Part shown: piece by piece, positions 1-64,000 of the stretch | How the letters are laid out: each line of letters opens with the position of its first letter | Position numbering within the stretch: the stretch's first letter is position 1 | Source of the DNA: Ephemerocybe angulata | Taxonomy: Eukaryota; Basidiomycota; Agaricomycetes; Agaricales; Psathyrellaceae | Assembly (NCBI GenBank): GCA_013368325.1 | Contig: JAACJK010000220.1 | Location: forward strand, 496,001 to 560,000 | Direction of reading: 5' to 3' | DNA length: 64,000 nt | The notes under the pieces: model-generated | Databases searched by the model: none | What the model saw: the letters and a program-made list of their open reading frames with translations, nothing else | Told to the model about the DNA's origin: nothing | Made by a program: the position numbers and the translations under genes

Positions 1-1181
1 CGCCTTCTTGATCTTTTTGCAAAGGTTGAGGAGATATTGACGGCCTTCTTTGATTACCTTATCCATTTGACGATAATCGTTGATGACGACCGTGTTGTCC
101 ATCTACACATTCTGGGTGGTTAATTCACGCGTTGGGACAGTGCTTCTTGGAACGTACATCAGGCTTGGGTGCGCTGAGCTGGAACTGGATAATGGCAATT
201 TTCGCCTTCTCCATCCGCGTGGGGCCGCCTGCAGCAGCGACACAGGTCTGGTTGAGGACGACGCCTTCTACGAGCTCGGTATCCTCGATGGTGCCTCCGA
301 CCTTTTTCACAATCCTGACATCACGGAGATCAACGTTGGAGGAGGTGGGCGTAACAAGTCTGGAAACGGCATCGACGGCAATGGGGGCGAGAGTCGACGA
401 GTATTGAGAAACGATCTGCTTAAAGAGTCAATACACGGGATATGGCACGCGATTGAGAACGCGCCTTCGAGTTGAGAGAGGTGCTAGCAGCGCGCAACAA
501 GCTTCCACGATCGTTCAAATCCACAGGAGTTGAGATCTCTTCGAGATATTCGACGGCCTTTGCCGATGCCCTCAAGAAGGACTCTGCGACAATCGTGGGG
601 TGGATTCCCTTCTCCAACATCTTTTCGGCAGCTCCAAGAAGACTTCCTGCGAGCACAACGACCGAGGTCGTGCCATCTCCAGCCTCCACATCCTGGGCCG
701 CTGACAGATCCACCAACTAGAAAGAAAAGTGAGTCGAGGACGATCGACTGTGAATGCGTTGCGACGGACCATTTTGGCGGCAGGGTGCAGAGCTTGGATG
801 CTTTTGAGAATGGTAGCGCCATCGTTGGTGACGATGACTTCTCCTTTGGAAGTTTGGATCTGAAAACTGTCAGAACGATGCGGAAGAGTTCGTCACAACA
901 CGTACCATCTTGTCCATACCCCTCGGCCCCAGAGAGGTTCTCACAGCATCGCTGATGGCTATACAGCAGTCAGACTATGTTCCACCCCCCGTTCAACCTG
1001 CACATACCTTTCGCAGCCACCATGTTCGATAACCTCAGTTCCATCGGCTTGCCCTACAAGACAAGCATGTCAGATGCTGTTTTGTCCGCACATTTGTGGC
1101 GATTACCTTGTCCTTGAAGGCAGCATTGACACCTGTGAAGTTGGGCCTCGAAGAGGTGGAAGGAGTAGATTTTGAAGCCAT
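1..1181 (-). CDS. CCT4: T-complex protein 1 subunit delta (CCT4), 3' end cut by window edge
   Basis: This encodes the delta subunit of the cytosolic group II chaperonin TRiC/CCT, which folds actin, tubulin and WD-repeat proteins using ATP. Joined exons read [17 protein letters not shown] at the start, then [16 protein letters not shown], the nucleotide-binding motif [13 protein letters not shown] and [12 protein letters not shown], all close to known CCT-delta. The start at 1181 is the first ATG in frame. At least four short introns lie between about 400 and 1130. The gene runs off the left edge after roughly the first half of a usual ~530-residue subunit (apical domain). It diverges from UFD1 across 157 bases. 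The identity is secure; exact splice sites were read by eye. Confidence 0.93.
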
Positions 1182-1338
1182 TGTGGAGAAAGATATGGCA
1201 AGAGAAGAGAAATCAGATCTCGGGCGTCTACAGCGACGCGTCTGATCCAGAAACAGTCACGCATGTGACTCAATTACATTACAAGGGACGCGCAAGTCTT
1301 TCTCCTTCCTCCACACAACTTCCATCTGCTCTATTGCC
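1182..1338. promoter_or_regulatory. shared promoter between CCT4 and UFD1
   Basis: These 157 bases separate the start codons of two divergent genes, so they must hold both core promoters and both 5' leaders. No TATA box or named operator is evident. Both genes serve protein quality control (folding and degradation), so shared control is plausible but is only inferred from position. Confidence 0.55.
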
Positions 1339-3040
1339 ATGGACTTTGTGCGTCGTACTCTCTCCCTATACTGCTCAGAAGCTGACAAAATGTCTAGTTT
1401 AACAATCCCAACGGCCCAGGGGGTTTGCTTGCCCAATTCGCGGGGTATGTGCCACCAGCCACCCTCATTGCACTGAATGTAACGTTGACGCCGACTGCAG
1501 AGGATTCCAACAGGGATTCGGGCCCCAGATGGGAAGAGCGAATCCAAGGTCCTATGACGAATACATGAAGGCTTACAGCGTGGCCATGCTTCCCGGTCGG
1601 CAGAGAGACAACTTGTCCTACGGTGGCAAGAGTACGTCCCATCCTACGATCTTGCACTTCAAAATCTCATGTCCCTTCCAGTCATCATGCCACCATCTGC
1701 CCTTGCGCGACTCACGCAGCTCGATCTCGAGTCTCCATGGTCTTTCCAGCTGCGGAATCCCTCCAATCCGGCTGCTTCGACACATGCTGGTGTCCTCGAG
1801 TTCATTGCTGAGGAAGGCGTGGTACACTTGCCATACTGGATGATGAAGACTCTGCGGCTTAATGAGGGCGATCCCATCCGCATCACAGGAACCGAGCTCC
1901 CCAAAGGAAAGTTTGTCAAACTCCAAGCCCAGTCTGTGCTCTTCTTGGAGATCTCGGACCCCAAAGCTGTGTGAGCACCCTGTTTACAGCATTCAGAGTT
2001 CCTGGAGCTAATTAATCCTTGTGAAGGCTTGAGCAAGCGCTGAGAAACTTCTCGGCGCTGACACAGGGTGATATCATTGAAATCTCCTATAATTCGATGG
2101 TGTTTGGTCTCCTGGTAATGGAAACGAAACCAGGAGGCGAAGGAATTAGCGTGCTCGATACTGACTTGGAAGTTGACTTCGCCGCTCCTGTCGGATATGT
2201 TGAGCCTGAGCGACCGAAGCCCGCAGCTCCCGTTACGATGGCTTCGAAGCTCAAGATTGACCTTGACTCGCAGTCCCCGGGGTCATCAAGACCAGGCTCC
2301 TCCCTGAGCGGCGGGTTCGCGGGTCAAAGTACTGGCCAGACCAATCTCAGTAAGGATGGTGACCATTGGGAAAGCTTCAAAGGGAAGGGAGAAACGCTCG
2401 GTGGGCGGAAGACCAAAGGAAAGGGTATCAGCCACAGAAAGGCTGAGCAGGTGCCTGAAGGAAGTAAAATCATTCGCACAGAGTGAGTTGTATATCCGAT
2501 GGTAGAATCCGAGACAGTCCTGACAATCGTATAGGAACCGGAAGATCGTGTCTAACGACACCCTCGAAACTGGTGCCAAAGTGCCAGCTGCATTGAACCT
2601 GCCATTTGGGCAGTTGTTCTTTGGGTTTAACATAACACCGTACCAACCCCCGGCCGCTGCACCAGGTTCACCAGAAACAACACCCCAGGTACTATTGGTC
2701 TTCACCTCCCTATACTCGACCAGTGCTAATCGTTTCTCAGTCTCCGCAGCCCTTCGCCAGTGCTGGGAATACCCTGACCGGCAGGTCAACGCAACCTTCC
2801 TCTTCCAAGCCAAAAGAGGAAAAGCCTGCGGAGGAAGCCAAACCAGCACATACATGGGGAACATCTGGACACACGCTTGGATCTCGGTCTGCTCCCCGCA
2901 GCAATGGCCCACTAGGGGCCGGTGGCGCACGGGCTCCTCAAGTTCCTCAACGGAAGAACAAACAGCCTGTGAAGGAGAGGAGCCCAACGCCAGACTTCGG
3001 CGTCGACGACGACGAAATCATCGATATCGACAGCGATTAA
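1339..3040 (+). CDS. UFD1: UFD1, ubiquitin-binding cofactor of Cdc48/p97
   Basis: UFD1 pairs with NPL4 to bring ubiquitylated substrates to the Cdc48 unfoldase for ERAD and chromatin extraction. The first exon is only three codons (MDF), followed by a 50-base intron (1348-1397, branch CTGAC) and the exon FNNPNGPGGLLAQF. The double-psi barrel N domain shows PRSYDEYMKAYSVAML, IIMPPSALARLTQLD and EGVVHLPYWMM, then GDIIEISYNSMVFGLLV. The C-terminal part, which binds Cdc48 and Npl4 in the family, is rich in Pro, Ser and Lys and ends in an acidic DDDEIIDIDSD tail. The last two introns lie near 2486-2535 and 2688-2742. The product is longer than the 361-residue yeast protein because of the C-terminal part. 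The call is secure; the mini first exon is inferred. Confidence 0.92.
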
Positions 3041-3225
3041 AAAGATATCGTGCGCAATCCTTAGATTTATCCATGTTCCCGTTGCATACTGTCTGCTGCT
3101 ATCCCCCCTGACGAAAGATCCCCGATGTGATGTAACTCATCCTAGCTTGAATTTCTCGACCGTGCATTGTACATATCGATTATAACGTGTATATCAGTTC
3201 TTGTCATTGAGCACCCCGCCAGTGT

Positions 3226-5292
3226 TCAAAGCATAACAACCCCAATTCCTTTCCCAGGGGATTGTCCGTTCTCGCCGTTCATCCCGGCCAGTTTATCCGT
3301 TCTCCAGTTGTAGAGGTAGAAGTTGAGGAAGCCATCGCCGACACCGAACTGCAGCAGCATTGTCATTAGACAAGTGGTTAATGGGGAGATGGTCGTTTCG
3401 CACTCACCTTCAGATCATCCAAAACTGGAACATTGTCCATCAAAGTAAGAGCATTGAAGACATCGAAGGCAGCCTCGTTCGCAACAATGAGGGCGTCACC
3501 GATGAGAGATGTCAGCCTCTGCTTCAACTGTCCACTGATCTCCGCTTCCGGCTCGAATGCTGTTTCCGTGGCATAGTAATAAAGGTAGGCAGCCTCCAGG
3601 GTCCCGTACTTGGTATCATTGATGATGGTGGAGGGCAAAGAGTAAAACGAGAAGAAGTCGGTAACCTTGTGAGTTTTGGGATCCTGTATAGTGGGCTTGT
3701 TTGCGATCACGAAAATCACTGAGCAATGTTTAAACGCACCTCGACAACATATGACCATGTCACCTGCCCTGACCTCCTCCCTTTCCCTCCATCACCAACT
3801 TTTCCCGTTCCACTTCCACTCAGGAAGTTGTGCTTTACCTCTTCGATGTTCATGATTGGTACCATGTCAAACCGCTGCATATACCGTTTGAACAGATCTC
3901 CAACCTGAGAAATATCCTTCTCCTGCATTTCCCTTATTCCGGGAAGAGTGGTCTTGGGCTCGACTTTGTTTATGCGGATCATCCGGGCAAGCGTCATGTT
4001 TCGGGGCACGAAAGAGAACTTGGTCTCGACCAGCTTGGGAATGTTGAGAGAGCGATGATAGTACCTGCAAACGGAGACAGGTGTGGGTATCACAACACCA
4101 GCGGTGTATATGGCTTGGAAGATGCCTTTGAGGTGACATTGGCGCGTCACCTCCTTGATAAGGACGGGAGCAAGACGTTTGGAGCGCAGTTTCTTGTGCA
4201 CGCAGAGGTAGTTGATCTCACTGACGGGGATGACACTGAGGTTACGGTCCAATGAGAATTATTGGGCATTGGAAAGGTAAAGAAACAGATAGGGGCGTAC
4301 TTCTGGCGTACTCGTAGCATCATAGGAACACCGGAGATGAAGGCGATAAGTTTCTTGTTCGAGGACATCCTGACACCAAGGTGCCACTCCTTGTGGTACC
4401 CTGGAGGAGTAAGAGCCCTATAGAATATTGTTTAGAGCCGGTGCTGCGTTTAGTATTGAACCCTTACCATGCCAAAAATTCTGCGCTGTAATCGAATCTG
4501 AATGCGGCATAGTCGTCCTCCACATAGTTCCTGGAAAGCAGGTCATAGACTTCTTTTGTCTAGGAGGCATTTAGTTACCTCTTCGCGACTATAGAACATA
4601 GAGAAGGGTCACACCTGGGCAGGATCTTTGATATCTAGTGTTGACCACTCGTAACCATTTGGTAGGCCATAAGGCGTCTGGCGAACCTGGTCCACTGGCA
4701 GGGAGGGTTCAATGTACCCGTCGTCCAGCGGAGGACCTTCGCCTACGGTAAAGTAAGTACCAAGCGCTATAGTAAGTGTTATTTCTGAATTCGCACCAAT
4801 CTTGGGAACCGGTTGTGTCGCCCAGAACTGGAAACGAATTTGGTCAGGAGATGAGTTGTGCACTCCATGAGCGCGTCGCACCTTATGTTCGCCCATATCT
4901 TTGGCATTGATACCGCCAATCCCAGCACGTCCCTTGACCACGTCCAGGATCCTCATTTCTTCTAATGCCTTTCGAATGTTCTCCGCAGTCAACTCCTCCG
5001 GGCTGAGAGTTCCCTGAGTGCGAATTTGCTCCATGACCTCCTCGACTACCTCCTGGGGGAGTTCCTCATCCTTTGCATCACCCTTCAGCTTGTTGAAAAG
5101 CTTAGATGCTTTGGATTTCTTCTTTTTCTTCTTCTTAGATGTGGTCCCGTCGGTAGGCACATCGGTACTAGGGTTGTCTAGATCCTGTTCAGGATCGGAT
5201 AACTCGCTTTCGTGATCGGAGTCGATGGCGGTGGTGGCATCGATAATCGCGCCCTCAGTCGATGTACTCGCGATTTTGCTCTCGGAGGACAT
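3226..5292 (-). CDS. NMT1: glycylpeptide N-tetradecanoyltransferase (N-myristoyltransferase)
   Basis: The enzyme moves myristate from myristoyl-CoA to N-terminal glycine of proteins such as Arf GTPases and G-alpha subunits. The N-terminus is acidic and then holds a poly-lysine block (about residues 50-60), which in this family helps ribosome association. The acyl-CoA site motif [20 protein letters not shown] is present, as are [13 protein letters not shown] and, at the C-terminus, [17 protein letters not shown]. The protein ends GIGVVML, matching the conserved C-terminal carboxylate that serves as catalytic base. The start at 5292 (MSSESK) suits the family; an in-frame reading continues upstream to 5355 but without family likeness. 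About six short introns interrupt the gene. It is tail-to-tail with UFD1 (185 bases apart). Confidence 0.94.
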
Positions 5293-5583
5293 CGCGTCGT
5301 ACAAGTGATTGGTGGGGAAGAAGAACGATGTTGGTGGAGTCCAAGTAGCGCCCAATCAAAGCACCCCTCGAGGCTTCCAATCCAAGAGAGGCTCGAGATG
5401 ATGTCAATTGTCAAGTTGCCGGAACTGCGTCATCTACACATGGAAAGGTCGTTACAATTATTGTCGTAGCTCTTATACTATCGTTCAGAATGTCTCTTGA
5501 GCTTGAGTACTTCAGCAAATCGCATAATTTACTGAGATCCAGGAAGGAAATTGGAATAAACGCAACCCATCCACTGTGCCAGA

Positions 5584-6885
5584 CTAGTAAGGGACGCGAT
5601 GCAAGATCCCCACCACACAGAGACTTTCTCTCTGACTTTTCTGACCATCCGTAGTGAAACCTTTAAATCGTGTATATCCCCCCAAAAGGTCAACACGTCG
5701 AATGAGGCCCTCGTCCCGCACGGACCAGAACGATCCCGCCAGTCGAGATCGTTCTTGACTCGCCTCCAGCACTTGATGATATATGCCCGTATCCCGGATG
5801 TAGTCAAGCTCTCCACTGTTCAAGGGTTCGTGCCAGTAGTTGTGCAAGACCAATAACACATTCTCCACGGTTAGAGGCCAGTCGCGAGCTCTTGCGGTGG
5901 GGGTGCGCCAGCCGGTTATCCAGGGTCCTGAGCCAAGGCTTGCGTATTGCAGAGCGTCGATAGCTGCGTATGCGCAGAAGCTTCGGATTTCCGAGTTGTT
6001 GCAAGGCTGGACGTCCATTTTCAACCTTGAGTAACGCGACAGTGTTGCATTGTCATTTGCACACATACTCCGCTGCATGCCATCCGCGTGAGTGCCAAAG
6101 GAAGCGGCTGAGAGAGGTAATCTAATGTCCCAATCGATGTCAACCAGGTCGGCGTGTAGCGGTCTTTCGTCTGTTGCAAAGCGGTCGGCCAAGTTTGATC
6201 CACCAATGGGCTCCCTTGCACGCCTAAGTGCGGATCGCGCCCGTACTCCCCTGACGCTCCTAGGAGAAGTTTCAGGCGGGTCAGGAAGTAAGAGTGGCGG
6301 AATGAAAGGAGAAGGCGATTTTCGAGGACTTGGACTGTTGTAAGATAGATTACACGGTCCCAATGGTACTGGCATGTGCCCTGGGGTTCTATGAGGAGAG
6401 GGTGACCACTGCCCAAGACCCAACGGTTCAGTCCTGTGGATTGGAGTGGCGTTCGCCAATGGCTGCCGACTACTGGAGTAGGGGCTAGCGAGCGGTGTCC
6501 ATTGCGCAGCTGCCTGTGGTGTGTGCGGTGCCGGGGTGCACGGGGCACACTGCGCTCCAATATGGTGAAAATGGGTACTATGGGGTGCCTTGGAGGGCGA
6601 GGGTGTTGCAGGTAACGGAGAGGCATATCCAGGTAGCGGCGTAGCGTAGGAAGGTAGGGGAGTGGCGTAAGCAGATCGCGGAGTGGTGTAGCAATTAGCT
6701 GAAGAAGTAGAATTAGAGCCTTATAGTACAGGAGATATGGTACGCAGTATGTCACTCACATGGTGTCCACCAATGGTTATGGTAATGATTCATGTCTATT
6801 CGTCAAAAGTTAGTCGGGTCAAAGAATGGGAGGGATAATCTAGCTCACAGTAAGTGCGAGGTGAGCTTTTCCCCCAGAAAGGCAT
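5584..6885 (-). CDS. DUF6699 protein with proline-rich N-terminus (copy A)
   Basis: DUF6699 proteins are common in mushroom-forming fungi and have no known function. I read a three-exon start: MPFWGKSSPRTY (6849-6885), then a 36-base exon (6760-6795) coding for an Asn/His/Trp-rich stretch, then the long exon from 6719 down. The introns would be 6796-6848 (53 bases) and 6720-6759 (40 bases). The next ~150 residues are low complexity, rich in Pro, Ser and Thr. The DUF6699 domain follows: DLVDIDWDIRLPLS, WPLTVENVLLVLHNYWHEPL and VDLLGGYTRFKGF near the end. The extreme C-terminus after RFKGF may be altered by an unseen intron. A diverged relative lies just upstream on the same strand. Function is unknown. 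Confidence 0.72.
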
Positions 6886-7601
6886 CGTAAATTACCCGTC
6901 AACGGATACAGAGGTCCTATTTGATGCCCCTCAAGGTCAGGCTCTGCGCTCTTTTATGCGAACTGGGCAGGGCGCACACATTGGGGTACATAGCAACTAT
7001 GTGTGGGCAGATTCAGGTACGCCACGATGAGGCCGTTGTTCCGTTACCATAGCGCAAGGACTTCTTATCCAGGTGTCAATTGTGGGAGGGCTATGCGGTA
7101 AGACAACAAGGGAATAGGCGCCCATGCCTTCTACTGTGGGTGGCGGCAGTATAATGTCGACAGTTGTTGCAAGGGTACAGCATCTGTCGATGGGGCCGTT
7201 GCTGAGGATTCGAAGGCCCTTCCACAGTCAAGCAACTAGCGGGCGCATTGTATGGAGACAATACCGACAATGTCGCGAATCGAGCAGTACCCGGGAGATA
7301 GGCCAGACCTTTGAATCTGCCCCTCGTAGATGTTAAGCCTTGCAGTTATAGGGCTGTGCCCATGTACAGGGCAGTAGGTCAGAAGCTCCTGGTCCTGGTC
7401 AGCATGTGTGTCTGGGCGTGCAAGTGATGGTTCAAGAGGACAGTTGAGTTGCCGGCGAAAGGCAGCGGCAATCTGATTCAAGTTCGCTGCTTTGCAAGGT
7501 GGCGCAGACTTACGAAGAGCACAAAGTTTCGACGCGGTTTACAGTAACTCGACTATAAAGGATTATCAGGGATATAATTACGATCCGGAGTTCTATTTAC
7601 A
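6886..7601. other. intergenic stretch between the two DUF6699 genes
   Basis: This 716-base stretch holds the 5' region of DUF6699 copy A and the 3' side of copy B. I see no coding potential, RNA gene or repeat in it. Confidence 0.5.
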
Positions 7602-8561
7602 TTAATGCACAATGTCCGGAACGGGACCAGTCGCCAAAGCCAGATACACTTTCCAAGTCCCATCATCAAACACAACCGCCCGCAGCCCTTGGAACCTCCT
7701 AAGGCCACCCAAAGCGTCCGATCTCTTCAACCCCAGCTGCGCGGTGACACCAGGCAGCGTCTCGTACGATTCGCGCATTCGATAATTTGACGCCAAGCGA
7801 ACTGTTCCCATGTTGTGTGGACTTGCATCTTCTAACTCGTCAATGTCATCGTCGGTTAAGGGTTGGAGGAAGTAATGATGAATGGCATCCAGGACGTCCA
7901 CTATCTTGATATTATCGTCCCTTTCAATGATGACTGGGCCCCACCTCCTCATCCAAAATTCGAGATATGGGGTGTCCGAGGTGATGTACATCCTTTTACA
8001 GCCAGGGGTAGTCGCAGGTGCTTTGAGGTTGAGGAAACCTAACAGTCCTCTTCCACCGACTACTCGGGCGAGTTCAGCCGGCTGGATGATATCCCATTGT
8101 AGTACAGGAACGGAAAGGTCTATCGGGTTGAAGATGATATGGTGATGAAGGCGAACAGGGATGTCGGCTCCCAATGGTTGTGCAGGGAAAGTCCCTGCTT
8201 CAAACACAGGGGGAGCTCCTGCGAAGAAGCAGGGTGCAGGTGTATAAGGGGTCGCAGGTAGTGGCGTTTGCTGGGGGGGCCATATAGGCGTCAGTCCTGC
8301 AGGAGGTAAGAATGTAGGTGTGGCGGTGGGGGTGGGATGCCATTGCCATTGTCCCGCTGGAGTTGCAGGCCATGGTCCACTTTGCACCGGTATCTGACGT
8401 GGGTGTACCGCTGGAGTCGAGATGAAGGGAACTGGAAGGTGGAAGAGGTCTATCGCTGGGAGGCGGCCACTCGGTGGACACAGAGGTGTTTGTCGTGGCG
8501 TTTGCATTCGGGGTAAGGTGGCCCAGGGACCAATATGAGGATAACCGAAGGATGCCTGCAT
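7602..8561 (-). CDS. DUF6699 protein with proline-rich N-terminus (copy B)
   Basis: This 319-residue reading starts at an ATG at 8561, preceded in frame by a stop. Residues 1 to about 130 are rich in Pro, Thr and Ala (TPRQTPLCPPSGRLP and similar). The DUF6699 domain covers about residues 135-310: it opens with HHHIIFNPIDLSVPVLQWDI, has VDVLDAIHHYFLQPLTDDDI in the middle and SDALGGLRRFQGLR near the end, followed by DGTWKVYLAL. These points line up with copy A, which shares the order proline-rich region then domain. An extra 5' exon between 8600 and 9060 is possible because copy A starts with two tiny exons, but I could not define one. Function is unknown. Confidence 0.7.
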   Translation of the reverse strand: MQASFGYPHIGPWATLPRMQTPRQTPLCPPSGRLPAIDLFHLPVPFISTPAVHPRQIPVQSGPWPATPAGQWQWHPTPTATPTFLPPAGLTPIWPPQQTPLPATPYTPAPCFFAGAPPVFEAGTFPAQPLGADIPVRLHHHIIFNPIDLSVPVLQWDIIQPAELARVVGGRGLLGFLNLKAPATTPGCKRMYITSDTPYLEFWMRRWGPVIIERDDNIKIVDVLDAIHHYFLQPLTDDDIDELEDASPHNMGTVRLASNYRMRESYETLPGVTAQLGLKRSDALGGLRRFQGLRAVVFDDGTWKVYLALATGPVPDIVH

Positions 8562-9425
8562 CGTGAGTCAACGACGTCCTCAGACTGGCTGGGGTGGTGA
8601 GTCGTTCGATCGAAGGAAGGTCCTGCCTAGAAGTCGGAATCTCTGAAAGAAACGAGGCGCAACGCAGTGGGCATTTCAACAGCCTTATCGATACTTGAGG
8701 GGGATCCTTGAGTGGCACATGCGCTTGCTGCGTCAGTAATGTTGATCCGAACGCGTCGTTGTGGGCGTCGAAGCACTTCCGATCCTGTGAAGGTCAAAAG
8801 AACAAGATCACGGAAGCGCAAGAGACAATAAATCGTTGCGTCCAGTAAACAAGAATTTTAGGCTCCTTGACGCCAATGTGGGCGCATGGGCATGAGGACT
8901 TCAGAAAGTTGATCGCGAAACAATGACGGTACCCGGGGGTGGTGGCATTGGCGTAGAAGATACTCCTCGGTTTCGGACCTTCGGATGCTAAAGAGGTTCA
9001 ATCTTCTTTTGCGGGAAGAACCCCAGGGGTAGTTACGGTGATACCATCCCACTTCGTACGGGCATGAATCTCATCCTCCTATATTGTTGTTAGATTTGGA
9101 TAGACAAAGTATGAACTGGCAAAACCAACCATTGCACCCGCTGAAACTTGCCCAAACACATCGTCGAGAAAGCGATCCAAGTTTTAAGAGCTCATAGGTC
9201 GAGAATGTCATGATAGAGACTTCACGGCTACTCGTTTACGGTACTCGAAGCCATGTGTCGTCAAACACGACGGTGGTCGTGAAGAGTCTTAAGCAGGGAA
9301 TCATCTGCTAACAAGGGCAGCGTTACCGTTAAGTGGTCGGAGATATCAGTGTGGCGGTGCTGAAGCGCTTGTATTGGACACGGGACCATTATTGAGGCCA
9401 TCCTCGACCTCTTCTCCTCGTCAGG
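8562..9425. other. intergenic stretch before KEX2, possible 5' exons of DUF6699 copy B
   Basis: These 864 bases contain the promoter of KEX2 and the 5' side of DUF6699 copy B. An open minus-strand stretch near 8858-9052 (rich in Arg, Tyr, His) has no ATG and no family likeness; it could be an upstream exon of copy B or chance. I see no RNA gene or repeat. Confidence 0.4.
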
Positions 9426-12400
9426 ATGCATCTGTCCCCTCCATTCCTGGCTCTCTGTCTTTTTGTTAATATACCCCTAATATCAGCGAAACCAGCAAAG
9501 CGCACGCACGACACCCACGACTACTATGTTGTCGAACATAAATCCGCAAATGGCGCATCGCTGGACGATGTAGCAGGGGCTCTCGGGGTTGAAGTGGTAG
9601 AACAAGCAGGGGAACTTTCAGAACATTGGCTAGTCAGAAGACCAAAAGAAGTTCGAAGACGATACACACGAGGCGAAGAGGTGGCCGACCCTGTTCTCCA
9701 GAGATACCACGAAATGCGTCAGCTTGCCGACCTCCCCGTCTCTGCGCGCTCGGAGGACATACGTCAGGCACGAAGAATCATCGACTCGATACCCTATCTT
9801 GACAAGCAAACCTTACGGCGTAGATCCAAGCGTGCACCACCACCGCAAGTCCCACCACCAGCAGAAACCATTTCACCCACCTCTGCCAGAGGCATCGCTG
9901 CAAGACTCGGGATTCAAGACCCTATTTTCCCTGACCAATGGCATCTCGTCAACGACGAAGTACCGGAACACATGATGAATGTGGTCCCTGTTTGGGATAT
10001 GGGATTCACCGGAAAGGGTATCATCTCGTCTATCATCGACGACGGCTTGGAATACGAGAGTGAAGATCTCAAGGACAACTTTGTGCGTCATATTCGTACT
10101 GTCAAAGACGGTGTATATTGACAGCTCTTCTAGGATGCCGCCGACTCCTACGATTTCAATGACCACGAAGCTCTTCCGACGCCCAAGAACTCCGACGACC
10201 ACCACGGGACGCGATGCGCCGGGCAAGTAGCCGCTTCGAAGAATAACGTCTGCGGTGTGGGCATAGCCTACGACTCGAAAGTGGCCGGTGTCCGCATCTT
10301 GTCTGGTCCCATCACAGACGTTGACGAGGCCGCTGCCCTGAACTACGGGTACCAGAACGTCTCGATATACAGCTGCAGTTGGGGACCGCCGGACAACGGT
10401 CTGTCTATGGAAGGCCCAAGTTATCTCATCAAGAAGGCGGTCGTCAATGGTATCAATAAAGGACGAGGCGGCAAGGGCTCTATCTTTGTCTTTGCATCTG
10501 GGAACGGTGCCGCAGCAGGAGACCAATGCAATTTCGACGGTTACACAAATAGTATCTACTCCGTAACAGTTTCCGCCATCGACCACAGGGGCCACCACCC
10601 CTACTATTCGGAGCCTTGCGCCGCGAATATGGTCGTTGCGTACAGCTCTGGGGATGGAAAGCATATTGTGAGTTTGTGTTGCGTTTATTCGCCTTTTTTA
10701 TCAGGTGTACTGATTCAGGACAGGTCACGACGGACAAGGGGAAGAACCATTGTACTCATTCACATGGAGGGACTTCCGCAGCAGCCCCGAATGCCGTTGG
10801 TGTTCTGGCGCTAGCACTCCAGGCCAGGTATGAATTTCAGACTGAATACAGAACAATCGTTTTCTAAATTGGCTTCACAGGCCTGAACTTACTTGGCGGG
10901 ACGTTCAACATATCTGTGTGGAGACAGCCAAAAGGATCAATCCTGACGACGCTGACTGGGAGAAGACTGCGACTGGTCGCTACTACAGCTACAAGTTCGG
11001 CTTCGGAGCGCTAGATGCTGAAAAGTATGTCAAGGCTGCGCAGACTTGGAAGTTGGTCAAACCTCAGGCGTGGTTCGATACTCCCACCCTCCGACTCGAG
11101 AATGGAACGATGGATATCAACGGAACTTATGCTGGTGGCACTCTTATAGGACCAGGTGGAGTGAACAGCACGATGGTCATCACAAAGGAGATGCTGGCCG
11201 AACGAAACTTCGAAAAGCTGGAGCATATCAACGTCAAGGTTTGGATAAACCACACTCGGCGAGGAGATGTCGAAGTTGAGGTCGTCAGTCCCAATGGTAT
11301 CAAAAGTGTGTTGGCGAGGAAGCGTCGTGGTGATGCTTCGGATGATGGGTTCCCTGGCTGGATGTTCATGAGTGTCAAGCACTGGTAAGCACTTAGTTTT
11401 GCGTCATGGAGCAGTTGCTAATTTGGTTGTTGTATAGGGGAGAGGATCCAGTTGGGAACTGGACAATTCGAGTGTCTGACGAGCAAAAGGAGACTGAACA
11501 CGGTCGTTTCCTCGGGTGGAATATGATATTCTGGGGAAGCACGATTGACCCATCGCGTGCCATACAGTTTGACTTGGAGCCCAGCGAGGAGTACCTCCTT
11601 CCCCCCAAAGAAGTGGCGAAGCCGGTTCTACCCCCGCCATCAACCTCGACATCCATCTCTACAACGATCTCAGTAACTTCCACAACGACTGCCCCGTCAG
11701 GGACTACGTCTGCAAGTACCGCCACTTCCTCAACAGCTACTTCAGGTTCCAGCGCGACGCCCGGTAGTAGCACGGGCGTTCCAACCGCCGACCAAGGTTG
11801 GTTCCCAGATATGGGTTCTTTAGTCACGAACCAAAAATGGTTCTTCGGTGCTCTTGGTGCCGTCGCGGTCTTTGGTCTGGGAGCAGGGGCGTTCTTCTGG
11901 AAGCGGCGCATGGCAGCCCAGGGCCCTTCAAACTACAGCGCGTTGGCGGGCGAAGAGGTCTCAATGACCGCTCGGGGCGGCGGTCTTGCTGGAGGCGGGG
12001 GTCAGCGTACGACAAGGGAGTTGTACGATGCGTTTGGAGAGGTGTCGGACGACGACGAGTATGACGAGACTGCGGCTTTGCGGCCTGGTGCGCAGAGGGA
12101 TCTAGGGTTCCATTCTGGATTTTTGGATGACGATGAACCGTCAGCACCGCTTACAGCACCCGTTCCGCTGTACAGAGACGAGCCTGATACCCCAGAAGCG
12201 GCTTCTTCAACCGGCGAGGAGGAGGAGGACGAGGAAGAGGACGAGGAAGAGGAAGAGGAAGAGGAAGAGGAAGAGGAGGAGTCAGAAGAGGAGTCAGAAG
12301 AGGAAGAGTCGGACGATGATGAACAAGGGACCGGGCAGGCAGGGGGTCTGACGAGCAATACTAGCCAAACAGCGCGGAATCCAAGTGGCAACAGCCTGGC

Positions 12401-12431
12401 AGAAAGCTGGGAGCATGCATCGGCATCATGA
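9426..12431 (+). CDS. KEX2: kexin, Golgi subtilisin-like proprotein convertase
   Basis: Kexin cleaves secretory proproteins after Lys-Arg in the trans-Golgi. A signal peptide (residues 1-21, ending LISA) is followed by a prodomain whose RRRSKR site suits self-cleavage. The S8 catalytic triad is visible: Asp in SIIDDGLEYES, His in DDHHGTRCAG, Ser in HGGTSAAAPNAVG; the oxyanion Asn is in SCSWGPPDNG. The P domain spans about WKLVKPQAWF to NMIFWGSTIDP. Then come a Ser/Thr-rich stalk, one membrane segment (WFFGALGAVAVFGLGAGAFF) and a cytosolic tail with a long Glu tract coded by a GAAGAG-type repeat. Introns: 10083-10133, 10668-10723, about 10829-10880 and about 11384-11438. All parts expected of the family are present in order, so the call is very secure. 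Confidence 0.96.
12209..12332 (+). repeat. GAG/GAAGAG purine repeat coding for poly-Glu in KEX2 tail
   Basis: A nearly pure purine run of GAG, GAC and GAAGAG units encodes a Glu/Asp tract in the cytosolic tail of kexin. It is the longest simple repeat in the window. Such hexamer runs change length by slippage, so the tail probably varies between strains. Confidence 0.85.
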
Positions 12432-12751
12432 TAGATACTTATCATCACATTGCAAATATGAGTGGACATTGCTATGCTATTTAGGAGAGTTAGTAATACC
12501 ATACTTTTCTTGCTTTCGGCCACCCATTGGAATTTGGGCGGGCTATGTAGCAGAAATTTCGGGAAGGTCGGTTACCAGATTCGTTTAGATCAAGTTTAGA
12601 TAGCATGTCTCTATATGTTGTGTAAGTATAAGCTGGAATTAAGTAGATAAACCGTCCCGTTCGCCTGAGGCCTGAACCAGAAACCCCAAAACGAAAGATA
12701 TCCAAGAATCTGGGGTATACTAAGATGTGTAGATACACATACACGAGGCAA
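12432..12751. other. intergenic stretch between convergent KEX2 and PDR16-like gene
   Basis: A 320-base tail-to-tail spacer that holds both 3' ends. AT-rich stretches near 12430-12660 suit poly(A) signals. Nothing else is visible. Confidence 0.5.
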
Positions 12752-14163
12752 TCACTCTGCTGCTCCCCCGTCCGCTCCAGCGGCACCACCGTCTCCACCA
12801 CTCGTTGCGGCCCCCCCTGCGGTAGTCGCGTGGGAACCTGACTGTCCTTCACCGTGGCTTGTTGTGGTCGTCGGCGCGGTGTCTCCCTTCTCTGCCTTAC
12901 CCTCAACCTTGGTCACATCAGGGACGGCGGTGGCCGGCTGGATTACGACCTCGGGGATGAGAGGGGCATCCGCGGCGGGGTTGATGGTAAGAGCAGGAAC
13001 GGCAATAACAGAGACGTCCTCCTTATGCTTATCGCCCAGGTCCTCTGTGCCAGCGGAGTCTTCGAGTGCAGGGCTTGGGCCACCCTTGTACTCCCACTCG
13101 CTAATTCCAACCTTCGCACCAAGCGCCCTCCATTTCTTCGTCCACTTGTTGACATTGTTGTCAGCGTCGGTAACCAGCGCCTTCCAATACTTGTCATGGT
13201 CGTACTCGAAATCGCGGCTGCCACCCCAGAATTCGGACATGCACATATCCTTCTCGAAGATACCCTCCTTGACAACGTCTACATTGAACTTGAGCTTTTC
13301 ACGGGTGATGGGGTCAACGAAGGGGAGGATAATTTTGAAGAACGCGTTGATGAGGAACGGGATGTTGATGATGAGTGCGTGACCAAGGCGTTCAGGGTAA
13401 TGGTCTTGTAGGATGTTCAGAACTTGACGCGCAATGCCCAAGGAAGGGTTCTTCGCGCGTTGGGCAAAGTTGATGAGAATAGCAAGCGTTCTGGCGGGGG
13501 AAAAGGAACGTCGATCAGTGGTCAAGGTCGCGTGTTCCATGACGGTGTCGGGCTTACTCAACACCAGGCTGCATGAGGTCGATGCATCGTTCCAGCATGA
13601 AGACAGCGAACTCGACTTGACGAGGTGATTCCTCAGTGTTCTGGCGACTCGGAATCATGTAGAAGCCGGGCTTTCCCTTGGTGTCGAAGCCATAGAGGAT
13701 TTCTTTCCCAGTGAGCGCCTATTGATCGTATGAGTTTCGTGGTCACAGTCAAGCGCCCGAAATTGCGATCGCACCTCTGGCTCGACATGCTCCGCGGTAA
13801 GTTTGTCGTACAGGCCATACTCTCTCCTCCACTTCAGGGTGTTTTCGAGTCTCTGAATGGCGGTTTCAGTCTTCCACTTAGAAGCACGGAGGAAGCTAAG
13901 TTTGCGGTGCCGAGTGAGTATGACGCCCATACCCGCAAGTATGTCGGTCGGACTCACCGAAGGAGGCACTCTCTAGAGAACCAGAACTTCTCTTCGTCCA
14001 TGAGCTCGCCCTTCTCAATTGCGGGAAGCGCATATTCGTCTGCAGCGAAGTGTGCTAACACTTGGTCGTACATGCCCTGTTCCTCTGCCGAAAGGTGTGC
14101 GCGAGGATTGCTCTCGTAGTATTTTGGCAAAGGAGCAATTGGAGTGTAGCATTTTTCCGACAT
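12752..14163 (-). CDS. Sec14/CRAL-TRIO phosphatidylinositol transfer protein, PDR16/PDR17-like
   Basis: Proteins of this group exchange phosphatidylinositol (and in Pdr16 also sterol) between membranes and support azole tolerance in yeast. The N-terminal CRAL-TRIO helix bundle includes LMDEEKFWFSRECLLR and TLKWRREYGLYD. The lipid-binding domain has KGKPGFYMIPSRQN, RQVEFAVFMLERCIDLM, QVLNILQDHYPERLGHALII and PFVDPITREKLKFN, the last two being hallmarks of the fungal PDR16/17 branch. After about residue 290 the chain becomes a low-complexity Thr/Gly/Ala tail of about 100 residues ending GAAGADGGAAE, which is absent from the yeast proteins. The start at 14163 (MSEKCYTPIAPLP) fits the family. Introns lie near 13500-13560, 13670-13720 and 13915-13960. 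Family is sure; the exact orthology to PDR16 or PDR17 is not. Confidence 0.87.
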
Positions 14164-14799
14164 TGTGTAGTGGGTTGCTCGCCTGGGTAATGAGCTGGCA
14201 GAGTAAAGGGGCTGGCTGATGGCGAGATGCAACTACGCTCAAAATGGGTTGACTTGAGGTTGACCGGCGCGTCAATCCACCTGTTATAGTACCCGAACAC
14301 CGGAGCTAGTTACCACACGGTTCGGCGGGGCCGACGCAGGCGGTTTTTTGAGCGCTGAGCGCTTACCCCTGCTCTGGACTACATGCAAGAAACGGCAAAC
14401 CGTCGTCAAATCATCACAGGAACAGAAGAGTCTCTTTCGTTGCTTGAGTGTGGTATGCGGGAACCGAGATCTACTTAGATCTCCTGTCAAGCGCACTCCA
14501 TGTAGATTTGAGACTGCTTATTTGGCCGTCCCGTTCCGCCAATGCCCCCCTGGAAAGTCCACTGCTGGCTCAAAGCGTGTTAGTAACTTATCAGGCAACG
14601 CCAGAGCAAATGCAAAAGCTTCAAATATTGCAACCCACAGGGGAGGCATTAAGAGTACAGAGTCACATATATTATCATTCAGGCAGAAAATACAGCTGGT
14701 ATACAAGTAAGCAAGCGAAAAGCACAGAGCAAGGCGGAACCGGAAAGAACATCGGGGGCAGATGTGAGGAGATAAGAAGCAGATATGGGAATATGGACA
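14164..14799. other. intergenic stretch between PDR16-like gene and MCM7
   Basis: This 636-base stretch holds the promoter of the PDR16-like gene and the 3' end of MCM7. Several short open readings cross it but none has family likeness. No RNA gene or repeat is seen. Confidence 0.45.
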
Positions 14800-17509
14800 C
14801 TAGTCGTTGCCCAGGATCTTGAGCTTGGACCCGTTGGCGACCCTCATCCAAATAGAGAGGTCCTCGTACTAAAGAAGGGGAACTGGTCAGACACAGTCAA
14901 CACCTTTTAAACGGACAAACTTACAGCAGTAACACAGTCCATCAACTGGGCCTCAGTCCACCCTGCGTTCAGGACGCGGGCGCGAACATCAACCATTGAC
15001 AAAGTGTCCTCTTCCTCCTCCTCATCATCATCGTCAACATCCATGTCGCGCTGGCGCTCAGGACCACGGCCGAACCTCTTGGGCATGGGCTTGGTCTTGC
15101 GAGTAAGCATCCCCTTGATGAGGCGATAGATCTGGGACGCTGCCGAGCGATCGAAGTCTTGGGCGTCTTCATCCTCGTCCTCAAGACTCTCCTTGCTGCA
15201 CTCCATCAAGCGAAGGGCTTCGTCGACATCGGCGTGCACGACGATGTCAGCCAACCGGAGCCTAGCAAGAGCTTGGGCAAGACGAAGAACGCCCAGGAGC
15301 GTACGAGCTGACGTGTAAGTCTGGGTCTTGTTGTTTTCGTCCTTTGAGAGTTTACGGAGGCGAACATAGGAGTCAACAATGTAGCTTGAGACTTGAGGAG
15401 GGACAGTAGGTCTCTTCGACCTAGCCCTGGCGATGAAGTGCCTGACGACCTGGGGTGGGATGGCATCGAACTCGAGTTCGGGGTGGTGATTGTGCATGTG
15501 CACGTAGGTTACGTGCTCAGCAAGGCGTTCGTCACTGTCTCGGGAAGGCTTGTCGAGAATGAGGAAGAGGAGATCGAAACGCGAGAGAAGGGCTGCGGGA
15601 AGGTTGATATTCTCCCCCACGGACGCCTTGATATTGTATCGTCCGAACAACGGGTTGGCAGCGGCCAGAATGGAGGTTCTGGCATTCAAGGTCGTGGAGA
15701 TACCAGCCTTGGAAATGGAGATGGTTTGCTGTTCCATGACTTCGTGGATGGCTGTGCGGTCAGACTCCTCCATCTTATCAAACTCGTCGATACAGCAGAT
15801 GCCGTTGTCAGCCAGGACAAGTGCACCTCCCTCTGCAAGAAGAATTAGAAGGGAGTCGAGTGAGGGAACAACTGTTTGTGCGTACCGAGAACCATCTCAT
15901 CCGTGACTGGGTCCCTCATGACCGCAGCTGTGAGACCAACACCCGAAGAGCCCTTTCCGGTGGTATAGACACCTCGAGGGGCGATCTTAGAAATGTACTT
16001 CAGTAATTGGGACTTGGCTACACCGGGGTCACCCATCAAGCAAACGTTAATGTCGCCACGAATCTTCATCCCATCTCCAGTGACCTTTGTAACACCACCT
16101 ACGAGGAGCAGGAGCAACGCCTTCTTGACGTCCTCATGACCGTAAATTTCGGGGGCGATGCTCTGAGCGAGAGTCTGATACAGCTGGGGGTTGGATGCCA
16201 ATTCGTCCAGGGCTTGTTCAATTTCGGCGTTCGTTTCCATATCGACGTATTGTTTCTTCAGTTGGTTGATGTAGTGAGTTTCGAGGTAAGTGTCGGTGAG
16301 GAGACCAGCGCGGATAGCTTGGAATCCGGTGTATGGGACGGGCAAGAAGATGCCACCGAGGTGGACAACGTCTCCAGGGTTCATTTGGCGGGTGAGAGGG
16401 CCATTGACGTGAATCGTCATCGAACGAGGGATGTGACCGACGGGAACTTGATCAGCCTAAAGAGTACCGTCAGACGAATGGATGACGATATGCTAATCGG
16501 GTGACTTACCATCTCCTGGATTTTCACTTCTTGGAAGGGACTGAAACGACAAGCCCTGGTCTGCATGTGCAAAGATCCACGGATTCCGTTCTTCTTACAT
16601 TCGTCTTCATTCTGGCAGTCCGCTATGGGGGTGAAGGTCTTGTTGGAAATGTCCTGGAAGGTTTCCGACCCGCAGACCTCGCAGGTGTAGGCGTTAACTT
16701 GAAGCAGGGGCTTGACCTCTGATACACGGGTGACTATTCCTCGAACGGTGATGAGTTTTCCGATAGAAGACCCTTTAACGTCGCGAACAGCGATGGCAAC
16801 ATCGCTCTTCAAAGGCTTGAAGTACAGGGTGCTACAAAGTGTGCGTCAGTCAGTGAAAATCGAGAAGTGGCAATTTACACACTATCGGCGGAGTAGGTGG
16901 GGAGGGAAGCCGGCCTGCTGATTCTCATCCAGGTGGGCGTTTCGCTCTCTCCGTTGGTGCAGGATCACGTCGATGACCTCGTCGTGCTCGCTGATGTCCT
17001 TGGTTGGGGTCGGCATGATTTCGTCTACGACTTCCGAAAACAGCTTGACATATCGGTGAGAGTTGTTCTCTATCCGATTGACGAGTTCAGAAGTGGTATC
17101 TTCGTGCTGTAGTCCTCATTTCAGACGTGAGAGGAAAGGCAGGAGGCAGGACGACGAACTGTATAAATGTCCTCCAAGTCGATCGTGATCATTTGCTCCT
17201 CTCGGTTGGCTATTCGTTGCTACTGGGTGTCAGACGCGTGTTTTACGCGTCAAATGCAAATGAAGGGCGTACCAGTTGGGCCATGTACTTTAGGGACCGC
17301 AGTTCTGCAGGAACCCCAGTGTCATTGTCATCAATGCCGATGTTGGCGAAGTTGAGGGCGAGATCTTTTTCCTGCTCCTTGAACTTGGACAGGAAGTCCC
17401 GTATCCGGTCTACACTGGGAGTTAAGTAACCAGTATATGGTTTCGCAGCAGTGTACAGACCTTTTTCATCGTCATAGACGACTGGATTCGGGATTGTGGC
17501 CAACGACAT
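14800..17509 (-). CDS. MCM7: DNA replication licensing factor MCM7
   Basis: MCM7 is one of six subunits of the replicative helicase loaded at origins in G1. The start at 17509 gives [14 protein letters not shown]. The N-terminal domain has a zinc ribbon ([11 protein letters not shown] and later [11 protein letters not shown]). The AAA+ core has Walker [14 protein letters not shown], Walker [10 protein letters not shown] and the Arg finger in [10 protein letters not shown]. The tail contains [20 protein letters not shown] and [16 protein letters not shown], diagnostic of MCM7 among the MCM subunits, then an acidic patch and a C-terminal winged-helix-like end with [10 protein letters not shown]. 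Short introns interrupt it near 14878-14922, 15835-15885, 16457-16510, 16833-16880 and around 17110-17270. It diverges from the DNA methyltransferase gene. The call is very secure. Confidence 0.96.
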
Positions 17510-17708
17510 CGTGGAAGGTGGGAGAGCAGTAAGTACGCGCTGAGCGGTGTTTAAACTCGGCTTGCACGTTCCATTACCTTTTTTGAACAAAAACCTTTTG
17601 TTAATCTTATCCCGCACCGTCGCCCCGAGGGCACGCGCCCATCTTCCGGTAAGGCTCAATACATTCGTTCTGCCGACCATAACACTGACCTAGACAACGG
17701 CCTCAGCT
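17510..17708. promoter_or_regulatory. shared promoter MCM7 / DNA methyltransferase with two ACGCG cores
   Basis: This 199-base spacer separates two divergent genes that both act in S phase. ACGCG occurs at 17535-17539 and 17633-17637; ACGCG is the core of MCB (ACGCGT) sites bound by the MBF/SBF-type G1/S factors in yeasts. Neither copy is the full MCB, so factor binding is inferred. T-rich and A-rich tracts (17578-17602) could help exclude nucleosomes. Confidence 0.5.
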
Positions 17709-20700
17709 ATGTCCGGCTCACCAGAACGACCCCGTGGCCGTTTAATTCCTGTGGTCGAAATCACAGTCCGGCCCCGGCGCCCTGCCCAGCCAGGAGCAGA
17801 GAAAGCACTTAATCTCCCAACTGGCAGACCGCCCAGGCTGGTACCTTTCGTCGAGATAACGACAAAGCCCCAGACCTTTAAACGGCGGCTTGAACCCAAT
17901 GCTGCGTTGGGCAGGCCGCATGAAGGCTCGCCTCGAAAGCGGGGTAGAGTCAGGGGGAGAAGTGCGAGCCCCGTAATCGCGTCTTCTGTGAGTATTCCTT
18001 CTGTTTCTGAAGACTTAAGCACTCAATTTGAAAAAGGTTCAGGGGGAGGACTCTCCAGCGCCGGAATTTGTCCAGGGTTCCAGTGTAAGCCAAATTAACT
18101 CTTCGTCCACTCGGTGACTCAACATCCTGGGATACAGCGCCCCCTCTCGTCCAACTCCATACCAGATATGGATGACATCGACATGGGGGTATCCCTCCGT
18201 CGACTTCGGGCAGCGTCTCTGGGACTCCCTCTGCAGAGTCTCAACCGGAAACTCGGGCAACACAGCCAGGTGCGACTCGGAATCATTGGGCTCAAGTTCT
18301 CTCAACTGCGTCGGTTAATGATATTGCCAATTGGACAGAGCTGTATGTGTACCAGGAGGAAGAAGAAGAAATACAAGAGTCCCCTGATCTTATCCTACCC
18401 GAGGAAGATGACGAAAGCGACTCAGAGGACGTCCAGGCTTTTAACAGCGACGACGACGAGGTTCCTGTCCGACTCCTGTCCGACTTCACAATCTACGATT
18501 CCAACTCGAAGGAAGTTGTCCACGCTGAGGCCCTTCTTTCAGTGGAAACGCTTAGCCTGTCAGCATCTGGCGTCGTCCGTCCTTGGTTGATGACTGGGGA
18601 CGACTCTGACGAAGAACCAGTCGCGAGTGAGGACGGCTACGAAACTGAGTCCGAGGTTGCCGGGCACGGCAAACGAGACCGTGTCAGTCTCACAAAAATT
18701 CTCGAGCTCAATATTCATTATGCGAGCAAACCGAACGATGGAGGGAGGCTGCAAGACGACGGGTGCGGTGGTTTCCATTTCACCCCCGTCTTCAACTAAC
18801 CAATAAATACAGGAAGATCTATATACGTACGAAATATGCATGGTACGTCCTTGGCCTGCCGTCAGAAGCGTATCGACCATTCTACACGGCATTCTGGACA
18901 AAACACCGGGTGACACACCTGTTGTTCATGGCGCTTAGAAGGCATCCAAAGCTCGATGAAGGGGCCTTCTGTGCTATGCTACCTGAGTTGGATGAAGAAG
19001 ATAGCCAGACAGCAACAGCCCAAGATATGCTCGGCAGAGACTTGGCGGAGGAAGATTACGAATCGGATGAAACAGTGAGTTAATGAATGAGTGTTTTCTT
19101 TTCGTCGAAGGAGCTGATGGATTTTCTAGCGAGCGTATCTCCTGGGTACACTTTTGGACCGAGCGAAGGAACTTGGGGTCTCTCGCATGTCCTTCATTCG
19201 CAGGATCCTCGCGTTAGAAGCATCCGCCACCTACAAGTCCCTCCACACGAAGGAGAAGAAGCCGAAGATCCTAGACCGTGACCACAGGACCACCCAACCC
19301 ACAACGTATACAACGGAGCGTGTCAGCTTAATCGCGCGAAATCTCTTCGAGGTCAAGATGGATGCTGCCCAGCCTGGTTCCGCAACGAGAGCGCCAACCA
19401 ACCCGGTATCGAAAAGTACGAAAGTTCACCTGGTCAACACGGACAATATCAAGTGGGGGAAAAGGTTACAGGGTCAGGAAGGACGGTATAAGTCTGTCTT
19501 TATTGAGGGCATTGAATACAAGGTTAGTCCTCTTTTGTTGGCAAAGAGTTTCATTGATGTTGGTGGCTACATAGATCAACGACGTCGTTACCGTCCTCCC
19601 AGAAGCGGGGCAGCATGACCATGCATTCGGTCGAACCCCCAATATTCTTGGGAACACAATGTGGTCCGTTGGTATCGTCGTTTCGGTGTTTCTTTTCATT
19701 AATTACCCTTGAAAGGTTCATCCAGATTAAATCCTTCGACCAAAAGAAGATGCAGTTCCATGGACAGTGGTTCCTGCATGGTTCAAGAACGATGCTCAAT
19801 GAGCTTTCACACCCCCTTGCATTGCACCCAATAAATAGGTGCGATGACCAGCCGTTGAATGCGATATATCAAAAATGCCATATCCGGATGTTGGGGAAAG
19901 ACGAACTCGAGGATCTAGATGATGTGCTGCCTGACGCGCACGACTTCCACTATGGGTGAGCTTGATTTGGGGGGCTTGGTATACCGGTGTACGAATCTCA
20001 TCTCGATCCCCTAGTCTCTTCTATAATCATGAATTCGGCGAATTTGTCGACCTCCCCAAAGCTTTTCTTGACTCCCTCGATGGAACCGGGGATTGCTCGT
20101 CCTGCCAATTCAAAAAGCTGGAACTGGAGAAGCGCATTCCCACAATCACAGAGGACGGCATTGCGTACGGCGGTGTTTTATACCACATCAATGACTTCGT
20201 CTACGTCCTCCCGGAAGATGGGAAACTGCTTCATATTGCCCAGATTCTTAAAATCAAGGGAGGGCCAACTGAGGGTGTTTCCGTGGTGGTACGGGTCCAC
20301 ATGCGACAATCCGATCTAGAAAAAAGTTTGGCGGTGGAACCCTTCGCCAGTGCTGAAAACAGGGATCTATTTTGCGACGAGGTGAGTGGCACATTTGATC
20401 CCTCATCATAAAGCATTTTCTCATCTGCCTCCAGCGGAGACTCATACTCTCGTCCAGCGAGGCAGAGGTGTTTGTTAGGAAAGCTGACCTTCTTGCTGGT
20501 CATTGTTATGTCCAGCATCTAACGAAGCCCGAGGACATAGAAGACTGGATCCAACACGACAACCACTTTTACGTGAAGGACATTGCCATTGAAGGTGCAC
20601 GACCGACAAGGCGTTTGAAGGCCGGTGAGATGAAGGCATGCCTGAGTTGCTCAGCCAAACAAACGAAGGCTATTGAAACCCAGCAAGCCTTCAGGACCTC

Positions 20701-22796
20701 GTCTGAGAAACTTGTTGGATTGGAGTTGTTTTCGGGTGCCGGTGGGCTGGGATATGGGATGGAGCTCTCCGGATATGTTGATACGAAATACGCGATCGAG
20801 TTCCAGCCATCGGCCGCCCTAACCTACCAGTGAGTGATATGACCCTTGGGCGGCCTCGTTCTCACTCAAATGTAGGAAGAACCATCCGGACACGACGGTG
20901 TGGTGCCAGGACAGCAACACACTCCTCCGACATGTTGTTGAGCGTGACAGTGGTGCCTCTCTTGCCCCCTTAAAGACTATCGACGGAACTAAATGCCCAG
21001 AGATGCCTAAAAAGGGGGACAGAATCGACTTCATCTTCGGTGGTAGGTTCCTCATGTCACAACTTTTCTGTGAGCTGAGCTTCTGATCTAATCGCACCAG
21101 GCCCGCCATGCCAAGCCTTCAGCCGAATGAATCACAGCCGGGTAAGGAGAATGACACATCTTTGAAAAACTTGGGCAATCTCACGAGTCACATTCTCTTT
21201 GCAGAGGGCAGATGACCTTCGGTGAGCCCTGGTGTTCCTTGATCATGATCGACATGTTCATGAACACCTAGATCGACCATGCCCTGCAACATGCTGAGCT
21301 ACGTTGAACATTACCAACCGAAGTACTTCCTTCTGGAAAATGTTGGTGGGCTAATGGATTTCAAACTCACGGACAATCGGTTTCCGGACAATGGCAATGG
21401 ACATGTCATTGAGAAGGGAATGGTAAAATTCATTGTACGAACATTGATCTCTTTAGGTTATCAAGTAAAGTACAGGCTTCTTCAGGCGGCACAATATGGA
21501 GTTCCCCAGTCACGGCAGCGGCTCATTTTTCTGGGTGCAAAGCGTGGTTTGGCCCTGCCAGACTTCCCTGTGCCCGTCTATGCCTACCCAAAGGGTGCCC
21601 CTCGTATCAGCGTCGAAGTGCGGGCAAAGGGCGGTGCGTTGAAGATTCCGCCGCCATCACGATGGCAAAGCAAATTTGTGGATGGAGACGACTGTGACCG
21701 TTTTCATCAATGCGCGCCGCTTAAGATGCGCACAATCTACGACGCCATATCGGATTTGGTGAGTCTTCTCCCTCCTGTGCTCTCTAACATGAAGTAACTG
21801 ACCGATGATAGTCTGGTTTTGACTGGTATTACACTCCTCAACTTTCCTCTAATCATCACTTGAATGAACATCTCTTTTTCTCCTTAGGATCAACCCTCAA
21901 GTCCACCACCGCCTTTCAAAGGCAGAACACCGGAGCCTGAACGAGGAAAATCAAGGCCGTACCTGGTTTGGTACCCACATCAAGCAGGTTGACGCTGTTT
22001 CGCAGAAACAAACCCCCAACCACCCCGTGGGTTACCCGGACGGGGCACCATACGCCACGCCTCCTCAAAATCGCTACCAGATGTGGCTGCGCCGAACGAA
22101 GGAGAAGGATCACCAGTCTATCAGCAAAAAGGGGAAGGAAAGGGCTATGGAGGATGTCGTGCAAAGGGGATCTACAGAGGAATCCATCGTACACGGACAC
22201 TACACTAATCGCTTTGGGGCGAAGCAAGTCGAGCCGACCACCATGGTCCCTCTGCTCCCTGGCAAGCATCACAGGCACATCCCCATGGACCTTTGGCCTG
22301 ATCACGCAAAGCCCGGTGGGAAGCAAGCCACAAAGCGTAAGTCGTCTGCTAACACCCTCTTCTCGCCTTTTGGCTGACTGTGTATTTGGGCTCATAGACT
22401 TCTTCGGCCGTGTTGGTGGAGACGGGTGCTTCAAATGTGCTATGACGCAGATGGCCCCCAACCTCAAGCAAATTTGGCCCCTCCACCCTGATCAAAGGAG
22501 GATGTACAGCATGCGTGAGTGCGCCCGAGCGCAGGGCTTCCCCGATCACTACGAGTTCTACTCCGTGCACGACAAGGCCAAGCACCCGCGGAAGGTTGTG
22601 GCGGATGTGAGTTCTTGACTGTTGACTCTTGGGGGCCGCCACTGACTTTTCCTTCTCCCAGCAAATCAAGCAGATTGGAAATGCTGTTGCCGTGCCGTTT
22701 GCACTGGCGCTTGGGAAGGAAATCGGAGCCGCTCGTATTGCGGACTGGAAACGGGAACAGGGCCAGGATTCTAGGGAGGGAAGTGTCGAGGTCTGA
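17709..22796 (+). CDS. DNMT1-type DNA (cytosine-5) methyltransferase with RFTS and BAH regions
   Basis: The enzyme methylates cytosine C5 in DNA and probably maintains CpG methylation. A basic N-terminus is followed by an acidic stretch and an RFTS-like domain (VPVRLLSDFTIYDSNSKEVV). Two BAH-type regions follow, one from about 19480 (SVFIEGIEYK) and one from about 20150 (AYGGVLYHINDFVYVLPEDG). The catalytic domain has motif I LELFSGAGGLGYGMELSG, motif IV FGGPPCQAFSRMNHSR with the catalytic Cys, motif VI YFLLENVGGLMDF, motif VIII QSRQRLIFLGA, and motifs IX-X ARAQGFPDHYEF and KQIGNAVAVPFALALG. No CXXC zinc finger was seen. About ten short introns occur; the one near 18090-18230 could not be resolved because the frame after 18231 has no clean match upstream. 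All catalytic motifs are intact. Confidence 0.93.
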
Positions 22797-23123
22797 TTTA
22801 CCATAGAATCAAAGGGACGAACGTTGAACGTTGCGCATTCATTCTTTATCTTTATTAGTTTTGTGTGATACCTGTTGTTGTAAAAACAGTGTAGATCAAA
22901 AAGTGCATATGCGCTGTGATTCAAAAAGGGCGCCTTTATACTTAAGAGTCTCTCAAAGAACGTGTTTCGTGTCTATACCCAGAACCGCGATCATGACAAT
23001 GTCATCGCGAAATGAGCAACTCGAGTTACAAATAAATGTGGGCGATTCTACCTTTTCTCTCTAGCAAGTGAACCTGCTAAACGAACGAAGCCGGCGAGCG
23101 CAACAACGTTAAGAAGCAGTCCA
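22797..23123. other. intergenic stretch upstream of the Nudix gene
   Basis: A 327-base spacer between tandem genes. It may contain the first exon of the Nudix gene: an ATG at 22993 opens MTMSSRNEQLELQIN, but a splice in the right phase was not found. Nothing else is visible. Confidence 0.4.
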
Positions 23124-23744
23124 TTGCAATTGACAGGCAGTTTAACGAGCAATGAACGATCGAGCCATGACGCAAAGCCGCCCGCCAATCTCAACTTCCC
23201 CAGTCATGCATTCGTATTGAGTGCAGGTTCGGTTCTCTTCCGTACCCATCCAACCACAGGTCAACTGGAGATTTGCGTCGTCCACAACACCCATCGCAAA
23301 TCCAATGCTTGGATCTTACCCAAAGGCCGCAAAGATCAAGGCGAATCGATGGCCACAACCGCTGTGCGCGAAACATACGAAGAAACGGGATACCCTTGCG
23401 AGCTCTTTCCGTGTACCATCCCCACACGCTCGCCGTATCCTGGCAAGAGTTTGAAGCCGTATGTGATACTGGAGGCGAAGGACAGCGTTGAGCCATTCTA
23501 TATGACGGTGAGGGAGCTGAAGGACGGAAGTCTGAAGCAGGTTTGGTGGTATATCACTTGGTTGCAGGGGAACAGTGCTGAGAAAGTGGAGGGCGTATCT
23601 ATGCCCTCTGAGGAAGGATATGAGAGTGAATTTGTGGATGTCCCAAGAGCACTGGAGGTGTTCGAGGGGTCGTTCTTCAAAGAGATCGTCATCAAAGCAG
23701 TAGATTTGGTCACGAAAGCATTGAGGGAATCGTCTATGGAGTAG
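23124..23744 (+). CDS. Nudix hydrolase, diphosphoinositol/diadenosine polyphosphate type (5' end unresolved)
   Basis: The Nudix box is complete: GRKDQGESMATTAVRETY then EETGY fits GX5EX7REUXEEXGU. The lead-in SAGSVLF, VVHNTHR and WILPKGRKDQGES resembles the small fungal and animal enzymes (Aps1/Ddp1/DIPP group) that hydrolyse diphosphoinositol polyphosphates and diadenosine polyphosphates; substrate cannot be told from sequence alone. The coordinates give the open frame; there is no in-frame ATG before the Nudix domain, so a short 5' exon must lie upstream, with acceptor candidates at 23119, 23136 and 23140. The gene ends 42 bases from the convergent GluRS stop codon, so their 3' ends must overlap. 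About 200 residues is the usual size. Confidence 0.8.
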   Translation: MQLTGSLTSNERSSHDAKPPANLNFPSHAFVLSAGSVLFRTHPTTGQLEICVVHNTHRKSNAWILPKGRKDQGESMATTAVRETYEETGYPCELFPCTIPTRSPYPGKSLKPYVILEAKDSVEPFYMTVRELKDGSLKQVWWYITWLQGNSAEKVEGVSMPSEEGYESEFVDVPRALEVFEGSFFKEIVIKAVDLVTKALRESSME

Positions 23745-23786
23745 TACATGTACAGTTTGATTTATGCTAGACTACCGCGTAAACAT

Positions 23787-26336
23787 TCAATCGTGGAGGC
23801 TCTTGACCTCGTACATCTTGGTTTCAGGGACGGGAATCACCTCATCGCCGTTAACCTTGTCGACCTGGTACATCGAACTCACAGGGACAGCAGGGGCAGC
23901 TGCCACTGTCTTCGCAGCGGGGACAGCGGCAGGGCCAGACTTCGACGCGGCCTGAGCAGACACCCATTTGCTTGCGATACTTGAAGCACGACCGTCGGGG
24001 ATGAGGAAAAACTCTCGAACACCATCCTTCTCGCCGTCGTAGATATAGTAGCCCTTCCTCTCGAACTGCATTATATCTCCCTTGTTCAAGTTGAGGATGT
24101 TAGCATCAGCATAGACCTCTTCCTTGAACTCGGTAACGGGAGTAACGAAGTCAGCGAACTGATCATTCTCCTCCAACTTCTTCTTGGTGATAAGGTAGTC
24201 GAAGTCAACGAGGGAGGCAGTGGGAAGTGAGTGCTCGGTGGTGGGAGCGGCGAGCCAAGTGATCTTTTTCTTGGTGGCTTTGAAGTCCCCGTCGAGATTG
24301 AGATCCATGGTGATGGAGGTGACGGCGCCAGATGCGTCAACCTCCTTGGAGCGAACGATAGCATTACCCCAGTCCATGAGGGTAACTTCCTCCTGGTCCT
24401 CAAACGACGCAGCGTCTGCTTGCTCAACAAGAATCTTGGAGGTGTAGACAGTCTTCTTCTCGCCTACTTCGGGGTTCTTTTTGTGCAAAGGTAGGGTCTT
24501 GATCTCGGGAGTTGAGGGTCCTCCGTTGATGGTAACGGGGACACTGGCGCAGGAAAAAGGGTAAGCTCAATTGACATGTGGCATAAAGGATTGGTAGCGC
24601 ACCTCTTCTCCTTGAGGAGAGCCCAGTGCCTGGGAGCGACGGGATCGATGATCTTTTTGTTTAAGGACCAAATCGAATCCCATTCAAGAGATACAGCAGC
24701 CTGCGAAGGACCCTGCAGCAACATGAATTGCTTCAAAGCCTCCACAGTCATCCCACGTCGGCGAATACCCCGGACGGTGGGGAATCGAGGATCATCCCAT
24801 CCGCCAACGTGTTTGTTGTCCACGAACCAATGGAGCTTTCGCTTGGAAAGCAGGGTATAGACGAAGTTGAGACGACTTTTGAAACGAGTCAATATCGAAC
24901 CAACCGCACGAACAGTTACTCGTACCTGAAGTCCCAGATGTTGACCTTGCGGATACCCAGAGCCTTGATCATCCACTGATACTGAGGGTTACGATCACGG
25001 TATTCGTTGGTCCTCAAAGCGTGAGTGACGCCCTCAAGAGAATCCACAACGGGGCAGGCAAAGTCGTAAGTAGGATAAATTTTCCATTTGTCGCCAGTGC
25101 GATGGTGAGGAGTTGGGTTGCAGCGGTAGATGACGGGATCACGGAGAGCTTTGTTGGGGTTCTCGAAGCTGATCTTCGCGCGAATACACCACCTAAGGCC
25201 CTCAGTCGAGCCTGTCTTCATCTCTTCGAAATGTTTCAAGTTGTCCTCAACGCTATCTTCACGGTGCTTCGAAGCGATTCCGTCAAAACGCTCTTTTTGC
25301 ATCTGCTCCTTCTCCGTATCGTCAGCATAAGCATTGCCTTCCTTGATCATCTTGACTGCAAGGTCAAAAAGCTGATCGAAGTAGTCAGAGGTGTGGGTGA
25401 CGCCGTCTCCGTGAACGCCCATGAGTTGAAGGTCCTCCATGATGGTCTCCTCGAATTCACTCTACGGGGCGTGATGAGATACTGTCGTTACTAAGGAATT
25501 GATACACACATACCGTCTCCTTGGAAGGGTTGGTATCATCAAACCGGATGAGCATCTTGCCATTGTACATTCTCGCGAAGTACTGGTTGAGAAGAGCGGC
25601 TTTGGCGTGTCCGATGTGGAGGTAGCCAGAGGGCTCGGGAGGGAAACGAGTGACGACCTGTCCATCGACGGCACCTTGGAGGCCAAGAGCGAAGCCAGCA
25701 GCAGTCTTGTTGCTGCGGGCCTTGCTAGCTTTGGCAGACGCAAGATCGGTGATCAGGGTTTGGGTGCTTTTGAGGGTGTCGAGGTGGAAGAACCATCGGA
25801 GAAGGTGTTTGTGCTGGTTATTCTTCAAGAGTCCGAGAATCTTGATGTTACCTGGAGATGCTCTGTTACTTGGGGTCCAGATGGATCGGAACTGAGATGG
25901 CTCACCTTTCAAGGCGCCCCAGACGGCCCAGTCAGCAGCCGTGATGTCATGCCCGACAAGGTACGTTCGGTAGGCGAGATGGTCATCGAGAGAATCCAAA
26001 GCGGCGACGATCTCAGGGAAGGCGGCCAGAGTTCGCAGTTTAGTGGCAAGCGTAAGGAAAGCAGGGCTCTGCAACCGGATTAGTTGTCAAACCTGGGCAT
26101 ACACTCGAATCTAATCTGACTTTTGCGCTATCGCCTGCAAGATCGGCTTCCTTGGCGAGAATTGCAATGATGTCGTCTTCGTTTGTCGCGAATTCGCTTT
26201 GTCCGTTCAGCTCGAGAGCGAGACCGGTGGCGGCCTCGTCGAAGTTAATGGCGGCAGCGCCTGTGTAGGCGGCGAGGGCAGTCGCACCATAGGGAAATGG
26301 GCTCTGCTTTGTAGGAACAGTCAAAATAGCGGCCAT
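23787..26336 (-). CDS. GUS1: cytosolic glutamyl-tRNA synthetase
   Basis: The enzyme charges tRNA-Glu in the cytosol. Residues 1 to about 170 form a GST-like domain ([20 protein letters not shown]) that in yeast GluRS docks on Arc1. The class I catalytic core has the HIGH site in [18 protein letters not shown], the motif [20 protein letters not shown] and the KMSKS counterpart [10 protein letters not shown]. The C-terminal anticodon-binding beta-barrels follow ([29 protein letters not shown]). The last ~50 residues are an Ala/Pro-rich linker ending [11 protein letters not shown], an extension rather than a known domain. The start at 26336 gives [12 protein letters not shown]. Four or so introns occur. 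The eukaryotic/archaeal GlxRS type is clear from the beta-barrel C-terminus; GlnRS is excluded by the fungal GluRS-like GST fusion. Confidence 0.93.
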
Positions 26337-26563
26337 GGTAGTGGTCGAACCTGCGTTGAGCGCCCGCTCCAGAATCTAATCTCGAATCAAATCGAGTCAG
26401 TTTCCAATCAGATGGCCGGCTTAAATTTATAGACGCTGGCCCTTCGTCGGCCTTTCGGACTAACTTGCTCCTGACTACTTAGTTCCTGACTCCTCCCTCT
26501 TCTTCTCCCTCTTCTTCTTCTCCCTCTTTATTCTTCTCTCTTTATTCTTCTCTTTTCTTCGCC
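26337..26563. promoter_or_regulatory. shared promoter GluRS / LEU4 with long pyrimidine tract
   Basis: The 227 bases between divergent start codons hold a TTAAATTTATAG stretch (26421-26432) and a C/T-only-like run from about 26491 to 26560 directly before the LEU4 start. Such CT tracts just upstream of the start codon mark strongly expressed genes in many filamentous fungi. I looked for the Leu3-type CCGGNNCCGG site and found none. Confidence 0.55.
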
Positions 26564-29142
26564 ATGCCTATGCTGTACGTCGTCTCACCTGTCCCAGTTA
26601 TGTGCTTGTCTGACCTCCTGCAGCGCCGATCCCTCCACAAAGTACAAGGGTTATACCCCGATTGATCTCCCAGATCGCAAGTGGCCGTCCCAGAAATATG
26701 GCAAGGTGCCTGTTTGGCTGTCGACGGATTTGCGCGATGGAAATCAGGCCCTCGCGAACCCAATGACGGTCGAGCAGAAAACTCTTTTCTTCCGACAGCT
26801 CGTCAAGTGTGGGGTAAAGGAGATCGAGGCTGCCTACCCCGCAGCAAGCGACACCGACTTCCAGTTCGTTCGTGGCTTGATCGAGAACAATGAAGTCCCC
26901 GAAGATACATGGATCCAGGTGAGTTTCGCTAGGACTATACTCTGACAGGTTCTCATGTTTGGCTCTAGGTTTTGACTCCAGCTCGGGAGGATTTGATACG
27001 TCGTACTATCGACTCCGTCGCTGGCGCTAAGAAGGCCATCATTCATATGTACAATGCCACTTCCCCCACCTTCCGCGACGTCGTTTTCCGAAACTCCAAG
27101 GAGAAGACGATCGAATTGGCCATCACCCATACCAAGATTGTTCGTCAACTTACAGAAGAATGCACCGCCAAGTATGGCACCAAGTTCAGATACGAATACA
27201 GCCCGGAGACCTTCACCCAGACAGAACCTGATTTCGCTATTGAGGTCTGCGAGGCAGTAAAGGCTGCGTGGGGAAAGGCGGGCACGGGAGAGGACCGAAT
27301 CATCTTCAACTTGCCTGCGACCGTCGAGATTGCCCCACCAAACCATTACGCCGACCAGGCACGTTTCCCTTTCTTTTATTCTTGCATCATTCTAACGGTA
27401 TTATAGATCGAGAACTTCTGCACGAAAATTAGCGAACGCGAGAAGATCATTGTGAGTTTGCACCCTCACAACGACCGAGGTATGTGGATATTCCAAAGGT
27501 ATCCAGTTCGATCCTAAAGAGTCGTACAGGGTGCGGTATTGCTGCTGCCGAACTCGGTATGATGGCTGGAGGAGACCGCGTCGAAGGCTGCTTGTTCGGA
27601 AATGGCGAACGTACTGGCAACGTCGACATCGTTAACTTGGCCCTCAACCTGTATACCCAGGGCATCAGCCCAGGCCTTGACTTCAGTGACCTCCAGTCCA
27701 CCGTCGACACTGTCACTCAATGCAATGACCTCCCTATTCACCCTCGATACCCCTACGCTGGTGACCTGGTGTTCACCGCCTTTTCTGGTTCCCACCAAGA
27801 CGCCATCAAGAAGGGATTCGAGGCGCAGAGGATTCGCCATACCGAAGCAGAAGCCACTAGGGGCCCCAAGTACTGGGACATTCCCTATCTCCCTATCGAC
27901 CCTGCCGACCTGGGCCAGAATTACGAGGCCGTCATTCGTGTCAACTCCCAGTCTGGCAAGGGTGGCATTGCTTACCTCGTCAAGCAGCACTTGCACCTGG
28001 ACATGCCCCGCAAGATGCAGATCTCGTTCTATCAGGTCGTTCAGGCTATTTCGGATCGCGAGGCTCGCGAGATGACTGTCGACGATATCACAACCGCCTT
28101 CAGGGACACATACCATTTCGGTGGTTCCAAATACGCTGGGAGGCTTGCTCTGCGGAACTTTAAGATCTCCAACGAGCCTTCGGACGATCCGAACGACTCG
28201 GGAGACGAAGCAGCCGACGAGCGTAGAAGGTTCGATGGCACCATCAAGGTTGACGGCGTGTATCGTGTCATCCGAGGAAACGGCAACGGTCCTCTGTCGG
28301 CCCTTCTGGACGCTCTCAAGACCCACCTGGACCTGGACTTTTCCATCCGTGATTACATCGAGCACTCCGTAGGCGAGGGCCAGGAATCCAAGGCTGCTTC
28401 GTATGTCGAAATCGTTCCCGCCGGCGACCGCAAGTCTTCCGTTTCGTGGTGGGGTGTTGGGCTCGACTCTGACATTGCCGGCTCCGGTCTTCGCGCTCTG
28501 GTGAGCGCGGTCAACTCCGCCATTGGAGGTCGTGCTCTGCCCGAGCTCAAGCTCAGCGTTGGATTCAACGCCCGATCCGGCCAGGAAGACGTCGCTAGTT
28601 TGATTGTCAACGCCCTCGGCCTCGAGCTTCCTCGTCGTCTGCAGACTTCGTTCTTCGAACTTGTCCAGCGAACAGCACGCGATTCCGGAGGAGAAATCTC
28701 CTATGAATCTCTCACCAACCTCTTCAAGACTTCTTACCGATTCGGCGACGTCAATGCTTCACCCGCACCCTTCGGTCTGGGCTCCTTCAAGCTGGAGCAT
28801 GTTGGTGAAGGTAGCAGGAGACAGTTCGTCGGTGAGATTATCTTCAACGGGGAGGCGAAGGCTGTCGCTGGAGAAGGAAATGGACCACTGTCCTCTGCTC
28901 TTGCTGCCCTGCACCCTCATATTGAGGGTGAACTCAGCATCCGAGAGTACTCGGAGCACTCGATCGGTGAGGGTACCGAGGTTGTGGCTGCTTCGTATGT
29001 GGAGCTGTTGTACGAGGTCCCTGGATCGAAGAAGAGGAGTGCATGGGGTATTGGAACTGACACGGATATCACCGCCTCCGGTATCAAGGCTGTATTCAAC
29101 GCTGCGAGCAGCTTGGAGGTGGTCAGCAGGGTTGTTGCTTAA
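26564..29142 (+). CDS. LEU4: 2-isopropylmalate synthase with duplicated C-terminal regulatory region
   Basis: This enzyme condenses acetyl-CoA with 2-oxoisovalerate, the first committed step of leucine synthesis. The first exon is 11 bases (26564-26574), then a 49-base intron. The catalytic barrel has [15 protein letters not shown] (metal-binding Asp), SLHPHNDRG (His ligands) and [11 protein letters not shown]. After about residue 400 the linker region ([14 protein letters not shown]) and the LeuA dimerisation/leucine-feedback domain appear. This whole unit occurs twice: the second copy starts near 28560 ([14 protein letters not shown]) and ends with the gene. Yeast Leu4 has one copy. The second copy has lost the SQSGKGG wording but keeps [13 protein letters not shown] and AASYVE. 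No strong mitochondrial presequence is seen. Introns lie near 26919-26969, 27360-27406 and 27481-27529. Confidence 0.94.
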
Positions 29143-29529
29143 AAATGCTCAGGCGCTCATCGCAACTGCTGGATCTTCATCGGATGGAAGTTAAAAGATT
29201 GAATATTGAATGTATCATCACGACTGATTTGTATTATATGTACGGACATTACTTACATTTCCATTTCTCTTTACGAAGTTCATACGAGCTCGGTGCAAAC
29301 TTTTTCACCTTGCCGGGACGCCCGATGACGACGTGTGGGGAAGAGCGATCAGAGCACAGCCACTCGGCGACAACTGCAGGCTGAGGTGTACGTTCCTGGT
29401 TTAAGTTAACGCAGCTCGACAGACTTCGTCTTCTTACGTGCATTGAGTCACCCTCCCTGGCGTGCTGTGAGCATCGCAATTTAGGGCCTCTGCTTTCTCG
29501 CAGCTCCTCAATCTATAACTACAACCACG
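29143..29529. other. intergenic stretch LEU4 - ATG9
   Basis: A 387-base spacer between tandem genes holding the LEU4 3' end and the ATG9 promoter. AT-rich sequence near 29195-29275 fits a poly(A) region. Nothing else is seen. Confidence 0.45.
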
Positions 29530-32500
29530 ATGTCCTCGAGTTCGCGAAGGGCGAAGGACAATGATCCATCCTCATCCGCGACGCACTCGTTCTTCACGGG
29601 TAGCGCCCTATCGAGCTCACGCCCGTTCCTCAACATGATCAACCCAATAGGCAGGCAATACCAGGGATACATCCGTGCCGATGCGCCTTTGGACGAAGAG
29701 GACGAAGAACAGCAGAGGAGCGGGGGGGACGAGTCCGAAGAGGATGTGGAACGTGGGTCTACTGCCGCGAGGAGCCCGACCACTCCTTCCGCCAAATCGC
29801 AGGGGAAGAGAAGGGCCGGGGTGGCATCTCACTCGGGCTGGGATGGCGATAGCTCAGAAATGAACGTATTGAGGCCGAACATTCATAAACAAGATAGCCA
29901 ACACGAACGCGAAGAGTCATCAGGCGACGATGAGGTTCCGCAGGACTTCATGATTGAGGCGAAGAGACCCACCGCCACTGCTCGATCTTCGAAGCACCTG
30001 GGGAAAAGCAAGATACGAAAGACAAGCTCTACGGAGACTGCAGTTCCCCCAGGCGTTACCGCTAGCCGGAGTACCAGTACCGGACGGGGGCAGCCTTTGT
30101 ACTCGGTAGCAGGGAAGTCCGCGCCGCCACTGCTGCCTACCGTCGCCCCACATATTTCGCAGCCACCGAAACCTTCAGACTATGGCTACGATGGACGAAG
30201 TTCGACGCCGCGGAGCGTACCAAGAGCTCCCTCTAGCGTCGGTGGGGCATCTAGTGACGGTGCGCGGCAAGGCAAGACGATGCGGGGTCTCGATGAGTAC
30301 GAGAAGGCGCTATGGAACTGGGTCAACGTATACAATCTGGACGCATTTCTGCAAGAGGTGTATTCATACTACGAGGGAAATGGAATTTACAGCATTGCGC
30401 TTTCAAGAGGTTTGAACCTATTGTGCGTATCAGTTTGGTGTTTGTTGTGCTGGCAGGGACAATTGAGCTGATACAGAACATAGGACTGTCGGGTTCGTCA
30501 TCGGGTTCTCGACATTTCTTATTGGATGTATAGACTACTCCAAATTCCGAATCCAGAAGGTCCACCGTTTGTCGGACGCTGTCATCGACCGCTGTGTTTC
30601 GAAGTACGTTTCCCCTCATCTGGTTGTTCGAAATGCTTACCTCTCGGTCATAGATTTTCCGGCTTCACATTACTATTCTTCATGTTGTTCACTGCATTCT
30701 ACGTCTGGCAGATAGTCTCGTACGTTCTGAGCGTTATGCGGCTGGTCGACATGTATAACTTTTACACACACCTCCTCAAGATCCCTGACGTAAGTGTTGG
30801 CTGCGGCATTTTCAATCTTGTTCTCCGCGCTGACACGTTGCCCACCTATCTTTTAGACCGATATTCAGACCATCTCGTGGTCAGAAGTCGTTCGACGGAT
30901 TGGAGCCATCCGCGAGGAGAATCCCATCACGGCAATTTCGTCTGGGAAGTCGAAGTCAAAGGACAACAATACCTCCACAGCCAAACTTGATGCACACGAC
31001 GTTGCCAACCGCATCCTTCGGCAGGAGAACTACCTCATTGCTCTTTTCAATAAAGAGCTGGTGGACGTGCGGACGCCCCTCCCGGGTTTCCTCAGTCGGT
31101 TTGCGACGCCCGAGAAGAGCAAAGGCAAGGTCCTCACCCAGGCGTTGGAGTGGAACCTCCGCTTCTGCTTGATGGAGTACCTGTTTGACGATCGGGGCAA
31201 AGTGCGAAAAGTGTTTTTGAAGTCGAAGAACCGCGCGGCGTTGGTAGAAGGTTTGAGGAGGCGGTTCATCTTCATGGGCATACTGAATGCGGCGTTCGCC
31301 CCGTTTATTGTGATGTACTTCACCATCTACTCTTTCTTCCGATACTTCGAGGTGAGTAATCCGCTGGCGGGTTTCGCGAGAGTCGTCATTTAGCGGTTCG
31401 ATTAACACAGCAATACCACAAAGACCCCTCGTCAATTGGGGGGAGGAGGTACACGTTGTACGCCCAGTGGAAGTTCCGGGAGTTTAATGAGCTCCCCCAT
31501 ATCTTCACGCGGAGACTGGACGAAAGTTATCCAATCGCCAGCATGTATATCAACCAATTTCCTAATGGCAGGCTGACTATCCTCATGAGGTATGTTTCCT
31601 TTGTCACATGGCATAAGCCACCCACTGATTATGTGGTATAGGTTCGTTGCCTTCATCGCCGGCTCATTCGCAGCAGTTCTCGTGCTGGCTACACTCGTCG
31701 ATCCTGACCTCGAGGTCACTCCCCACCGGACCGTTTTCTTCTATCTCGGTGTATTCGGTGGTATCCTCACTGTCGCCCGTGGAAGTATACCCGAGGAAAA
31801 CCGCGTCTTCGACCCCGAGTTACTTATGACGGAGGTGATCACATACACACACTACATGCCGGAGGAGTGGAAAGGCCAGCTGCACAGCAAGAAGGTACAT
31901 GAAGAATTCGGGGAGCTGTTTGCGATGCGGGTCATGATTTTTCTGAAGGAGATTGTGAGCGTGGTGTTGACGCCGTTCGTACTCTGGTTCTCGTTGCCTG
32001 AGTGCGCCCCGGCGATTGTGGACTTCTTTAGGGAGTTTACGGTTCACGTTGATGGCAGGGGGTACGTGTGCAGCTTTGCAGAGTTCAACTTTGAGAGACA
32101 TGGGAACGTCAAGGTATATATATCTTGATTTTTTTCGTATTAGCTGAGTTCGCTAATATCTCCTTGCCCTAGTTTGGTGCACCTGCCAAGGCGCAAGACA
32201 AGCGTATGATATCGAATGAAGGAAAGATGGAGAAGAGCTTCCTAAACTTCAAGGCGGCCAACCCGGACTGGAACCCCTCAGACCTTTCAGGTTCACTGTA
32301 CCTCAACCGAATGGCGGACCTCACTGCGAACCTACATCACACCCTCAGCAGTCGAAGGAGACAGCAAACTCAGAACATGCAACAAGATCTATCAGCAACC
32401 GTGCACTTCGCTCCCGACCCTGCATTCAGCACTAGTCGGCTGGACCGATCGCACGACTACGATCGGGCGTTGAAGCAGAGCCAACATGCTGCGCTTACTC

Positions 32501-32916
32501 GGAGACGAGGAATGGGTATGGGCATGGCAGGGAGTATGATGACGATGTCGATGTTGGGCGGAGGGGTTGGGGCGTCTGTGTATGCCGGAGGGGCCTCGTT
32601 GGCCAATACAGCTGTGCTGGGTGATTCTCAGGGAAGCACGCTCTTGCAGCAACAGCTGCAACAGCAGGTGGAGCAAGAGCCTACGCAGGACGAGGTCTCA
32701 AGCTCTACTAGAGATGGGCCCAGTGCCAGCGTTATGAGTGACGAGGCTGGTCTGGGGGATTCGTACGTCGATGGCGCGAAGAGGCAGGTGCAGCCTTTCG
32801 TTGCGGAGGATCACGACGAAGATGAAGAGCGATTGTTGGAAGATGGCGGGGTTCTAGGATTGCTTGCTCAGATCTATGGGAGGCGCGACGGCCAAGGAGG
32901 TGTAGGAATTTCATGA
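29530..32916 (+). CDS. ATG9: autophagy-related protein 9 (lipid scramblase)
   Basis: ATG9 is the only multispanning membrane protein of the core autophagy set; its vesicles seed the phagophore and it scrambles lipids. The first ~250 residues are a disordered acidic and Ser-rich region. The core begins at [20 protein letters not shown], then [17 protein letters not shown], with membrane segments [78 protein letters not shown], and the conserved [20 protein letters not shown]. The block [20 protein letters not shown] and HYMPEEWKG are family signatures. The tail is rich in Gln, Met and Ser. Introns occur near 30423-30473, 30535-30660, 30790-30857, 31352-31411, 31590-31642 and 32116-32172. The call is very secure. 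Confidence 0.95.
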
Positions 32917-33001
32917 TGACCGCTTCGACGGCGTGAACACACTTCGTTTCTTTTGTTTCCTCAATTGTACTGTACATTTGTAGATTTCGATAACATGATA
33001 T

Positions 33002-33506
33002 TCAAGCTTTGTCCTTGGCCAGTATCTCCTGGACACGCTGGACCTTGTGGTCGTTGCCCTCGCCTGGGAGGATATCAGGCCTGTCGATGCGGGTGCCAAT
33101 GCGAATGTCAGTTGCGATGCGGGCAGCGCCCTTCACGTGGACAGCAGCATGGCAGTCATGGATGGTCTGGGAAACCTGAGACCATGGCCCTTCAAGGTTG
33201 GTACCGTAACCGCTGTGAATGCCATATTGAGCGACATAGCTTCACACCACATTTGAGATGCTCACTGGAGCTATTGTTCGAAACAAGTCGAATTGTTAGA
33301 CAATGGGCATATGGGTGTAAGGATTGCGCTTGCCTTGTACTTCAGCCCAGATTTCTCGAGGACACGCTGACATTCCGCAATCTCTTCGGCGACCTTGAGG
33401 ATCACATATCGGTGGCGTTACATGCTCTCGTACGCGGTCAACTTACGGAAGAGGTGCCAGTCCCTATTGGGATAAGACAGAAGTCTTTACAGCTCGAGTC
33501 GGTCAT
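33002..33506 (-). CDS. ECM15/MTH1187-family protein (thiamine-binding-like fold)
   Basis: Small ferredoxin-fold proteins of the UPF0045/MTH1187 family form tetramers and include thiamine or pyrimidine binders; the fungal member (yeast Ecm15) has no firm role. Exon 1 from 33506 reads MTDSSCKDFCLIPIGTGTSS, then a ~54-base GTAAGT..AAG intron, then VAEEIAECQRVLEKSGLKYK. The last exon has HSGYGTNLEGPWSQVSQTIH, DCHAAVHVKGAARIATDIRI and ends VQRVQEILAKDKA. These match the family motifs GYGTNLEGPW and RIATDIRIGTR. The join between the second and last exons (about 33229-33341) is unresolved: a GC donor (AAG/GCAAGC) gives the expected LKYK end but no acceptor in phase was found. The gene is convergent with ATG9, 85 bases apart. 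Confidence 0.75.
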
Positions 33507-33636
33507 TGTTCGCCAGCAACGACGACGACAGTAGACGCACCAGCAACGGCGTAGAGCTCCGAGGTTGTGGACATTGGTAGAGAAGCAGAGTTGATTACCA
33601 AGCAGAGCGCACTGCCCTTGGACAGCGACGGCGACG

Positions 33637-35961
33637 ATGCCAGCCCTCCAATCACGTATTGCCGCCTTCGAGTCTCTGGCTGGTGGCGCCACCTCACACC
33701 GCAAACTCAATGCCGACGACGACCCCTCGTCGCCGTCGCTCATCGACTCCCCACTGTCCGCAGCAACGGCCGCCAAGCTCCCTCCTCCCGTAGTCCTGAC
33801 GCCCTCAAAGCCCTCACCCTCACCCTCCCCGCCCAACCTTGGCCGGAAGACATCCCTCATTGACCTGAACGACTGGATGCTCGACGATGACAAGCGGAAA
33901 TCATCGACCGGGGCCAGCCAGGGGCTTCTCATTAACCTCAACTCGTCCTCACCTCCGAAGGTCAAGATGCCTGTGTCGCCCTCCGGGAAGCCTGCACCCC
34001 CTCTTCCTCCGAGAAAGCCGTCCTACACATCCCTAAAGTCGGCAGCTTCGTCGTCGTCGACGCAGTCAGCCAACCCCCCACAAGCTTTCCTTTACCCCCC
34101 GCGGCCGAGACCTGATGGCGGTATGCCCCTTACAGTCAATACTATGGAGCTGCTGAACGGCGGCGGAAGCAACTCCAGGCACACTCAAGGCTCCTCAATA
34201 TCATCCTTCCACTCTGTTTCGCTCTCGTCAGACACAGATCCTTCTACGCCAGGCTCAATAGCCAATTTCATTGCAACTTATCCTATCGACAGCACCGATC
34301 CCCTCGGCGAGTCGTTCGAGGACGTCTCCGCTTCTTCAATAAGCCCGGCGACCGAAAGGATGATTACTCTCGACTTCGACAAAGCAAGGGTTCTGGCAGC
34401 CAACCGAAGTAACAGGAGCAGCACACAGACCATCCTCTTGCCTTCTGCAGCCCTCCTCTCTCCACAGTCATCCGCACCACCTAAACTTCCTCAACGCCCC
34501 TCCCCTCCGAACTCTGCCCGGAATAGTGCCAGGTCGCCACCTCCTTTACCTTCGCGTAGTGCGAGCCAAATGACGAGTGGAGCCTCGACTCCCCGCTCAA
34601 CGCCTGCCTCACCTGTTTCCACCCCCGTTGCAACATCCATGATTCCAACGACGTACGCAGTCCGCCGAGCCCCGCCTCCACCTCCATCCCGTGCATCCTA
34701 TGCGTCGAACTCCGACCGTTCATCTATTCAGAGCACTTTCAGCCTTTCAAGCAGCGGACATTCGCATGCATCACGTGTAACAGCGTTCAACGGTGCGTCT
34801 GGGTCCCTGAACGCCCTCACGGCAGCCGCGAGGACAAAGCGGCCTACGCCGGTCCCATTAGCTGCGCGAAGGCGTTACGAAAAGGTTTTTACTGCGAATG
34901 TGATCCAAAGGAGGAAGGCCGTGGCAGAACAACAAGATAATCAGAAGAAGGCGCAGGAGAATGGATCCAGGGGACTCTTGAGTCCTGAAAATATCGCTGG
35001 GGCGAGTCCCACATCCAAGAGAGGGAGACGGGCTGCTGGATGGAGAGGGTTGTCGGTGGACTTGATCACCGGCGACCCCGAGAGCGTTGCTGCGCAACTG
35101 AACGCTGCCTCTGCTGGTCAGAAGGATAAGGGGAAAGCGAGGGATGATAGTGACTCCGACAGTGAGGAAGAGGAGGATCTGGTGAAAGTTAGATCGAAGC
35201 TCTTCAAGAAGCAGGGAGAGGGGAAGGAAAAGGAGGAGGTTGGGAAGGAAGAGCGGTTGGAAGGTGTTGTCATCAAAGTTATCTGGAAACAGTCAGGGCT
35301 GGAGAAGAGGAGGCTAGCGGAGATATGGTATATTGGCTTGGCTCCTGCACTTTTCACAACGTCTAACAAGTTCTTTAGGAACGAATGCGATCCAACGCAG
35401 TCGGGCTCTCTCGACATTGAAGGCTTTGTCAAAGGCATGTGGCGTATCGACGAAGAGCTTCGGCGTGCCCAGACGCAGCTTCTCAAGTCTGCGACTGGGC
35501 CTGGGGGTTTCTTGGGCACGCGCAACAGCAGTGCGAATAGCAGCAGGACATCCCTTTTGTCTTCCAAGCACAGCTCCATCGCCTCCGTGGCCTCAGGCAG
35601 ACCCGCGTCTCTTTCCCGCCAAAGTTCTGTGGCTTCGCAGCAGAGTACCACCCTCGGCTCGAGGAGTGCTGCGTACCAGAAGCTTACGGGGACGAATGCG
35701 CCTTCCATAACAAACACGCCGCCGCCTCCAAGCTCTTACAATGCGTATAACAGTAAAACACCTGTGCTTGCGTACCGAGGCGGAGGGTATAATGGGAACA
35801 CTCCCTATGGTGCTGGATACTCTGGGTATGGTGCAGGAGGTGGCAGCGGGGGAGGTGGTGGCTTCAATATGAAGAAGATGATAAACGATGGAGCTGCTGG
35901 GATAGGGTCGCTGAATGTGACTATGCCGTCTGCCGTGCGCAATATTTTGAGGGGCTCGTGA
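33637..35961 (+). CDS. EH-domain protein, IRS4/TAX4-like
   Basis: In yeast the Irs4/Tax4 pair binds the Inp51 phosphatase through an EH domain and tunes PI(4,5)P2 and cell-wall signalling. Here residues 1 to about 400 are disordered, with poly-Pro stretches (APPPPPSRASYASNS) and many Ser. An EH domain of the Irs4 type lies at about residues 405-620: YEKVFTANVIQRRKA, IKVIWKQSGLEKRRLAEIW and, after an intron, SLDIEGFVKGMWRIDEELRR. The intron 35328-35378 is 51 bases, keeps the frame and has no stop, so its retention would insert 17 residues in the EH domain. The C-terminus is Ser-, Gly- and Tyr-rich (GYSGYGAGGGSGGGGGF). The product is about 757 residues when spliced. Family is sound; a yeast-like role is inferred. 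Confidence 0.82.
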   Translation: MPALQSRIAAFESLAGGATSHRKLNADDDPSSPSLIDSPLSAATAAKLPPPVVLTPSKPSPSPSPPNLGRKTSLIDLNDWMLDDDKRKSSTGASQGLLINLNSSSPPKVKMPVSPSGKPAPPLPPRKPSYTSLKSAASSSSTQSANPPQAFLYPPRPRPDGGMPLTVNTMELLNGGGSNSRHTQGSSISSFHSVSLSSDTDPSTPGSIANFIATYPIDSTDPLGESFEDVSASSISPATERMITLDFDKARVLAANRSNRSSTQTILLPSAALLSPQSSAPPKLPQRPSPPNSARNSARSPPPLPSRSASQMTSGASTPRSTPASPVSTPVATSMIPTTYAVRRAPPPPPSRASYASNSDRSSIQSTFSLSSSGHSHASRVTAFNGASGSLNALTAAARTKRPTPVPLAARRRYEKVFTANVIQRRKAVAEQQDNQKKAQENGSRGLLSPENIAGASPTSKRGRRAAGWRGLSVDLITGDPESVAAQLNAASAGQKDKGKARDDSDSDSEEEEDLVKVRSKLFKKQGEGKEKEEVGKEERLEGVVIKVIWKQSGLEKRRLAEIWYIGLAPALFTTSNKFFRNECDPTQSGSLDIEGFVKGMWRIDEELRRAQTQLLKSATGPGGFLGTRNSSANSSRTSLLSSKHSSIASVASGRPASLSRQSSVASQQSTTLGSRSAAYQKLTGTNAPSITNTPPPPSSYNAYNSKTPVLAYRGGGYNGNTPYGAGYSGYGAGGGSGGGGGFNMKKMINDGAAGIGSLNVTMPSAVRNILRGS

Positions 35962-36589
35962 GCTCCCTGCTGTTTGTCCCATGCACATCCTGTGGGTGCG
36001 GTTGGTCTGTTTCGTGCTATGTCACTCGCTCCTTGTTCTTTGTTTTCCAGTCCTAACATGTATTATCTTCTGCCCTGACACATTCTTTTCAACGTTTTGC
36101 TCGTGTTATATTATGGACTAGGCACTCTTTTCAGAAAGGCTCGTGTCATGTATCGAGCACGTTTACACCACAAATGACGGTTCGCTATCTATGCATTTGC
36201 ATTTCGTTCTGACTGATTGGTATCGTGGTATCCAAGGAGGAAACACCAGCGAAAAGAAAAACCCACATCTTGGGAACAAAAGCATATCCGACTATCTCCA
36301 TCGGACATACTCCCTTCACCATCTTCTGGATGGATCAGTAAGTGTGACTTTTGTTAACCGTGGTGTGTACACGGGGCTACGCCCTGTCTGAGGGGTCGAG
36401 AATCATCACGATGTCTCTGGTTCGGTACAGCCCAGCGGAAGGCTACGGTCAGGTTCGTGGACGCTGCCGGCTTCGTGTTCGCTCTGTTACGGGGGTACAA
36501 CCATTGCGAGGTCCATACGGATTTGTCATCTCCCAGTCATTGGGGTTACACCAGGCATGAGGCATGCTGGGATGTACGTCGGAACTGTG

Positions 36590-36672
36590 TTCGGCGACGG
36601 AATCGAACTCGCGATCTTTTGGATCGGGTTGTTGTGAGTGCGGCGCGCGCAACTCCACTCCACCACTCTGGG
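36590..36672 (-). pseudogene. tRNA-like sequence or tRNA-derived repeat (decayed)
   Basis: On the minus strand a B-box-like GAGTTCGATTCC (36599-36610) follows a GATC-TTTTG-GATC hairpin resembling a long variable arm and an A-box-like GTGGAGTGGAGTTGCG. The T stem and acceptor stem do not pair properly, so this is unlikely to be a working tRNA. It could be a decayed leucine/serine-type tRNA or the head of a tRNA-derived SINE. Confidence 0.35.
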
Positions 36673-37336
36673 TGTAATTATTGTCTGGTACACTTGCTCT
36701 ACGTCTCGTAGATCTCGTAGGCCAAGGATGGCCAAAGATTCGGCGGTGTCCACTGTATACAGACTCGGATAATGCAGGAATATATCTGTTATACGATTTA
36801 TCCTCGAGTACTCATCCATCGCTTGGGAGTCACATACAGTGCCGTCGTGGTGGAAAAGGAAAGCCAACCCAAATTGAACCCAAACCGGCGCATCAGTCAC
36901 AGTCACAAGTGATCTACCTCCCTGTCACAAACCCGACAGTCGATTTCTGCTAGCCACCGTCACCGTGGATCAGTTCGCATTCTCTCAACCAGAACTCCCG
37001 GAAAAAGTCATGGACACCAACGCGTCTGCGGCTTCTCAGTCGTGCCAAAATGGACCTGCCTCCCAATCCCTTCCTGTGATTTTGCCCTTCTGTCAATGGC
37101 ACCTGGGAATCAGGATGACCTTAGGCCACTTTCTTGACCTATAACTTAGAACTTAGAAGAAGCCTCCAAAAACACGCTCACGGACCGTGGACGTCTTGCC
37201 TCTGTGTCCAGCATCGTTTCATCGACATGCGCTCTCATCCGTTGCCCGGCCCCCGACGGGCGCTCCATGTTGATGGGAACATCGATATCTGGGGGACGAG
37301 GGTTGCAGTGTGCCCGATGCTACTCTCTTCCCCACC

Positions 37337-37380
37337 CGAGTCCAAGTGTGTTCTCGAGTCCAGGTGTGTTCTCAAGTCCT
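37337..37380. repeat. 18-base tandem repeat, about 2.4 copies
   Basis: GAGTCCAAGTGTGTTCTC (37337-37354) is followed by GAGTCCAGGTGTGTTCTC (37355-37372) with one change, and then by a partial third unit. It lies in the gene-free stretch before the membrane-protein gene. Confidence 0.85.
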
Positions 37381-37768
37381 GACTCTCCTACGTAGTGTAA
37401 AAACCTGATTTCAGTTGTCCTATTTTGCTCTGGTACTCAACAGATTTATCCGTTGCTTGATGGCAGAAAATCTGGTGATCTGTAAATCACACCACTGCTA
37501 TCAGTCCATGCCGACACAGGGGTCAAGCGCCAAGTGCCCATGAATGTCGGAGGGGTCTCTCCGCCATCGAATTGGTCCGGGTGTAGACCAATTTCATCAT
37601 GATGGGCGACTTTGCGCTCTTGACACCCACACCCAACCCACACCCACACTCTTTTTCTACTCTCTCCTTGTCGACGACGGTTGCTCGAGCGACAGCGCGC
37701 TGGCGGCGTACTTATCAGCTCCTTACACTCCCTTGTACAATCCCGACAAAAGCTAACTACGCACCGGG

Positions 37769-39408
37769 ATGGCTGGAACTCGCTGGGTGCTGGTGGACGA
37801 CAAAGACGCGGGGATCTCTTATTCAGGTTCTTGGTTTGAGAATAGCGACGGCTTCACTGTCGGGAACTGGGGATCACCGTGGGGTGGCTCTCAACATGGA
37901 TTGAACGGGACTGGAAGCTTCTCTTACACATTCTCAGGTGCGCCCGTAAGATTTATTTGCCAAGTTGCTCCACTCTCACCACCGACTGCGCACACGATAG
38001 GAACACGGATTCGAGTGCTCGGAACGAGCGCCGTACAGTCGTCCTCAAGCGGCACAGACCCGAGTTGGAAATGCATGGTGGGGGACTCGGATATACCAAC
38101 CAGTAATCCATGGACAACCCAGATCAACAATTGGCCATTATGTGAAAGTCCAGAGTTCGTCCCCGGTCAACATACCTTCACCCTCAACACCGTCTCCCAA
38201 AAAGCAACCTTCTGGTTCGATCAGATCCGCTACCTCCCCCTCGCCAACATGAATTCGACATTGACGGGCGCTGTCTCCGTTGTCGTTGAACACTCCGATC
38301 CCGCCGTTACTTACACCTCAGGGAGCTGGCAAGATCTTACGACGAACGCTAAGGTGACCTCTCAAGCGGGCTCGGTCATGACAATCAAATTCACAGGTAT
38401 GTTTACTGAACGCCGAAGCTCTTACATTTCGGAAGACTTGACACAGACATCGCAGGGACAAAACTCACCTGGGTCGGGTGGACACCAATTGGATACCCCA
38501 CTGGGACCTCACAAGGCACTTATTCGATCGATGATGGACCTGCGACCACCTTCGAGATTAAAGGCTCAGAATCCGACACCTCCAACCTATATAACCAACT
38601 TCTCTTCGAAACACCAGTCCTATCGCTAGGAAAGGAACACACACTGACTGTGACGCACAACGGACCATCAGCTCCCCTCACCATCGACTATGTTATCATC
38701 GCAAATGGCGACATTATCCTCCCAGACGGGGGATCCAGCTCTTCCGAAGGACTGGACGCCTCTTCCGCCGCCGGTGCCAAGAGCGGCAGTAAGCCACCAT
38801 TACCTCTGATCATCGGAGCCTCTGTGGGCGGCGTCGCATTCATTTTGCTTTGCATATTCGGCTACATCCTCTTCATTCGTTGGAGAAGACGGAGACAAAC
38901 ACTCAAGAGAATCACGCTGGACCCATCGACCATGGCTCACCTCCCTCCACCCATAGCCCAAATAACGCCCTTCACGTATACCAACCGGAGTAACTCCGCG
39001 ATGCATATGTCCAGCCAAACAAACCTGACCCAGGCCTCCCAAACACCGGCGGGATGGTCCCCACCGATGACAACAACCAACGGCTATGCTGCGCTAGAGG
39101 GGAGCAGACCTTTCTCACAAACCTCACCATTCACTCCTCTGAGACGGGACCAGAAGAACCGCAACGGTGACTCGGAGCATTCCATCCCTCTCCAATCGTT
39201 CAGTACCAACCCTCCACCCGCACCCTACAGCGACATCAGCTCCTCTTCGAACACCACACCAAGCATTCGCTCGAGTGCGAAATCGGGGCCCGTCGTTGCT
39301 ACACCGCCCAGCCGGCAAGTGCATCATGAGGACAGTGGGATTCGCCTCACCGCTTCCGAGCCTCCACTCGTTGACATTCTGCCACCGCCTTCGTATACGC
39401 CTTCATGA
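37769..39408 (+). CDS. single-pass membrane protein with two extracellular jelly-roll-like repeats
   Basis: This belongs to a large basidiomycete group of type III membrane proteins of unknown role. The start MAGTRWVLVDDKDAGISYSG has no signal peptide. The extracellular part has two related units: WVLVDDKDAGISYSGSW ... FSYTFSGTRIRVLGT and, further on, VSVVVEHSDPAVTYTSGSW ... IKFTGTKLTWVGWTP, each with the pattern D-P/A-x-I/V-x-Y and a W-rich strand, typical of galactose-binding-like folds. One membrane helix follows (PLPLIIGASVGGVAFILLCI) with a basic stop (RWRRRRQ), then a ~160-residue Ser/Pro/Thr-rich cytosolic tail. Introns: about 37938-38000 (TCAG/gtgcgc..gatag) and about 38398-38456. Function is not known; a cell-wall sensor or adhesion role would be a guess. 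Confidence 0.75.
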
Positions 39409-39689
39409 TAAAAAATACAGACGCAATCGTCCCGTTTTCAATTCCATACCACTCCTTCGCTCCACCCACTCTTGCTGTGTTTATCTCGCTTTAAGTTTAA
39501 CGGACTCACGACTACGCTCAGAGAGTATTGTACTACTTTAGCACCCCGGTTATTCTGTCTGTACCTTCCTGTAATTGGCCTGTGGCCCCTCTCTCTAGCA
39601 TTATACACACCTCTAAAGGCTTTGAGCCGCTTTCGATTCGACGATGTAGCCCTATAGTTCCAATCTAGCTACCACAATGTTACCACCAA

Positions 39690-40295
39690 CTACAACGGAA
39701 TCTTATCCAGGATCTTCCACCCCTCCACAGGCCCGACACACTCAGCAAGCCACACCTCCGCCGCCTCCCATCCATCCACCCACTCGCCCGCACACAGCAG
39801 CGCGACCCTCCTCTTGCCCCATTCGTACCCTTCCCTCACCTTCCCCGCCTCCCTAAGCGCCCTCTCAAACTTCGCCCTCTCCCCCTTCTCCGCATCCTCG
39901 TCAGCGACATACGCCACTGAGCAGTGGGGGAACGCAGGTGTCCTGGGCTGCACTCCCAGACTCGCATGAAACTTCTCGTGCAACGCTGCGAGCTCTGGGG
40001 AATGCTCGACCGCGACGTAGACCGAGCGGAAGTAGTGCTCGCCAACAACCAAAGATGCGAACTTTATAAGCAGATTGGGGTTTCCTGGCTCGGCTTGTCC
40101 TTTTGGAAGCGAGGTTTGGAGGGCAGCTCGTATATCACTGAGGCTGAAGTTGTTTGGGACGCTCGCAAGCGTAATGTGCGGTTCGAAGTTTGGGTACGAG
40201 GATGCGGAGAGGGTGCTCGTATCGTGCTGGGGCCGCATGACCGTTCTGAGCTTTTCTCGGTCCGAAGAGCTGGGGAGGATCCAGATCGCGACCAT
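39690..40295 (-). CDS. 2',3'-cyclic-nucleotide 3'-phosphodiesterase, CPD1-type 2H enzyme
   Basis: Yeast Cpd1 opens ADP-ribose 1'',2''-cyclic phosphate, a by-product of tRNA splicing. This intronless 201-residue protein begins at ATG 40295 (MVAIWILPSSSDREKLRTVM), the family's usual opening. The two 2H motifs are FEPHITLAS (HxT) and FPHCSVAYVAD (HxS), about 90 residues apart, and the spacing and size match the CPDase family. The frame stays open upstream to 40343 without an ATG. It is convergent with the membrane-protein gene. Confidence 0.87.
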   Translation of the reverse strand: MVAIWILPSSSDREKLRTVMRPQHDTSTLSASSYPNFEPHITLASVPNNFSLSDIRAALQTSLPKGQAEPGNPNLLIKFASLVVGEHYFRSVYVAVEHSPELAALHEKFHASLGVQPRTPAFPHCSVAYVADEDAEKGERAKFERALREAGKVREGYEWGKRRVALLCAGEWVDGWEAAEVWLAECVGPVEGWKILDKIPL

Positions 40296-40597
40296 GTTAC
40301 TGTAGCAGTGGGTGTTGTGGTAAGAAACGAACCACGACTTCACGGTCTAGATAACGGTGATATCAGAACGGGGTTAAACCAAACAGGCGCTTCAAAGCTT
40401 CACCCCCGAACCGTGCGCGTCAAATAAACGAAAGGAAATTAATTACAATTGCAACAGAAATGGATGGGGTTGTTGTTGATATAATATACATTGTTACATT
40501 TAACACAGCAAAGGGGATAGGCGGAGTAGGGGTCGAGTTCAGAGGATAACGAAAGAAAACGTTCAGCGATACCATAGTATACAAGAAAGGAAAGCGT
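40296..40597. other. spacer between CPD1-type and DUF1776 genes
   Basis: A 302-base spacer between same-strand genes, holding the CPD1-type promoter and the DUF1776 3' end. AT-rich sequence at 40430-40510 fits a poly(A) region. Nothing else is visible. Confidence 0.45.
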
Positions 40598-42621
40598 CTA
40601 GGATGCCACACCACCCTCCGACGGCGCGCGATGCTCGAGGTTAATCCAACTGCTGTCGACGCTCGCATTCGAAGAGATCTGAGGAGATGACTCGTCAGTG
40701 TCGGGCTCTGACTTGGTCTCAACCTCGTCCTGGATGACTTCCTCTTCCTCTTCCGCCACTTCCTCGACAGCGACGGGAGGCTGGGGCCTCTCCTCGGGGG
40801 CAGCAGCGATAGCACGCTGGACACCCTCCTGGCGGGCTTGGGGAGGTCGATCAGTCGAGCGGGATGACCTGGGAGAAGGAAGATTGCGGGGAGGGATGCG
40901 GTGAGGCTGGATTGGCAGCAGCTTGTTCCTCAGTCCGATCAAGAAGTAGGGAAGATTGAGAAGGCCGTCGAGGAGAAGTGAGGGCAGGTACGAGGCGAGC
41001 TTATAAGTGTTCGCTACCGCAACGTCAGCACCCACGACTTCATTCTGAGAAACGCAGATACATACCTCCTGCACCAACCGAGACCCTGTCGCCATGCACC
41101 CAGTTCATAACAATCCCCAAACCAAGATTATGCCCGAACACAGTCGGTCCATGACGACCCTCACTGACAATCCCAACAACTTTCTTCACAAACGCGCTCA
41201 TCTTTGCCGGCCTCCTTCCAACAGCATAATGCCTCTTCTCGCTGAACAGCGCCAAGAAACCCTTCCACTTGCCCAGCTCTGCAACCTGCTGCGCCTCCTG
41301 CGACACGCTTGCAAACGCTGGGCCATAGATCAGCTTTTCCGAGCTGGTCCAGCTCTCGGTCGCTTTCAGCACGTTGGCCCTGTTGCTTTCCGCTGCCGCA
41401 GCAGCAGCCTTGCCAAGATCGATGCTGCCCACATCGACCGTGACGACCCTGATGCTCTTCATCGAGTCCGTCTTGCCCGTCACAGCGGCCATCGCGATCT
41501 CGCGTCTCAGAATCTCCACAGCCTTGAGGGTCCCCGCCGCGCTCATCGCCTGCACGGCACTAAACGGCAGTGCGACGTGCGTGTCGACGGCCGGGAGACA
41601 GACCACAATCGACTTCTTGCCCTTGTCGACGCTGCGCGCGGAGCCCGTGCGGAGGAGCGGAAGCAGCTGCTGGATGACCTGCAGAGGGCTGATTTGCGTG
41701 GCGTAGAGGTACGGGAGATAGTCCTGCTCCATTGAGAGGTGTTCCAGCGGCCCAAGGGTGGGCGAGGTGGCGGCAGCAGCGGGAAGGGTGAGGAGGGATA
41801 CGACGGACTGGATGTATGGCTGGGATGCGGGGGAAGAGTAGGGGTCTCCAGATGTTTTCAGAGGGAACTTGCGCGAAAGGGTTGAGGAGAGAGACCTCAA
41901 GAACACTGGAACTGTTGCAGGCTGAGATGAAAGTTAGTGTACATGTTATAGGCTGGTTCGGGGAAGTCGCACCTCTCGGGGATTGAGGACCAGGGCCTTG
42001 ACATACCCTTTCGTCTTGCTCTCCAAAGCAACGACGGCCTCGGGGGTAGACACAGATGCAATTACAATATATCCCTTGCTTTCAAGATCCCGAATGAGAG
42101 GAAGGCCATATGGCGTGTCTCCGCCAAGCACCACTACAACTCAGACATATCGATAAGAGCCCGTTCGCCCACAACCCAAGAGCGCACTCACCGACAACCT
42201 GTCTCCTCTCCCTCTCACCCGATTGGGCAGACGCTGCCTTGTGCGTCACAGACCTTGCTGGCGGCCTGCCGTTGAATGCATGGCGGTACCCGATGAGCAA
42301 CCCTGTACCGACGACACCGACCACGACCCCAGAGGCCTTCTTCGGGTTATCGTGGGCCCAATTGGCCAGGGAGTTCACAAACGAGGAAGGTGGTGCCTTT
42401 GGCGGTGGAGGCGGGGGCGGTGGGACTTGGAAATCTCCAAGAGACGGGATGTGGACCTCAGGGAAGGCGGGCATCCCTGGGCCATAGCGCGAGATATCAA
42501 TCCATAACCGATTCGCGACTTCGTTGACGTCTGGGAGACCGCCGGTTACTGCAGTGACTGAGGCGTAAAAGTAATTCTCGACAGAGTGGAGATATCCCTC
42601 TATCGTTTCGCGGGAGGACAT
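40598..42621 (-). CDS. DUF1776 family protein (SDR-like Rossmann fold)
   Basis: This fungal family has no known function. The start at 42621 gives MSSRETIEGYLHSVENYFYA. A Pro-only run (QVPPPPPPPPKAPP) precedes a hydrophobic, possibly membrane, segment (ASGVVVGVVGTGLLIGYRHA). The Rossmann-like part begins VVVLGGDTPYGLPLIRDLES, a GGxxxxG dinucleotide-binding pattern as in short-chain dehydrogenases, though the YxxxK pair was not located. It continues through KSIVVCLPAVDTHVALPFSA and SIRVVTVDVGSIDLG. After an intron near 41040 the tail has SYLPSLLLDGLLNLPYFLIG and then a Glu-rich acidic end. Introns lie near 41005-41070, 41905-41975 and 42130-42195. The membrane segment suggests an organelle or ER location; this is inference. 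Confidence 0.75.
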
Positions 42622-42712
42622 TCGGTCGTCGTTGTCGTCGAGGTTCAGTGTCAACCACAGCGACTCGTAATTCACTCGGCATGATCCAGATCCCGCCGGA
42701 CCAAAACACCGC

Positions 42713-42717
42713 AAAAA
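42713..42717 (-). terminator. Pol III T-run terminator of tRNA-Ser(AGA)
   Basis: Reading the minus strand, five T residues occur seven bases after the mature 3' end of the tRNA, the standard RNA polymerase III stop signal. Confidence 0.8.
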
Positions 42718-42724
42718 CACAAGC

Positions 42725-42806
42725 CGACGCCAGCAGGACTCGAACCTGCGCCCTCAAAGAGGAAGTGATTTCTAATCACTCGCCGTAACCACTTGGCTAT
42801 AGCGCC
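42725..42806 (-). tRNA. tRNA-Ser, anticodon AGA
   Basis: The 82-base minus-strand sequence folds as a class II tRNA. The acceptor stem pairs GGCGCTA with TGGCGTC, the D arm has the A box TAGCCAAGTGG, and the anticodon stem AGTGA/TCACT encloses the loop TTAGAAA with anticodon AGA (reads UCU/UCC after wobble modification). The long variable arm pairs CCTC with GAGG, and the T arm is GCAGG-TTCGAGT-CCTGC. There is no intron, and the discriminator base is G as in serine tRNAs. Confidence 0.96.
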
Positions 42807-42984
42807 TCTTCATCGGTCTTTCGCGCAGCCATCATTGGCGCTTAATGTTGGGGGGGAGGCAAAAAGGAGAAAACCCAGGACCGCTTCTCCAACCTGGATG
42901 TATGTGCGAGCGCAAAATGTAGTATAATTTTGAAAGGATCTAACTGCCAGCTAGTATGCGAATTAATCTAACGAGTGTGTATGC

Positions 42985-44825
<1,841 letters not shown>

Positions 44826-45008
44826 GGTGGATGAAGAGGATGGTTGAGAGCAAACGGCGAGCGAGCAGAAATTCCGACACGTAGAAATAAAAGTTCGCAC
44901 CCTCCCGGCTCTGCCCGCTGGCGTGACCCCCATCACACATCATTCGCCCGCGCCGAGACACTGGCTGCGAAGGGTCCTCATCCCAGACATCCCCAGCCAT
45001 GCAGAGAC

Positions 45009-46582
45009 ATGGACAACATCGACCACGACGTCGAGCGCCTCGCTCGCAACGACGAGCACATCGTCGCCATACAGGCTAGTCTGCACGCTCTCCAAGTCAG
45101 TGCAACCACCGCCACCATCGCGTAGCACGGTCTCACGTTCAGCAGGGTCATCAGCAGCACTTGGTCGAGGAGAACGCAAAGCTGCGCTCCAATATTGCCG
45201 CAAAGAGCGTTCCCAATGCCCCCATGCGCACCCTCGTCGTCGAGCTCTGCAGCCTTATTTTCGCCTTCGCCGTCTGCGCCAACGCCGAGGCAAAGGACGC
45301 CGCCGTTCCCGAGTGCAGTCCCCTTGATCTCGCCCACGTCTGCCGTCGCTGGAGGTCGATCGTCTTCGACAGCCCCCATCTTTGGACAGACCTGCGCGTC
45401 AATCTCAGCAAACCTAGGCTCAACCTCATCCCCTTCTGGTTCCAGAACGCGTCCGCCGTTCCGCTCAGGGTCTCTGTCTTCCCGGGCATAGCGCGTCCGC
45501 CAATCCTCACCAGCAGCAATCCGTTCAAAAAGGTCGATCCTGCCGGTATCAAGGACTTAGTTCCTTATCTTCACCGTATCCAGACCCTCTCTCTGCACGT
45601 CCACCAGTCCGCCCTCCCGTTGCTCTTCCCCAGGGGCACAGTCTCAGACATGGCACAGCTCGAGTGTCTCTCAATCCACCACCACGGCTACATCCTCGAC
45701 GAGTTTGAAATCGGGAAGATTCATGCCCCGAGGCTGCGTGTCCTGTGCCTCTGTGACCCCAGTCCCTTCGCCAATATGCTCTTTGACTCCCTCGCCAAGC
45801 TCAAGGTTCTTCGGATCGACAAGATCGAGTTTTGGGAGTACCCTCGCAGGGTTCCGGCCCTGCTCTCTAGCTGTGTCGAGTTGAAGGACGTCTCCATCGT
45901 TTTCCCGAGAAATCTTTACCTCACTGGCCCTGATCCAGTTGTTTTGCCGTTGGTCTCTAAATTGGCCCTCGAATGGCGCTTTCCATGCAACCCTACTCCC
46001 ATCTTTAGCTCCGTTAGAGCGCCTCTGCTGCGCGATCTCACCTTCACTCACAACAATCCCCTTGCATCCTTTTCGCAAGAGGCTGTTACCACCCTCCAGG
46101 ACCTCATCCAGTCGTCGCCCCTCCTGACGACCCTGACTCTCGTAGGCTCCAATCTAACGAGCATCTGCGAGCTCTCGTCCATCTTCTATCACGCTCCGGC
46201 CCTGGAAGAACTCGGCCTCGTCAATTGCCATGGGACTGGCCGCCTCCTTTCCGACCTGTCCCCCGCCGAGTGGGAGCAGCCAAGCACTTGGCTCTGCCCG
46301 CAACTCGAGCGCATCAGGCTGGCAGGCGTCCGCGACAATGACGTTCGTTCCCTGATAAGCTTTGTTAGCAGAAGGATGAAGCCTGTGGATGAAAGCTTAG
46401 CAGGGGATGGCCACTTTATCAAGGAAGTTATCATAGATTCTCGCATTCAAGACTTTTCGACCCAGGGTCGTATGTTGATCCTGCGAGGGCTGAGCATCAT
46501 CACGCCCACTGTTAAAGTGACCGGGCCCCTAGACCACATCCACCTCGCCAGTCCCTTTAACTCTCCTGTACCCAAGAATTAG
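45009..46582 (+). CDS. F-box-like protein with a short N-terminal coiled coil
   Basis: Agaricomycetes carry very many F-box-like proteins of this type, thought to act as substrate adaptors of SCF ubiquitin ligases. Exon 1 (45009-45095) gives MDNIDHDVERLARNDEHIV; the intron 45096-45145 (GTCAGT..GCAG, 50 bases) leads to GHQQHLVEENAKLRSNIAAK, together a likely coiled coil. The F-box-like part reads VVELCSLIFAFAVCAN ... PLDLAHVCRRWRSIVFDSPH then LWTDLRVNL, lacking the usual Leu-Pro-Pro-Glu start. The remaining ~380 residues form irregular Leu-rich repeats (LECLSIHHHG, LRVLCLCDPSP, LTTLTLVGSNLTS, LEELGLVNCHG). Family call is good; target unknown. Confidence 0.8.
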
Positions 46583-46754
46583 TTGTATAACATAGACCTG
46601 AATACGACGCGATAATCGCTCCTGTTGTTGATCGCGTCGGCTAGTAGATGGGGATTTCTAAAAAGGGACATGTTCATCAGGGCTGCAACCATCGTCTTGA
46701 CCTCCACGACCCGACACCGACTCATCGCCCCCAATACACCGCTGAGCCGCCGCG

Positions 46755-48496
46755 ATGTCTCTGCTATCAGACCGGCAGAGAGAGGACCTGTGCGTCGCTT
46801 TCCCCCGTTCTATTCATCTCCACTGAACCCCATTAGCCACAAGTCCATGCTCGACTATCTCTACGCGAACAACCACATAGAAGCCTTCAACGCCCTCAAG
46901 GAGTCCGCCGGTCTCGAATACACCCCTGACCCCTCCGCCCGCTACACCGGTCTTCTCGAGAAGAAATGGACGAGTGTCATCCGATTGCAAAAGAAGGTGC
47001 GCAGGTGTTTATGGCGCAACGCCCGCCGCAATCGCTCAACGGTGGTCTGGACCTGTAGATTATGGAGCTCGAAAACCGCAACTCACAACTGCAGGAAGAA
47101 CTGTCGCTATCTCCCGCCAAGCGAGCAGCGGCCCAGTCGGACTGGCTACCCCGTGCGCCAGCAGCACACGTTCTGACGGGCCATCGCGCACCCCTCACCC
47201 GCGTTGCATTCCATCCACAATACTCAGTCCTCGCCTCTGCCAGCGAGGACGCAACGGTCAAGATCTGGGACTGGGAGACAGGAGAGTTCGAGCGCACGCT
47301 TAAGGGGCATACCAAGCCTGTCAACGACCTGGATTTCGACCACAAAGGTCATTTGCTTGGTGCGTAATGGATTGCATCTTGGTGTATAGATGGGATAGTG
47401 CTGAGGCTGCTTGGGCCACTACTAGTGACATGCTCATCTGATCTTTTCATCAAAATTTGGGACTCGCAGAACGAGTGGAAGAACACGAAGACGTTCCCCG
47501 GGCACGAGCACGCAGTGTCTTCTGTACGCTTCATGCCAGGAGATCAGCTTATCATCAGCGCCAGTCGAGATCGCACAATACGGCTCTTCGACGTTGCTTC
47601 GACGTGAGTGGCACGACTACCCAGGCTACCTCGCATCTCATCCAAACCCTCCCGGGTCCTGCAGACATCAGATACGGACACTGAGTGGCCACTCAGAGTG
47701 GGTACGCTGTGCTGTGCCGTCAAGTGATGGAAAGCTGGTGGTGAGCTGTTCGAAGGATCAGGTGCGCTTCCCACTTAGCATGCTTATCGGCCATAGCTAA
47801 CCACTATGATTGATAGACCGTGAGACTATGGGACCCGCTCACAGGAGAAACAAAGTCTGAGCTGCGAGGGCACGATAATGATGTCCTCGTTGTAGCATTC
47901 GCACCCATATCAGCATATGCAGCGATTCGAGAACTAGCTGGAATCCCGGTAAGCTCTATTCCTACCACTTGTACCCCATGATCTATCTCACTCACGCAAA
48001 ACTAGAACACGGATCGGACGAAACGACATGGTCTATTCGTTGCTTCAGGAGCTCGAGACAAGACGATCAAGCTATGGGACACCCAAACAGGACAGATGAT
48101 TCGGAATCTCGTAAGTGGCTGCTCACCGCTGTCGGGCGTCTATCTCATCTCTCACCGCCACTGACCTCATTGTCTTTTTTCCTTGCCTAGGCTGGCCATG
48201 ATAACTGGGTCCGCGCGCTTGCCTTCCATCCCTCGGGCAAATACCTCCTCTCCTCCTCGGACGACAAGACGATACGTGTATGGGAGCTCGCTACTGGGCG
48301 CTGCATGAAGACCGTCGAGGCACACAGTCATTTCGTCGCAACCCTGGCGTGGGGCCGGCAGCCCGCAGGTGGTGCAGATACGAAGAAGGCCACTGCGAAT
48401 GGGGCAGACAGCACAGAAGTAGCTGAGCCGGAGAAGGTCGTAAATGTGGTGGCGACGGGGAGTGTGGACCAGACGATTAAGATCTGGCTGCCTTAA
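46755..48496 (+). CDS. PAC1: nuclear distribution protein PAC1 (LIS1)
   Basis: PAC1/LIS1 binds the dynein motor and supports nuclear migration along microtubules. The start at 46755 reads [12 protein letters not shown], then an intron, then [20 protein letters not shown], the LisH dimerisation motif. A coiled coil follows ([15 protein letters not shown]), then seven WD40 repeats, beginning [20 protein letters not shown] and ending [15 protein letters not shown]. Repeats 1, 4, 6 and others keep the GH and WD positions ([32 protein letters not shown]). An Ala/Thr-rich insert sits in the last repeat ([15 protein letters not shown]). Seven introns of about 50-68 bases split it, several inside repeats. 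All domains are in normal order and number. Confidence 0.95.
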
Positions 48497-49921
48497 GCGG
48501 GGCGGTGTGCGGGTGTGTACAGTGTGGCACCCCTTACACCTCTTGGGCTCGTCCGGCCGGTGGAATGGTAGAGGCCGAGGCAAATAGATGGACAGTCGCG
48601 TTGCGTGGTGGGGTTGGTGTGCTCGCCATCGTGGGGTGTGCGACTTGTGACGTGTGGGGTTAGAGTCGGCCACAAAGCCTCCATGGAATCACCGCTCGAT
48701 TGGGACAGGTATGTATGGTGGTGCGCACCGGCCTGCGTCGCCTGGCCAGACTGGGCCGGTACTAGCTGGTGATGTAGTGGCCGCTTCGGATTGGAATACG
48801 GGACGTGCTTACGACCACCTCCCTCTACAAAACCAGCTACATCGACAAAGAACGGCTTATCTGACATTCAACCCGCCTTCGACGAGCGACATCTTTCCTA
48901 GCGGTTTGCTTCTGCTGCTGCTTCTACCTGTTCATTCAAACATTAATTATCGCTTTGTGTTTTCCAAATTGCATACATACGTGACGAGCATACCCTCCAT
49001 TACTAGCATATGTATTGATATCTCATCTTTTAGTACCTCGGTAATGAACATAATGACTTCAACGGATTCTGGGCTAGTAATAGGTGGACTTTGGGGTTCC
49101 TCTTGGATTTCGAATGTGTTTGAAAGAGTACAGGAGCGTTGTGATTGGTAGGTGGCCGGTGCGGAAGGCTGAGCAGTGCGGAAAGTTGTGGCTGACTTGC
49201 AGGCTCACGCGCTCTGTCCTGACGGGGCCCGCTCTGGGGGCCAGCCACCGGCTAGGCAGTCCCTGCGGTATGGGCCCCAGGACTCCAAATCCCCGCTTAT
49301 CTGTCCGCGTGATGTGCCACCTCCGCTTGGCACCTTGATCCTCCTGGTACCACCCCCTCGTACTTCCCCGCGGCGGCTGCCTCTTCGACCCCCGACCGCT
49401 CCACCGATCAAACACTCTTCCCATACCACGCTAGTATGGGTCTCTGGTATGGAATTGTGTTTGGACCGTTGTATGGAGGTCTTAATGTCCCCATATCCTT
49501 CCAAGCTAGGGGTCTCGTTCGAGGAGGGGTGAAGGCATTAATCAATTTTTAAATCTTCCGAATACGGCTGCACTTCCCTGTTGTTGAAGCCAGGATAGGT
49601 AAAAGAACACGGGCGTTTTCGTAGCCGTGTCCATTATGGGCTGGGCACCACACATTTTGTCAGACAATGATCGTAGCGGGTCGGGATATCGACCATACTA
49701 AAAATGGCTCATATTAGCTGAGGGTACTCCTACCGAACTAAAAAATCTAGACTGAGCTAGTGGCAGGCCTGCTACCACCGCCGGCCAGAGCATCGTACAC
49801 AGCGGTTAACGAAAGACCCAGAGATCCAATAACATGCAGCATCGCTAGGACGCAGTGAAAGGAGGGTACCAATGACCGAGAACCCTGAAAACATCTAAAA
49901 CCCTATCTATAGTCAGAATAA
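48497..49921. other. gene-free stretch between convergent PAC1 and Zn2Cys6 gene
   Basis: A 1.4 kb tail-to-tail interval, long for two 3' ends in this compact region. Open readings here are short and without family likeness. No RNA gene, repeat or transposon end was recognised. Confidence 0.45.
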
Positions 49922-51201
49922 TCAATAGTAGTCGCTGTAGCGTCTATCTTCAAAATCCAGCAGGCTAAGAGAAGAAGGATATTCAAAGTTTAAGGGGCGT
50001 TGCGGGAGGGGTTGTTGTGGCTGCATGACCGGCTGAGGGAGGGGTGGCGAATAATGTGGCGGACATGATGACGAGGTGGTGGACGTAGAATGATGAGAAG
50101 TGGTTGTGGATGTAAAGGAGTTGGGGAAGTCCATAAAATCGGACGACGAGGAAAAAGGGGAATCGTAGCTCGCCGTTCGAGTATCCGAGCCATTATAGAA
50201 GCCAGAGATATGTTGCCCTCGGTTATCGTAGAAGCCCAATGATTGGGACCCCAAGTTGCTGATGGAGCCAGAGCCGTTGGAATACGACGATCGAGGGATA
50301 TTCAAGGGCTCTGGAACCCGCCGTGCGAGGCTGCCGCCGAGCTGCAGCTCGTCAGGGAGCCTCATCGAGGCGGAAGATAGGGATTTGGAGGTCGTGCCAT
50401 AAGGGGATGTCCTGGGGTCCCAGTGATTAGCGGAACAAGGGGCGGCGGATAGGAAGGCGCTTACCACCACTGCGCATTGGGGCCAGCAAATGAATCAGGG
50501 GGACCGCGTGCGCAGTCGAGATACTGGCCAGCGTCGTTTCTCTCGTGAGATGGTCCCGGAACGGCTCGGTAGTTGTAGGCGGCGGGGTCGGACGCCATGC
50601 TCGATGGCAGGGGTACATTCGGTATGGCAGGGCTCAGGTCGTTGTAGCTTGGCCGACGCGGTTTCGGATAAGCCATTTGCGGACGAGGTGCTTCGAGAGT
50701 CAGGCTGGATGGTTGGGGAGGGGAAGACAATTTTCGAGGCGGCGGGGGGTAAGGGTATGGCTTGTAGGCGTTTGCAGATTTAGCCACAGGCTGTGTCGGG
50801 GTAGTCTGCTCTGCTGGGCCTGGCGGGTCGACTTTGTGTGCTCGTTCACGCTTCCTAGGTACTGGAGAGGTTGTCTTTGTCTTTGCCATACGGTGGGCTC
50901 GAACGGAGTAGTGACACAAGAGCCCCCGCCCTGAGCAACGGACACAAGTTGGTTTCTCCCCGGAACACTGTAGAGTGCGGCGTTAGGGACGGAAACATGG
51001 CAAGGAGAACCGACGCACCTTTGTCTTCCGCTCCCGACATTTGTCACAAGCCTGTGCGATTCTGGGCCGTGTATTCGGCGGAGTGGTAGGAGAGATAGTT
51101 GGCGATGTATCGCCCTCGGCATTGGAGTCTTTTGCTGTGTCGAAATAAAGGCCTTGCTTCCTGAGCTCGTCCGCGGTGGCGACAGATATGATGTTGGCCA
51201 T
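49922..51201 (-). CDS. Zn2Cys6 binuclear cluster transcription factor
   Basis: The DNA-binding domain lies near residues 45-80. It reads ACDKCRERKTK before and CSGEKPTCVRCSGRGLLC after a 50-base intron that falls inside the cluster, giving CX2CX6CX5CX2CX6C with all six zinc ligands. The next residues are basic (RAHRMAKTKTTSPVPRKRER), a likely nuclear signal. The rest is low complexity: Pro-rich, then Ser-, Thr- and His-rich (TSTTTSHHSTSTTSSS), ending FEDRRYSDYY. The fungal-specific middle homology domain is absent, so this is a short member (about 375 residues). The second intron is about 50412-50466. Target genes cannot be told; neighbours give no pathway hint. Confidence 0.86.
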
Positions 51202-51390
51202 GAGGGTTGGTCGTAAAGAAGGGGAGTGAATATAAATTGGCAAAGAGTGAAAGCGAATATTAGATCGAGAAAGGCCAAGACATGTCCAAAAATAGAACAG
51301 TCAATGAACTTTCGGCATTCACTTTTTCCAGGCTCGCTTCTGGCAAATTAGAGATCGACGTTCATGCTACTCTAATCAATTACAGTTTCC

Positions 51391-53138
51391 TCAGCTCTTG
51401 AACTGCTCGTTAAACTCGCGGCCAATCAGCATACGTCGGATTTCCTGCGTCCCAGCTCCGACGGTGTACAAGCGAGCATCGCGAAGCAAGCGCCCCATCG
51501 GATAATCTTACAAAGATTAGCGCTCTTATTCTGTACCGCGGTGCTCTCGGCGCTTACCATTAATGTAGCCATTCCCGCCCAAACACTGCATCGCTTCAAG
51601 AGTGACCTCAACAGACTTTTCAGTGGAATACAAGATCGCTCCGGCGCAGTCCTGATGACACACGGTACGTTAGTGATAAACGTTCAGCGAGTAACCGTTG
51701 ATGTCAACTCACTTTGCGGCTGATTTTCCCCTGGTCACAAGCTTTGGCCACTGCATACACGTATGCTCGGCTCGCACTGAGCTTAGTGTACATATCGGCT
51801 ATTTTCGCTTTGACGAGTCATTGTCAGCACGGTATGACTTCGAGCAGCTCCAGCAGAAATGGAGGAAGTACCTTGCATCAACTGGAACGTTCCAACAGGC
51901 TGACCAAACTGTTTTCGATCATGCACATATTCCACTGCGTAGTCAAACGCAGCCTGCATTAGGCTAAGCGAGATGCGATTCAGCTGAATTTCCGGTAGCG
52001 GAGCTTAGGCAATGCAGGCGCTTACCCGAGTGGCCCACCGCTTAGGACGACGCGCTCCAGATCGAGGCCTGACATGAGCACAGCCGCGCCTCTGTTAACT
52101 TGGCCAAGCACGTTCGCTGTGCCATGGGGTGTGCGGAGTGAGTTACTGTATGCAGACTCTTCTCACTAGCGGCAGAGCAACTGACCTTCGGGAACAACGC
52201 AATCCTCAAAGACGAGTTCACATGTATCGCTTCCACGCATTCCGAACTTGTCCAATTTCTGGCTCGTTGAGAAACCCTTGAAGTCCTTTTCAATAAGGAA
52301 CGCTGTGATACCCTTCGACCCCTTCTCTGGGGAAGTCTTGGCATAGACGACCAGCGTGGATGCGACGGGCCCATTCGTAATCCTGGGGACCCATCAGCGT
52401 GACCATTGTGGGGAACTCGGAAACAGGCACGCACCAGAACTTATTCCCGTTCAGCTTATATCCACCAGGTACCTTGTCGGCTTTCAGCTTCATGCTCACG
52501 ACATCACTCCCACTGCCCGTCTCACTCATAGCCAAGCTCCCGACTTTCTTGCCGCTGATCAGGTCTGGCAAATACTTGGCTTTCTGCTCTTCCGTTCCGT
52601 GTCGGTGGATTTGGTTCACGCACAGGTTTGAGTGGGCACCATAGGAGAGAGCTACTGAACCAGACGCGGTGGACAGGGCCTCCATCGCTAGGGTGTGTTG
52701 GAAGTAACCGAGACCTAGACCGTTGTATTCGGGCGATACGGTGATACCGAGCAAGCCCATTGAACCGAGTTTCTCCCAAACATCCTGCACGACTTTGAGC
52801 GACCCAGACGAGATAGCGAAGGCCTGTTTAACATACCGAAGGGAACGTATTTGTCTTGTCAATCTCTGCTGCTCGGGGTGCAATCTCCTTCTCAGCAAAG
52901 TCGGTGACAGCGTTGCGGAACTAAAGATAGGGGCAGGGCGTTAATTGAGAGCTCTGGCAGTGGCAATACAGTGTCAGTGGGGAAGACTGACCTCAATTTC
53001 TTCGTCAGTCAGACCTGCGACGTCCACGTTGTAGTTAGATACGAACCGCTTCTGAGAAACGGCGCTCTTCAAGAGGGTAGTTGAGGTTGGCTTAAGTTGT
53101 CTAAACTGGGGTACAGCGCGCCTAAGAAGTGTAGACAT
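51391..53138 (-). CDS. IVD: isovaleryl-CoA dehydrogenase, mitochondrial
   Basis: This flavoenzyme oxidises isovaleryl-CoA in leucine breakdown and passes electrons to ETF. A mitochondrial presequence ([20 protein letters not shown]) is followed by the acyl-CoA dehydrogenase N-terminal helices ([19 protein letters not shown]), the FAD motif [19 protein letters not shown], and the substrate-side segment [20 protein letters not shown], where the Glu matches the catalytic base of human IVD. Near the end are [20 protein letters not shown] and [17 protein letters not shown], typical of IVD rather than other acyl-CoA dehydrogenases. It ends FNEQFKS. Introns lie near 51505-51558, 51652-51712, 51807-51870, 51960-52030, 52120-52180, 52382-52430, 52825-52850 and 52922-52990. 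Confidence 0.92.
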
Positions 53139-53521
53139 TTCTAGTATCGTAGATGTTCAGGCGAGCAGAGAGGGTCGGTCGAGACGCGCAAGAGTGGTGC
53201 GGGTGGTTGTTAAGAGAGAATGATATGGTCGACCTCGTCAAGATCCGTGTGGCTGCTCCTCACGAAGTTGCTTGTGCCGCCCCTTACGCCAACCCCGCAT
53301 CGCTTAATCGGACCTTGTCCGTTCCTCTTTGGGCTTAACACGTGTGCTCGCGAAACCTTAGATTAAGAGTACCGACCTGAATAAATTATAAATTGTAGCA
53401 CCAAGCCGAAGGGGATTTGGACCGCTCAGGCTGAACATCGGTGAGGACGATAGGGGAGCCAAGATTTTACGCGAGGGTATGATAGTTATATACAAAGACA
53501 TTCAGGAATGCGGTTGAACGT
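53139..53521. other. intergenic stretch IVD - IPK1
   Basis: A 383-base spacer between same-strand genes that holds the IVD promoter and the 3' end of the kinase gene. Nothing further is recognised. Confidence 0.45.
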
Positions 53522-55023
53522 TCAAGCAGCAAATGCATCAATGCAGGTCTTCCTCTCTGGATTCGATGAATACGTCGTTGCGATCTCCTTGTCCAGCTTC
53601 TCCCATCCCCTAAGCTTGTCCATGCTCTTGGGATCCAGATCGATGACCGTCACCGCGTTAGATCCCGTCTTAATATTGGGCTCCGCGCCTGGGTCGATGA
53701 AATTCAGCCTAGCGATGACCGAGCAGTCCTTGAACGTCGCCGAAAGCAAGTACGCCAGTAAGTAGTATCGGAGGTTCTGGGGGACCGGTTGGGAGTTATC
53801 GAGCTGTGCGCTGAACTGGGATAAGAATGAATCCAAGAAATCTTCCCAGGCAGGGATATCAGGTTCGGGTGAACTCAAGAAGAGTGAGCTTACGCCCAGA
53901 GGGGTGGATGGGGGTGCGTCGGATTCCTGGGGCTTCTCGAAGAAAGAGGCGAACGTCGTGCGGTATAATGGAGCAAGTGTTTCAGTCTCCCTCCATAACT
54001 TGGATAGACCCTCGATATCAAGGACGTCCAAGTTACGCTGTAGCTTCGACAGGATGCTGAGAACGGGGTTCCTCACGAGGGTGCGCACGAGTGCCGTGGT
54101 GAAAGCATCGCGAATCTGATTTATGGAGTACTCGGTGTTTACTCCGCCGGCAAGCATAGCGTTTGCCTGCAAGGAGATGAATTTTGGGGTGCTCAACAGC
54201 AGATCAATGTACGTACCTCGGAAGGGCGCAGAATCTTTCCCTCGGCGAAAACCTTGAGGTTATTGACCGATCCACCGCTCTCATGCCAGCCGTCCCACAG
54301 GCCATGGACAGCTCTCGTCATCCGTCCTTCGTCCTCCGAGAAGAGATCCAGTGGGCAATAGCTCATTTCCACGATCTGTCCTTTAGACTTTCGAAGGTGA
54401 TTATGCATGCAGAAGCGGCATGTTTGGCTCTTCGTAGCCTTTGTCGCGTCAGAGAGGTGCGTCAAGGAAGGTAGAAACGCCCATTTCGGCTGTGTGGAAG
54501 AAAGAGAGGTGGGGAGCGAGTAAGATCATACCGCAACTTTGCGAGCGTCTGCATGGCGGCCTACCTTGATCTCAACCGCGAGCCAGTTTCCCCCAACGAG
54601 ATCCGTTGCGAGCACACCCTTCTTCCGATCGACATCGATCCCATCCTTTTCCCTTCGACCCTCTGGGCGCTTCAAGTTCTGAAGCTCGACTAGTCGCTCA
54701 AGCCATTCGCTCTCCAGTAAGACGGTCTCCAAGCGAGGCAAGTTTTCGGCGGGAATCAACCTCGACATGCACTTTATCTGGTACTCGATCGTTGGATCGT
54801 CTGGTTCTTCGTGGACGACGACTTTTCCATTGCCTTCCTCCCCATCTTCGCTATCCTTAACCTTTACGACTGGCCTCAAGGAAGGAACTAGGGCTTTTCG
54901 GAGGCGCAAGACGGTGCCATCAAAGTCGGGATTGGGCGGTCCATGGTAGGAGAAAACAATAGTCGCCCCTCCTTCAGAGACATATCTCCAGTCGCTGGGC
55001 GCCGTGTTGGAAATGTTCGCCAT
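53522..55023 (-). CDS. IPK1: inositol-pentakisphosphate 2-kinase
   Basis: The enzyme makes inositol hexakisphosphate (phytate) from InsP5, a step that feeds mRNA export and pyrophosphate signalling. The start at 55023 reads MANISNTAPSDWRYVSEGGA, with the Gly-rich ATP loop GGATIVFSYHG. Family motifs are LVGGNWLAVEIKPKWAFLPS (joined across an intron near 54475-54553), TCRFCMHNHLRKSKGQIV with the zinc-type Cys and His, and near the end TVIDLDPKSMDKL, the metal-binding catalytic motif. A second intron is about 54170-54216. At about 450 residues it is longer than yeast Ipk1 but usual for filamentous fungi. Confidence 0.9.
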
Positions 55024-56117
55024 TGTGTTCGAGGAGAGCGGGTGATGATGAAGAAGCAAAGAGTCCTGCTCCATTCCAGGTACATCCCGTTGATTGCTGT
55101 GTGTGCCACGGAGGATCTGACATTCCGCTTTGAGCTGGGTTCAGGGCATCCATTGGACCCTCAGTGCAAAGCACCGACGAAGGATATACATGCCCACTAA
55201 GCGCTCCTTGTGAGTTGCCCTGACTTACACAGGCGAAATTGCGAGGCGCTTCAGCCAATGGGAGATCAGCTTGGCGGCGAGAAGTGATCGTTGACACGGC
55301 CCGGCGTGGGCGCTTAAGTTTGTACCACTCATACGATTGCAGGTTTTCGGCGCGCCTAGCTGTATCCTGAACGGTATTCTCTTAGGCGGTGTCGATGAAT
55401 CCAGGGACTGCGCTGACTGAAAACATAGGTTTCAGTACGCAAGACGTCTTCTTTGAGACTTTTGCTGGTAAATTCGTACTCTATAACCAGGATCAAGTTC
55501 TCACCGACGGTAACCCTTTTGTTTTGCCCAGATCGCACAATATAAACGAAGGAGAGAGAACAGGGCGTGAGTTCTAAGCTTCTTCTCATAGACTGGCACT
55601 CTTCCTTCGACTTCCTTGTTCAAGGCAATTCGGTTGACGCACATCCTCGTAAAGCTCATTCTTAGAGAGGCAAGGAACCTCTGAAGAGAAGGCTTGAGAT
55701 CCAACTCGGAGTCCATTCACTATTCGACAAGTGAGCATACGACCTTTACAACATCGTTTCCGCCGTTACCACCTCCACAAACAGGAGGGGATACACCGCC
55801 TGGGTATTTTGGAGTTACACTAGAGTGGATTGTCGGCAGATCGGTACGTACCTTATTCATAGGTATTATTTGTGTCATTTTTGACTGACCTAAGGCTAAG
55901 AGCGGCCGTATACTTTATCATTCGCAATGTCTTGAGCCGCGGGGAGCCTGTGGGGTCAGCGAATACCTTATCGAATAGTCACGTCAGGCGCCGGCCTTTC
56001 TCGCTATCCCATATCCATGGAGGAATGTGGACGAAGTATGTTTGAGTATATCTTTGGATCCCTCATCTGGCTGCCGCTGACTGGAGGGCACATTGTCCAT
56101 AAAGGCACGGCACGTCG
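55024..56117. other. gene-free stretch between IPK1 and the transposon
   Basis: About 1.1 kb upstream of IPK1 up to the left target duplication. Short open readings lack family likeness. No RNA gene or repeat is recognised. Confidence 0.4.
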
Positions 56118-56125
56118 GTCGGGTC
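56118..56125. repeat. left target-site duplication
   Basis: GTCGGGTC here is repeated exactly at 61831-61838, in the same orientation. Eight bases is the duplication length known for KDZ/Zisupton transposons. Confidence 0.8.
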
Positions 56126-56193
56126 CAGAATATCGCGTGTATCGGAGTGTAAGTCCAAGGTCCAGGTCCGAGGTCCAAGTCCGAGGTCCGAGC
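56126..56193 (+). repeat. left terminal inverted repeat
   Basis: The outer 16 bases CAGAATATCGCGTGTA match the right end (GAGGACATCGGAGGTA, minus strand) at 10 of 16 positions. The inner part starts AAGTCCAAGGTCCAGGTCCG and is a run of GGTCC-type units ending GGTCCGAGC at 56193, matching the right end with one gap and a few changes. Confidence 0.85.
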
Positions 56194-56338
56194 ACAACAA
56201 AAGTGCTATTGTTATGAACAATGGCCAATGGCCAGCTTTGTTTGGTCTCTAGGCGGCCATTCGACGGTCACTACGTAGCGTACTTGAGCCTTTTTGTCAT
56301 TCCGTCGCCAGTGGAAACCATCTCCTCCTCCTTGGCCC

Positions 56339-56346
56339 TATAAATA
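56339..56346 (+). promoter_or_regulatory. TATA box of the transposase-like gene
   Basis: TATAAATA lies 40 bases before the ATG at 56386, a fitting place for a core promoter with a very short leader. It lies inside the element, so the gene brings its own promoter. Confidence 0.65.
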
Positions 56347-56385
56347 CAGGTATTTTATCATTGCTAGTGCACAACATTTGCACCC

Positions 56386-58639
56386 ATGACCAGTATTTCT
56401 ATCCCGACTCTTCTATCGGCTCTTGATGAGCACGTCGATCTCCTTCACGATGTTACTTTGAGTGACATTGTGTCTTTTGTTGACATCTGTTGCTTACTGC
56501 GACCTACCCTGGACCTGCCATCCCTACATTCGACTCACTCTGGCAGTGAAGCATTGGAACGGTTACCCATATATGCCCACGACTTCTTGAAGGCCTGCCT
56601 AGGGTGGGATGATAATCAGAGCGACTCGCTGAAGGCTCTGTGGTATGCATTCAAGGATACGGTTTGGGCAATGGAGTACAGCTATGAGCTGACTCGTAAA
56701 TTGGGAGGGAAGTATCTCCCCCTGTTTGTGAAGTACGGGCCATCACGAGGCATAGGTACGTTACATCCGTTCTTTGATCTTCATAACCCATAATTGTTGA
56801 CGCACCTTGATACTAGCAATGTACCACTTTGTACCACCCACAAGAACATGCCTAGACCCAGCATGCCGTGATTACTTGCGCACCAACCATTCCGTTGGGC
56901 GAGAGCGGCAGTTGGTCGATGGGATCACCTATCCCGTCGTCGTCTTCACGCAAGAGTTTGGAGCAGTGCCGGGACACTGCACATCGCTATATTGCAACCA
57001 CTGCAAGACCCGGTACTACAACAACTATTATATCACAGGGGGCACACGAACGTACTACGTGGGAGACATCCCTCCCTTCCTACACACAGCAGAGAAGACG
57101 TTTATGGACATTAGGACTTGTGAGCTTTTTTCGACGATGATGGTTACCACATGGTACGTTGCATCTACGGTTGAACCAAATACACTTCTCACAATATTGC
57201 TAGGGTCTCTGCAACAAATTGTGCCAGAATATACAACGACGGCATTAGCAAGGATCTGTACGAGCACTCGCTGCTCTCAAGCACGGCAAAAAGCACAATC
57301 CTAGATGTCGAGACTGTTTGGAACAGTCTCTTCCTTTATTGGCTGGTTCAGGACGCACAGTTACGCAACGTAGTGTTTGAGTACCCCGACTCAGCCGATG
57401 ATCAAGCCCTTCGCCTCAAGCCTGCACTCCGAGCTAGAAATGAACGTATTGCAGGCCCTGGTCAACCCGAATGGAATCACGTCTGTGATCTCTGCTGTGC
57501 AGTTGAAGAGGTCCCTGGAACAGATGATCTATGTACGTACGGCTGCTCGACACTTGAAGTCACAGATCATGGCTAAATATTTGCTCTTTATTCTGCAGCA
57601 TACATTCGCTCTGTCATAGTTGACGGTGTTACAGTCGGGCGACCATGCTGTGGTGTTCATGACTGCATGAACGAGCTCGAGTCGGTGAAGGATCACTATT
57701 GTCAAGATCCCGAGCACCAAAAGCTAGCCAACAAGTGTGCAGTTATTGTCTGCAAGGCCCAACGTGAGTCAGGATATCGCACCTGTGGTGATCCTGATCA
57801 TCGAGCCCTCGATACATGGGCCAACATGCACGCGAAAGCCATGTTTCAGCTTCGCCAACGTCTCGAGCGGATCAATGCAACCCAAGCTGTGGATCTCGAA
57901 GGGGAAGGGGGCTCTGAGCCTGCAGACAACCCACAGGGCTCTACGCACCTCTCTGATGAAGCTATAGATGTCGATGAATCTGGTATTTGTGATTCAGACA
58001 AACCAGAGACAGGAAACCGTACCTTACGTGCACAGTTTGGCCGCAAGCGCACGCATAATGAGGAGTTGTGCGTTGCCTCATGTGGGGTCATCCTGGGACG
58101 GGCAACATTCTATGGCTCTGAGGCACCAAATGGTGTACGAGTAAGTCGACTATTTATATTTTGCCAATCGGAGCTGACCGAGCAACCAGACTTTCCTTAT
58201 GTACCTATTCCCGACACAAGAATCCCTACCACAAGTTATCTGGCATGATAACAACTGCAAGATTCGGGCTATGCTCGAAAACGACGATGATCCCTATTTT
58301 CGTGACTACTTCAAGAGATGTGCTCTGCCTGTTGACGTATTTCACTTCAACTGCAAGCACAAGGAAAGCGACATCATGTGCCAGAAATATTGCAATCCGT
58401 ACAGCTGGGAGCAGCTCAGGGTCGATGGGAAATGGCGGTTCAATTCATCAGCCGCCGAGCAGGCTAACGTCTGGTTTGGGAGTGCGCAGCCAATGGTGCG
58501 AGAGATGCAAGCCGTGCGGTATGATTTCTTCCTCGATGAGATGATCATTCGCAGGAATAAATACACCGTTTCAGAGTTGAAGCGGAAGGGAAAGTCGCCA
58601 CTTAACATTCCTCGTCACTTGCTTCTTGGCACTGACTAA
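56386..58639 (+). CDS. KDZ transposase-like protein with CxC5 and CxC6 cysteine clusters
   Basis: I join five exons. The first gives MTSISIPTLLSALDEHVDLL up to RGI; after an intron (about 56756-56817) the CxC5-like zinc cluster follows (TCLDPACRDYLR ... GHCTSLYCNHCKTRYYNNYY). The CxC6-like cluster is HVCDLCCAVEEV, then after an intron SVIVDGVTVGRPCCGVHDC and DHYCQDPEH. The C-terminal part resembles the RNase H-like KDZ core: ASCGVILGRATFYGSEAPNG, VIWHDNNCK (acidic residue), LPVDVFHFNCKHKESD and WRFNSSAAEQANVWFG, with a Glu in the expected last catalytic place, then YDFFLDEMIIRRNK. Further introns: about 57155-57204, 57532-57598, 58142-58190. The reading is complete, from ATG to stop. The assignment of catalytic residues is inferred from pattern only. 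Confidence 0.8.
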
Positions 58640-58703
58640 TTTCTAACTCGAGAGTCCATGTATTAGTAGATTGTATATATTATAGTTGATCTCTAAGTTT
58701 GAT

Positions 58704-61502
58704 TCAATCCTCCTCATCGGAATCTAATATAACGATGACTTCTGAGCTCTGGGGCATTTCCACTATGTCCAAGCTCTCGGATTTGATGTGCACTTTGTCC
58801 TTGGATGCAGGTTTCGAAGACGATGGTTGCGCCGGCAGTTTGATATTTGCATTTGAGGGCAATGGGTGCATGTTGACACCAAATGCCCGGCTTTCCCGCA
58901 GAGTATCGATGGCGCTGTCTGGGGATATGTCGAGGTCCTCTGCTATAAGCATGACAAATAGCTCAGGCAGAAGTACCCCTTCTATCAACGCAAGCCAAGA
59001 GAGGGGTGCATAGAGCTCTGGGTCAACCGTGTCCTCTGGAAACATGTGCTGCAGCGCGAGAGTAGCGATCATAAACCCACGTTCACCAAAGCTGTCATAA
59101 ATATGAATAATCAGTATGGTGGAGTCACAACAAACCGAGGAAAGCACATACTATCCAGCACCCTGTTCTGAAAAAACAGTAGAGCCATTTGAGCGTGCAG
59201 TCCGACCTGATCCAGTTGCAATAGCCGACCGTGCAAGTTGGAAGAACTCGCTATCTTGCGCAAATTCCAGCAGCTCCGTGAGTGTGTCTTTCTGATCTTT
59301 GATACGAGATTCGAGGCGAGTAAAGTCGGGTTTCGTTGGCCAGCCCCTTTCGATGGCCTTGGGAATTTCCTCACGCTCAAACTTGTGCCTCTCACAGAAA
59401 GCAATGAAGACCGTGAACCCCCCAGGCGCCGATCGATGGTGCGGGTTCCCAGGGATTGGGTCTGGACGAGTCCTTGGAGTCAAATCCTCGAGCATCGAGG
59501 TAAGCGTCACACTCATAGGACCCTCCGGAAGAGGTTCGTCACAGAAGGGGCAGAGGTCGGTATCATTGTTCTCTTCGTCGCTGGAGGAACTATCGAGCTC
59601 GTCGAAATTGAGCTCGGCAATTTCGGACTCAGATGAATCTGACGAGGACAGCTCAAGCGAAGGGGAGCGTGCACGCTGTCGCTGCCGGTTTTGCTTCTGA
59701 GGTGGAGGTGTTAGTTTGACCTCCACTCCCCGCCGCGCACGCATAAAGTTGGAAAAGAGGCCGCGTGTTGTGTGTCGATACCCGATGAATTCTTCGCGGA
59801 GAGACTTCGAAGTCTTATGCCATTCTTTCTTGTGGTTGCAGAAGGTGCTCTTTGCGTAAGTGACGGAACCGAAGACCTCATTGAAGGCAGCACTCTGCAT
59901 TTTACCTGCCGCGCACATCTCTTCAATACGACGAAGCCCGTCGTAGATATCGCATGTGTAGAACGACCCCGGCCAGACAGGAGCACCGGTGTGAGGGGCG
60001 GGCTGCAGTTTGACGGTTGCAGAAGTGGGTGACACTGAGGAATGAGTCGGCTCTGGCTTTGGTGGCAAGTCCTTCAGAAATGGCGCAGGCTTCGGCTTCG
60101 GAACTCGGTTTGCAGCTGCCGTTTCGGGCACAAGGGCAAGACGGGTGGTGGATTGAGGCTCCTGATGTGACACCAACCCCGTAGGTTCAAGAGAGGTGAG
60201 AGAAGACTCGGACTCTTGGCGTGATGCAGTCGCGTTCAAGACAGACATTGTGCGCGCAACCTTGTTCAAGGGCGAGACGAGCTCATGAGCCGCACGCTTA
60301 TGGGTGTTTGGACGGCGGCTGGGCTGACGTGCAATTTCATCAGCCACTCCAGGGCAATCCTCGTCCTTCAGCCTATTCAGAATATCACGGCGCAAGCGAA
60401 TGAGTAGTCGTGTGTCGACATCGACATTAAGAACATTGCTCATATCTACCGTCTTCCAGCGCCCGTCTTCATACACATCAAGGTACATATGGTCTGTCAT
60501 CCCCGGAAGCGACTGGAAGATGGGAATTGATTTGAGCTGCACGGTGGGGTATGTCTCGATGTATGTCTCGAGCTCGAGTGGATCATCGCCGGCCTACATG
60601 TAAGTTAGTATTATATAGATGACTGAACAGCATGCATATACGCACCGTATGCCAAATTACGAACACGACGGTTCTACGACGGATGTCCTTCGCTTTTTGC
60701 TGCATGACCTTCAACGAGCTCGCTGTATCTGTCTCCTGATGCGCTCGTTTATATACTGCAGTCCAAGAGAGGGGCTGCGCAAGTGAGGCCCGAGGTACAG
60801 GTGCTTGCGACGGTCCTGCTTGAGAGGGAAGGGGTGCAATGACCGGGTTAACCTGTGTCGCCGTTATCTGTGTTGCTGGGATCGGTGCGACTGCATTAAC
60901 AGGGGTAGAACTCGGTCGTGCTGCTGCTGGAGGCTGGGACGAGGTACGGGCAACTAATTTATTCATTCCCGGGTGTATCTGGCACTTGCTCCGTGCTGTT
61001 CCATCCGCACTCGCTTTCATGAAGGCTGCCTTGCAGCATTTGCGGCACATATTCTCGACGCAGTTCTGATTTCCAGCAGTACGAGTGCCCTTTGCTGTAT
61101 AGCATTGGGCGTTAGAGCACGAGACACCCCTCCGAGTATCTTGAGTTGCTGATGGTGGTGAAGGAGGGGGTGCTGGACGAAGGCGGCCCTGGTTTCCGAG
61201 GTCTGGGTTGAGGAGTCGCTCAAGGAGGGAATGTGCGTCCTCCATGAGATACGGAGGTGTGTGCATCTTCGTCCAAAAGCAGCTGGGGCACTGGTATAGA
61301 AACATGAGATGTGAATGACGGATGGAGCAACAGAAGGGCGCACCGTTTGGCAAATCGACCCGCGATTTGCTTTATTCTTCTCCGAACCGCGCCCGAGGTA
61401 CACGCGCAAACCGTCCATCGGTTTGCCGCACTCAGACTTGACGCAAGTGGTGAGGGGGATGACGATAGGGTCTTGGGAAAGCTGTGGTTCGTCCATCTGC
61501 AT
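58704..61502 (-). CDS. transposon-borne cysteine-rich protein with C-terminal RTC4-like domain
   Basis: From ATG 61502 (MQMDEPQLSQDPIVIPLTTC) the N-terminus holds zinc-type pairs (CVKSECGKPMDG, then across an intron ICQTCPSCFW). A second cluster follows: GVSCSNAQCYTAKG, NCVENMCRKCCKAAF and SKCQIHPGM. A long linker rich in Pro, Ser and Gln leads to a domain with CPFCDEPLPEGPMSVTLTSM, FTVFIAFCERHKFEREEIPK, AIERGWPTKPDFTRLESRIK and, after an intron at about 59098-59152, GAGYFGERGFMIATLALQH; these match the RTC4-like domain. It ends with an acidic SDEED tail and a SUMO-motif-like VIVILDSD. The start is uncertain: TATATATA at about 61548 suits 61502, but an ATG at 61649 with a good GTAAGT donor is possible. 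Role unknown; its place in the element suggests DNA or chromatin binding. Confidence 0.68.
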
Positions 61503-61763
61503 GAGCTTCTTGTTGAATGCCGTCCAAACGAGGGGAGACTCACCAGTATATATACTCGGACCCAAGTGCTTTGTGTCGCTTATCTCCCAATGGGCAAAGC
61601 ACAAGATACATGAACTTACCAGCGTGGACAGTCTAGCGTGAAAGGGCATCGGTCGTTCATGGGCAAAGCGTCATATATTGTGTTTCGTGCTTTGACGATG
61701 GTGTAGAAGACAAAGGGCCAACGATAGGAACGAAAACGAAGCCAACGGCGACAAACTTACCAC

Positions 61764-61830
61764 GCTCGGACCAAGGACCCGGACCTCGGACCTGGACCCG
61801 GACTTGGCTCCTTGTACCTCCGATGTCCTC
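61764..61830 (-). repeat. right terminal inverted repeat
   Basis: Read on the minus strand, it starts GAGGACATCGGAGGTACAAG and continues AAGTCCGGGTCCAGGTCCGA to GGTCCGAGC at 61764. The inner 42 bases match the 43 of the left repeat with one gap and few changes. Confidence 0.85.
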
Positions 61831-61838
61831 GTCGGGTC
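61831..61838. repeat. right target-site duplication
   Basis: GTCGGGTC, identical to the copy at 56118-56125, directly follows the right inverted repeat. Confidence 0.8.
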
Positions 61839-63132
61839 TGCTGAGATATCTTGTGACCTTGTGAATTGGATTACACCTCGTTAGCCGCCCCCCCATAGCC
61901 GAGTGATTTATTCTTTGGGGCGTGAAACCCCTTCCAGAGCATGAGAGGCCCCAGGGTTCGAAATCTGTGAACTATCTCTTCACTAGTAGAATGATAACTG
62001 CTTCCTAGAGTAAGATATTGAAGTGGAACTCCTTGACGCCTTCACTGTCCCTCCGTGTGGGTATTATCTCGGCCCCTGCTGCTATGCGGCCTACTGACTT
62101 CAATCTTAGTTTCATCCTTTTACGTGGACAGCTCGAACGACAGACGCCCGTCGGCTGAGCAGAATCGCAACGCTCAGACTCGACCTTTCGAATTGCCTTG
62201 AATGCCGTCCTTGATATCGGTGGCGCCAACAAAAGGGCAAATGGCCGGGACTTCTTTTTGTCTTCTACTCAGTTGGCCATTCAAGGCCATTCAGCGTCTT
62301 TTTGTCTTTTTGTTTCTCGTGGGACGCTGACCCATATTCGTCCTGACATGTGATGCCAGTGGCAGTCGGCGGATGGGGATGATCATCATCGGCGCAATAT
62401 GGGTTGGCCCACTTGAAGGGTCCACAGGAACGTAAATTCCTTCCCGGTTGCTTTACAACCCCGCTGCCACACACTTCTCATTTGCACGCTCACGCCTTCT
62501 GAGATAACAATAAAACAATAAGAGACGGATCGTGCGCGGGAACGCTCTCTGTGCATGGCCGTTCGCATGCCTGCGAGCTCTCAGGTTCGATCTGTGTAGT
62601 ATCGTCATCAAATATCCATACAATAACGAGGTGAATGAGGGCTGATGTACAAACGTTTCACACTGGTAATAATGAAACGAGAGGGCCTGTGAAGGTAAAA
62701 GAAGAAGAAGTAAGAAGGCGAAGGGAAGAGGCGAAACGTTGGGCGAAGAATAGGCTGGGGTCGATGACATATCGCCCGGGCAGGTAAAGGGAAGATGGAA
62801 AACAAAGGTAATAAAATAAGGGCCACACGTCCGCACGAATGCCGAACACGCGAAACCTAACAATACAGGGTCAAACCAAAGAAAACAGAGGAAGTGAAGT
62901 AGTGCTGTATGAGACGCTAGTCGCCTCAAAGCAGCACATCGAAAAGAAAGGAGTGTGAGATTGATTGACCTGCTCGACGAGTCAAAAGGGGCGATAACAA
63001 GGAAGACTGCAAACACAAAAGGTCCCAAAAAGGCGAAGCGGGGAAACCATTGATGATGAGATTCGGGAGATATGAAGCGGTGGGGTCGGTGTCTGCGTTA
63101 CTGACGGGATATTCGATGGCGGATGGTTAGGT
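61839..63132. other. gene-free stretch right of the transposon
   Basis: About 1.3 kb. It contains a tRNA-Ser-like remnant near 61.9 kb (listed separately). The rest, including a purine-rich part at 62690-62760 (GAAGAAGAAG), shows only short open readings without family likeness; part is the 3' UTR of the BTB-like gene. Confidence 0.45.
61888..61970 (+). pseudogene. tRNA-Ser-like remnant
   Basis: A-box-like TAGCCGAGTGATT (from 61896), an anticodon-arm-like GGGG-CGTGAAAC-CCC, a variable-arm-like stretch and B-box-like GGGTTCGAAATC (61954-61965) follow in the right order and spacing for a serine tRNA (TGA). The base before the anticodon is G instead of the invariant T, and T and acceptor stems pair poorly, so it looks dead. 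Confidence 0.4.
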
Positions 63133-64000
63133 TTATGATGCTGCCTGGGGTGCAGCGAAGGATTGGAAGGACAGTGGCCGAACGTCTGTATCCCTCCCTC
63201 TGCCTTTGCTTCTACTCGACGGCTCCTTCAAGTTCTCCAAGTCCGCAAGCTCCTCCTCCAGATCCGATTCCGTCGACGAAGACATCCGGTCGTCGTCGTC
63301 CGAGTCGCTGTACGCGGTGTCTGAGTCCTCTGCCTCCTGCTCCTGCGCAGCGTTCCTTGCGGCCGCGGCGTCTAGCCATGTGCTGTACCACTTGGAGAGG
63401 AACAGCTTGATGTCGGCGGAGAGGCCAAGATACTCGACGTTGCGAGCGATGCCTTCCCACTGGATAACCCCGCGGTGGAGGCAGTCGGCGATGCGTGTGA
63501 GGTCGCCAAAATACATCCAGTGGACAAGGAGGTGGAAGGATGAGGGGTCGGGGAGGGGCAGGAAGAGGATGGGGTGATCAGGGGCGCTGGGCATCAGCCG
63601 TGGCTGGCGATCTGGTGGTACGCCGGTTGTCGAGCTAGACGCCGGGGGTGTTTGCGAGTACATGAGGTCGAGGGGGAGTGCACCACTGAAGAGACCGCGC
63701 AGGTATGTCGAGTGTGCAGATAGATAGTCCATGTGCAGTTCGAGGGAGAGTCGGGGTGCAGCGTTCAATGGTGGTTGGGTTGCGCGCCTGTTTCCCCCGC
63801 CCGAGTGCTCGAAGCTCACGGTGACGGAGTTGCTCGGCTCTCCGGGGAACTGCGTCTGCAGAGATTGCAAAGGATTGTTTTGAGCATGAGGGATAGGAAC
63901 GACTGGATGGCAGTCAGAGGCTGTGATATCTGGAAACCAATTAAGACTCACTGATAGTACAGTCGGCTGTCTCTGGCTTGTCCCAGTACTGGGCGCCCAG
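63133..64000 (-). CDS. BTB/POZ-like protein, 5' end beyond window
   Basis: BTB domains mediate dimerisation and often link to Cullin-3 ligases; this fungal subgroup is uncharacterised. From the right edge the frame reads LGAQYWDKPETADCTI, then an intron (about 63902-63952, GTGAGT..CCAG), then VPIPHAQNNPLQSLQTQFPG. The BTB-like core has LELHMDYLSAHSTYLRGLFS and, after a Pro/Ser insert, HPILFLPLPDPSSFHLLVHW, MYFGDLTRI and WEGIARNVEYLGLS. The C-terminus is acidic (TAYSDSDDDDRMSS, ESDLEEELADLENL) and ends SFAAPQAAS. The start lies outside the window, so its length is unknown. Confidence 0.72.
   Translation of the reverse strand, partial: WAPSTGTSQRQPTVLSVSLNWFPDITASDCHPVVPIPHAQNNPLQSLQTQFPGEPSNSVTVSFEHSGGGNRRATQPPLNAAPRLSLELHMDYLSAHSTYLRGLFSGALPLDLMYSQTPPASSSTTGVPPDRQPRLMPSAPDHPILFLPLPDPSSFHLLVHWMYFGDLTRIADCLHRGVIQWEGIARNVEYLGLSADIKLFLSKWYSTWLDAAAARNAAQEQEAEDSDTAYSDSDDDDRMSSSTESDLEEELADLENLKEPSSRSKGRGRDTDVRPLSFQSFAAPQAAS

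Follow-up and report, generated by a model that had tools for sequence, protein, structure and literature searches.

A complete two-gene DNA transposon encoding a CxC5/CxC6 protein and an RTC4-bearing partner protein in Ephemerocybe angulata

The element and its first gene

The window, i.e., the whole stretch of 64,000 nucleotides of Ephemerocybe angulata DNA that was analysed, contains at positions 56126-61830 an element of 5,705 bp, flanked by exact 8-bp duplications and holding two genes. Its features are as follows.

56118..56125, no strand: left 8-bp target-site duplication, GTCGGGTC; the similarity with the copy C98 (see below) starts one base further in
56126..56193, + strand: left inverted terminus, on the gene-1 side, outermost CAGAATAT, with GTCC-type subterminal repeats; also present in C98, C13, C22, C128a, and C192
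56386..58639, + strand: gene 1, CxC5/CxC6 protein and predicted DDE transposase of 675 aa (from splicing, Pfam, and a structure model)
56386-56755, 56817-57153, 57204-57532, 57599-58140, 58190-58639, + strand: exons of gene 1 (from splicing)
57622..57624, + strand: Asp354 codon, the first of three proposed catalytic positions, in the first strand of the predicted core
58247..58249, + strand: Asp546 codon, the second of the proposed catalytic positions, in the predicted core
58457..58459, + strand: Glu616 codon, the third of the proposed catalytic positions, in the predicted core
58704..61502, - strand: gene 2, partner protein, model of 877 aa (from splicing and the public protein P0001)
61502-61344, 61290-60646, 60593-59152, 59091-58704, - strand: the four exons of gene 2 (from splicing)
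58863..59552, - strand: module of gene 2, most likely captured, with a CPFCD motif and the RTC4 domain PF14474 (5.8e-12), split by an intron common with another RTC4 gene
61764..61830, - strand: right inverted terminus, on the gene-2 side, outermost GAGGACAT, read inward
61831..61838, no strand: right 8-bp target-site duplication, GTCGGGTC; the C98 similarity at the right end starts one base further in

The original prediction described an apparently complete element with exact 8-base direct repeats, inverted termini of about 67 bases, and two convergent multi-exon genes without breaks. The repeats are indeed exact, and the genes do converge, with five exons in gene 1 (675 codons plus a stop when spliced), four in gene 2, and a gap of 64 bases from one stop codon to the other; judged from the sequence, the absence of breaks holds for the reading frames. 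The inverted termini are imperfect, with 35 nt matching at 89% (56159-56193 and 61764-61798) and a looser outer part. Among the 9,087 pairs of identical 8-mers spaced 2-10 kb apart within the window, the GTCGGGTC pair ranks first when the 67 bases next to each 8-mer are compared as inverted repeats, with a score of 30 and a runner-up at 21. In public records both genes are annotated as hypothetical proteins.

Pfam matches gene 1 with CxC5 (4.2e-32) and CxC6 (1.1e-21) and with no other family at E ≤ 1; the MULE transposase domain is absent. Both models match all of the 62 aligned gene-1 homologues, in which the three proposed catalytic residues are nearly invariant; a total of 259 gene-1 homologues was counted. 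P0002, from another record of E. angulata, is equal in length to gene 1 and differs from it in 13 of the 675 residues. The AlphaFold2 model of this 98% identical protein (pLDDT 87) predicts an RNase H-like core with a DDE triad. All 50 matches listed by VIA-align for the model are DDE enzymes, although these rows re-examine Foldseek's list, where the best E with the gene 1 model was 0.13. The top match is ISCth4, a member of the IS256 family, which is related to Mutator. No KDZ or MULE structure is included among the matches listed for gene 1, which excludes neither. Gene 1 itself is, on this model, a predicted DDE transposase, in which we infer a catalytic role for the triad. In its last exon, 11 of the 150 codons show a synonymous and 3 a non-synonymous change.

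Copies, relatives, and insertion sites

A search for further copies with the same ends in the genome assembly (G000; 58.7 Mb in 232 contigs), where the window's insertion is designated C120, yielded C98. It starts and stops at the same bases as C120, but the exact 8-mer on its two sides is another one: CTCTGCTG in the contig's reading direction and CAGCAGAG in the orientation of the element. Since the terminal bases are the same and the exact 8-bp duplication is a different one, the ends of the element are exact to the base, and 56126-61830 is confirmed to be a complete DNA transposon. C98 is 96.4% identical to C120 over element positions 1940-5705 and 91.0% over positions 1-1679. Its gene 2 is present, with no stop in 876 of the 878 codons compared; its gene 1 is damaged, missing ca. 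260 bp relative to the window copy and containing a stop. A third, more distant copy (C13; 5,674 bp) has the common ends and its own 8-bp duplication, as do two short gene-free derivatives, C22 (728 bp) and C128a (735 bp); C192 (726 bp) duplicates the C22 insertion. The sequence of the C22 type is similar to both ends of C13 (82% and 88%), which identifies this type as an internally deleted form. The left end is also present in C114, without a matching 8-mer at the right end in the DNA read.

The element belongs to a wider family. When the genome was searched with the Pfam models, CxC6 produced 25 rows and CxC5 produced 40, representing at least 26 separate loci. The DNA was read around 20 CxC5/CxC6 loci, including C67, which holds fragments of both genes only. 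A convergent partner of the gene-2 family occurs in 18 of these 20 loci, nine of which were the seeds of the partner profile, and the gene-1 and gene-2 trees largely agree. Because of this recurrent homologous partner and the largely agreeing trees, we regard gene 2 as part of the element, and the combination of two genes characterizes the family in the E. angulata genome.

Exact 8-bp duplications flank all 16 tabulated rows, which correspond to 15 distinct insertions (C120, C98, C13, C22, C128a, C86, C28, C11, C179, C216, C128b, C18, C202, C124, and C134) rather than 16, since C192 duplicates C22. Ten rows (C86, C28, C11, and the RTC4-free ones) were selected by an exact 8-mer; since their ends were located by requiring it, its exactness is in these ten a criterion and not a result, and their contribution lies in how alike the ends are. 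Where the ends were fixed by similarity first, an exact 8-bp duplication was found in five of six cases. C38, with an exact 8-mer pair and unclear ends, was left out of the count, and paired ends were not found in the DNA read for C114, C139, C152, C69, and C147. Position 9377 of L016 was rejected as an element end, as it falls within the reading frame of gene 2; the ends were located in a longer stretch of DNA. One end of the elements reads CAGAA- or similar (CAAAG- in C11) and the opposite end GAG-. The CAG end is the one next to gene 1 in C120, C98, C13, C86, and C28, whereas gene 1 is at the GAG end in C11 and the tabulated RTC4-free elements, so the gene pair was at some point inverted relative to the ends.

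Empty sites were searched for in the genome with the joined flanks (100 + 100 bases, single 8-mer) of 12 insertions, C86, C28, and C11 being left out. Junction-spanning empty sites were found for three of the 12, all of them relatives of the window's element: C179 (at C67, 100% over 200 bases), C124 (at C44 and C43, both at 100%, and C150, at 86%), and C134 (at C107, 93%). The junction of C18 gave matches at 71% only, which were read as gene-family members, and no empty site in this genome was obtained for C120, C98, C13, C22, C128a, C216, C128b, and C202. The expectation of empty sites with a single 8-mer was thus borne out for three relatives and not for the window's own insertion. Insertion of these relatives is shown at the sequence level, and the fully identical empty sites of two of them point to recent movement; insertion of the window's element follows from the comparison of its two copies. 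Taken with C98 and the related copies, the empty sites agree with the prediction that the element moves as a unit with both genes.

The partner gene and its RTC4 module

The gene 2 model lies wholly inside the public protein P0001 (D9611_004805; 926 aa), at 100% identity, with the N-terminus of P0001 being longer by 49 residues. Its RTC4 domain scores 46.3 bits against a cut-off of 23.7, and no other Pfam domain exceeds its cut-off in the partner proteins. A GRF-like model, below its cut-off of 27, is the best row in two of five partner N-termini (18.2 and 19.5 bits), and the window's own gene-2 N-terminus has no GRF row. A PDB sequence search with P0001 gave 0 matches at E ≤ 1, and searches with the gene-2 protein matched only its own record (one swamped by common words, the other with residues 694-885 only). 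A beta-grasp fold is predicted for gene 2 from its structure model, for which the VIA-align rows mainly cover residues 307-399; the helical domain and the RTC4 part are hardly covered for fold.

A search of the genome found eight RTC4 places, seven of which (C120, C98, C13, C86, C28, C11, and C139) lie beside a convergent CxC6 gene. In the gene-1 tree these seven loci form a group with C69, which is without a partner gene (support 97/95), and group alone when C69 is removed (96/94), so that the distribution of RTC4 on this tree needs one change; the partner proteins of other families are without RTC4. The eighth place, C154, with no gene 1 in the 9.9 kb of DNA read there, looks like a cellular RTC4 gene. 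It shares 33% identity over 227 columns with the window's module, and in C154 and the four element loci compared with it (C120, C13, C11, and C139; i.e., 5 out of 5) the same tyrosine codon is interrupted by an intron (TA|C), in the same phase. Since the module is confined to seven loci of one clade and has its intron in common with C154, one lineage of elements most likely acquired it from a cellular gene in the form of genomic DNA, a direction of transfer that we consider probable. The original prediction regarded the RTC4-like protein as part of the machinery of the element. Gene 2 does belong to the element, but its RTC4 part cannot be general machinery, as it occurs in one gene-1 clade only and the partners of other families are without it. 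According to the available text of a published study (PMC9370660), RTC4 proteins were identified in a screen of budding yeast, and the view given there is that they oppose some aspects of the DNA damage response.

Mode of movement, affiliation, and known systems

The explanation that we favor, with a probability of approximately 0.78, is an autonomous cut-and-paste transposon with two genes, a DDE transposase and a partner, the RTC4 part of which was captured from a cellular gene. Its basis is sequence: the ends, duplications, and copies, the empty sites of relatives, the pairing of the genes, the restriction of RTC4 to one clade, and the common intron. Gene 1 would encode a zinc-binding DDE transposase, the core of which is interrupted after the first strand by the CxC6 cluster, and this enzyme would cut at the CAG... 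and GAG... ends and insert with an 8-bp stagger. Gene 2 would supply a partner protein with N-terminal cysteine clusters, a ubiquitin-like beta-grasp domain, and a helical domain; it may aid transposition, probably by binding the subterminal repeats or by assembling the transposase. In one clade the partner would have gained the RTC4 module, intron included, and the module's probable role is to anchor the complex on chromatin or to weaken the response of the host to damage where the ends are cut.

That this would be a normal host locus, in which two genes without any relation happen to be flanked by a chance repeat, is practically inconceivable: the annotation as hypothetical proteins and nothing more would fit it, but C98 has identical ends and another duplication, and relatives have empty sites. 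The C98 copy and the first rank of the GTCGGGTC pair among the 9,087 refute a chance repeat. Gene 2 could, alternatively, be a passenger, i.e., a piece of host cargo that an ancestor picked up a single time and that has persisted on its own account rather than as machinery. A related gene does occur alone at C128:689 kb, with no gene 1 found within 9.9 kb, and gene 2 of C98 has remained stop-free despite its damaged gene 1. However, cargo in transposons is usually patchy, and the gene-2 family is present in nearly every locus examined, with largely matching trees; it is the RTC4 part that is confined to one clade. We, therefore, regard a passenger role as unlikely, even though other fungal transposons are described to capture TET/JBP genes (available text of PMC12730594).

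The element had also been called KDZ-type, a label that is not supported. PF18758 is absent from gene 1 and from all 62 homologues, even at E ≤ 10 (with HMMER filters dropping most matches above 0.1), despite 171 PF18758 matches in the same genome, and KDZ membership of gene 1 is, for this reason, unproven. Full-length hhalign against nine KDZ fragments gave a probability of 0.8%, and against 14 KDZ fragments a weak collinear match (P 0.039 and 0.067; probability 1.3% and 0.8%), with shallow profiles in both cases. In this weak match, D546 and E616 align with acidic residues conserved in KDZ proteins, an Asp and a Glu, respectively. The match is consistent with gene 1 being a divergent KDZ member with a catalytic core that current profiles miss, as are the naming of CxC5 and CxC6 by Pfam as associated with KDZ transposases and the 8-bp duplications of Zisupton (available text of PMC12730594). 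Kyakuja, on the other hand, has 7-bp duplications and no inverted repeats (same source), and intact KDZ elements of Pleurotus are, in the available text of PMC7641404, preceded by CxC2 and never by CxC5/CxC6. Together with the missing PF18758 matches, this makes a divergent KDZ affiliation doubtful, though a serious contender. In fishes, a CxC7 domain of Zisupton is joined to F-boxes according to the available text of PMC12062965, which does not mention CxC5/CxC6.

Sporelessness in the oyster mushroom is caused by a multicopy 6,792-bp insert that disrupts poMSH4 and encodes a 739-aa CxC5/CxC6 protein; its authors reported no KDZ element nearby and proposed a link with a Copia retrotransposon (available text of PMC7641404). 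A primer set at the left flank of this insert (available text of PMC12568894) contains the reverse complement of CAGATATACAG, which is one base short of CAGAATATACAG, the terminus of C179 and C202. Compared by way of descriptions and the primer, the insert may be of the window element's kind, the primer match being suggestive only. Tentatively, and at somewhat less than even odds, we propose that the CxC5/CxC6 proteins of mushrooms act as transposases in a DDE superfamily of its own, made up of two-gene elements with a fast-evolving ubiquitin-like, DIX-like partner required for movement, that one lineage captured the host telomere/DNA-damage module RTC4 to choose or survive its insertion sites, and that this superfamily explains the sporeless oyster mushroom. 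If true, many mushroom proteins now annotated as KDZ-associated would be the transposase of a defined element. The mutation that underlies the sporeless oyster mushrooms of commerce would then have an explanation open to testing, and there would be element ends usable in mushroom genome annotation and a case of a transposon taking a host domain together with its intron.

In line with the suggestion that this is not a standard described type, no description of a two-gene CxC5/CxC6 element was found in the available parts of the literature on KDZ, CxC5/CxC6, RTC4, and sporeless Pleurotus. The poMSH4 insert likewise is multicopy, interrupts a gene, and encodes a CxC5/CxC6 protein, but neither inverted ends nor a duplicated target nor another gene is described in the available text of PMC7641404. 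PIF/Harbinger (Nuwa) resembles the element in having a transposase and a separate DNA-binding partner protein (available text of PMC12730594), but that partner is Myb/SANT and the duplications are 3 bp, whereas the window's partner has only RTC4 above the Pfam cut-off. With KDZ (Kyakuja-Dileera-Zisupton) the element shares an 8-bp duplication, as in Zisupton, and zinc clusters beside a DDE-type core, but gene 1 is without a PF18758 match, its profile similarity is weak, and the termini differ from those of Kyakuja, which are CA..TG in the source cited, against CAG / GAG with inverted repeats in the window's family. Gene 1 is a full member of the Pfam CxC5/CxC6 family, which is named as a KDZ-associated cluster; here, however, the protein has its own predicted DDE core, defined ends, duplications, and a second gene. 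MuDR of maize also has two convergent genes, a transposase and a helper, with a 9-bp instead of an 8-bp duplication, but gene 1 matches only CxC5 and CxC6 in Pfam. The C-terminal module of gene 2, finally, is homologous to the C154 gene and in this resembles RTC4 (restriction of telomere capping 4) proteins, but, unlike these, it is fused to a transposon partner protein and is mobile.

Further copies and their state

The second copy of the window element (C98:318500-326700, read as stretch L010) has the same ends and carries a damaged gene 1, the predicted DDE transposase of the CxC5/CxC6 type, from which approximately 260 bp are absent and in which one stop occurs, while its convergent gene 2 is free of stops. 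Since the gene-1 half is more divergent from the window element (91% identity) than the remainder (96.4%), this copy looks as if it were a mosaic, judged from the uneven divergence of its two parts.

The copies on contigs C86 and C28 are 10.9 and 12.4 kb long, and their long matching pieces are about 94-99.7% identical to each other. In C28 the gene-2 pieces are separated by approximately 3.2 kb, and both copies contain an internal tandem array:

L020 3193-4303 (C86): internal array of 50-bp tandem units; also in the C28 copy (L018, L019, L037)

In the window itself, a tandem-repeat scan of 36001-42000 returned a single short 18-bp array and nothing else. The GC skew of 38001-40000 is strongly negative (-0.263).

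Apparently single genes and the RTC4-bearing copy on C139

A divergent CxC5/CxC6 lineage occurs at C219:144500-150500 (L053), with very similar matches on several contigs; no partner gene was seen within the 6 kb read there. C128:684500-694400 (L024) holds a solo partner-like gene (helical domain match, 2e-12), beside which no gene 1 was found in 9.9 kb, and which may be either a remnant or a domesticated gene.

The RTC4-bearing copy on C139 (L017, C139:96600-106500) adjoins a retrotransposon frame (L017 1-2007) with reverse-transcriptase RNase H, integrase and chromo domains; its ends were not found in this interval. PMC9370660 reports 45 RTC4 proteins in one rust fungus vs. 15 in a relative.

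Possible likeness to the oyster mushroom msh4 insert

Table 2 of PMC12568894 lists the LoopB primer of the MSH4 set, whose site flanks the msh4 insert of the oyster mushroom. This primer contains the reverse complement of CAGATATACAG, and CAGATATACAG resembles the CAG terminus of the E. angulata elements.
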